From Myxococcota bacterium (GTDB lineage: Bacteria; Myxococcota_A; Bradymonadia; UBA7976; UBA1532), in the NCBI GenBank assembly GCA_963169045.1, contig CAUJDF010000062.1, forward strand, positions 1 through 56,753: a stretch of DNA of 56,753 nucleotides, in the 5' to 3' direction. Positions 1 through 56,753 of the stretch are shown in pieces. Under the pieces are notes generated by a model that ran no database searches, had not been told where the DNA came from, and saw only the letters and a program-made list of their open reading frames with translations. Every line of letters begins with the position of its first letter. Position 1 is the first letter of the stretch. The position numbers were made by a program, and so were the translations under genes.

Positions 1-1233
1 TCCTCGACCGCGTCCCGAACGACCTCTCCGTCGTCGGCGGGCTCGTGACCGAGGAGTTCCAGACGCCGCTGTCGCACGTCAACGTGCTCTCCCAGAACCG
101 CGGCACGCCCAACATGGGCCTGCGCGGCGCCACCACGAACGCGGCGCTGCGCGCGCTCGACGGTCAGTGGGTGCGGCTCGAGGTCGGCGCGTTCGCGTGG
201 TCGATCCGCGCGGCGACGGGCGAAGAGGCCGACGCCTTCTGGGAGGCGCACAAGCCCGCGGCGGTGGCCGTGCCGCGCCTCGACACCACGGTGACCGGGC
301 TGCGCGACATCGAGGACCTCGTCGCCGCAGACGGCGGCGACCTGCGCGCGGCGATCAAGGCGGCCATCCCCGCGTTCGGCGGCAAGGCGGCGCACTTCTC
401 GGTGCTCGCGCGCGTCCCCGAGGCGAACGCGCCGGAGGCCTTCGCCATCCCCGTGGCCTGGTACGCGCAGTTCATGGCGCAGAACGGCTTCGACGCGCGG
501 ATCGAGGCGATGCTGGCCGATCCCGCCTTCAACGACGACCCCGCGGTGCGCGACGCGCAGCTCGAGGCGCTGCGCGAAGACATGGGGGACGCGCCCGTCG
601 ACGAGACCTTCCAGGCGGCGCTGCGCGCGAAGCTCGACGCCGAATTCCCGAATCGTTCCATGCGCTTCCGGTCGAGCACCAACGCCGAGGACCTCGACGG
701 CTTCACCGGCGCCGGCCTGTACACGTCGAAGACCGGCGACGCGGGCGACTGGGAGGACACGCTCGATGCCATCCGCGACGTGTGGGCGAGCGTGTGGTCC
801 TTCCGCGCGTTCGAGGAGCGCGCGTGGCGCAGCATCGACCACCGCGCGGTGGGCATGGCGCTGCTCGTGCACCCCAACTTCCCGGACGAGGACGCCAACG
901 GGGTGGCGCTGACGGCGAACCCGTTCGATCCGTCGGGCCTCGAGCCGGGCGTGTACGTGAACGTCCAGGTGGGCGAGGCGTCCGTCGTGCAGCCGGAGGA
1001 CGGCGCCACGACCGACCAGTTCGTCTACCACCACGCGCTGCCCGGGCAGCCGGTCGTCTACCTCACGCGGTCGAGCCTGGCGCCCGGCGGGGTGCTCTCG
1101 ACGGCGCAGATCCACACGCTCGGCGCCGCGCTCGACGCCGTCCACCGCCGTTTCGCGCCCGCGTACGGCGCCGAGCGCGGCGCCTGGTACGCGATGGACG
1201 TCGAGTTCAAGTTCGACGACGGCGCGCTGGTCA

Positions 1234-4397
<3,164 letters not shown>

Positions 4398-4398
<1 letters not shown>

Positions 4399-5675
4399 CA
4401 GTGGCTGTGCCCGCCGCCCATCTGTCCGCGGGCGGCGGCCGACTTGAGGAAGAACGCGCCGTCGACGACGACGCGCTCGCCGGCGCGCAGCCCCTCGAGG
4501 ACCTCGACGAAGTCGGCGCCGCGCTCGCCCGTGCGCACGGCGCGCCGCTCGTAGCGGTGCTCGCCGGTCACGACGAACGCGATGAAGCCCTCGCCGTCGC
4601 GCTGCAGGGCCGAGGCGGGCACGGCGACGACGGTGGGGCGCGGCCCGGCGCCGTTCGTCGCGTGCGGATCGGTGATCGTCACCTCGGCGAACATGCCGGG
4701 CTTGAGGGCGCCCTCGGTGTCGACGAGGTCGATGCGGGCGCGGGCGGCGCGCGACGCCGGGTCGATCTGCGCGCCGAGGTGGGCCACCTGCCCGCGGAAG
4801 ACGCGGTCCGGCCAGGCGGTGGTGACGACGGTCACCTCGTCGCCGACGTGGACGCGCGACAGGTCGCGCTCGAAAACGTCAATCCAAATCCACAGATGCG
4901 TGGGATCGGCGACGGTGAAGCAGGGCTCCTCGGGCGTGACCTGCTCGCCGAGCGCGAGGTGCTTCTCGACGACCCGGCCGGCGACGGGCGTGCGCAACGT
5001 GTAGAGCGGCGCCTTCGGATCGCCGTAGCGCAGGCGCCCGATCTCGCGGTCGTTCAGGCCGAGCAGGCGCAGGCGCTCGGCGGCGGTCTCGCGGGTGGTC
5101 AGCGCCTTGCGGTGCGCGGTGCGCGCTTCGATGACCGACTGCTCGGACGTGATCTTGTCGCCGAAGAGGCGCTCCTCGCGCTGCAGCGTCTGCTCGGTGA
5201 GCTCCGCTTCGGCGCGCACGCGCAGGTACTCGGCCTTCGCCTCGCCGAGCTCGACCGACTCGACCACGGCGAGGACGTCGCCGGCCTTCACGTCCTGCCC
5301 GAGGCGCGCGGTGACCTCGGCGACGCGGCCGGCGATGCGCGGGCTGACGTGGGCGACGCGCTCCTCGTCGAAGCCGACGCGGGCGGTGCTGCGCAGCTGC
5401 GCGGCCAGCGGGCGCAGCTCGACGGGCGCGGTGCGGATGCCGGCGCGCGTCGCGGCCTCGGGCGTCAGCTCGACGACGCCGCCCTCGTGATTGTCGTCGT
5501 GGCCCGCGTGGTCGTCGTGGCCCGCGTGGTCGTCGTGGCCCGCGTGCTTGTCGTCGTGGCCCTCGTGCTTCTTGTCGGGGGCGTGGCCCTCGTGCCTGTC
5601 GTGGGCGTGGCCGGCGTCGCGGTCCGACGAGCAGGCCGCCGCGAGGCACGCGGCGATGAGCCAGCGACGCGACAT
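4398..5675 (-). CDS. czcB: Efflux RND periplasmic adaptor lipoprotein with His/Asp-rich N-terminus (CzcB-like)
   Basis: This 425-residue membrane-fusion protein links the RND pump to the outer-membrane channel. MSRRWLIAACLAAAC is a short lipoprotein signal with Cys15 as the likely lipidated residue. It is followed by about 45 residues rich in His and Asp, built on repeated GHDDHA units, a likely metal-binding tail. The barrel-sandwich and coiled-coil adaptor core follows (GRVAEVTARLGQDVKAGDVLA, EYLRVRAEAELTEQTLQ), then a beta-barrel and membrane-proximal part (GLRAGERVVVDGAFFLKS). The start at 5675 is supported by AAGGAG ending a few bases upstream, inside the end of the preceding gene, whose stop lies two bases before this ATG. 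The same frame is open far upstream, but that part is a shadow of the outer-membrane factor gene. Confidence 0.92.
5493..5546 (-). repeat. Three perfect tandem 18-bp repeats in the adaptor gene
   Basis: The 18-base unit GTCGTCGTGGCCCGCGTG (plus-strand reading) occurs three times back to back without a mismatch, followed by a diverged copy. On the coding strand each unit encodes six residues of the His/Asp-rich linker (H-A-G-H-D-D register). Because the unit length is a multiple of three, gain or loss of copies would change the number of putative metal-binding residues without breaking the frame. Confidence 0.9.
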
Positions 5676-5677
5676 CG

Positions 5678-6988
5678 TCACTCCTTCACCTCGAAGCCGG
5701 GGGGCAGGGCGAGGCGGCCGGCGGCGACGTCGAGCCGCACGCGCGCCCGCGCCGCGGCCGCCGCCGACTCGACGAGCGCCCGCTGCGCGTCGAAGAAGGC
5801 GCTGCGCATGAGCAGGACGTCGCTCACCGTCGCCTTGCCCGCCGCGAACGACTTCTCGATCAGCGCGAGGCTCTCCTCGAACGTGCCGACGAGGTGGGCG
5901 CGCAGGCCGCGCAGCGCCTCGGCCGCCGCCTCGTGGCGGGCGTGCGCCTCGACCACCTCCCGCAGCGCGTCGAGCCGCTGGATCTCGCGCTCGGCGGTCG
6001 CGCGCGCCGCCGCCGCGCTCGCCTCCGCGACCGCGCCGGCGTTGCGGTCGAAGACGGGGAGGGGCAGCTCGACGCCGCCGCCGACGAGCGTGTCGCGGTT
6101 CTCCTCCCGCCCGCCGAACACCCGGAGCGTGATGCCGGGCCAGCTCGATGCGCGCGCCTCCTCGAGGCGGGCCCGCGCGGCGCGCTCCGCGTCGGCCAGC
6201 GCCTCGAGATCGGCGCGCCGCGTCGCCGCTTCCTCGAGCAGCGCGGGCAGGAGCGGCGCCGGAGCGGGCGCCTCGGCGGTCACGTCGCCCTCGGGCGTCG
6301 GCAGCGCGTCCGCCGGCAGGCCGAGCGCCTGCGCGAGCGCCGCGCGCGCCGCCACGTCGTCGCCGATCGCCTGCGCGACGCGCTGCCCGACGCGCGCCAG
6401 CTCGGCCGCCGCGACGTTGAGCTCGAGCTGCGTGCCGGCGCCGGCGTCGAGCCGCTTGCGCGCCACCTCGAGCAGCCGCGTGGCCAGGTCGCGCTCCGCC
6501 TCGGCGACGGACCGCAGCGCCCGCGCCGTCTGCGCGTCGACGAACGCGAGGTGCACCTCGGCCGCGAGCCGCCGGGCGTCGGCGCGGGCCCGGGCCCGCG
6601 CCGCGGCGACCTCGGCCCTGGCCGCGTCGGTGCGGTGGCTCCGCCAGCCGCCGAGCGGCAGTGCCTGCGAGAGCCCCACCTCGAAGTCGGCCGACGTCTC
6701 GTCGGCGCCGAGGCGCGCCGCCCCCTCGACGTCGATCGCCGGATCGAACGGGAAGACCTCGGCGGCGCCCAGGCGTCCTTGCGCCTCGGCGATCTCCGCG
6801 CGCCGCGCCTGCAGCCGCGGAGCGCGCGCCGCCAGCTCGAGCGCGCGCGCCAGCGTGAGCGGCTCGGGCGCCTCGGCGCGCGCCCACAGCGGCGCCACGG
6901 CGAGCGCGACGCCGAGCAGCCACGATCTACTACGGTGGCTCGTAGGAACGGTGGTGCGGCGAGGCGCGGTGCGCTTCGGGCGGTCCAT
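5678..6988 (-). CDS. czcC: TolC-family outer membrane efflux protein (CzcC-like)
   Basis: This 436-residue protein is the outer-membrane channel of the metal efflux complex. A basic N-terminus and hydrophobic segment (SWLLGVALAVAPLWARA) form a signal peptide. The rest is the Ala/Arg/Glu-rich, long-helix composition typical of TolC/CzcC, with two related halves; each begins with a helix pair and contains the P-L-P-V-F-D-R-N type strand-turn region (VELPLPVFDRNAGAVAEA, near residue 305). The start at 6988 overlaps the stop of the metallopeptidase gene by one base (TGATG). Its own 3' end carries the ribosome binding site of the adaptor gene. Position between regulator genes and adaptor supports the role. 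Confidence 0.9.
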   Translation of the reverse strand: MDRPKRTAPRRTTVPTSHRSRSWLLGVALAVAPLWARAEAPEPLTLARALELAARAPRLQARRAEIAEAQGRLGAAEVFPFDPAIDVEGAARLGADETSADFEVGLSQALPLGGWRSHRTDAARAEVAAARARARADARRLAAEVHLAFVDAQTARALRSVAEAERDLATRLLEVARKRLDAGAGTQLELNVAAAELARVGQRVAQAIGDDVAARAALAQALGLPADALPTPEGDVTAEAPAPAPLLPALLEEAATRRADLEALADAERAARARLEEARASSWPGITLRVFGGREENRDTLVGGGVELPLPVFDRNAGAVAEASAAAARATAEREIQRLDALREVVEAHARHEAAAEALRGLRAHLVGTFEESLALIEKSFAAGKATVSDVLLMRSAFFDAQRALVESAAAAARARVRLDVAAGRLALPPGFEVKE

Positions 6989-7995
6989 CAGAGTCGGGCC
7001 AGCGTGGAGAGGGCGGCGTCGATGCCGAGGTGCAGCACGTCGAGCAGGCCCGCGCCCAGCGCGTGGGGCATGGCCGAGAGCGCGACGAGGCCCAGCGCGG
7101 CCAGCGGCCACTCGCGGGCGTGCGCGCCCGGCGGGTGCTGGCTGTAGTCGAGCAGCAGGCGCACGCGGACTTCGATCGCGCTCGGCCCGTCGCCGCCCAG
7201 GCGCGACGCATACGACGGCCCGCCCGGCCGCGCGGCGGCCACGATGGCCTCCGCCAGCGAGAGCGGATCGGCGCCCATCGCCACCGCCGCCCGGTCGCAC
7301 GCCGCCTCGCGCGAGAGCAGCCAGCGGCGCAGCTCCGGCCGCAGCAGGAACGCGAGCGGGTTGAGCGCGAAGCTCGCCGACGCCAGCAGATGCCGGAGCG
7401 GATCGCGCCCTTCCGCGTGCACCGCCTCGTGCAGCAGCGCCGCCGTCAGCGCCGCGTCGTCGAGGCGCGCGAGCAGGTCCGTGTCGACCTCGACGCGCGG
7501 ACGCAGGAGCCCGCAGGTGCGGATGGCGTCCCGGCAACCCTTCACGAGCCGCACGCGGCGGGCGAGCGGCCGGAGCCGGGGGTGGGCGGCGCAGAGCCCG
7601 CGCAGCCGCTCCGCGCGCTCGTCCTCGACGACCGTGGGGGCGGCGACGAAGGCGCGCGCCGCGCGCTGGACCACCGCGGTCAGCGTGAGCGTGGCCACGC
7701 ACAGGGCGAAGGCGAGCGCGCCGACGCAGCCCTCGTCGCCGAGGTGCTCCGCGAGACACGCCGCGACGGCGCCGCCGGGCTCGAACTGGTGCAGCCCTGC
7801 CGAGACGAACCACGTGGCGGCGCCGAGCGCCGGCCCGACGATCAGCAGGAACGTCGCGCCCGTCCCGAAGGCGGGCAGCGAGGCGCCGCGCCGCCGCCGG
7901 AGCACGAGCAGCGCCTTCGCCGGCAGCGTGACCAGCGGCACGACGGCGAGGAAGACCGCGGCGGCGCCGAGCGCCGCAAAGGCCAGCTCCTTCAA
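6988..7995 (-). CDS. M56-family (BlaR1/MecR1-like) membrane metallopeptidase without a sensor domain
   Basis: This 335-residue membrane protein has hydrophobic segments near residues 5-30, 45-65 and 95-115. The zinc-protease motif LLHEAVH (HEAVH at 189-193) has a plausible third ligand at Glu230 in SREAACD. BlaR1/MecR1 proteins use this domain to relay a signal that leads to inactivation of the partner BlaI/MecI repressor. BlaR1 also has a C-terminal penicillin-binding sensor of roughly 250 residues. Here the chain ends about 100 residues after the active site with one hydrophobic stretch, so the inducer is probably not a beta-lactam. The start is TTG, overlapping the repressor stop by four bases (TTGA). 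A link to metal sensing is inferred from the operon only. Confidence 0.85.
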
Positions 7996-8417
7996 GTCCG
8001 GAGCTCCCGGCGCCGGGCGCGGATGAGCTGCTCGAGGCGGTCCAGCTCGTCGGTGTCGGCCTCGGAAACGCGCTCGACCAGGAGCGCCACGGCCTCGTCG
8101 CGGCCGATCTCCGGCAGGCTGCCGAGCACCTCGCGCGCCGTCGAGCGCATGAACTCGTCGCGGCCCATGCGCGGCCGGTAGACGTAGCGGCGCCCGTCGC
8201 GCTCGCGCGTCAGCAGCCCCTTGTCGAAGAGGCGGCCGACCGTGGTCATCACCGTCGTGTAGGCGATGTCGCGCCCGCGCTCGAGCTCGCGGTGGACGTC
8301 GCCGACCGTGAACTCGGACCAGGCGTTCGACCAGACGGCGTCCATGATCGCCGCCTCGAGGTCGAAGAGCGTGACCCGCGTGCCCTCTTGATCGGGCCGG
8401 ATGCGCAACCGTCTCAC
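7992..8417 (-). CDS. BlaI/MecI/CopY-family transcriptional repressor
   Basis: This 141-residue protein has the BlaI architecture: an N-terminal winged helix ([20 protein letters not shown], then [20 protein letters not shown] with the recognition helix, then the wing [17 protein letters not shown]), and a C-terminal dimerisation helix bundle ([18 protein letters not shown]-like region). The [18 protein letters not shown] stretch is close to the family signature. The start is GTG at 8417, preceded by GGAGGAG at the proper distance. It is the first gene of the efflux operon, and a TACTA-N10-TAGTA dyad sits directly upstream, so autoregulation together with the four downstream genes is expected. 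In the family, such repressors control beta-lactamase or copper genes; here the targets are metal-efflux genes. Confidence 0.92.
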
Positions 8418-8430
8418 GCCGTCTCCTCCG

Positions 8431-8450
8431 TACTACGACCGTTGATAGTA
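8431..8450. promoter_or_regulatory. BlaI/MecI-type operator dyad
   Basis: The sequence TACTACGACCGTTGATAGTA has the outer half-sites TACTA and TAGTA in inverted order with ten bases between. This is the layout of BlaI/MecI/CopY boxes (TACTACA/TGTAGTA type). It lies 14-33 bases upstream of the GTG of the BlaI-like gene and overlaps the predicted -10 element, so binding would block transcription of the whole operon. The half-sites are seen directly; that the protein binds them is inferred from the family. Confidence 0.75.
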
Positions 8451-8470
8451 CGAGGGACGGGGAGCGTCAA
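8443..8470 (-). promoter_or_regulatory. Predicted sigma-70 promoter of the efflux operon
   Basis: Read on the minus strand, TTGACG (8470-8465, five of six matches to the -35 consensus) is followed after 16 bases by TATCAA (8448-8443, four of six matches to the -10). The -10 lies inside the TACTA-N10-TAGTA dyad. A transcript starting near 8437 would have a leader of about 20 bases with a good GGAGGAG ribosome binding site. Confidence 0.55.
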
Positions 8471-8486
8471 ACAACGCGTCGAGTCT

Positions 8487-13862
<5,376 letters not shown>

Positions 13863-13865
13863 GAA

Positions 13866-13884
13866 GGCACTCTGCAAGAGTGCC
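13866..13884 (-). repeat. Perfect 8-bp inverted repeat just upstream of the MopE-like start codon
   Basis: GGCACTCT-gca-AGAGTGCC is a perfect hairpin (8-bp arms, 3-base loop) that begins three bases before the ATG at 13862. It covers the place where a ribosome binding site would be, and no clear Shine-Dalgarno sequence is visible there. It could act as a translational control hairpin or as an operator for a dimeric repressor; neither can be decided from sequence. Confidence 0.6.
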
Positions 13885-14063
13885 GGCAGGCACACAAGTC
13901 TGCTGCCGCGCTGGACGCACTGCCGGTCCGCAGCCGGATCGCGGCGGCCGCACGGCGCGCCGCCGGAGAGGCGAGGTTCCCGCGGCGCGGGGTTCGGGCC
14001 CGAAGGGGCCGGAGCGGCGAGGAGGTGAGAAGCGGAGGCGCGCGGAGCGACGGGCGCTCGCGA

Positions 14064-14231
14064 CTACTTCAGCTTCGCTTCCTTGAAGAGCACGTGCTTG
14101 CGCACCTTGGGGTCGTACTTCATCAGCTCGAGCTTGCCCGTCGCGGTGCGGCGGTTCTTGGTGGTCGTGTAGAAGTAGCCGGTGTCGGCGGTGCTGACGA
14201 GCTTGATCTTCTCGCGCTTGTTCTTGGCCAT
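14064..14231 (-). CDS. rpmG: 50S ribosomal protein L33
   Basis: A 55-residue basic protein reads [20 protein letters not shown] at the start and ends in [14 protein letters not shown]. It matches the L33 family in length and in the [12 protein letters not shown] and [10 protein letters not shown] motifs. It has no cysteines, so it is the zinc-free (C-minus) form. AGGAG lies eight bases before the ATG. It is a component of the large ribosomal subunit near the E site. It stands alone between the MopE-like gene and the divergent TerB-like operon; rpmG often sits beside tRNA-Trp/secE/nusG or rpmB, but none of these is present here. Confidence 0.95.
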
Positions 14232-14368
14232 GGGGACGCTCCTGCTCGAAGGTCCGGCAACCTAGCAGAAGACGATTGCGGCGTCTACTCGCTCGTATCC
14301 GTTCACCCGCGCGGCGCAATGGTGTAGTGAGAAGGGCCGCGAACCCCGACGACAGGAGGAACGAGGCC

Positions 14369-14839
14369 ATGCAGGAGCTCTACGAGGGCGTCGAGCTTTC
14401 GCCCGAACAGACCGAGGTGGTCTGCCGCGGGCTGCTCGACCTGGCGAGCGTGGACGGCACCCACGACAGCGAGATGGCGCTGATCGCCGACTTCTCTGGC
14501 GGCGCCGATCTCGACGCGCTCGCGGCGAAGCCGTTCGAGCTCGCCGCCGCCGCGCAGGTGCTGACGAACGGCGGCGACGCGGTCGTCGAGTCGTTCCTCA
14601 CCTCGTGCTACCTGCTCATCTACGCCGACGGCGACCACTCCGAGGCCGAGCGCGCCCGCGTCCGGGAGTACGCCGACGCGCTGGGCGTGTCCGCCGACCG
14701 GCTCGAGTCGCTTCACACCAAGGCCCGGCTCTACCTCTTGCAGATCCTGGCCACCAACCTGCGCAACAAGGCCGCGGTCCGCGATGTGGCCGCCGAGATG
14801 GGCCTGTCCGAGAACGATCTCGCCGGCCTGGAGGACTGA
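14369..14839 (+). CDS. TerB-like tellurite-resistance-family protein
   Basis: This 156-residue all-helical, acidic protein shows two internal copies of the TerB/DjlA-type motif: LLDLASVDGTHDSEMALIAD (residues about 24-43) and LLIYADGDHSEAERARVREY (about 83-105). Each has an acidic DG-x-(D/S)-E cluster that can bind a divalent cation. The start at 14369 is fixed by AGGAGGA ten bases upstream. One base separates its stop from the next start. TerB proteins occur in membrane-associated stress systems, and the direct neighbours here encode a PspA-like coiled-coil protein and an AAA+ ATPase. A role as adaptor or calcium-responsive component of that complex is inferred from the operon. Confidence 0.7.
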   Translation: MQELYEGVELSPEQTEVVCRGLLDLASVDGTHDSEMALIADFSGGADLDALAAKPFELAAAAQVLTNGGDAVVESFLTSCYLLIYADGDHSEAERARVREYADALGVSADRLESLHTKARLYLLQILATNLRNKAAVRDVAAEMGLSENDLAGLED

Positions 14840-14840
14840 G

Positions 14841-15560
14841 ATGGGCTTCTTCAACCGCATCTACAATCTGTGGAAGGGCTTCGTGAGCATCTTCGTGGGG
14901 CGCATGGAGGAGAAGCACCCCGAGATCGCCTACGAGAACGCCATCAACGGCATGACCGAGAAGTACGCGAAGCTGAAGAGCGCCGCCGCCGGCCTCATCA
15001 AGCATCGCGCGCAGCTCGAGACGCGCATCAAGAAGGCCGAGACCGAGCTCGAGCAGGTGCGGCTCGACGCGCAGACGGCGGTCGACCAGGGCGAGGACGA
15101 GGCCGCGCTCGTCCTGCTGCAGCGGCAGGAGGAGCTCGAGAAGATGCTCCAGGAGTACAGCGCCGACCTGCAGCAGGCCGCGAAGGACGCCGACGCCGCC
15201 AAGGAGTCGCTGCGCGCCCTCGCCAACGAGATCGAGAAGCTCAAGCGCGAGCGCGACAAGGTCATCGCCCAGATCAAGGACGCCGAGGCGCGCAAGCAGA
15301 TCCAGGAGCAGCTCGACGGCCTGTCGGTCGACGACGACGTCAAGGCGCTCTCCAACGTCCGCGAGTACGCCGAGAAGGTGAAGGCCGAGGTCCAGATCGG
15401 CGACGAGCTGAAGGAAGGCTCGCTCGAGGGCAAGCTGGCGGCCATCCGCCAGAAGAGCGGCACGACGCGGGCCTCGGCCAAGCTCGAGGAGATGAAGCGG
15501 GCGCGCGCCGCGGCGAAGGGCGGCACCGCCACCGAGCCCGAGGGCGGCAAGAGCCTGTGA
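14841..15560 (+). CDS. PspA/IM30 (ESCRT-III-like) family coiled-coil protein
   Basis: This 239-residue protein begins MGFFNRIYNLWKGFVSIF, an amphipathic helix like the membrane-binding helix of PspA/Vipp1. A long uninterrupted coiled coil follows (residues about 25-165, e.g. LETRIKKAETELEQVRL and VLLQRQEELEKMLQEY), then a shorter helical tail (VKALSNVREYAEKVKAE) and a flexible end. The DQGEDEAALVLLQRQEEL segment resembles the hairpin of PspA. Such proteins polymerise on membranes, preserve their integrity and are structural relatives of eukaryotic ESCRT-III. The gene starts one base after the TerB-like stop and ends one base before the AAA+ gene, so the three products are surely co-expressed. 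The family call is by architecture rather than by high identity. Confidence 0.72.
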   Translation: MGFFNRIYNLWKGFVSIFVGRMEEKHPEIAYENAINGMTEKYAKLKSAAAGLIKHRAQLETRIKKAETELEQVRLDAQTAVDQGEDEAALVLLQRQEELEKMLQEYSADLQQAAKDADAAKESLRALANEIEKLKRERDKVIAQIKDAEARKQIQEQLDGLSVDDDVKALSNVREYAEKVKAEVQIGDELKEGSLEGKLAAIRQKSGTTRASAKLEEMKRARAAAKGGTATEPEGGKSL

Positions 15561-15561
15561 C

Positions 15562-17361
15562 ATGGTGAGCGCCACCAGCCGGCCGGATCTGCCGCGCGCG
15601 CCCGACCTCCCCGCATGGATGGGGACGCTGCGCGACCGGTACCTCAACACCGACACCAGCCAGTTCATCCTGCACGGCAACGTGCACGACACGGTGCTGG
15701 CGGCCGATCGGGCGTGGGACATGCCCGAGTTCCTCGACGCGTTCTTCGCGCCGAGCGACAAGCTGGTGGTCCACTTCGACCCGGGCCGCGGCGTCTGGTT
15801 CCCCGACGAGCGCCACGCGGCCCGGGCCGCGCGCGCGCTGCTCGCCGCGCGCTACCTCGACGCGTCGAAGGTGGCGCCGCGCGGCGCCGACAAGACGCCC
15901 GAGAAGGCGCTCGCCGAGGCCATCCGCGACGAGCTCGCCATCGAGCGCGATCCCGGCATCGTGCTGCCGGTGCTCGAGGCGCTGCTCGTCCGGCACGACA
16001 TGCCGTGCGCGGTGATCATCCACTACGCCGAGCTCGTGGCGCCCCACGGCGACCCCGCCTCGCTGGGCTTCGACGACCGCACCGCGGCGGCGCGCCTGCA
16101 CCGGTGGAGCCTCTCCACCGAGGTCAACCGCAGCGACAACGTCGTGCTGCTGCTGACGAGCACGATGTCCGACCTGGCCTCGCGCGTGACGCGCAACCCG
16201 CGCGTGGGCGCCATCCACGTGCCCCTGCCGGGCGCGCTCGAGCGGGCGCGCTTCCTGGCGCGGCTGCGGCCCGACCTCGGGTTCGAGCGCGGCGAGAAGG
16301 TCACGCGGGTGACCGCCGGCCTGCAGCTCCGCCAGATCAAGGACCTCATGGCGGCGGTCAACGGCAGCGGCGAGCTCCCGCTCGACGCCATCGCCGAGCG
16401 CAAGCGCGAGATCCTCGAGCAGGAGTGCTTCGGCCTCATCGAGGTCCTCGAGCCGGACCACGACTTCTCCGTCGTCGGCGGCAACGAGCCGATCAAGGCG
16501 GCGCTGTCGCGCATCGCCGAGCACGTGAAGGCGGGGCGGCGCGCGCAGGTGCCGATGGGCGTGCTGCTCGTCGGCCCGATGGGCACCGGCAAGAGCTTCC
16601 TCGCCGAGGCCTTCGCCAAGGAGAGCGGGCTCGCCGCGATCAAGCTGAAGAACTTCCGCGACAAGTGGGTGGGCAGCACCGAGGCCAACCTCGAGAAGAT
16701 CCTCAACGTGATCGAGGGGTTGGGTGAGATCCTGGTCATCATCGACGAGGGCGACCGCTCGCTCGGCGGCGAGGCCGAGGGCGACAGCGGGGTGAACTCG
16801 CGCGTGATCGCCCGCCTCAAGGAGTTCATGAGCGATCCGGACCACCGCGGCCGCATCGTCTTCATGCTGATGACCAACCGCCCCGACAAGCTCGACACCG
16901 ACATGAAGCGGCCGGGGCGCTTCGACCTGAAGATCCCGTTCTTCTCGCCGCAGAACGCCGAGGAGCGCGCGGCCATCCTGCGGGCGCAGGTGAGGCGGCA
17001 CCGCATCCCCGCCGACCTGCCCGACGAGGCGCTGCTGCCCATCCTCGAGGGGCTGCAGGGCTTCGCCGCCGCCGATCTCGAGGCGCTCCTGCTGTTGGCC
17101 TACGACGACTACGAGAGCGGCCACCTGCCGACCGACGTGACCGAGCGGCCGCCGGTGCTCACGGCGCCGTTCCTCGCGCAGGCCGCCCACGACTTCATGC
17201 CCACCCGCGAGGTGGACATGATCGCCTACATGGAGCTGCTCGCCGTCCAGGAGGCGAGCAACCGGCGCCTGCTGCCGGAGCGCTTCCGCGACATCACGCT
17301 CGAAGAGCTGGCGACACGACTCACCGAGGCGCGTTACCGCGCCCTCCGCCCTCGGACCTGA
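15562..17361 (+). CDS. Tandem AAA+ ATPase (degenerate first domain, active second domain)
   Basis: This 599-residue protein has an active C-terminal AAA+ domain. Walker A is GPMGTGKS (338-345), the pore loop is [12 protein letters not shown] (around 368-379, aromatic W369), Walker B is LVIIDEGD (391-398), sensor 1 is MLMTNRPD (435-442) and the arginine finger RPGRFD is at 450-455. The first half (about 30-290) looks like a second AAA domain that has lost its Walker [18 protein letters not shown] (degenerate Walker B), [12 protein letters not shown] (sensor-1-like) and [13 protein letters not shown]. It is the third gene of the TerB-PspA-AAA operon, starting one base after the PspA-like stop. 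It could disassemble or thread the PspA-like polymer as Vps4 does for ESCRT-III; that role is inference. Confidence 0.85.
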
Positions 17362-17389
17362 GCCACCCCCGACCGTCCCGCCGGAACAT

Positions 17390-17418
17390 TTGATCCGCTC
17401 CGGTGAACTGCCTATGTT
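17390..17418 (+). promoter_or_regulatory. Predicted sigma-70 promoter of the large repeat lipoprotein
   Basis: TTGATC (17390-17395) and TATGTT (17413-17418) are separated by 17 bases, each with four of six consensus matches. Transcription would begin near 17425, giving a leader of about 20 bases that contains GGGGAGG ahead of the ATG at 17445. This suggests the gene has its own promoter, independent of the AAA+ operon that ends 83 bases upstream. Confidence 0.45.
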
Positions 17419-17444
17419 CCGCGCGGCTCGTGGGGAGGTGTTGC

Positions 17445-22988
<5,544 letters not shown>

Positions 22989-23042
22989 GCAGTCGGGGCT
23001 CTTCGGCCTGAACCGCGGCTCCGCTCCCGGCGCGGGGTCCGG

Positions 23043-23828
23043 TCAGCCCGGCGGCGAGGCCCATACGTCGCGCCGCTCCACCTCGGCGTACCCCTCGGCG
23101 AGGTACAGCGCGACCGCGGCGCGGTTGCTCTCGGCCACGAGCAGCTCCGTCGACGTGGCGCCTCGCGCCCGCAGCAGCGCCTCGCAGCGGCGCAGCAGCC
23201 AGCGCCCGAGGCCGCGGCCGCGGGCCCGGGCGCGCAGGCCGATCGCCTCCACGGTGTGCGGCAGGCCGGCGTGGAGAAGGCCGACGGGCCCGTGGGCGTC
23301 CACGAGCACGCGGATCAAGTCGCGGTCGAAGCCGGGATCGCGGCTCATGCGGGCGAAGTCGTCGGCGTTCCAGGGCGCGTGGCCGGGGACGCTCGAGAAC
23401 GCGTCGGCCTCGAGCTCCAGGTAGGTGTCGACGCCGACCGCGTCGAGCGCGCGCTCCTCGACGTCCGCGGGGAGCGGCGGCGTCGCTGCGAAGACCGAGC
23501 GTCGGAGCACGACGAAGCAGTCGGCGGGCGTCCAGCCGCGCGCCGCGAGCCACGCGGCGGCCCCGGGCGCCCGGCGCAGGCCGACGCGGACGGGCCGCCC
23601 GGCATAGGCCGCCTGCAAGTCGTCGACGAGCGGCGCGATCGCCGGGCCGTCGACCGCGTGGACGCGCATCAGGCCCGGCGGGTCCGTCCGGTCGACGCGG
23701 ATGCCCGCCGCGCGCCCGTCGTCGGTCACCACCCACGCCACCCCCGCGGGCAGCGACGCGATCTCGGCCTGCAGGTCCGCGAGCGGGCGACCGATCAGCG
23801 CCGCGATCAGACGAGCGCGCGCAGCCAT
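23043..23828 (-). CDS. GNAT-family N-acetyltransferase
   Basis: This 261-residue protein has a GNAT acyl-CoA-binding core near the C-terminus: LRARARGRGLGRWLLRRCEALL contains the R-x-x-G-x-G/A pyrophosphate loop (RGRGLGR), followed by the beta5/alpha4 segment TELLVAESNRAAVALYLAEGY. The N-terminal half (ADLQAEIASLPAGVAWVVTDDG, then AAYAGRPVRVGLRRAPGAAAW) may be a second, degenerate GNAT fold, as in tandem GNAT proteins. The substrate is unknown. The ATG at 23828 makes the gene overlap the upstream membrane-protein gene by 22 bases; a later in-frame start would reduce this. It is the last gene of the minus-strand cluster that begins with the cyclophilin. Confidence 0.8.
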   Translation of the reverse strand: MAARARLIAALIGRPLADLQAEIASLPAGVAWVVTDDGRAAGIRVDRTDPPGLMRVHAVDGPAIAPLVDDLQAAYAGRPVRVGLRRAPGAAAWLAARGWTPADCFVVLRRSVFAATPPLPADVEERALDAVGVDTYLELEADAFSSVPGHAPWNADDFARMSRDPGFDRDLIRVLVDAHGPVGLLHAGLPHTVEAIGLRARARGRGLGRWLLRRCEALLRARGATSTELLVAESNRAAVALYLAEGYAEVERRDVWASPPG

Positions 23829-24277
23829 TCGGGGATCCAGTCGGTCTTGGGGCCGCCGGTGAACATCGACGGGAGCGCCGCCAGCAGCGAGAACCGGGCG
23901 AACCGCCCGGCCAGCGCCAGCCCGAACAGCGCCGGAAAGCTCACCCCGAGGCCGGAGGCCAGCGCCGACATCGCGATCATCGGCGGCAGGCCGATCAGCG
24001 CGGCGAGCGAGATCCAGACGTAGACCAGCGGGCGGTAGCGCTCCGCGTCGAAGCGCTCGAGCCGCCGTTGCACCTTCGGGAGGCGCGCCACGAGCTTGTG
24101 GCCGCCGAAGTACAGGGCGGAGAAGCACACCGTCTGGCCGAGCGCGAGCGCGAGCGCCACGCCGGCCCACGGCCGCGCCCCGGTCAGGCCGACGAACGCC
24201 GCCCAGCCCTCGCTGTTGATCACGAAGATGATGGGGGAGGGGATCGCGAGGAAGAAGGAGACGACGTAGAAGAGCAT
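23807..24277 (-). CDS. Small VTT/DedA-like (SNARE-associated fold) membrane protein
   Basis: This 156-residue hydrophobic protein has about four membrane segments: MLFYVVSFFLAIPSPIIFVI, GVALALALGQTVCFSALYFG, VYVWISLAALIGLPPMIAMS and FPALFGLALAGRFARFSLL. The GLPPM-x-x-x-S-A-L-A-S-G-L-G pattern and the short length resemble YqaA-type members of the DedA/VTT superfamily, which move lipids or maintain membrane potential. Its ATG overlaps the stop of the preceding lipoprotein gene by one base (TGATG). The exact family is uncertain because the usual G-x-x-x-G-R motif is only partly visible (GRFARF). Confidence 0.6.
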   Translation of the reverse strand: MLFYVVSFFLAIPSPIIFVINSEGWAAFVGLTGARPWAGVALALALGQTVCFSALYFGGHKLVARLPKVQRRLERFDAERYRPLVYVWISLAALIGLPPMIAMSALASGLGVSFPALFGLALAGRFARFSLLAALPSMFTGGPKTDWIPEWLRALV

Positions 24278-25401
24278 CAGGGGCAGCGGTTCGGCGTCCC
24301 CGTCGGGACCTCGGTCCCCGGCGTCCAGCGCTCGGCGCCGAACGTCGTGCCCTCGAGGGAACGCTCGAACGGGGAGGTGATCTCGCCCGCCGCGGCGCCG
24401 CAGAAGTGGTCCGCGTCGAGGGTCGCCCCGGCGAACAGGATGTCGCCCTCGACGGTCACCGTCCCCGTCAGCCGCGCGTCGGGGAGCCAGATGATGAAGC
24501 GGCCGTCGGTGTCGACCGGCACGCCGAACGTCGCGAGCGGCGGCGCGCCGGGCATGGTGCTCGTCGTGCGCAGCGCGCCGTCGAGCCAGCCGCCCTCGGC
24601 GCCCGCCGAGTACGTCAGCGCCAGCCACAGCTTGAGCGGCACGCCGAAGCCGGTCTGCACGTTCACCAGCCAGTGGCCCGTGAGATCGGCGGCCTGCGCC
24701 GCCACGCCGCTGAGGTCGGGCGTCGGCGGCGGCGGCTCGGCGTCGGCCGGCCCGCCGTCGGTCGGCGCGGCGTCCGGCACCCCGGCGTCCGGCGGCGGCG
24801 GCACGTCGACGCAGCGGAACGGCAGGTCCGGCTTGAGCAGCGAGACGTCGTCGTCGCGCCGCGCGAGGAACGTGCTGCCCGCGAGGTCGAGCGTGATCGG
24901 CACCGTCACGCTGCCCTCGGCGTCGCCGCACCACTCGTCGCCCGAGACCGTGCGCGAGTGCATGATGAGCCGCGCCCGGACATCGACCTCGCCGCGGAGG
25001 ACCTCCTTGTCGAGGATCAGCGGGTCGGCGATCAGGTCGAAGCGGCCGTGCTCGTCGATGTCGACCGTCGTCGTCAGGATCTCGGGCTCCGAGAACTGGT
25101 GCCGCTCGAGCCAGATGCGCACCTTCAGCGTCGCCGGGCCCTCGGTCGGGCAGGCCTCGCCCTCCATCGGCGTGAACTCGAGGCGCAGACCGAGGTCGAT
25201 GCCGCCCTGCAGCAGCGAGCGCAGCAGCCACTTGCCGCACAGGCCGGCGTAGCGGCTGTTCGGCCCGGCGTCCGCGATGGCCGCGTCGGTCACGGCGGCG
25301 TCGCCCAGCCCCTTCGTGCGCTCCCGGAAGTCGTCGTACTCGTCGGCCGGACCGCCGCCGCAGCCCGCCACCAGCACCATCGCCAGCGCGAACAGCCGCA
25401 T
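24277..25401 (-). CDS. Predicted lipoprotein, unknown function
   Basis: This 374-residue protein has the lipoprotein signal MRLFALAMVLVAGC (Cys14) followed by an Asp/Ala-rich linker. The mature part holds two related beta-rich halves, about residues 50-175 and 215-374, separated by a Pro/Asp/Ala linker (PPPPDAGVPDAAPTDGG). Both halves begin with a W-containing strand (LCGKWLLRSLLQGG; LTGHWLVNVQTGFG), run through an FTP/LTYS strand and end near a cysteine followed by GS/GE and a V-T/I-T strand (WCGDAEGSVTV; FCGAAAGEITS). This suggests an internal duplication of a lipocalin-like or METTL-type beta domain. It lies between a FadL-type porin gene and a small membrane-protein gene with one-base stop/start overlaps on both sides, so it may assist that porin. 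No known family is recognised. Confidence 0.75.
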   Translation of the reverse strand: MRLFALAMVLVAGCGGGPADEYDDFRERTKGLGDAAVTDAAIADAGPNSRYAGLCGKWLLRSLLQGGIDLGLRLEFTPMEGEACPTEGPATLKVRIWLERHQFSEPEILTTTVDIDEHGRFDLIADPLILDKEVLRGEVDVRARLIMHSRTVSGDEWCGDAEGSVTVPITLDLAGSTFLARRDDDVSLLKPDLPFRCVDVPPPPDAGVPDAAPTDGGPADAEPPPPTPDLSGVAAQAADLTGHWLVNVQTGFGVPLKLWLALTYSAGAEGGWLDGALRTTSTMPGAPPLATFGVPVDTDGRFIIWLPDARLTGTVTVEGDILFAGATLDADHFCGAAAGEITSPFERSLEGTTFGAERWTPGTEVPTGTPNRCP

Positions 25402-26690
25402 CAGTGGATCTCCAGGTCGATGGTGAGGTACTCGCGCCGGTCGGTGTAGTCGCCGTTCACGATCGGCTGCTGGTTGCTGTTGGTGACGCGCCGGTCGGCG
25501 AACTGCTGGAAGATGAAGCTGCTCGACAGCCGCACGTGCTCGCCGAAGTCGACGGACACGCCGGCGCCCGCCTCGAACTGCTGCGACTCGGCGAGGCCCG
25601 GCTCGTGCGTCTTCTCGGGCGTGGCCGCCGTCTCGTAGCCGACCCCCGCGTGCACCGTGACGTTGTGGTGCACGGCCCAGTCGGCCCGGAGCTTGGCCGC
25701 GAACGTGTCCTCGAAGGCGCGCTCGATCGTCAGCAGCGGCTGGCCGTCGTCCTCGGCGAGCGCCACCTGCCGCTCCATCACCGACCAGTCGGACCACTCC
25801 ACCGTCGGCCGCAACGTGAAGTCGCCGAGCCGGACGGCCACCGTCGCCCGCACCGACTGCGCCAGCGGCAGCTCGATGTGCGACGCCTCGGTCGTCTCCT
25901 CGGCGGTGCCGAAGCTGATCTTCGCGTCGCCGGCGAGGTCGTACGTGGCGCCGGAGATGTAGCTCACGCCGACGGTGAGGTCGGGCGTCGCCTCCCACCG
26001 CACGCCCGCCGTCCACAGGACGCGCTCGTCCTCGGACTCGAGCAGGATGCGGCCCTCTTTGATGCGGCCGGCGGCGTCGACGAGCTCGTCGGTGCGGTCG
26101 GCGTTGCGCGCGCGCACCGTGTCGAGCGACGCCCACGTGTACATGGGCGCGACGCCGATCGAGAGGCCCCACGGCCGGTACCGGGCGCCGAGGCCGGCGC
26201 TCGCGGCGAGCGACAGGAAGCGCGTGCTGATCGTCGCCCAGCGCTGGGGGCCGTCGACCGCGCCCGGGTACTCCACCGGCGCGGCGAGGTTCTTGTCCCA
26301 GTCGACGGCGCCCGCCGCCAGCACGAAGCCGCCGGCGGCGAAGCCCAGGTCGAGCTCGTCGAGGCGCAGGCCGTGGCCCACCGCGAGCGCGGGGATGCCG
26401 GCCAGCGTCGAGATGCTGGCCTCGCCCGCGTTGGCCGCCTCCTCGTCGGGGGCCACGTCGTTGAGCTCGGCGTCGCGGTCGTACGTCGCCTGGCGCGACA
26501 GGATGCTCCCGTGCAGCGCCAGCCGCGTGCCGGGGCGGGCGAGCCCCGCCGGGTTCCAGTAGAGCGAGAAGGGGCTCTCGTGCAGGGCGTCGCCCGTCAG
26601 CCCACCGAATCGCGTCTGGTACAACGGCCCCGCCTGCGCCGCGCCCCCGAGGAGCACGGCGAAGGCCAACCCCCCGCCCCGGAGCCGCAC
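25401..26690 (-). CDS. OmpP1/FadL-family outer membrane porin
   Basis: This 429-residue protein has a signal peptide (MRLRGGGLAFAVLLGGAAQA) followed by the FadL-type N-terminal region FGGLTGDALHESPFSLYWNPAGLA. The F/Y-x-N-P-A-G-L motif is the family hallmark. The remainder is a series of amphipathic beta strands (e.g. YRPWGLSIGVAPMYTWASL, VTVHAGVGYETAATPEKT), ending in EYLTIDLEIH. FadL-like channels pass hydrophobic substrates through a side opening of the barrel. The start is GTG, two bases after the cyclophilin stop, and the stop overlaps the lipoprotein start (TGATG). Linkage to a periplasmic-type prolyl isomerase may reflect folding of the envelope proteins, though the isomerase lacks a clear signal peptide. 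Confidence 0.82.
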   Translation of the reverse strand: MRLRGGGLAFAVLLGGAAQAGPLYQTRFGGLTGDALHESPFSLYWNPAGLARPGTRLALHGSILSRQATYDRDAELNDVAPDEEAANAGEASISTLAGIPALAVGHGLRLDELDLGFAAGGFVLAAGAVDWDKNLAAPVEYPGAVDGPQRWATISTRFLSLAASAGLGARYRPWGLSIGVAPMYTWASLDTVRARNADRTDELVDAAGRIKEGRILLESEDERVLWTAGVRWEATPDLTVGVSYISGATYDLAGDAKISFGTAEETTEASHIELPLAQSVRATVAVRLGDFTLRPTVEWSDWSVMERQVALAEDDGQPLLTIERAFEDTFAAKLRADWAVHHNVTVHAGVGYETAATPEKTHEPGLAESQQFEAGAGVSVDFGEHVRLSSSFIFQQFADRRVTNSNQQPIVNGDYTDRREYLTIDLEIH

Positions 26691-26692
26691 GC

Positions 26693-27226
26693 TCAGCCGC
26701 GGTACACGGTCATCTTCTCGATGACCACGTCGGTGCGGGGCCGGTCGTTGGCGCCCCGCGGCGTGTTGGCGATCTTCTTGAGCACGTCGAGGCCCTCGGT
26801 GACCTCGCCGAAGATGGCGTGCTTGCCGTCGAGCCAGGGCGTCGGGACCTCGGTGATGAAGAACTGGCTGCCGCCGGTGTTCGGGCCGGCGTTGGCCATG
26901 CTGAAGAGGCCGGGGCGGTTGTGCTTGAGGCCGGGGCCGAACTCGTCGGCGATGACGTAGCCGGGGCCGCCGGTGCCGCGGCCCTCGGGGCAGCCGACCT
27001 GCACCATGAACTGCGGGATCACGCGGTGGAAGATGATGCCGTCGTAGAATGGCTTGCCGGTGATCTTGCCGGTGGCGAGGCCGACGAAGTTCGCCACGGT
27101 CTTGGGCGCCTCCTTCTCGTAGAGGCGGCCCTTGATCGTGCCGAGGTTCGTCTGGATCTCGACCTTGAGGTCGCCCTCTCCGGGGACGTCGATGGCGGGG
27201 GGGTCGAACAGCTTTCGTCCGAACAT
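26693..27226 (-). CDS. Cyclophilin-type peptidyl-prolyl cis-trans isomerase
   Basis: This 177-residue cyclophilin catalyses proline isomerisation. Family motifs are all present: [19 protein letters not shown] with the catalytic arginine in [48 protein letters not shown] and the closing strand VVIEKMTVY. The chosen start [18 protein letters not shown] has GGAG eight bases upstream; the frame is open 19 codons further but without a ribosome binding site. No signal peptide is visible, so it is probably cytoplasmic. It is the first gene of the five-gene minus-strand cluster. Confidence 0.95.
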
Positions 27227-27295
27227 CTTCGGGCTCCGGTCAATGGTGCAGCGACCATAGGCCATGCCCGCGGCGTCGCGCAATGCGCCCGAAGG

Positions 27296-28627
27296 TCACA
27301 TCTCGCGACACTCCGGACCGGCCTCGAAGCACGAGGCGGGCATCTCGCGGCTCGCGCCGCCACGTTCGTGGCAGAAGCGGTCGCAGTACGCGAAGCGCTC
27401 CTCGGCGGCGCAGGTCGACACGACGCACTGCGGCACGCGGCTGCCGTCGTTGCAGAAGCAGGTCAGCAGCTTGTCGGGCACGACGGGCGCCGGGCCGTTG
27501 CAGCGCTCGCCGCCCTCGAAGCACGCGGGGCCGCGCTCCGGGTCCGGGCCGCCGTTGCGGGCACAGACGGGCTCGCAGAGGCGCTCGCGGTCCTCGGCGC
27601 GGCAGTCGGTCTCGGCGCACAGCTCGTGGCGGCTGCCGTCGGCGCAGGGGCACACCAGCAGGTTGCCTCCGGGCGGCGGCGGCGGCGGGGGGGGCGCGCC
27701 GCAGCGGTCGCCGCCGTCGAAGCAGGCGGGCGGGAATTCGGCGCTCACGCCGGCGCGGCCGCAGACGGGCTCGCAGACGCGGAGCCGATCCTCGGCGGAG
27801 CAGTCGGAGTCGGCGCACAGCTCGCGGCGGCTGCCGTCGGCGCAGTTGCAGATCATCCACTTGTCGCCGCCGGGCGGTGGGGGCGGCGGCGCCTCGCAGC
27901 GGGGTCCGTCCTCGAAGCAGGCGGGCATCACGTCCGCGCGGGCGCCGCCGTGGTCGAAGCAGTGCCGCTCGCAGAACATCATGCGTTCCTCGGGGGCGCA
28001 GCTCGTCTCGGCGCAGACGTAGGGCTGCGATCCGTCGTTGCAGGTGCAGTCGATCTGCGCGCGGATCCGCGGCGGCGGGGCCTCGCACTCGCCGCCGACG
28101 CACGCGCCGCCGCGGCAGTCGCGGCCGCAGCCGCCGCAGTTGCGCGGGTCGTTCTCGAGGTCGGCGCAGCCGACGTTCGGGCAGAACGCCTCGTCCATGG
28201 CGCAGCACACCGGCGCCCGGCCCTCGCCGCAGCCCGCTTCGCGCGGACCCTCGATCTCGGCGGCCAGGCGCTCGAGCCGCGCGAGCCGGTCGTTGAGCGC
28301 GGCGATCTCGCCTTCGAGGCCGGCGGCGTAGTCCTCGAGCGCCTCGATGCGGTCGCCGCGCTCCGCGCCGGCGCGTTCGAGCGCGGCGATGCGCTGGCCG
28401 CTCTCGCCGCGGGCGCGCTCGAGCGCCTCGACGCGGCCGCGCAGCGAGTGGACGGCGGCGTTGCGGTTCGCCTCGGCCAGCGACGCGGTGCGGCTGGCGT
28501 TCTCGAGCGCCGCGACGCGGCGGCACAGCTCGCCCGCCGCTCCCGCGGGGCAGGGTGGCGGGGCCTTCGCCGCCAGCGCGGGCGACGACAACAGGAGCGC
28601 GACGGCGGCGCCGAGCAGGACACGCAT
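27296..28627 (-). CDS. Secreted coiled-coil protein with four 8-Cys repeats
   Basis: This 443-residue protein has a cleavable signal (MRVLLGAAVALLLSSPALA) and a strong GGAGG site. Residues about 32-128 form a heptad coiled coil (LRGRVEALERARGESGQRIA, LEGEIAALNDRLARLERLA), as in trimeric or dimeric stalks. A short Cys-rich module of myxobacterial type follows (DPRNCGGCGRDC). After it come four tandem copies of about 60 residues, each with eight cysteines: CxC-x-DGS-x4-5-C-x4-C-x-A/P-E(E/D)R-x3-C-x3-C-x8-12-C-F-(E/D)-x-G-x-(R/E)-C. Runs of six to eight prolines separate the copies. The family of the repeat is not recognised. It looks like an extended surface stalk with disulfide-rich knobs. Divergent from the TPP enzyme gene. 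Confidence 0.75.
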   Translation of the reverse strand: MRVLLGAAVALLLSSPALAAKAPPPCPAGAAGELCRRVAALENASRTASLAEANRNAAVHSLRGRVEALERARGESGQRIAALERAGAERGDRIEALEDYAAGLEGEIAALNDRLARLERLAAEIEGPREAGCGEGRAPVCCAMDEAFCPNVGCADLENDPRNCGGCGRDCRGGACVGGECEAPPPRIRAQIDCTCNDGSQPYVCAETSCAPEERMMFCERHCFDHGGARADVMPACFEDGPRCEAPPPPPPGGDKWMICNCADGSRRELCADSDCSAEDRLRVCEPVCGRAGVSAEFPPACFDGGDRCGAPPPPPPPPGGNLLVCPCADGSRHELCAETDCRAEDRERLCEPVCARNGGPDPERGPACFEGGERCNGPAPVVPDKLLTCFCNDGSRVPQCVVSTCAAEERFAYCDRFCHERGGASREMPASCFEAGPECREM

Positions 28628-28774
28628 GGTTTCCTCCCGAAACGAAAGGGGTTGCCCCCGCCGGTTCGGCGGAATCGCCGCGCCCGCCCACGCCCTGGGT
28701 CATCGGCATGGGTCGCCGCGGCCCTTGCTCCGCGCGCCCCGCCCTCGTACCTTGCCCCGAACCGGAGGTGACCC

Positions 28775-30415
28775 ATGGGGATGGTGTTCGGCGGCCAGCT
28801 CGTCGCCCGCGCGCTCAAGGAGCAGGGCGTCTCGCACCTGTTCACGCTGTGCGGCGGCCACATCCAGAACATCTACGACGGCTGTCTCGACCAGGGCATC
28901 CGCGTCGTCGACGTCCGCCACGAGCAGTCGGCCGGCCATGCCGCCGACGCCTGGGCGCGCGTCACCGGCCAGCCGGGCGTCTGCGCCGTCACCGCCGGCC
29001 CCGGCGTGACCGACGTCGTCACCGCGGTCGCCAACGCGCAGCGCGCCCAGGTCCCGATGATCGTCATCGGCGGCGCCGGCCCCCGCGGCACCATCGACAA
29101 GGGCTCGCTCCAGGACATGGACCACGTCTCGCTCATGCGCTCCATCACCAAATGGAGCGTCTCGGTGCCCGAGGGCATCCGCCTCGCCGAGTACGTGCAG
29201 TCCGCCTTCCGCGTCGCCACCCAGGGCGTGCCGGGCCCCGTCTTCCTCGAGATGCCCCTGGATCTCCTGGCCTTTCCGGTCCAGGAGTCGATGGTCACGC
29301 GCTACGACAACAGCCGCACGGCGGCGCGCCCGGCCGGCGATCCGGCGGCCATCGAGGACGCGGCGCGCCTGTTGCGCGACGCCCAGCGCCCGATGATCGT
29401 GTGCGGCAGCCAGCTCCGCTGGTCGCGCGACGAGGGCGCGATCACGCGGCTCGTCGAGGCGCTCGAGGCGCCGGTCTTCCTCAATGGCATGGCCCGCGGC
29501 GCGATGCCGCGGGATCACGCCTGGGTCTACGGCCAGTGCCGCAAGGACGCCTTCCGCGAGGCCGACGTCATCCTCATCTTCGGCACGCCGCTCGACTTCC
29601 GCATGAACTACGGCGGCCCGCAGGCCTTCAACCCCAAGGCGAAGGTCATCCAGGTCGACCTCGACGGCGCCGAGATCGGGCGCAATCGCGGCATCGACGT
29701 GGGCATCCCCGGCGACAGCGGCCTCGTGATGGACGCGCTCGCCGCGGCGCTGAGCGGGTTGAAGGCCGACAGGGCCCAGTGGAAAGCGTTCCTCGACGGC
29801 AAGGAGCAGGCGAAGCTCGCCAAGATGAGGGCGGAGCTCGAGAGCGACCAGGCGCCGCCGAACCCGCTGCGCGTCTGCGCTGAGCTCAACCGCTTCCTCA
29901 AGCCCGACACGATCGTGATCGGCGACGGCGGCGACTTCGTGGCCACCGCCGCGTACACGCTGAACGTCCGCCGCCCCGGCCTGTGGATGGACCCCGGCCC
30001 GCTCGGCACGCTCGGCGTCGGCCCCGGCTACGCGATGGCGGCGAAGCTCGCGCGGCCCGACAGCGACGTGGTGCTCGTCTACGGCGACGGCTCCGTCGGC
30101 TTCAACGGCTTCGAGTTCGAGGCGATGGCCCGCCAGGGCATCAAGGTCACGGCGGTCGTCGGCAACGACGCCTGCTGGACGCAGATCTACCGCGGCCAGG
30201 TCGACATGTTCGGCAAGGAGCGCACCCCCGCCACCAAGCTCGCCTATACGCGCTACGACAAGGTCGTCGAGGGCATGGGCGGCCACGGCGAGTACGTCGA
30301 GCACCCCGACGAGCTGCGGCCCGCCCTCGAGCGCGCCTTCGCGTCGCCGCTGCCCGCCCTCGTGAACGTGAAGATCGCCAAGAGCGACTTCCGCAAGGGC
30401 GCCATCTCCGTATGA
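28775..30415 (+). CDS. Thiamine-pyrophosphate-dependent enzyme, acetolactate synthase / 2-hydroxyacyl-CoA lyase type
   Basis: This 546-residue enzyme has the three-domain ThDP fold. The N-terminal PYR domain contains the catalytic glutamate (VDVRHEQSAGHAADAW, E50) and the TAGPGVTD motif. A central domain follows (PMIVCGSQLRWSRDEGAI). The C-terminal PP domain carries GDGSVGFNGFEFEAMARQG...N at about 436-466, which binds Mg and diphosphate. FTLCGGHIQNIYDGC near the N-terminus is typical of the ILVBL/HACL-like branch rather than IlvB, and there is no ilvN or other isoleucine/valine gene nearby. GGAGG precedes the ATG. A carbon-carbon lyase or carboligase reaction is likely; the substrate is unknown. 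Confidence 0.87.
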   Translation: MGMVFGGQLVARALKEQGVSHLFTLCGGHIQNIYDGCLDQGIRVVDVRHEQSAGHAADAWARVTGQPGVCAVTAGPGVTDVVTAVANAQRAQVPMIVIGGAGPRGTIDKGSLQDMDHVSLMRSITKWSVSVPEGIRLAEYVQSAFRVATQGVPGPVFLEMPLDLLAFPVQESMVTRYDNSRTAARPAGDPAAIEDAARLLRDAQRPMIVCGSQLRWSRDEGAITRLVEALEAPVFLNGMARGAMPRDHAWVYGQCRKDAFREADVILIFGTPLDFRMNYGGPQAFNPKAKVIQVDLDGAEIGRNRGIDVGIPGDSGLVMDALAAALSGLKADRAQWKAFLDGKEQAKLAKMRAELESDQAPPNPLRVCAELNRFLKPDTIVIGDGGDFVATAAYTLNVRRPGLWMDPGPLGTLGVGPGYAMAAKLARPDSDVVLVYGDGSVGFNGFEFEAMARQGIKVTAVVGNDACWTQIYRGQVDMFGKERTPATKLAYTRYDKVVEGMGGHGEYVEHPDELRPALERAFASPLPALVNVKIAKSDFRKGAISV

Positions 30416-30459
30416 AGCCGTTCAGGTTCGTCCAGCCCGCGAGCGCGCCCACAGACGAA

Positions 30460-30478
30460 GCCGCCGTCTCGCGGCGGC
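30460..30478 (+). terminator. Stem-loop after the TPP enzyme gene, possible terminator
   Basis: GCCGCCG-tctcg-CGGCGGC is a perfect 7-bp stem with a 5-base loop, 45 bases after the TPP enzyme stop. No T-run follows, so if it ends transcription it would need Rho or act only as an RNA-stabilising 3' hairpin. Confidence 0.3.
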
Positions 30479-30563
30479 GAGTCTGCCCGAAGGGGAGCGA
30501 CGCAGGCGTAGACGCACCGACGTCGAGGAGCGAGCGAGGACGTAAGCCGCGGGATGGGCGGAG

Positions 30564-31031
30564 ATGGACGGCGCGGTGCGCAACCTCGCGTATTGCTTCG
30601 TGATTGCGGCGGCCATGGGCGCGTGCGGACGCAACGCCGTCGTCCCGCGCCCCGACGACGCCCCCGTCGTGCAGGACGACGCCGACGCCCCGTGGTGGGT
30701 CGGCGTCTGGGCCTACGACGGCGAGGCGCTCGCGGCCGAGCCCGACTTCCAGGCGCTGCCGCCCGAGGCGCAGGACCTCGCCCGCAAGCTGGTCGACGCG
30801 AACCTGCACGACTACCGCCTGACCCTCGCCGCCGGGCACCTGGTGCGCGAGCGCGACGCCGAGCGCCACGACGCGTCCTTCCGCGTCGAGGCGGACGACG
30901 CCGGCCGCGTGGCGCTCCGCCTCGACGACGGCGGCCTGCTGGTGCTCGAGCGCGCCGGCCCCGATCGCGCGCGCGTGCCGCCGGGCACGACCGAGCCCGC
31001 CGTGCCCCTCCGCCGCGAAGGAAACCCCTGA
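30564..31031 (+). CDS. Small predicted lipoprotein
   Basis: This 155-residue protein reads MDGAVRNLAYCFVIAAAMGAC at its start, with a lipobox-like MGAC (Cys21) and a short Asp/Pro linker. The mature part contains WWVGVWAYDGEALAAEPDFQ, then a helix (EAQDLARKLVDANLHDYRLTL) and several short strands ending in REGNP. The pattern G-x-W-x-Y-D-x-E with a later Y-x-L-x-L resembles small beta-rich lipoproteins that measure or bind hydrophobic ligands, but no family is recognised. It ends two bases before the RluA-type gene, so the two are co-transcribed. The ribosome binding site is poor (GGAG directly abuts the ATG), so a start further downstream cannot be excluded. Confidence 0.6.
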   Translation: MDGAVRNLAYCFVIAAAMGACGRNAVVPRPDDAPVVQDDADAPWWVGVWAYDGEALAAEPDFQALPPEAQDLARKLVDANLHDYRLTLAAGHLVRERDAERHDASFRVEADDAGRVALRLDDGGLLVLERAGPDRARVPPGTTEPAVPLRREGNP

Positions 31032-31033
31032 GC

Positions 31034-31975
31034 ATGGAACCGCAGAAGAAGCCCCTGGTCGCCGCCGCCTGGACGGCCGACGCCGCCGAGCGCCTCGACT
31101 CCGCCGTGCGCAACCGCGCCGGCCTGAGCGGCAAGCGCGCGCGCGACGCGATCTCGACGGGGAAGGTGAAGGTGGGCGGCAAGGTCGTGCTCGACCCCGC
31201 CTCGCCGGTGAAGCCCGGCGACGCGATCGCCCTCGACCCGGCGGCGCCGAACCCGGCGAAGGTGCAGCCGCACGGCGTGCGCGTCGTCTTCCGCGACGAC
31301 CACCTGATCCTCGTCGAGAAGCCCCCGCTGATGAACACGGCGCCGGTGCCCGACAGCGAGGAGCCGACGGTGCTCCACGCGGTCATCAAGCTGTGCCGCG
31401 GCGGGCGGCCGCCCAAGGTCGTCCACCGCATCGACCGCGAGACGTCGGGCCTGCTGCTCTTCGCGCGCGGCGCCCAGGTGGCGCGCGCGCTGCGGCCCAT
31501 GTTCGACGCGCACGAGATCCGCCGCGTGTACCGCTGCGTCGTCGAGGGCCCGCCCCAGCCGGACGCGGCGCTGCTGTCGAGCATGATGGTGCGCGACGCC
31601 GGCCACGGGAAGCGCGGCAGTCGCACGGGCACTCTCAAGATCCGGCCGCTGCGCACGCCCGATCCCGGGCCCATGCCGGGCTTCGGCAAGCTGGCGATCA
31701 CCCGCTACGAGACGCTGGCGACGCTGGGCAACCGCGCCGCGCTCGAGGTGCGCCCGTCCACGGGGCGCACGCACCAGATCCGCATCCACCTCGCGGAGCT
31801 GGGGAGCCCGATCCTCGGCGAGCACGTGTATGCGCGCACCCCGGGGGCGCCGCGCCTCGCCCTCCATGCGGCGGTCATCGGCTTCACCCACCCGGTCACC
31901 GGGCAGGCGCTCTCCTTCGAGAGCCCCTGGCCCGAGGACCTCGCGGACGTGCGTCCGCTCGGCAAGGGCTGGTAG
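31034..31975 (+). CDS. RluA-family pseudouridine synthase
   Basis: This 313-residue enzyme isomerises uridine to pseudouridine in structured RNA. It has an S4-like RNA-binding region (residues about 18-70: RLDSAVRNRAGLSGKRARDA) and the RluA catalytic core with HRIDRETSGLLLFAR (catalytic D134). The later family motif RPSTGRTHQIRIHLAELGSPILGE follows. There is an unusual Gly/Arg-rich insertion around DAGHGKRGSRTG. The target (rRNA or tRNA) cannot be told from sequence. Start ATG lies two bases after the small lipoprotein gene. Confidence 0.92.
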   Translation: MEPQKKPLVAAAWTADAAERLDSAVRNRAGLSGKRARDAISTGKVKVGGKVVLDPASPVKPGDAIALDPAAPNPAKVQPHGVRVVFRDDHLILVEKPPLMNTAPVPDSEEPTVLHAVIKLCRGGRPPKVVHRIDRETSGLLLFARGAQVARALRPMFDAHEIRRVYRCVVEGPPQPDAALLSSMMVRDAGHGKRGSRTGTLKIRPLRTPDPGPMPGFGKLAITRYETLATLGNRAALEVRPSTGRTHQIRIHLAELGSPILGEHVYARTPGAPRLALHAAVIGFTHPVTGQALSFESPWPEDLADVRPLGKGW

Positions 31976-31986
31976 CATCCCGCCCG

Positions 31987-33420
31987 ATGAAGCACGCGCC
32001 CCTGTTTCTCCTGTTGGTGCTGCTGGCCGCCTGCAACGACGACTCGTCGTCGGGCGGCGGCGGCTGCGAGACCAACCGCGACTGCGCCGGCGCCGAGCTG
32101 TGCATCGACGGTCGCTGCCAGCTCGAGTGCGACCGCCGCGAGGACTGCGCCCTCGACGAGATCTGCGTCGAGAACCGCTGCCGCTCGCCGCGGGATCCGT
32201 GCGTCATTCCTCAGGATTGCGCGCCGTTCGGCTGGGAGTGCGACGTGCGCCAGGGCGTGTGCGTGCCGCCCGGCGGCGTGACGTGTCCGGCGACGCCCTG
32301 CCGGAACGGCACCGTCTGCGTCGGCGGCGCCTGCGTCGTCGACACGGGCGACCACGACCAGGGCCCCCCGCCGTGGGACGGCGGGACGCGCGACGGGAGC
32401 GTCCGCGACGCCGAGCCGCCGCCCGCCGACATGCGCCGCCCCCCGCCGGACATGCGCCCGCCGCCGCCCGACATGGACCGGCCGCCGCCGCCCGACATGG
32501 GCGCGCCGCCGCCACCCGACATGGGCGTGATCCGCGGCGACAAGCAGTACGGCGAGCCGTGCAACTGCCCCGGCGAGTGCGAGAGCGGCCTGTGCCTCGG
32601 CGATCCGTACTACCAGGGCCCCGAGGCCCAGCGCCCCGGCACCTGCACCCGCGTGTGCGAGAACGACGGCGCCTGCCCGCGCCTCGACCGCTGCGTCCGC
32701 GCCCAGGTGCCGCCCGGCAAGCGCGGCTGCCCGCCCGCCGACAACGGCCTCGAAGTCGGCGACATCGTGAACATCTGCGCCCCCAACGAGACGGGGCGCC
32801 CCTGCAACGTCCAGGACCCGAGCGACTGCCTCATCGACGGCCTGTGCGTGCAGCCGCCGAACCCCATCCCCGGCGTCGTGCCCGTCCAGGCCGCGTGCGC
32901 CGCCCGCTGCCTGAACGACGTCAAGTGCCCGCCGGGCTTCCACTGCGGCGGCATCCAGACGCCGCAGGGCCCGGCGCAGGGCTGCATCTCCGACGTCGTC
33001 GCCATCAACCAGTGCCCCGACGGCGATTTCCGGACGTGCGGCGGCACCTGCCGCGTGCCGGCCGGCTTCAACGAGGCCGACATCACGTTCTGCATCAGCT
33101 GGACGCCCGACGGCATGCCCGGCTTCTGCTCGTGCACCTGCGCGGCGCAGGCCGACTGCCCGGCCGGCTTCGCGTGCAGCCCGGTGCCCGGCTTCGACAG
33201 CGGCGACGCGCGGCGCCCGAAGATCTGCCTCCCGCTGTCCGGCTACACCTGCCCGGGCGGCGGCTTCGAGCCCTGTCTCTCGCAGACGTGCGCCGGACAG
33301 GCCGACGGCGAGGTCTTCGAGCGCTGCGCCGCGCCGTGCGACGGCCACCACGATTGCCCGACCGGCTACGCGTGCCAGGCGTTCGGCGCCGACGGCAACT
33401 ACTGCGTGCCTTCCCTTTGA
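31987..33420 (+). CDS. Cys-rich lipoprotein with PPPDM-repeat linker
   Basis: This 477-residue protein has a lipoprotein signal (MKHAPLFLLLVLLAAC, Cys16). Residues about 25-110 carry Dickkopf-like Cys spacing (CETNRDCAGAELCIDGRCQ, CALDEICVENRC). A Pro/Asp linker of five PP(P)xDM units follows (about 142-179). The C-terminal 300 residues contain about 30 cysteines in motifs such as CPGECESGLCLG, CPPGFHCGG, CPAGFACSP and CPTGYACQAFG. This composition is common in Myxococcota surface lipoproteins; the function is unknown. The ATG is 11 bases after the rluA-type stop and has no Shine-Dalgarno sequence, but a TAGCAT hexamer ends eight bases upstream. Confidence 0.8.
   Translation: MKHAPLFLLLVLLAACNDDSSSGGGGCETNRDCAGAELCIDGRCQLECDRREDCALDEICVENRCRSPRDPCVIPQDCAPFGWECDVRQGVCVPPGGVTCPATPCRNGTVCVGGACVVDTGDHDQGPPPWDGGTRDGSVRDAEPPPADMRRPPPDMRPPPPDMDRPPPPDMGAPPPPDMGVIRGDKQYGEPCNCPGECESGLCLGDPYYQGPEAQRPGTCTRVCENDGACPRLDRCVRAQVPPGKRGCPPADNGLEVGDIVNICAPNETGRPCNVQDPSDCLIDGLCVQPPNPIPGVVPVQAACAARCLNDVKCPPGFHCGGIQTPQGPAQGCISDVVAINQCPDGDFRTCGGTCRVPAGFNEADITFCISWTPDGMPGFCSCTCAAQADCPAGFACSPVPGFDSGDARRPKICLPLSGYTCPGGGFEPCLSQTCAGQADGEVFERCAAPCDGHHDCPTGYACQAFGADGNYCVPSL
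32412..32523 (+). repeat. PPPDM-type tandem repeat in lipoprotein linker
   Basis: Five degenerate copies of a 21-24 base unit encode PP(P)(A/P)DM with a variable Arg, Asp-Arg or Gly-Ala pair between. The units end with Asp-Met each time and are rich in CCGCCG. It forms an extended polyproline spacer between the lipid anchor module and the Cys-rich C-terminal part. Confidence 0.75.
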
Positions 33421-33524
33421 TGCGCCTCCCGTGCCGTCTCATCGCGAGCAGACTTGCGCCGCGAGCGAAACGGAGCGAAAACTAAAGGTCGCGTGTCCAA
33501 CCAGTTCCACAAGGAGAGCAGTCG

Positions 33525-34088
33525 ATGAGCCGAGCCCGTTCCACCGTCGCGGCGCGGACGACGATTCCGAAGCTGCGCGAGGCGGCGCTCGAGGCCTACC
33601 GGTCGCGCGAGCCCGTCAACAAGGATCTGGTGGAAGTCCCCGACTTCGACGCCGTGCTCGACTGGGCCGGCCCGCGCACCGAGGACCTCGGTGGCGAGCC
33701 GGGCAGCGACGCCTGGTACTTCCATCAGGTCGGCGACTGGGCCGTCATGGGCGACCTCGGCGTTCTGCTCGCTCGCGATCTTGACGCGATCCAGCGCATG
33801 AGCGCCGCCCTCGAGGGCGAGCTCGTGGCCGCTGCCATCGACAGCGCCTTCGAGTACGCCTTCTTCGCTTCCTACGTCGGCGGCAAGCTCAAGCGCCGGC
33901 TCCTCCTCGAGAACCAGGAGTTCGAGACCGAGGGCCTGCCGATCCAGGCCGAGCGCGGCCGCCCGACCGTCGACTTCGACGAGGACGAGGCCAACCGCAT
34001 CTGGACGCACTACGGCCTGCCCACCTTCGAGTACGACCCGCTCGAGGGCCCCTTCTTCCTCCTCGAGCTCCGCCGCACCGACGGTTAG
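33525..34088 (+). CDS. Conserved-looking acidic protein of unknown function
   Basis: This 187-residue soluble protein has AAGGAG at a proper distance before the ATG. It has no signal peptide and no membrane segment. Distinct segments are TIPKLREAALEAYRSREPVN, a W/G-rich middle (DAWYFHQVGDWAVMGDLGVL), a helix pair (AIQRMSAALEGELVAAAIDS) and an acidic end (DEDEANRIWTHYGLPTFEYD). No catalytic motif is recognised. It is flanked by a lipoprotein gene upstream (104-base gap) and a convergent gene downstream, so it is probably monocistronic. Confidence 0.65.
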   Translation: MSRARSTVAARTTIPKLREAALEAYRSREPVNKDLVEVPDFDAVLDWAGPRTEDLGGEPGSDAWYFHQVGDWAVMGDLGVLLARDLDAIQRMSAALEGELVAAAIDSAFEYAFFASYVGGKLKRRLLLENQEFETEGLPIQAERGRPTVDFDEDEANRIWTHYGLPTFEYDPLEGPFFLLELRRTDG

Positions 34089-34142
34089 TCGGCACACGCC
34101 GGCCGATGGCCGCCGACCGGGCCTCCTGGCTCGGGGCTGCGG

Positions 34143-35015
34143 CTAATCGCGGTTCCAGCGACGCTGATGGTGGACGACGAGGTCGCCCGGCTCGGGGCCG
34201 GGTGACCGCATCGTGAAGGTCGTGCCGCCGGGGCCCCGCCAGAGGCGCCCGTCGCGGGCGTCGACGGTGTAGCCGCGCGCGCGGACGGCGGCGACGAGGG
34301 TCTCGGCGAGCGCGGCGGCAGCCGCGGCGTCGGGCGTGTGGAAGGCGAGCGCCAGGCGCTCGACGTCGCTGATGTCGGCCCCGGGACGGCGCGCGTGGAA
34401 GCGCCCGAATTCGTATCCGGCGGGCGCGGGGGCGTCGGGCAGCCAGACGGGGACGACCTCGGGCAGGTCGGCGGCGCCGGGCAGCGCGGGGACGGGGCGC
34501 TCGAGCACCAGCGCCACGGTCACCCGCGGCGGCTGGTCGTCGTGGCCCTCGAGGCTCCAGTCGAGCCGGTCGCCGGCGTCGTTGCGCAGCGTCGGCGAGG
34601 GCGCACCCTTCCAGCCTTCGGCGTCGAAGCGGCGGGACAGCGCCGCCGTGGCCTCCTCCGTCGACGCCGGGGTGATGAAGGTCAACGAGATCGTGGTGCG
34701 CCCGGCTTGCCGGCGCGCGAGGCCCATGCCCACCTTCACCTCGACGGTGACCAGGCGCGTCTCGAGATCGGGCGGCACGAGCGCCCGCAGCCGGTCGAAC
34801 ATCGGCGCGTGCTTCGCCGGCGCCGGCACGTCGCGCTGGTGGGCGAAGATCTGGCGTCGCTGCGCCGCGTTGGCCGCCGCGAGCGCCTGCTTTGCGCCCT
34901 CGGGGACGCTCGGGGCGCTGGCCGGCGCGGTCGGGGGCGCCGGGGCGGGCGCCGGGGCGGGCTCGCGGCTGCAGGCGGCGAGCGCGGCGATCAACAGCGG
35001 CAGGGCGGGACGCAC
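34143..35015 (-). CDS. Predicted lipoprotein, unknown function
   Basis: This 290-residue protein is best started at GTG 35015, giving MRPALPLLIAALAAC with a clear lipobox (LAAC, Cys15) and AAGG seven bases upstream. An Ala/Pro linker follows (EPAPAPAPAPPTAPASAP). The mature part has two similar alpha/beta halves: KVGMGLARRQAGRTTISLTFITP...AALSRRFDAEGWKG, and ADISDVERLALAFHTPDAAAAAALAETLVAAVRARGYT. Each ends in a helix and a G-(W/Y) turn followed by a W-containing strand, suggesting an internal duplication. It is transcribed divergently from the phosphodiesterase gene across a 93-base gap. Confidence 0.7.
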   Translation of the reverse strand: MRPALPLLIAALAACSREPAPAPAPAPPTAPASAPSVPEGAKQALAAANAAQRRQIFAHQRDVPAPAKHAPMFDRLRALVPPDLETRLVTVEVKVGMGLARRQAGRTTISLTFITPASTEEATAALSRRFDAEGWKGAPSPTLRNDAGDRLDWSLEGHDDQPPRVTVALVLERPVPALPGAADLPEVVPVWLPDAPAPAGYEFGRFHARRPGADISDVERLALAFHTPDAAAAAALAETLVAAVRARGYTVDARDGRLWRGPGGTTFTMRSPGPEPGDLVVHHQRRWNRD

Positions 35016-35108
35016 GCTCGCCTTTTGCCATATGCATCGCGGGGATGCCACTCGCGGTTGAGGCGGCGCGCCCGACGGGACAACATGCGGCGTCGATCGG
35101 AGGCTCCC

Positions 35109-36479
35109 GTGCGCTCGCTCCTCGTCCTCGACGTCGTCGGCCTCACCCCGGCGCTGCTCGTCCACACGCCGCGCATCCGCGCCGTCGGCCAGGGCGGCTT
35201 CACGGCGCCGCTCGGCGGCATCCTGCCTGCCGTCACCTGCTCGGCGCAGTCCACGATGCTCACGGGCCGGCTGCCGCGCGACCACGGGGTCGTCGGCAAC
35301 GGCTGGTACTTCCGCGACATCGCCGAGGTGAACTTCTGGCGACAGTCGAACCACCTCGTCCAGGGCGAGAAGGTGTGGGACGCCGCCCGCCGCCGGTTCG
35401 GGGCGGACTTCACCGTCGCCAAGATGTTCTGGTGGTTCAACATGTACGCGCGGGTCGACTGGGCCGTGACGCCGCGGCCCGTGTACCCCACCGACGGGCG
35501 CAAGATCCCGAGCATCTACAGCGACCCCTACGAGCTGAAGCCCTGGCTGCAGGAGGCGCTCGGCCAGTTCCCGCTCTTCAACTTCTGGGGGCCGACCGCC
35601 GACATCCGCTCGACGGCGTGGATCGCCGAGGCCACGCGCATGGTCATCGACCGCGAGCGGCCGCGCCTCGCCCTCTGCTACCTGCCGCACCTCGACTACG
35701 ACCTGCAGCGCTTCGGGCCCGACGGCCCGGAGGCGGTGAAGGCCTGCGCCGAGATCGACCGCGTCGCCGGCGACCTGATCGACTTCGCGCGCGGTCAGGG
35801 CTACGACGTGCTCGTCGTGAGCGAGTACGGCATCGTGCGGGTCGACGGCGGCATCGACGTGAACCGCATGCTGCGCGAGCAGGGCCTGCTCCGCGCGCAG
35901 GAGGTCGATCTCGGCTGGGAGCTGCTCGACGCCGGCGCGTCGCGGGCGTTCGCCGCCGTCGACCACCAGATCGCCCACGTGTACGTGCGCGACGCGGCCG
36001 ACGTGCCGCGCGTGAAGGCGCTGCTCGAGAAGCTCGACGGGGTGGAGCGGGTGCTCGACGCCGACGGCAAGGCGGCCGAGGGGCTGGACCACCCGCGCAG
36101 CGGCGAGCTCGTGGCCGTGGCGGCGCGCGACAGGTGGTTCACCTACTACTACTGGCTCGACGACGCGAAGAAGCCCGACTTCGCGCGCACCGTCGACATC
36201 CACCGCAAGCCCGGCTACGACCCGGTGGAGCTCTTCGTCGACCCCGAGATCCCGTTCGTCAAGGGCGCCATCGCCTGGCGATTGCTCAAGAAGATCCTGG
36301 GCTTCCGCTACTACATGGACGTGATCCCGCTCGACGCGCGGCTCGTGCGCGGCTCCCACGGGCGCCACGCCGACCGCCCCGAGGAGGGGCCGGTCGTCAT
36401 CTCGTCGCGCCGCGTGGGCGCCGCCGACGCGCTGCCGATGACCGCCATCCACGACCTCATCCTCGACATGCTGGCCTGA
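35109..36479 (+). CDS. Type I phosphodiesterase / nucleotide pyrophosphatase family enzyme
   Basis: This 456-residue enzyme belongs to the alkaline phosphatase superfamily. Visible elements are the first metal ligand in LLVLDVVGLTP (D8); the nucleophile loop ILPAVTCSAQSTMLTGRLPR (Thr43 expected to be phosphorylated), followed by DHGVVGNGWYFRD; LALCYLPHLDYDLQRFGPDG with paired His/Asp ligands; VVSEYGI in place of the usual T-S-D-H-G; and a late metal histidine in LVRGSHGRH. It likely cleaves a phosphodiester or pyrophosphate bond. The start GTG at 35109 has CGGAGG five bases upstream; an ATG eight codons earlier lacks one. No signal peptide is present. The VVGLTP-type N-terminus recalls ebo-cluster members, but no ebo genes are nearby. 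Confidence 0.82.
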   Translation: MRSLLVLDVVGLTPALLVHTPRIRAVGQGGFTAPLGGILPAVTCSAQSTMLTGRLPRDHGVVGNGWYFRDIAEVNFWRQSNHLVQGEKVWDAARRRFGADFTVAKMFWWFNMYARVDWAVTPRPVYPTDGRKIPSIYSDPYELKPWLQEALGQFPLFNFWGPTADIRSTAWIAEATRMVIDRERPRLALCYLPHLDYDLQRFGPDGPEAVKACAEIDRVAGDLIDFARGQGYDVLVVSEYGIVRVDGGIDVNRMLREQGLLRAQEVDLGWELLDAGASRAFAAVDHQIAHVYVRDAADVPRVKALLEKLDGVERVLDADGKAAEGLDHPRSGELVAVAARDRWFTYYYWLDDAKKPDFARTVDIHRKPGYDPVELFVDPEIPFVKGAIAWRLLKKILGFRYYMDVIPLDARLVRGSHGRHADRPEEGPVVISSRRVGAADALPMTAIHDLILDMLA

Positions 36480-36528
36480 CGGCCGTCGCGGGGACGTCGT
36501 CTCGCACTCGAGGCAAGGAGGACGCGGC

Positions 36529-37152
36529 ATGACCGACGCGGAGTTCTGGAATGGGCGCTGGGCCCGGGGCGAGACCGGCTGGCACGAGGCGGAGGTGCCT
36601 GCGCACGTGCCCGCGCTGTTCGGCGACCTGCCGCCGACGCGCGTCTTCGTGCCGCTCTGCGGCAAGAGCCTGGCGATGGCCTGGCTCGCGGCGCGCGGGC
36701 ACGAGGTGGTCGGCGTCGAGCTGAGCGAGCAGGCGTGTCGCGCCTTCTTCGCGGAGCGCGGCGTCGAGCCGGCGGTCCGGCACGACGGCGCCTTCCTCGT
36801 GCTGAGCGCGCCCGGGGTCACGCTCTGCTGCGGCGACTTCTTCGCGCTGCGCCCGGAGCACGTCGGCGAGGTCGGCGCCGTCTACGACCGCGCCGCCCTC
36901 ATCGCGCTGCCGCGCGACGTGCGCGCCCGGTACGCGCGGCACATGACGGCGCTCGTCCGGCCTCGACTCTTCGTGCAGGTCCTGTACGAGCGCGTGCCGG
37001 CCGACGAGGAGGGACCGCCGTTCTCCGTCCCCCGCGCGGAGGCCGAGGCGCTCTACGGCGACACGTTCGCGATCGAGTGGACCGGCTCGCGGATCGTCGA
37101 GGGCCGCATCGGGCCCATGCACGAGCACGTCGGGGTGCTCACGCCGCGCTGA
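36529..37152 (+). CDS. tpm: Thiopurine S-methyltransferase family protein
   Basis: This 207-residue SAM-dependent methyltransferase of the TPMT family begins FWNGRWARGETGWHEAEV, with the family W-x-x-R-W and G-(F/W)-H motifs. The SAM-binding motif is VFVPLCGKSLAMAWLAARGHEVVGVELS, followed by AVYDRAALIALP and LFVQVLYERVP. The length is typical of bacterial members. Bacterial TPMTs methylate thiols and can convert selenite or tellurite to volatile methylated forms; which substrate applies here is unknown. AAGGAGG stands nine bases before the ATG. The gene is 49 bases downstream of the phosphodiesterase gene and two bases from the convergent guaD stop. Confidence 0.9.
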   Translation: MTDAEFWNGRWARGETGWHEAEVPAHVPALFGDLPPTRVFVPLCGKSLAMAWLAARGHEVVGVELSEQACRAFFAERGVEPAVRHDGAFLVLSAPGVTLCCGDFFALRPEHVGEVGAVYDRAALIALPRDVRARYARHMTALVRPRLFVQVLYERVPADEEGPPFSVPRAEAEALYGDTFAIEWTGSRIVEGRIGPMHEHVGVLTPR

Positions 37153-37154
37153 CG

Positions 37155-38390
37155 TCAGACGAGGCGGCGTCCGCGGACGTAGGCGGCCCGCGCCGGGCCG
37201 TGGTCGTCCCGGAAGAGCAGCGCGTCGAACAGGTCGCCGGCGTGGTCCGGCACGTCGATCGCGACGACGTCGGCGTCGTAGCCCGGCGCCAGGCGGCCCA
37301 CGCGGTCGGCGATGCCGAGCGCGCGCGCGCCGCCGAGCGTGGCGTGCCACAGCAGCGCCTCGGGCGAGACCGGCGCGTCCCGCAGCAGCGCGACGTCGTA
37401 GGCGCGGGCGGCGACGCGGCGCAGCGAGAAGGTGCGCCCTGCGCCCACGTCGGTCCCCAGGCCCACCCGGACGCCGCGGTCGACGGCCTTGCGCAGCGGC
37501 ATCAGGCCGCTCCCGAGGAAGAAGTTGCTGTCCGGGCAGTGCGCGACCGCGGCGTTTCGCGCCGCGAGCCGGACCCACTCCCCCTCGCTCAACCAGATCG
37601 CGTGGCCGAAGATCGACCGCTCGCCGCAGAGGCCGTGCCGCTCATAGACCGCGAGGTAGTCGCTGCACTCGGGGAAGGCGTCGTGCGTCGCCTCGATCTC
37701 GGCGCGGTTCTCGGAGAGGTGCGTCTGGATCAGCAGGCCGCGCTCCTGGGCGAGGCGGCCGGCGCCGCGCATGAGCTCCGAGGTGCAGCTCAGCGCGAAG
37801 CGCGGCGTGACGGCGAACTGCAGGCGGCCGCCGTCGTGGCCGTGCCAGCGGTCGACGAGCGCGCGGCACGCTTCGAGCGCCCACGGGCCGGGCATCAGCA
37901 CCTCGGCCGGCGCGCCGCGGTCCATCAGCGTCAGGCCGGCGAAGCCGCGCAGGCCACGCCGGTCGAGCTCGGCGAAGAGCGCGTCGGTCGCCTCGGGGTG
38001 GCTCGAGCCGTAGATCGCGGCGCAGGTCGTGCCCTGGGCGATGAGCGCGCCGCAGAAGTCGCGCGCGACCGCCTCGGCGTAAGTGCGCTCCGCGAAACGG
38101 GATTCCTCGGCGAAGACCGTGCGCGCGAGCCAGTCGAGCAGCGGCCCGGTGGCGCTGCCGAGGACGCGCGTCTGCGGGAAGTGGACGTGCGTGTCGACGA
38201 AGCCGGGCAGCAGCACCGCGCCAGGGTGCGTCTCGGGGACGCTGCAGCCGGGCGGGGCGGGGACCACGCGCACGAAGCGCCCCTCGGCGGAGATCTCGAG
38301 CAGCGCGTCGGGGATCAGGTCGAAGCGTGCCGCGTCGTCCCGCGGGGCGAGGACGCGGCCGCGCAGCCGGTTCGGGGTCGGGTCTTCCAC
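37155..38390 (-). CDS. guaD: Guanine deaminase
   Basis: This 411-residue amidohydrolase converts guanine to xanthine and ammonia in purine breakdown. Family motifs are LPGFVDTHVHFPQT with zinc ligands H68 and H70, DWLARTVFAEESRF, FAVTPRFALSCT, IQTHLSEN, IFGHAIWL and VGLGTDVGAG carrying the late metal Asp. C-terminal TLGGARALGIADRVGRLAPGYDADVVAID is typical of the superfamily. The start is uncertain: GTG 38390 gives the length expected for GuaD but has only a weak, distant ribosome binding site; a TTG further upstream is possible. It is divergent from the kinase gene and convergent with tpm. Confidence 0.9.
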   Translation of the reverse strand: MEDPTPNRLRGRVLAPRDDAARFDLIPDALLEISAEGRFVRVVPAPPGCSVPETHPGAVLLPGFVDTHVHFPQTRVLGSATGPLLDWLARTVFAEESRFAERTYAEAVARDFCGALIAQGTTCAAIYGSSHPEATDALFAELDRRGLRGFAGLTLMDRGAPAEVLMPGPWALEACRALVDRWHGHDGGRLQFAVTPRFALSCTSELMRGAGRLAQERGLLIQTHLSENRAEIEATHDAFPECSDYLAVYERHGLCGERSIFGHAIWLSEGEWVRLAARNAAVAHCPDSNFFLGSGLMPLRKAVDRGVRVGLGTDVGAGRTFSLRRVAARAYDVALLRDAPVSPEALLWHATLGGARALGIADRVGRLAPGYDADVVAIDVPDHAGDLFDALLFRDDHGPARAAYVRGRRLV

Positions 38391-38443
38391 GGGCGGTAGA
38401 GTGACCTGCCCCCGGCGATGATGCAACGCCCCGGCACTGCGGT

Positions 38444-38449
38444 TATTCT
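38444..38449 (+). promoter_or_regulatory. Possible -10 element close to the kinase start (leaderless candidate)
   Basis: TATTCT ends eight bases before the ATG at 38457, and no Shine-Dalgarno sequence lies between. A -10 at this spacing would put the first transcribed base at or next to the start codon. No convincing -35 hexamer is visible at the standard distance. Confidence 0.35.
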
Positions 38450-38456
38450 CGGCGCG

Positions 38457-40544
38457 ATGTGGATCTGCCCCGAATGCCGGTCGATCTACGACGAGCCGGT
38501 GCCGACCTGCGAGCGCGACGCCACGCCGCTCGCCGAGGTCATGGCGCACCAGAGCCGCGCGCGCTATCCGCTGCTCGGCAAGATCGTCGGCGACCGCTAC
38601 CACCTCATCGGCGGCCTGGGGCAGGGCGGTCTCGGCACGGTCTACCTGGCCAAGCACCGCCACCTGAACCAGCTCTTCGCGGTGAAGTTCCTCGAGGTCG
38701 AGGCGATCGTCGCGCCGGGCGCCGACGACGAGGAGAACCTCAAGGAGCAGTACCGCAAGGACTTCCTCCGCGAGGCGCAGGTGGCCTCGCTCATCCGCCA
38801 CGACTCCGTGGTGCGGGTGAGCGACTTCGGCGAGCACGGGCGCATGCCCTTCCTCGTGATGGAGTACGTGCCCGGGCCGTCGCTGCTGTCGGTGCTCGGT
38901 CGCGAGGGGCGTTTCGAGCTCGCCGAGGCCCTGGCCATCGCGCGCCGCATCGCCGAGGCGCTCGACGCGTTCCACGAGCGGCGCCTCGTCCACCGGGACC
39001 TGAAGCCGGCCAACGTCATCCTCGATCCGCGCGGCAACGGGCGCCTGACCCTGGTCGACCTGGGTCTCGTCAAGGACCTGTCCGGCCCCGGCGGCAAGGC
39101 GTCGACGCACCCGCTCGCCCTGCGCGGCACCCCCGGCTACCTGGCGCCGGAGCAGGTGCCGGCCTGGGTGCTGGCGGGCGCCGGCGTGAAGAACCCCGGC
39201 GAGAAGCAGCCGGTCGACGCCCGCGTCGACCTCTACGCGCTGGGCGTGATCCTCTACGAGATGCTCGCCGGCGTGTCGCCCTACCCCGAGGGCAACAACA
39301 CGCAGGTCATCGTCTACACGTGCACCCGCGAGCCCATCCCGCTCTCGGCGGTCAAGCCGCGCGTGAACCTGCTGCCGGGCCTCGGCGAGCTCATCGCGGA
39401 CACGATGGCGCGCGACCCCGAGCGGCGCCCGCAGACGGCGGCCGACTTCCTCGAGCGCCTCGACCGCATCTCGATGGGCCTGGTGCAGTCCGGCTCGTGG
39501 CCGGCGGTGATGCTGCCGGACCGCGGCCGCCGCGAGACCGACGAGTCGCCGGCCGCCTCCGCCGAGCGCCGGCTGCTGCCGTCCGAGGCCCCCGCCGCCG
39601 CCCGCGCCGCGGCCGAGCCCTCCGAAGCGCCGGCGGCGCGCGTCTCGGCGAACGTGCTCCTGGCGCCCCCCGCCGGCGCGTCCCCGAGCGTCCCCGACGA
39701 GCGGTCGCCGCCCGACCTCTCGCTGCCGGGCGACGACGAGGAAGAGGAGACCGTCGTCTACGGCGACGTCGAGGCGCCGGTGTCGCGCCCCGGCGACGCG
39801 ACGGCGCTCGTGCCGGCCGTGGAGCGCGGCGACGACGAGGCGACGATGGAGGCCGACCTCGCCGACTCGATGGACGGCCTCTACGACGGCTCACCCGACT
39901 CGCTGCCGCCGTCCTCGGCCTCGGTCACGCAGGAGTCGCCGGCCATGATCGCCGCGACCCGGACGGCGCCGCCCGCGCGCGCGCCCGAGGCGCCGAGCCG
40001 CGCCCCCTGGATCGCGGCGGCGGCGATCCTCGCCGCCGCCGCGGCGGTCGTCTGGTGGCTCACGCAGCGCCCCGAGGAGGCCGCCCCTGTGCGCATCGCG
40101 GTCGGCGCCGACGCCGCGCCGCCGGTGGTCGCGGTGCCTTCGGCGCCCGACGAGGCGCTGCTGCCGGCCGATGCCATCGCCGGGCCACGCGACTTCGTGG
40201 CCCCCCGCGAAGCCGGTGACGCGATCGGAGAGCCGCCGTCCGGTGGTCGGCCGGCGCCGGCCAGCGTGCCCGCGGCGCCCCGGAGCGTCGCCACCGCCGA
40301 CAAGCCGAGCCCGTCGTCGGCGCTGGCCGGCCGGCCGGCGGCGCCCAGCGCCCCGCGGCCCCCGCCCCGCGCGTCCGCCGACGCGCTGCTCGATCGCGCC
40401 CGCCGCGCCTACGAGAGCATGGACGCCCCCCAGGCGCTCGAGCTGTACCGGCAGGCCTTCGCGCAGCTCCCCGCCGACCACCCGGAGTACTTCACCGTCC
40501 AGCAGCGCATCGAGGCGCTCGCCAAGCGCGTCGGCCCCAAGTAG
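38457..40544 (+). CDS. Hanks-type Ser/Thr protein kinase with zinc ribbon, TM segment and TPR-like tail
   Basis: This 695-residue protein begins with a zinc ribbon (MWICPECRSIYDEPVPTC). The kinase domain covers about 43-345: Gly-rich loop GGLGQGGLGTVYLAK, catalytic lysine in FAVKFLE, HRDLKPANVIL (active Asp near 180), DLG in VDLGLVKD in place of DFG, and GTPGYLAPEQ in the activation segment. The linker (about 365-515) is acidic and Pro/Ala-rich. One membrane helix (WIAAAAILAAAAAVVWWL, about 518-536) anchors it. The extracytoplasmic end has one TPR-like pair (LLDRARRAYESMDAPQALELY). The start 38457 puts the ribbon at the N-terminus, though an upstream in-frame ATG exists at 38418. The following TPR membrane protein and Gly-rich lipoprotein may be its partners. 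Confidence 0.9.
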   Translation: MWICPECRSIYDEPVPTCERDATPLAEVMAHQSRARYPLLGKIVGDRYHLIGGLGQGGLGTVYLAKHRHLNQLFAVKFLEVEAIVAPGADDEENLKEQYRKDFLREAQVASLIRHDSVVRVSDFGEHGRMPFLVMEYVPGPSLLSVLGREGRFELAEALAIARRIAEALDAFHERRLVHRDLKPANVILDPRGNGRLTLVDLGLVKDLSGPGGKASTHPLALRGTPGYLAPEQVPAWVLAGAGVKNPGEKQPVDARVDLYALGVILYEMLAGVSPYPEGNNTQVIVYTCTREPIPLSAVKPRVNLLPGLGELIADTMARDPERRPQTAADFLERLDRISMGLVQSGSWPAVMLPDRGRRETDESPAASAERRLLPSEAPAAARAAAEPSEAPAARVSANVLLAPPAGASPSVPDERSPPDLSLPGDDEEEETVVYGDVEAPVSRPGDATALVPAVERGDDEATMEADLADSMDGLYDGSPDSLPPSSASVTQESPAMIAATRTAPPARAPEAPSRAPWIAAAAILAAAAAVVWWLTQRPEEAAPVRIAVGADAAPPVVAVPSAPDEALLPADAIAGPRDFVAPREAGDAIGEPPSGGRPAPASVPAAPRSVATADKPSPSSALAGRPAAPSAPRPPPRASADALLDRARRAYESMDAPQALELYRQAFAQLPADHPEYFTVQQRIEALAKRVGPK

Positions 40545-40569
40545 TTCGCTCCGAATCGGGCAGCCAACG

Positions 40570-40575
40570 TAGAAT
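40570..40575 (+). promoter_or_regulatory. -10 element next to TPR-protein start (leaderless candidate)
   Basis: TAGAAT matches five of six bases of the -10 consensus and ends nine bases before the ATG at 40585. There is no purine-rich ribosome binding site between. The -35 region is not clear. A second promoter inside the kinase operon is suggested. Confidence 0.4.
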
Positions 40576-40584
40576 CGCGTCCCG

Positions 40585-41484
40585 ATGCCCCGCCCAAGGA
40601 CCAGTCGTCTCGCGACCGGCGCCCTGCTCGCGCTCGCCGCGCGTCCCGCGCTCGCCGACGACGTCCCGCCCGAATTCACGAAGCAATTCAACGAGCTGGC
40701 GCGTGCCGCCGAGGCGGCGCTCCGCGCGGAGGGCCCCGACGCGGCCATCCGGCTGTACGAAGAGGGGCTGCTCGGACCGCTTGGCGAGTACGGCCGGATC
40801 TCCTTGCGTCTCGGCCAGATCTACCAGCAGGCCGGGCGCAGCGCGGACGCCGCCGCCCACTACCGCGCCTGCCAGGACGACCCCCGCGTCGATGCCGTCG
40901 ACCGCGAGATGATCTGTCGGGACGGGTTCGACGCGGTGACGGCGCCGCTCGCCATCGACGGCCTGCCGCCGCGCGCGCGGGTGGTCGTGGTGGAGCCGGC
41001 ACGCTTCGCCGGCCCGTGGCGCGAGGGCGCGCGCCTGCCGCTCGGCCCCGCCCGGCTGGTGGTCGACGCGCCGGGCCGTCAACGCGCCGAGGCCGAGGTC
41101 CAGGTCGCGGCGCCGGAGACGCGCTGGGCTGCCGTGGTCGGGCCGCCCATCGAGAGCGTGATGCAGCTGCCCGTCGTGGTCTCGCCGCCCGCCGACGAAG
41201 AGCCGTCGGGGGCCGGCGGCAGCCCGTGGCCGGCCTTCGTCCTCGGCGGCGTCGGCCTGGGGCTCGTCGGCGGCGGCCTCTACCTCGGCTTCGGCAGCCA
41301 CGGCGCGCTCGACGACGCACGCGCGCGCCAGGCCGACGGCGGCTGTGGGGCCGACCACTGCCGCGGCGAGCTCGACGACGCTGCCGGGCGCGCGAAGCTC
41401 GCCGACGGCCTCTGGATCGGCGGCGCGGTCGTCGCCGCGGCCGGTCTCGTCTGGTACCTGCTCGACGACGGGGACGCCGAGTGA
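40585..41484 (+). CDS. TPR-containing membrane protein of unknown function
   Basis: This 299-residue protein has a signal sequence (SRLATGALLALAARPALADD) and a TPR-like helical region at about 30-115 (FTKQFNELARAAEAALRAEG, GRISLRLGQIYQQAGRSADAAAHYRAC). A beta-rich PEGA-like segment follows (ITIDGLPPRARVVVVEP-type, about 125-205). Two hydrophobic segments close the chain (PAFVLGGVGLGLVGGGLYLG; LWIGGAVVAAAGLVWYLL), flanking a small Cys-containing loop. This signal-TPR-PEGA-TM layout is common for proteins encoded beside Ser/Thr kinases in Myxococcota. Its stop overlaps the next start (GTGA). Confidence 0.72.
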   Translation: MPRPRTSRLATGALLALAARPALADDVPPEFTKQFNELARAAEAALRAEGPDAAIRLYEEGLLGPLGEYGRISLRLGQIYQQAGRSADAAAHYRACQDDPRVDAVDREMICRDGFDAVTAPLAIDGLPPRARVVVVEPARFAGPWREGARLPLGPARLVVDAPGRQRAEAEVQVAAPETRWAAVVGPPIESVMQLPVVVSPPADEEPSGAGGSPWPAFVLGGVGLGLVGGGLYLGFGSHGALDDARARQADGGCGADHCRGELDDAAGRAKLADGLWIGGAVVAAAGLVWYLLDDGDAE

Positions 41485-42686
41485 AGCGCCTGCTCGCCGC
41501 GATCGCGCTCACCGGCTGCTTCTCGAGCGCCAACTTCGACGTGTGCGAGAACGACTCGCAGTGCGGCTTCGGCTTCGAGTGCCTCTCGAACGCGTGCCAG
41601 CCCATCGTGGCGCTGCCCGACGCCGGGGACGAGCCGGACCGCGGCGCGCCGCCCGACGCCGGCCCGCGCGAGGACGCCGCGCCAGACGCGACGGGTGAGG
41701 GCGAGCGCGTGTTCGAGGGCGAGCTCGAGGAGGGCGTGCGCGCCATCGTCGAGCCCGGCCGGCGGGTGGTGCTCCGGGACGTGGTGGTGCGCGAGGGCTT
41801 CCTGAGCGTCGAGGCGCGCGAGATCGTCGTCGAGGGCGGCATCCGGGCCGACGGCGCCGGGCACCCCGGCGGCGGCGGCGGCGGCGGCGGCGCGGCGGGC
41901 CACACCGTGGCGGCGTTGCGCGGCGGGGACGGTCGACGGAACGGCGCGCGCGGATCGGCCAACGACGGCCCCACCGGCGGCGACGGCGGCGAAGGGGCCG
42001 AAGGCGCCGGACCGGCCCGGGGCGCCGGCGGCCCGGGCGGCGGGGCGGGCGGCCTCGAGGGGGGCGCCGGCGCCGACGGTCGCTGGGCGCCGGCTGCCTT
42101 CGACGCCTGTGGCTTCGCGGTCGGCTTCCGGCTCGGCAGCGGCGGCGGCGGCGGCGGCGGTGGGGGCGGCGGCACAGGCGACGGCTGTATCTCCGGCGGT
42201 GGCGGCGGCGGTGGTGGGGCCGGCGGGCCGGGCGGCGGCGCCGTCCACCTGCAGGCCGAGGCGCGCATCGTCGTGCGCGGATCGGTGTCCGCGCGCGGCG
42301 TCGGCCTCCTCGGCGGTCAGGCGGCGGCGGGGGCCGGCGGCGCGGCGTGCGCCGGCGGCGACACGCCCGAGACGTGCGCCGAGGGCTGCGACCCCGAGGC
42401 CAGCGGCGGCGGCGGACACGGCGGCGACGCGCCGTTCTCGGCCCAGAGCGGCGGCGAGGGCGGCGCGGCGGACGACGCCGAGGCCGGCGGGCGCGGCGGC
42501 GACGGCGGCGGGGGCGGGGGCGGCATGATCCGCCTCGTCGCCCCGGAGATCGCCTTCGAGGGCGGCGCGCGCCTCGACGTCGCCGGCAGCGCGGGCGAGG
42601 CCAACGGCGGCCTGGTCATGATCCGCGGCCGTCAGCAGGGCCAGGCTCAGGTCGAGGGCGCGGCCTTCCGATGCGAGGGCGAGTGA
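41481..42686 (+). CDS. Glycine-rich surface lipoprotein
   Basis: This 401-residue protein starts at GTG 41481, overlapping the upstream stop by four bases. MKRLLAAIALTGC is a lipoprotein signal (Cys13). A Cys-rich module with FDVCENDSQCGFGFECLSNAC and an Asp/Pro/Ala linker follow. A short beta segment (VFEGELEEGVRAIVEPGRRVVLRDVVV) leads into about 270 residues that are very rich in Gly, with runs of seven to eleven glycines broken by strands such as VHLQAEARIVVRGSVSARG and IRLVAPEIAFEGGARLDVAG. The strands look like a beta-helix or beta-roll with long Gly loops. Function is unknown; a surface or matrix role is plausible. Confidence 0.75.
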   Translation: MKRLLAAIALTGCFSSANFDVCENDSQCGFGFECLSNACQPIVALPDAGDEPDRGAPPDAGPREDAAPDATGEGERVFEGELEEGVRAIVEPGRRVVLRDVVVREGFLSVEAREIVVEGGIRADGAGHPGGGGGGGGAAGHTVAALRGGDGRRNGARGSANDGPTGGDGGEGAEGAGPARGAGGPGGGAGGLEGGAGADGRWAPAAFDACGFAVGFRLGSGGGGGGGGGGGTGDGCISGGGGGGGGAGGPGGGAVHLQAEARIVVRGSVSARGVGLLGGQAAAGAGGAACAGGDTPETCAEGCDPEASGGGGHGGDAPFSAQSGGEGGAADDAEAGGRGGDGGGGGGGMIRLVAPEIAFEGGARLDVAGSAGEANGGLVMIRGRQQGQAQVEGAAFRCEGE

Positions 42687-43057
42687 CGCTCGACGATCCG
42701 GCCCTCGTCCTCGTGGTGGACGACGACGACGACATCCACCTCCTCTTTCAGGCGGCGCTCCGGCGCAGCGCCTTCCGGGGGCGCGTGCGGGTGCGCGCGG
42801 CGCGCGACGGGCACGAGGCGATGGAGGCGCTCGAGGGCGCGGCCCCCGCGCTGGTGCTCTCCGACGTGCACATGCCGCGCATGGACGGTCCGTCGCTCCT
42901 GCGCGCCCTGCGCGCCGCAGGGCACGTGTCGCCGGTCGTCTTCATGGGGGCGCTGCCGGACGCGGCGCCGCCCGGCGTCCTGTGCGTCGACAAGGCCGAC
43001 CTCTTCGACGACTTCGACAACGTGTTCGGCCGGCTCCTGCCCCCGTTGAGAAACTAA
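42683..43057 (+). CDS. Stand-alone receiver-domain response regulator
   Basis: This 124-residue protein is a single CheY-like receiver domain: acidic pocket VLVVDDDDDIH, phosphorylation site LVLSDVHMPRMDG and the conserved lysine in CVDKADLF. The usual Thr/Ser at the end of beta4 is replaced by Gly (VVFMGALP), so signalling by the standard T-loop switch may be altered. The GTG start overlaps the previous stop by four bases (GTGA) with GAGGG upstream; an ATG four codons earlier (42671) is the alternative. There is no output domain and no kinase adjacent, so the partner is unknown. It ends three bases before a sigma-54 promoter match. Confidence 0.8.
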   Translation: MTLDDPALVLVVDDDDDIHLLFQAALRRSAFRGRVRVRAARDGHEAMEALEGAAPALVLSDVHMPRMDGPSLLRALRAAGHVSPVVFMGALPDAAPPGVLCVDKADLFDDFDNVFGRLLPPLRN

Positions 43058-43059
43058 CG

Positions 43060-43075
43060 CGGCACGATTCTTGCC
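43060..43075 (+). promoter_or_regulatory. Sigma-54 (RpoN) promoter match
   Basis: CGGCACGATTCTTGCC matches the -24/-12 consensus TGGCACG-N4-TTGC at all core bases except the leading T. The GG (43061-43062) and GC (43073-43074) are at the required spacing. Transcription would start near 43086 and give a leader of about 28 bases ahead of the TTG start at 43114. Whether an enhancer-binding protein site lies upstream cannot be told. Confidence 0.6.
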
Positions 43076-43113
43076 AGCCGTCCCCGCCGCAATTTCGTGG
43101 GGAGTACGGCACC

Positions 43114-45234
43114 TTGACGCTGCGGTGGAACTGGGCCGGGGCGCTCGCCCTGGTGATGCTCGCGAGCGGTTGTATCTCTCAGGAAGGCGAGGGCGAGGAC
43201 GGGCCCGAGGCCGACGCCGGCACGGCCGATGCTGCCCGCCCGGACGGCGCCGCCCATCCGGACGGCGGCGTCGAGGCCGACGCGGCGCTCCCGGCCGACG
43301 CGGCGCCGGAGCCCGACGCGGCGCCGCCCCCGCCGGCGTGCGACGACGAGGACGACCAGGCGCCGAACCAGTCGCCGCGCGCCGCGAAGCCCGTCGAGCC
43401 CGGCTTCTCGCGCGACGACCTCTACCTCTGCGGCGGCGCCCAGGACTGGTTCCGCGTGACGCTGGCCGCCGGCCAGGGGGTGAACGTCGCGCTCGCGGCC
43501 GACCCGCCCGAGACCGACCTCGACCTGGCGCTCACCGATCTCGAGGGCGCGCCGCTCGCGGAGAGCGCCGGCGAGGAGGGCGTCGAGAGCCTCGACTTCG
43601 TCGCGCCCGAGGGCGGCGACTTCCTCGTGCGCGTCACGGGCTACGGCGACGAGGAGTCGGCCTACTCGCTGACGATCAGCAGCGGCTGCCGCACCGACGA
43701 CAACTGCCCGGCGGGCTCGGCCTGCAACGTGATCGAGGGCATCTGCGAGCCGTTCGAGCGCGCCGACTGCGGGCGCGACGACCAGGAGCCCAACGACCTG
43801 AGCAACGAGGCGAAGCCGATCGCGCCCGGTGCGGCGATCGAAGCCGTCATCTGCGGCCCCGATCGCGACTGGTACGCGTTCGAGGTCGAGGCGGGCGCCT
43901 CGATCGACGTGCTCGTCGGCAGCGACGCCGGCAGCGACGTGGACTTCGTCGTGGTCGACGGCGCCACCGGCCGCCTCATGGGCGGCGCCGCCAACGACGC
44001 GCGGTTCAACCCCGAGCGCGCCACCGTTTCGTTCCTGCCGGCGGGCCGCTACCTCATCGGCGTGACGCTCGCCGCCGAGAACGACGCCGACGTCGACTAC
44101 CGCCTCGAGATCGCCGGCCGCTCGGGCCGCTGCGCGCTTGATCGCGACTGCGACGACCAGTCGCCGATCTGCGACGTCGAGGCGGGCACCTGCGCGCCGG
44201 TGCAGGGCGTGTCGCCCATCGGCGGCCGCTGCTCGCGCGGCGAGGACTGCGGCCCCGACGCCGAGGGCTGCTACGTCGGCGGTCCGGGCGGGCACGACAA
44301 CTATTGCACGGTGCAGTGCGAGGACGACGACGGGTGCGCCGCGGTCGGCCAGGACCTGGTGTGTGCGCGCTCGCGCGGCGGGGCGGTCTGCGCGCCGGCC
44401 TGCGCCTCGGACGACGACTGCGGCCGCACGCAGCGCTGCGACGGGGGCGTCTGCCGCCGCCGCGATCGCTGCGAGACGAGCGACGACTGCCGCGAGGGCG
44501 AGGTGTGCGTCGCCGGCGGCTTCGGCGGCGTCTGCAGCCTGCCGCTCCCGCCGCCCCAGTGCGGCATCGACGAGGGCCGCGAGCCCAACGAGACGCGGGC
44601 CCAGGCGACGGTGATCGAGCTCGGCGCGAGCATCCCCGGCATCTCGATCTGCGATCCCGACATGGACTGGTACCGCGTCACCGTGCCCGCCGAGGCCGCC
44701 GCCCAGGTGCTGCAGGTGCGCGTCGACTTCCGTCGCGGCGTCGACATCGACGTCTACCTGCAGGACGCGAACGGCAACGACGTGGGCGTGGCCGCCAGCG
44801 CCGACCGCAACCAGGAGGTCATCGAGGCGCGCTTCATCGCGCCGGGCGACTACCTGATCGCGGTCGACCAGTTCAGCAGCGACCGCCTCGAGGACACGGC
44901 CTACATCCTGTCGACGGCGGTCGAGCCGAACGACGAGCGCTGCACCGTCGCCGGCGGCGAGTGCAACGGCACGGATCCTTTGCGGATCACGTGCGACGAG
45001 GCCATCGGCGCGTGCCGCGCGCTCGAGGGCGACGGCCAGATCGCGCTCGGCGCGCTCTGCGACAGCAACGACGACTGCGGCGACGACGCCGAGGTCTGCT
45101 GGACGTTCGAGGGCGGCGAGCGCGGCCGCAACATCTGCACGACGACGTGCCAGTCGGACCGCGACTGCGCCGACGTGCCGAACACCACCTGCCAGGTCTT
45201 CGAGCAGCTGCAGGTCGCCGTCTGCCTGCCCTGA
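43114..45234 (+). CDS. Lipoprotein with three PPC-type domains and Cys-rich modules
   Basis: This 706-residue protein is best started at TTG 43114, which has GGGGAG nine bases upstream and gives MTLRWNWAGALALVMLASGC, a good lipoprotein signal (Cys20). After an Asp/Ala/Pro linker there are three bacterial pre-peptidase C-terminal-like (PPC) beta-sandwich domains. They begin EPN/APNQ and contain D-W-(F/Y)-(R/A)-V/F, e.g. CGGAQDWFRVTL, CGPDRDWYAFEV and CDPDMDWYRVTV; each ends in G-D/R-(F/Y)-L-(V/I)-x-V. Between them are Cys-rich modules (CRTDDNCPAGSACN; CETSDDCREGEVC). No protease catalytic domain is present. It is probably an exposed binding protein, under the predicted sigma-54 promoter. Confidence 0.8.
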   Translation: MTLRWNWAGALALVMLASGCISQEGEGEDGPEADAGTADAARPDGAAHPDGGVEADAALPADAAPEPDAAPPPPACDDEDDQAPNQSPRAAKPVEPGFSRDDLYLCGGAQDWFRVTLAAGQGVNVALAADPPETDLDLALTDLEGAPLAESAGEEGVESLDFVAPEGGDFLVRVTGYGDEESAYSLTISSGCRTDDNCPAGSACNVIEGICEPFERADCGRDDQEPNDLSNEAKPIAPGAAIEAVICGPDRDWYAFEVEAGASIDVLVGSDAGSDVDFVVVDGATGRLMGGAANDARFNPERATVSFLPAGRYLIGVTLAAENDADVDYRLEIAGRSGRCALDRDCDDQSPICDVEAGTCAPVQGVSPIGGRCSRGEDCGPDAEGCYVGGPGGHDNYCTVQCEDDDGCAAVGQDLVCARSRGGAVCAPACASDDDCGRTQRCDGGVCRRRDRCETSDDCREGEVCVAGGFGGVCSLPLPPPQCGIDEGREPNETRAQATVIELGASIPGISICDPDMDWYRVTVPAEAAAQVLQVRVDFRRGVDIDVYLQDANGNDVGVAASADRNQEVIEARFIAPGDYLIAVDQFSSDRLEDTAYILSTAVEPNDERCTVAGGECNGTDPLRITCDEAIGACRALEGDGQIALGALCDSNDDCGDDAEVCWTFEGGERGRNICTTTCQSDRDCADVPNTTCQVFEQLQVAVCLP

Positions 45235-45249
45235 CCGCTTCGCCGCGGC

Positions 45250-46227
45250 CTACTTCGCGTGGGCCGCGAACCACTCCCTGAAGGCATCGGTCGCGCTGGC
45301 CTCGCCGAGCAGCGGGGCGCCGACGGCGACGATCCGGGCGCGCCAGGCCTGCGTGGCGCCCGCCTCGTCGAGCAGCTGGCGCACGGTGCGCGCGCCCTCC
45401 ACGTCGAGCCAGGCGCGCACCTCGTCGACGAGCCCGTCGCGGATCTCCGGGCGCGCGATGTTGTGCGCGAGCACCTCGGGCAGCGTGCCGAGCAGGTCGT
45501 CGAGCGGCGCCTGGTGGACGGCGTCTGCGACCTTGCCCGTCTTCATCTTCAGCGCCTCTTCGAGGCCGGTGAGGTTCATGCGCCCGAGGCGCGCGGCGGT
45601 GTCGGGGCTGCTGGCGAGCGCCACGAGGCGGTCGAGCAGGAAGCTCATCGAGCCGTCGAGGAAGCCGCCGATGGCGCCGCGCAGCTGCGACTCGATCTGC
45701 CCCGAGATGCCGCCGAGCACGCCCTTGCCGAGGCTGCCGGCCAGGCCGAAGGCGCCGCGGCCCATCGCGCCGACGATGCCGCCGCCCGAGCCGCCCGGCT
45801 TGAGCATGGTCACGAAGCGGTCGAGCGTCTCTTCGACGATGCCGCGCAGCATGTGGCGCACGGCGTCCTGCTTCACCAGCCCCTCGAGGAACGCGCGGTT
45901 GAGCTTCACCGGCCGCGCCGCCAGGCTGCGCAGCTCGGCGATCGCCTCCGGGGTGAGCCAGTCCCTCACCACGTCGCCGCGCGCGTGGGCGCGGGTGCGC
46001 TCTCGATCGAACCAGGGGCGCAGGTGGTCGCGCACGAAGCGCTCCACGACCGCCGGCTGGAGGGCGCGCTCCACGTGGGCCAGCACGTCGTCGGGCGCGA
46101 CGTAGCGCGCCACGGGCTGGTCGACGGCGAAGTCGAACAGGAGGCCCACCAGCGCGCCAGAGGCCTCGGCGTCGGCGAACGCCTGGTACAGGTGGGTCAG
46201 CGCGCGGGGCGGCTTCGGGTCGGTCAT
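45250..46227 (-). CDS. Hypothetical mostly helical protein
   Basis: This 325-residue protein starts at ATG 46227 with GGGAG upstream; the frame is open 43 codons further but that segment is low-complexity and lacks a site. It contains many amphipathic helices (LTHLYQAFADAEASGALVGL, VERFVRDHLRPWFDRERT, LEGLVKQDAVRHMLRGIVEE). A Gly-rich central stretch (GGSGGGIVGAMGRGAFGLAG) could lie in or on a membrane. Repeated patterns of R-x-x-L-x-x-(I/L)-(V/L) suggest an alpha-solenoid-like build. No family is recognised. It is convergent with the PPC lipoprotein gene (15-base gap) and divergent from the SDR gene. Confidence 0.65.
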   Translation of the reverse strand: MTDPKPPRALTHLYQAFADAEASGALVGLLFDFAVDQPVARYVAPDDVLAHVERALQPAVVERFVRDHLRPWFDRERTRAHARGDVVRDWLTPEAIAELRSLAARPVKLNRAFLEGLVKQDAVRHMLRGIVEETLDRFVTMLKPGGSGGGIVGAMGRGAFGLAGSLGKGVLGGISGQIESQLRGAIGGFLDGSMSFLLDRLVALASSPDTAARLGRMNLTGLEEALKMKTGKVADAVHQAPLDDLLGTLPEVLAHNIARPEIRDGLVDEVRAWLDVEGARTVRQLLDEAGATQAWRARIVAVGAPLLGEASATDAFREWFAAHAK

Positions 46228-46318
46228 GGGCACTCCCTCGGGGGGTCGATGGAGGTCAGCGTAACCCATCGGAGACGCCGGCGCGCCTGACGAATCGAAT
46301 GCACACGAGGAGGACGAG

Positions 46319-46984
46319 ATGGCGAACGTGCTGGTGACGGGCGCGAACCGGGGCATCGGGTGGGAGCTGTGCCGGCAGCTCCACGAGCGGGGCGATCACG
46401 TGGTCGCGGCCTGCCGCGAGACCTCGCCGGAGCTCGAGAAGCTCGGCGTGCGCATCGAGGATGGGGTCGACGTCACGTCGGACGCGTCGGTGCGCCGCCT
46501 GCAGGAGCGCCTGAACGGCACGCTGCAGCTCGACGTGCTGATCAACAACGCCGGCATCCTCGCCGACGAGGAGCTGCCCGACCTCGACTTCGAGTCGATC
46601 CGCCGCCAGTTCGACGTCAACGCGATCGGCCCGCTGCGCGTCACGCAGGCGCTGCTGCCGCGCCTCCCCCGCGGCGGCAAGGTGGTGATCATCACGAGCC
46701 GCATGGGCTCGCTCGCCGACAACACCTCGGGTGGCTACTACGGCTACCGCATGTCGAAAGCGGCGGTGAACATGGCCTCGGTCTCGCTGGCGCGCGACCT
46801 GAAGCACCGCGGCATCGCCGTGCAGGCGCTGCACCCCGGGTACGTGCGCACGCGCATGACCGACTACGCGGGCAACCTCGAGCCCGCCGATTCGGCGTCG
46901 AATCTGCTCGCGCGCATCGACGAGCTCACGATCGAAGCGACGGGCACGTTCCGCCACTGCAACGGCGAGTGGCTCGCCTGGTGA
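46319..46984 (+). CDS. Short-chain dehydrogenase/reductase (SDR)
   Basis: This 221-residue oxidoreductase has the cofactor motif VTGANRGIG (residues 6-14), NNAG at 76-79, a catalytic serine in ITSRMGS and the Y-x-x-x-K pair in YRMSK (143-147). An alanine/arginine after the first strand suggests NADP. The C-terminus FRHCNGEWLAW is characteristic of the short SDR group that includes C-factor/sniffer-like carbonyl reductases, to which Myxococcus CsgA also belongs; orthology to CsgA is not claimed. GAGGAGG lies just upstream of the ATG. Confidence 0.9.
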   Translation: MANVLVTGANRGIGWELCRQLHERGDHVVAACRETSPELEKLGVRIEDGVDVTSDASVRRLQERLNGTLQLDVLINNAGILADEELPDLDFESIRRQFDVNAIGPLRVTQALLPRLPRGGKVVIITSRMGSLADNTSGGYYGYRMSKAAVNMASVSLARDLKHRGIAVQALHPGYVRTRMTDYAGNLEPADSASNLLARIDELTIEATGTFRHCNGEWLAW

Positions 46985-47004
46985 GCGGCGCCCCCAGGGA
47001 TTCG

Positions 47005-47034
47005 TTGCCGCCCGCCGCCGCGGTGGTCTAGAGT
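47005..47034 (+). promoter_or_regulatory. Predicted sigma-70 promoter of the nitrilase-aminotransferase operon
   Basis: TTGCCG (47005-47010) and TAGAGT (47029-47034) are separated by 18 bases, with four of six matches each. The expected start of transcription lies within the inverted repeat that follows. Confidence 0.4.
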
Positions 47035-47057
47035 CCCCGGAGCTTTACGCACCGGGG
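47035..47057 (+). promoter_or_regulatory. Leader hairpin overlapping the ribosome binding site
   Basis: CCCCGG and CCGGGG flank 11 bases and can pair perfectly. The 3' arm overlaps the start of the Shine-Dalgarno stretch GGGGAGG that serves the ATG at 47066. If transcribed, the hairpin would compete with ribosome binding. A short loop and no aptamer-like structure argue against a classical riboswitch. Confidence 0.4.
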
Positions 47058-47065
47058 AGGGGCCC

Positions 47066-47932
47066 ATGAGCCAGATCGTCCGCTGCGGCCTGATTCAGTG
47101 CAGCAATCCCATCAACGACGAGAGCCAGCCCGTCGAGGTCATCAAGCAGGCGGCGCTCGAGAAGCACATCCCGTTCATCGAAGAGGCCGGCAAGCGCGGG
47201 GTCCAGATCCTGTGTCTGCAGGAGATCTTCAACGGGCCGTACTTCTGCCCGGGCCAGGATCCGCGCTGGTACCAGTCGGCGGAGCCCGTGCCCGGTCCGA
47301 CGACCGAGGTGATGCAGGAGCTCGCCCGCAAGCACGAGATGGTCATCGTCGTGCCGCTGTACGAGAAGGCGATGCGCGGCGTCTATTACAACACCGCCGC
47401 CGTCATCGACGCCGACGGCACCTACCTCGGCAAGTACCGCAAGCAGCACATCCCGCAGACCAACGGCTTCTGGGAGAAGTTCTTCTTCAAGCCCGGCGAC
47501 GGCGGTTATCCGGTCTTCAACACGCGGTACGCCAAGGTCGGCGTCTACATCTGCTATGACCGCCACTTCCCCGAGGGGGCGCGCTGCCTCGGGCTGAACG
47601 GCGCCGAGATCGTCTTCAACCCGAGCGCCACGGTCGCCGGCCTCAGCCAGTACCTGTGGAAGCTCGAGCAGCCCGCGCACGCCGTCGCCAACGGGTACTT
47701 CGTCGGCGCCATCAACCGCGTCGGCACCGAGGCCCCGTGGAACATCGGCAAGTTCTACGGCAGCAGCTACTTCGTCGACCCGCGCGGCCGGTTCCTGGCC
47801 GAGGGCAGCGAAGACAACGACGAGCTCGTCGTGGCCGATCTCGACCTGTCGATGATCGACGAGACCCGCGGCACCTGGCAGTTCTATCGGGACCGTCGTC
47901 CCGACGCCTACAAGGAACTGGTCGACGAATGA
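47066..47932 (+). CDS. Nitrilase-superfamily amidohydrolase (beta-ureidopropionase / N-carbamoylputrescine amidase type)
   Basis: This 288-residue enzyme hydrolyses a C-N bond. The Glu-Lys-Cys triad is visible: E53 in LCLQEIFNGPYFC, K127 in YRKQHIPQ, and C163 in GVYICYDRHFPEGAR. The length and the ICYDRHFPE and NPSATV motifs fit the branch that removes the carbamoyl group from N-carbamoyl-beta-alanine or N-carbamoylputrescine. The next gene, overlapping by four bases (ATGA), encodes a class III aminotransferase, which would use the released amine. Dihydropyrimidinase and dihydropyrimidine dehydrogenase genes are not in the window, so a pyrimidine-degradation role is plausible but not shown. 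GGGGAGG precedes the ATG. Confidence 0.88.
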   Translation: MSQIVRCGLIQCSNPINDESQPVEVIKQAALEKHIPFIEEAGKRGVQILCLQEIFNGPYFCPGQDPRWYQSAEPVPGPTTEVMQELARKHEMVIVVPLYEKAMRGVYYNTAAVIDADGTYLGKYRKQHIPQTNGFWEKFFFKPGDGGYPVFNTRYAKVGVYICYDRHFPEGARCLGLNGAEIVFNPSATVAGLSQYLWKLEQPAHAVANGYFVGAINRVGTEAPWNIGKFYGSSYFVDPRGRFLAEGSEDNDELVVADLDLSMIDETRGTWQFYRDRRPDAYKELVDE

Positions 47933-49248
47933 ACACCGAAGAGATGAAACAGCTGTGCAAGGCGCACACGCTGTACACGTGGTCGCGTAGCAACGACGTC
48001 GATCCGTTGCCGATCGTCCGCGCCGAAGGGTCGTGGCTCTACACGTCCGACGGCCAGAAGATCCTCGACTTCAACAGCCAGCTCATGAGCGTGAACATCG
48101 GTCACTCGCACCCCAAGGTGCTCGAGGCGATGAAGCGCCAGATCGACGAGCTGCAGTTCGTGTATCCGCAGACGGCGACGCCGGTGCGCGCGCGCCTCGG
48201 CAAGCTGCTGGCCGACATCACGCCCGGTGACATCAACACGTTCTTCTTCACGCTCGGCGGCGCCGAGGCGAACGAGAACGCCGTCCGCGCGGCGAAGCTG
48301 TTCACCGGCCGCCAGAAGATCCTGAGCCGGTATCGCAGCTACCACGGCGGCACCAACATGACGATGCAGCTCACCGGCGATCCGCGCCGGTGGCCGAACG
48401 AGCCGGGCATGCCCGGCGTCATCCGCGTCATGGATCCGCGCCCCTACGAGTTCTCGTTCGGTGTCACCGAAGAGGAACAGACGGCCAACAACCTGAAGTA
48501 CCTCGAGGAGGTCATCCAGTACGAGGGCCCGCACACCATCGCGGCGATGATCATCGAGACGGTGACGGGCACCAACGGCGTGCTGCCGCCCCCCAAGGGG
48601 TACCTGAAGGGCTTGCGGGCGCTCCTCGACAAGTATGGCATCCTGCTGATCTGCGACGAGGTGATGGCCGGCTTCGGCCGCACGGGCAAGTGGTATGCCT
48701 TCGAGCACGGCGACATCGTGCCCGACATGGTGACCACGGCGAAGGGACTCACCTCGAGCTACGCGCCGCTCGGGTGCGTCGGCTTCCGCGATCACATCGC
48801 CGACTTCTTCCGCCAGAACGTGTTCTGGGGCGGCCTGACCTACAACAGCCATCCCGTGTGCCTGGCGACGGCCGAGGCGGTCATCCGCGTCATGCAGGAC
48901 GAAGGCATCGTCGAGCGCGCCGCCGAGATGCAGCACGTGATGCGCGCCGAGATGGACCGGCTGCAGGAGAAGCACGTCTCCGTCGCCGAGGGTCGCTGCA
49001 TCGGTCTGTTCGGGATGATCGACCTGCGCAAGAACTCGAAGGGCGAGCTGCTCGCGCCCTACAACGGCAGCCATCCGGCGATGGGCAAGCTGGCCGCGTT
49101 CTTCCGTGACAACGGCCTGTTCACCTTCGTGCGCTGGGCCAACTTCACCTGCAACCCGCCGTTGAACATCACCGAAGAGGACCTGCGCTACGGGTTCTCG
49201 ATCGTCGACCGCGGCCTCGAGATCACGGACGCCGCGTTCGAGGGCTGA
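47929..49248 (+). CDS. Class III PLP-dependent aminotransferase (omega-amino acid type)
   Basis: This 439-residue enzyme shows the class III fold: GAEANENAVRAAKLFTGRQK, RSYHGGTNM, LLICDEVMAGFGRTGKWYAFEH with the PLP-stacking D243, and the Schiff-base lysine K272 in TTAKGLTSSYAPLG. The motif order and the N-terminal LCKAHTLYTWSRSNDVDP resemble taurine/beta-alanine:pyruvate aminotransferases. The ATG lies within the upstream stop (ATGA), so it is coupled to the nitrilase-type gene; together they could convert a carbamoylated beta-amino acid to a semialdehyde. Confidence 0.9.
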   Translation: MNTEEMKQLCKAHTLYTWSRSNDVDPLPIVRAEGSWLYTSDGQKILDFNSQLMSVNIGHSHPKVLEAMKRQIDELQFVYPQTATPVRARLGKLLADITPGDINTFFFTLGGAEANENAVRAAKLFTGRQKILSRYRSYHGGTNMTMQLTGDPRRWPNEPGMPGVIRVMDPRPYEFSFGVTEEEQTANNLKYLEEVIQYEGPHTIAAMIIETVTGTNGVLPPPKGYLKGLRALLDKYGILLICDEVMAGFGRTGKWYAFEHGDIVPDMVTTAKGLTSSYAPLGCVGFRDHIADFFRQNVFWGGLTYNSHPVCLATAEAVIRVMQDEGIVERAAEMQHVMRAEMDRLQEKHVSVAEGRCIGLFGMIDLRKNSKGELLAPYNGSHPAMGKLAAFFRDNGLFTFVRWANFTCNPPLNITEEDLRYGFSIVDRGLEITDAAFEG

Positions 49249-49258
49249 TCGGCGCCGT

Positions 49259-49666
49259 TCACCGCACCGCCACCTCGTGGGTGATCTTCACCGTGGGGGC
49301 GAGCATGCGCGCCACCGAGCAGTACGTCTCCATCGACAGGTCCGCGGCGCGCTGCAGCTTCGACACGTCGATCGCGCCGCTGCCGGTGAACTTCACGTGC
49401 ACGTCGGTGAACACCGCGGGGACGGCGTCGGCGCGCGTCCCCTCGACCTCGACGTCCAGGTCCTCGATGGGCTGGCGCTGTTTCTTCATGATGTGCAGCA
49501 CGTCGATGCCGCTGCAGCCCGCCATCGACACGAGCACCATCTGCATCGGGCGCAGGCCGGCGCCGGTGCCGCCGAGCTCGGCCGGCCCGTCGATGAGACA
49601 TGTCTGCCCGTCTTCGTTGCGGGCCTCGAACAGCGCGCCCTCGACCCTTCGCAGCGACACCCTCAT
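49259..49666 (-). CDS. OsmC/Ohr-family redox protein
   Basis: This 135-residue protein has both family cysteines: C51 in VSMAGCSGIDVLHIMKKQRQ, and C116 in ETYCSVARMLAPTVKITHE. The intervening V-D-V-E-V-E-G strand (LDVEVEGTRADAVPAVFTDV) is typical of the OsmC (YhfA-like) branch rather than Ohr. Such proteins reduce organic hydroperoxides with thiol cofactors. The ATG overlaps the cysM stop by four bases (ATGA), which links peroxide defence to cysteine supply. Confidence 0.9.
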   Translation of the reverse strand: MRVSLRRVEGALFEARNEDGQTCLIDGPAELGGTGAGLRPMQMVLVSMAGCSGIDVLHIMKKQRQPIEDLDVEVEGTRADAVPAVFTDVHVKFTGSGAIDVSKLQRAADLSMETYCSVARMLAPTVKITHEVAVR

Positions 49667-50553
49667 CGCGAGACTCCTCCGAACAGATCGGACGACAGAT
49701 AGCGATCGCCCCGATCGCACACGATGAACACCACGACGCCCTCGGACAGCCCACGCGCGACGCGGCAGGCCGCCGCGCAGGCGCCGCCCGATGAGACGCC
49801 GCAGAACAGACCTTCGATGCGGGCGAGGGCGCGGGTCATGTCCTCGGCCTCGCGCTGGTCGACGTCGACGATGCGATCCACGCGGGCCGGGTCGAAGATG
49901 CGCGGCAGGTAGGCCTTCGGCCACCGCCGGATGCCCGGGATCTGGCTGCCGTCGGTCGGCTGCACGCCGACGATCTCGACGGCGGCCGACTGCTCCTTGA
50001 GGTAGCGCGACGTGCCCATGATGGTGCCCGTCGTGCCCATCGCCGAGACGAAGTGCGTCACCCGGCGGTCGGTGTCGCGCCAGATCTCGGGGCCGGTGCC
50101 TTCGTAATGGGCGCGCCAGTTGTCGTCGTTGGCGAACTGGTCGAGCATCAGGTAACCGCCGCCGGCGACACGCTCGCGGGCGAGGTCGATGGCGCCCTCC
50201 ATCGATTTCTCGGACGGCGTGAGCACGACCTCGGCCCCGAAGGCCTGCATGGTGCGCACGCGCTCGGCCGTCGCGTTGTCGGGCATGACGAGCTCGATGG
50301 GATAGCCGCGCATCGCCGCGATCATCGCGAGCGCGATGCCGGTGTTGCCGCTGGTCGGCTCGATGAGGCGCACCCCGGGCCGCAGATCGCCGCGCGCCTC
50401 GGCGCGCCGGACCATCGACCACGCGGCGCGGTCCTTCACCGACGAACCCGGGTTCGTGCCTTCGAGCTTGCCGAGCAGCTTCACGCGCGGGTTCGGGCAG
50501 ATGCGCGACAGCTCGACGAGCGGCGTGCCGCCGATGAGGTTCTCGAGTCTCAT
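49663..50553 (-). CDS. cysM: Cysteine synthase B (O-acetylserine sulfhydrylase)
   Basis: This 296-residue PLP enzyme makes cysteine from O-acetylserine and sulfide or thiosulfate. The motif LENLIGGTPLVELSR opens the chain. The PLP lysine is K40 in GSSVKDRAAWSM; PTSGNTGIALAMIAAM forms the substrate loop; SAMGTTGTIMG binds phosphate; IPGIRRWPKAYLP and GLFCGVSSGGA follow; CDRGDRYLSSDLF ends the chain. The IRRWPxxYLP and CDRGDRYLS motifs separate CysM from CysK. The start MRLENL at 50553 is chosen for family length; an ATG four codons upstream is possible. No clear ribosome binding site is visible. Confidence 0.93.
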   Translation of the reverse strand: MRLENLIGGTPLVELSRICPNPRVKLLGKLEGTNPGSSVKDRAAWSMVRRAEARGDLRPGVRLIEPTSGNTGIALAMIAAMRGYPIELVMPDNATAERVRTMQAFGAEVVLTPSEKSMEGAIDLARERVAGGGYLMLDQFANDDNWRAHYEGTGPEIWRDTDRRVTHFVSAMGTTGTIMGTSRYLKEQSAAVEIVGVQPTDGSQIPGIRRWPKAYLPRIFDPARVDRIVDVDQREAEDMTRALARIEGLFCGVSSGGACAAACRVARGLSEGVVVFIVCDRGDRYLSSDLFGGVSR

Positions 50554-50684
50554 GCCGGCGAGCATAGACGCCCGGCGCCGCTCCTGGCGACCCCGACCGC
50601 CGCTCGTTCGTCCGACCTGAGGACCGGGGTGGGGTCGTTGCGGGTGCTCCCGAGGCGCGGCGCGGCCGCGCGAGGAGCGCATTC

Positions 50685-51074
50685 ATGACGCGACGCGACC
50701 TGCGGGCGCGGCGCCTCGACGTGCTCGTCGTCGACGACGAGCCGGACCTCGCGGACTCGGCGGCGCTGCTGTTGTGCCTGCTCGGCCACCGGGTCGTGGT
50801 GGCCTACGACGGCCCGACGGCCGTGGCGCGGGCCAGCGCGGCGACGCCCGACATCGTGCTGCTGGACGTCGAGATGCCCGGCATGGACGGCTACGAGGTG
50901 TGCCGGCTGCTGCGCGCGCGGTGCTGCGGCCACGTGCCCATCGTGGCCGTCACCGCGCACCACCACGAGCGGAACCGCCTTCGGGCGCTCGAGGCGGGCT
51001 TCGCCGCCGTGCTGCTCAAGCCCCTCGAGCTCGAGACGCTGCGGATGCTCTTCGACGGGGGCGATCAGGCGTAG
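50685..51074 (+). CDS. Single-domain response regulator
   Basis: This 129-residue receiver protein has the acidic pocket VLVVDDEPDLADSA, the phosphorylation site IVLLDVEMPGMDGYEV, the switch threonine in VAVTAHHHE and the conserved lysine in VLLKPLELE. There is no output domain. AGGAG precedes the ATG. It runs towards the hybrid kinase gene, the two 3' ends overlapping by ten bases, so it probably belongs to the same phosphorelay set even though it is on the other strand. Confidence 0.9.
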   Translation: MTRRDLRARRLDVLVVDDEPDLADSAALLLCLLGHRVVVAYDGPTAVARASAATPDIVLLDVEMPGMDGYEVCRLLRARCCGHVPIVAVTAHHHERNRLRALEAGFAAVLLKPLELETLRMLFDGGDQA

Positions 51075-53137
51075 GCGGCGGCGGCGGTCGCCAGGCGGCC
51101 GACCGTGCGCACGACCGCTTCGGGATCGAACGGCTTGCACGCGTACTGGGCGAAGCCGGCCTCGAGCGCGCGGCGGCGGTCCTCGTCGCTGCCGCTGGCG
51201 GTGAGGGCGAGGGACGGCACCATGCCGGAATCGCCGCACAACTCCGCGACACGACGCAGGAATTCGACGCCGTCCATCCCGGGGAGGCCGATGTCGCTGA
51301 TGATGACGCCGGGCCGCTCCGCCGCGAAGGCCTCGAGCGCCTCCTCGGCGCTGGGGTGGGCGTCGACGGCGGCGCCGCGCTCGCGCAGCAGGTGCTCGAG
51401 CAGGCCGCGGGTGTCGGGGTCGTCCTCGATGAGGAGCACGCGCACGCCGTCCAGCTCCTGCGGCGTCGCCGCGGTCGCGACGGCCATGGGCACCAGCGGC
51501 ATCACGGGCCGCTCGGCGAGCGGCAGCTCGATGCTGAACGTCGAGCCGAGGCCCGGCCCCGGGCTGCGCGCCGCCACCGAGCCGCCGTGGGCCTCGACGA
51601 TGTGCCGCACGATGGTCAGGCCCAGGCCCAGCCCACCGCGGCGCCGCGCCCGGCCGGACTCGCCCTGCCGGAAGCGGTCGAACACCATCGGCAGCAGCTC
51701 GGACCCCAGGCCCTCGCCGGTGTCGGAGACCGCCAGCTCGACGCGCCCGGCGCGCTGGCGCAGCTCGACGTCGACGCGCCCGCCGGCGGGCGTGAACTTC
51801 ACCGCGTTGGTGACGAGGTTGGAGATCACCTGCTCGAGGCGCTCGGGATCGGCCACGACCGAGGAATCGGAGGCGTCGGCGTCGAAGCCGACGGTGACCC
51901 CCTTCGCCGCGGCCGCGGGCCGCAGCGCCTGCACCGCCATCTCGGCGAGCGGGCGCAGCGACACGGTCACCGGCCGCAGCTCGAGACGACCGTGCAGGAT
52001 GCGGGAGACGTCCATCAGGTCGTCGATGAGGCGCGCCTGCAGGCGGGCGTTGCGCTCGATGACGTCGACGGCGTGCGCCACCTGGGGCCCGCTGGGGTCG
52101 ATGCGCAGCACGTGCGTCCAGCCGAGGATGGCGCTGAGCGGCGTGCGCAGCTCGTGGGAGACCACGGCGAGGAACTCGTCCTTGAGGCGGTTGGCCTCGC
52201 GGGCCTCGGCGTTGAGCAGGTTCTGGATGGCGATCGCCCCGACCTGGGCCAGCTGCACGACGACCGCGGCGTCGTCCTCGACGAACTCGCCCTCGTTGCG
52301 CTCCGACAGCTCGAGCACACCGAGCGGCGTCCCGTCGGTGCGCGTGAGCGGCACGCCGAGGTAGCCCTTGCGCGCCGGCCGCCGGCCCTGCTGGCGCGAG
52401 AGCCACTCCGAGCTCATCGCCAGCTCCGACGTCGTCAGGCGCACGGGCGCCCGCCGCGCCAGCGTCAGCTCGAAGAGGCCCGTGCGCTCCGCCTCGACGG
52501 GGACCGCGGCGAGGTGGGCGTGGCGCTCGGAGTACGAGGCGGCCCCCTGGAACTCGCCGGTGCGCCGCGCCTGCACGTGCACGTAGGCCTGGTGCGCCCC
52601 CACGATCTCGCGCGCCGCCCGCGCCGTCGCCGCGAGGATGGCGGGCAGGTCGGTCGCGGCGTTGATCGCGATCGACGCCGTCGTGAGCTTCTGCAGCTGG
52701 ATGGTGCGCGTGCGCAGGTTCTCGGCCTGCCGCCTCACCTGCTCCGTCTTGTAGTGCAGGTCGACGAAGACCGAGACCTTGGAGCGCAGCACCGAGGCGA
52801 TGATCGGCACGGTCAGGAAGTCGACCGCGCCGAGCGAGTAGCTCTTCTCCTGGCTGAGCTCGCTCGGATCGGCCGACATGAAGATGATCGGCGTGCGCGA
52901 GGACGTGCGGCGCTGACGGATCAGCGCCGCCGTCTCGAAGCCGTCGAGATCGGGCATGTGCACGTCGAGCAGGATCACCGCGAAGTCGCGCGCGAGCACG
53001 CTGCGGAGCGCCTCGCGGCCGTTGCGGGCGAGGACGAGCTCGACGTCGAGCCCGGAGAGCGCCGCCTCGATCGCCAACAGCGTGCCGTCGCGATCGTCGA
53101 CGGCGAGGACGGCAGCCTTCTCGAACGCGGGTGACAA
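51065..53137 (-). CDS. Hybrid sensor histidine kinase (REC-GAF-HisKA-HATPase-REC)
   Basis: This 690-residue soluble hybrid kinase has an N-terminal receiver (VLAVDDRDG; phospho-Asp in ILLDVHMPDLDG, about residue 57; the usual Lys is replaced by Val in DFLTVPI). A GAF domain spans about 140-310 (GYLGVPLTRTDGTPLGVLEL). HisKA carries FLAVVSHELRTPLSAILG (about 325-340) and HATPase has the N-box LVTNAVKFTP, SDTGEGLG and GGLGLGLTIV. A C-terminal receiver follows (VLLIEDDPDTRG; ISDIGLPGMDG near 615; ACKPFDPE). The start is TTG with GGAGG six bases upstream, 13 bases after the stop of the preceding kinase gene. No membrane segment is seen. Confidence 0.92.
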   Translation of the reverse strand: MSPAFEKAAVLAVDDRDGTLLAIEAALSGLDVELVLARNGREALRSVLARDFAVILLDVHMPDLDGFETAALIRQRRTSSRTPIIFMSADPSELSQEKSYSLGAVDFLTVPIIASVLRSKVSVFVDLHYKTEQVRRQAENLRTRTIQLQKLTTASIAINAATDLPAILAATARAAREIVGAHQAYVHVQARRTGEFQGAASYSERHAHLAAVPVEAERTGLFELTLARRAPVRLTTSELAMSSEWLSRQQGRRPARKGYLGVPLTRTDGTPLGVLELSERNEGEFVEDDAAVVVQLAQVGAIAIQNLLNAEAREANRLKDEFLAVVSHELRTPLSAILGWTHVLRIDPSGPQVAHAVDVIERNARLQARLIDDLMDVSRILHGRLELRPVTVSLRPLAEMAVQALRPAAAAKGVTVGFDADASDSSVVADPERLEQVISNLVTNAVKFTPAGGRVDVELRQRAGRVELAVSDTGEGLGSELLPMVFDRFRQGESGRARRRGGLGLGLTIVRHIVEAHGGSVAARSPGPGLGSTFSIELPLAERPVMPLVPMAVATAATPQELDGVRVLLIEDDPDTRGLLEHLLRERGAAVDAHPSAEEALEAFAAERPGVIISDIGLPGMDGVEFLRRVAELCGDSGMVPSLALTASGSDEDRRRALEAGFAQYACKPFDPEAVVRTVGRLATAAAAYA

Positions 53138-53149
53138 CGCTCGCCTCCG

Positions 53150-56753
<3,604 letters not shown>

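Follow-up and report, generated by a model that had tools for sequence, protein, structure and literature searches.

The closest described system is the pair reported by Ravi et al. (2024; PMC11237479), in which PspA occurs with a protein of two AAA domains whose N-terminal copy is inactive, an arrangement that those authors likened to Snf7/Vps4. Reviews still hold bacteria to be without a clear Vps4, a question that the module analyzed here makes directly testable, since it offers a candidate ATPase and a deletable three-residue handle. The module lies in a 56,753-nucleotide stretch of Myxococcota DNA (contig CAUJDF010000062.1, hereafter the window) and consists of genes for a TerB-like protein (T), a PspA/IM30-family protein (P), and a tandem AAA+ protein (A). 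The pairing of PspA with such an ATPase is already described, and the module is real and conserved; what appear to be new are the TerB partner and a tip on the tail of the A-associated PspAs. A second A subfamily and a different AAA+ partner of a sister PspA clade are also added here. In the main text of Ravi et al. 2024, TerB and a PspA motif at the C terminus both go unmentioned. Popp et al. 2022 (PMC9239133) do not name TerB in their main text either, and the terms searched there turned up no ATPase of this kind; a literature search for TerB together with PspA and AAA+ or Vipp1 returned nothing relevant.

All three genes are on the forward strand, and a single base separates each stop codon from the next ATG. 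T (positions 14369 to 14839) encodes a TerB-family helical protein of 156 amino acids; P (14841 to 15560), a divergent PspA/IM30-family protein of the ESCRT-III superfamily, 239 amino acids long; and A (15562 to 17361), a tandem AAA+ protein of 599 amino acids with a degenerate first domain (D1) and an intact second domain (D2). A sequence-only reading of this DNA had described a three-gene operon with one-base gaps, and its coordinates, 14369 to 17361, are exact; its statement that pspF, pspB, and pspC are absent holds for the immediate surroundings of the locus. A divergent gene for ribosomal protein L33 lies upstream (14067 to 14231, reverse strand), as it also does upstream of P-A in a related genome (G003) in which no T was found, so the place of the module is conserved. 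The locus is flanked by genes for two giant MopE-type repeat proteins of about 1800 amino acids each (8487 to 13895, reverse strand, and 17403 to 22988, forward strand), which carry many metal-binding repeats (Pfam PF11617) and, in one of them, a fibrinogen-C-like domain. We take these proteins to be unrelated to the module.

The Pfam AAA match in A is confined to residues 334 to 460. D1 has neither a P-loop nor an acidic Walker B: the site of the missing P-loop (15658 to 15699) shows no GxxxxGKT, and F35, N40, and D43 there are invariant in 57 homologues. By its sequence, D2 possesses the complete set of motor motifs with an aromatic pore loop. Judged across the same homologues, these are a Walker A motif, GPMGTGKS (16558 to 16599; GPMGTGK invariant), pore loop 1, KWVG (16657 to 16689; W nearly invariant, V-G invariant), a Walker B motif, ILVIIDEGD (16723 to 16761; D395 and E396 invariant), and an arginine-finger region, KRPGRFD (16897 to 16929). 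The description of A as having a degenerate first and an intact second ATPase domain with a W-V-G pore loop is thus borne out by the motifs. An AlphaFold2 model built with the 57 homologues (pLDDT, 93.7; pTM, 0.89) aligns with p97, Rix7, Drg1, and NVL over 460 to 494 residues at Z scores of 23 to 24, and D2 alone aligns with Vps4 (3eih; Z, 23.6; 266 residues) as well as with spastin and fidgetin-like 1. No MIT domain was matched in A at E values up to 1, the model running helix 18-29 straight into D1, and the model contains no Cdc48 N-domain. A is therefore predicted to fold as a Cdc48/p97-like (Cdc48/Rix7-like) double AAA protein without an MIT or N-domain. Against NCBIfam profiles it scored 93.9 bits for Cdc48/p97 (cutoff, 802.65) and 44.5 bits for CdvC (cutoff, 650). 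Membership of the Vps4 family was rejected, given the low CdvC score, the missing MIT domain, and the tandem rather than single AAA architecture; it follows that A is not Vps4, although it may work like Vps4. A PspF-like activator was likewise rejected: the Sigma54_activat profile gave 14.4 bits, below its cutoff of 20.2, and both the sigma-54 domain and a DNA-binding domain are absent.

P matches the Pfam family PspA_IM30 over residues 3 to 221 with 76.5 bits (cutoff, 33.9), and solved PspA/Vipp1 chains in the PDB (6zvr and 8qfv) match it over the full length. It very likely adopts the ESCRT-III hairpin fold, to judge from these sequence matches. Residues 1 to 25 (14841 to 14915, forward strand) form the amphipathic helix alpha0, with a hydrophobic moment of 0.67 over residues 1 to 18; the proposal of a PspA/IM30-type protein with an amphipathic N-terminal helix thus proved sound. 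P, the only PspA found in the genome from which the window comes, also carries a C-terminal extension that E. coli PspA lacks. This stretch (15483 to 15557, forward strand) comprises the end of the last helix, a linker, and the tip, K-S-L-COOH (15549 to 15557), which follows a pattern found in the homologues.

T scores 25.5 bits against Pfam TerB, above the curated cutoff of 24.4, and the homologues tried mostly reached 27 to 37 bits, with one at 18.0, below the cutoff. A profile built from 24 T homologues matched PDB entry 2ou3 (COG3793) at 2e-8, and the same entry was the best Foldseek match (probability, 1.0; TM, 0.55; E, 4e-3) of the AlphaFold2 model of T (pLDDT, 89.4), in keeping with the earlier assignment of T as a TerB-like helical protein. 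The two DG...E motifs that had been noted are real and invariant, but their spelling was not DG-x-(D/S)-E: they read DG-x4-E and DG-x5-E, being DGTHDSE (14453 to 14473) and DGDHSEAE (14627 to 14650, both forward strand), of which D29, G30, and E35 and D87, G88, and E94 are invariant in the 24 homologues. T had been cast as an adaptor, and it is indeed a recurrent partner, but not a required one. Only 30 of 62 genomes with A match the T model (E ≤ 0.001), mostly at unlinked positions, which makes T optional and led us to reject it as a core subunit.

Within the family of the window (13 genomes), T-P-A is contiguous in 11, as the expectation of adjacency in related genomes had it, and P and A are adjacent in 12; the exceptions have P-A without T (G003) or T-P apart from A (G004). 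A wider scan of one genome per species yielded 80 loci with A, with P immediately upstream in about 20 and within the fetched flank in 28, and T linked in 23. Lysobacteraceae have the order P-A-T (L114, L115, L117, L122, L124, L126, and L128), some Myxococcota have genes for an OmpA/NMT1 protein, a permease, and an ABC ATPase between P and A-T, and in many other genomes A is solitary in the fetched stretch. The "strict linkage" of the sequence-only reading therefore holds locally, but universal P-A linkage was rejected, since many genomes carry the two genes at separate positions. The two proteins nevertheless occur together. PspA was found in 73 of 74 Myxococcota genomes with A versus 149 of 210 without it (284 genomes; Fisher tests are descriptive only, since the genomes are related), and exactly one PspA was present in each of 30 A-containing genomes from other lineages, mostly with solitary A. 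In Myxococcota with a strong A match (E at or below roughly 1e-26, with one contig-edge fragment also counted), 64 of 65 genomes had a PspA of one and the same divergent clade, the exception (G186) being an 85% complete draft. That gene order has changed while the association was kept is a good argument that the genes are functionally linked. Linkage, the permuted order of the genes, and co-occurrence lend good support to a module of PspA with a dedicated AAA+ protein.

At four loci, spanning both A subfamilies (L110:1982-2797, L098:5363-5959, L313:7676-8602, and L315:2206-3108), the gene directly upstream of A encodes a protein that seems to be anchored in the membrane, is coiled-coil in part, and has no Pfam match above the cutoff; it may be the membrane anchor of A there. 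Public metagenome-assembled genome records whose titles name Klebsiella pneumoniae or Bifidobacterium breve (L071, L091, L100, and L106) contain a Myxococcota-like A and are probably mislabelled.

The PspAs of genomes with A end in K-[T/S/Q/N]-[L/M/I]-COOH (K or R at the first position) in 65 of 67 unique sequences, behind a variable Ala/Gly-rich linker, and the tip was present in 30/30 PspAs of A genomes from other lineages. Its last three positions carry 2.6 to 3.8 bits of information, versus about 1 to 2.2 in the preceding 22; it would occur by chance in about 0.3% of proteins, and it is kept in 9 of 11 clusters below 60% identity. Among PspAs of A-less genomes of the same phylum, the count was 0/54, plus two exceptions with the tip (G205 and G300), draft assemblies in which no A was found and whose family otherwise usually has A. 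Conversely, one locus (L119) has A and a PspA without the tip. In a genome with two PspAs (G117), the tip is present on the A-type PspA and absent from the canonical one. A deep PspA branch (L099:3951-4925 and L136) combines the two tail motifs, KDLGA and, at the very end, EKTI, and may preserve an ancestral tail of two parts. In ESCRT-III, the MIM binds Vps4 (PMC8281802), and by analogy the PspA tip may be a docking code, comparable to the MIM in position, not in sequence; this comparison is inferential.

In the mechanism that we propose, P would polymerize into a PspA/ESCRT-III coat that lines the inner membrane on its cytoplasmic side. A would assemble into a putative hexameric double ring, with D1 as a nonhydrolyzing scaffold and D2 as the motor, and would grip P at the conserved tip (K-T/S-L type) of its flexible C-terminal tail. 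Drawn into the D2 pore and past the W-V-G loop, the presumed direction of threading, P subunits would be stripped from the polymer, and the coat would stay dynamic in the way that Vps4 keeps ESCRT-III dynamic. T may serve as a cofactor that is not always present, an acidic protein that probably responds to metal and adjusts either A or its contact with P. That A remodels P is probable; the chances that the tail tip is the handle for A are about even, and regulation of A or P by T seems to us a balanced question. The scheme as a whole, in which A strips the P coat by the tail tip and T tunes the process, we mildly favor.

The roles could also be reversed. E. coli PspA restrains the AAA+ protein PspF until membrane stress, and P might similarly be a regulator, not a substrate, which binds A and keeps its ATPase in check until the membrane is stressed, the real substrates of A being other membrane proteins, for example, the linked ABC transporter. 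The nearest A-less PspAs (L219 to L248) feed this possibility, since they show a PspF-like arrangement: in 25 of 28 loci, a response-regulator/sigma-54 AAA+/HTH (NtrC-type) protein adjoins. Related PspA lineages thus appear to differ in their AAA+ partner: one is paired with a transcription activator, the other with a double-ring unfoldase. The ABC ATPase, permease, and OmpA/NMT1 genes held by some A loci point the same way. We nonetheless consider control of A by P unlikely, because A has neither a sigma-54 nor a DNA-binding domain and reads as a pore-loop unfoldase, and because the transporter genes are missing at most A loci, including that of the window.

Another view concerns the tip itself, which might serve as a signal for degradation or bind some other protein or the membrane, with A and P merely co-regulated in a stress operon. 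Partly conserved tips (WDSxDF and VPVAxx) also occur in A-less PspA clades, and conservation of a tip is therefore no proof of AAA+ docking; in canonical Myxococcota PspAs (L189 to L218), the C-terminal tip is often of the W-D-x-D/E-D/E-F type. Moreover, the PspA tree shows four changes of the tail and four of A, with only three to four independent pairs, and the two co-vary largely by common descent. What argues for A as the reader of the tip is that the tip is retained also when P and A lie apart in the genome (including G004) and that a second A subfamily (subfamily II, about 27 to 31% identity in the N-domain) pairs with a different tail motif, its linked PspAs ending in [K/R/L]-x-L-G-P in 10/10 cases. 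A tip that serves something other than A is accordingly a rather improbable reading. An archaeal origin, with A a genuine Vps4/CdvC, would fit the alignment of D2 with Vps4 and the weak CdvC match, but the distance of that match from its cutoff, the tandem AAA architecture, and the missing MIT domain leave it very improbable.

In a wider reading, some bacteria may possess a counterpart of ESCRT-III/Vps4 that was put together independently: a short C-terminal docking tip on a PspA polymer would be recognized by a double ring of the Cdc48 type with a dead D1, which would strip the polymer, and a TerB-type protein would serve as cofactor. The code would differ with the ATPase subfamily (K-T/S-L/M/I-COOH versus x-LGP), and a related PspA lineage would use an NtrC-type AAA+ protein instead. 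We put this wider proposal forward tentatively, as falling a little short of even.

Among known systems, Cdc48/p97, Rix7, and Drg1 share with A the tandem AAA architecture over 460 to 494 residues, but A has no N-domain and its D1 no P-loop. T has the fold and DG...E motifs of TerB/COG3793 proteins (PDB 2ou3 and 2jxu), but its gene stands beside pspA and a tandem AAA gene, not the usual ter genes. The E. coli PspF-PspA-PspBC system likewise combines PspA with an AAA+ partner but differs in that A is no sigma-54 activator and in the tail of PspA. The sequence-only reading had suggested a membrane-remodeling machine distinct from that system; the PspA and AAA+ module is well supported, but the idea was not new, Ravi et al. 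2024 having preceded it. With ESCRT-III/Vps4 (CdvB/CdvC), the module has in common an ESCRT-III-superfamily polymer protein, a pore-loop AAA protein, and a motif at the tail end of the polymer protein; it differs in the two AAA domains of A without MIT, in a tip unlike the MIM, and in a full-length match to Cdc48/Rix7. Closest is the pair of Ravi et al. (PMC11237479; e.g., AEY64321.1), to which A was matched by description: the same kind of pair with a dead N-terminal AAA domain, the same long transporter operons (ABC ATPase, permease, and PBPB-OmpA), and the same Snf7/Vps4 analogy. To this pair, the TerB partner, the tail tip, subfamily II, and the sister-clade partner add a clean experimental handle.
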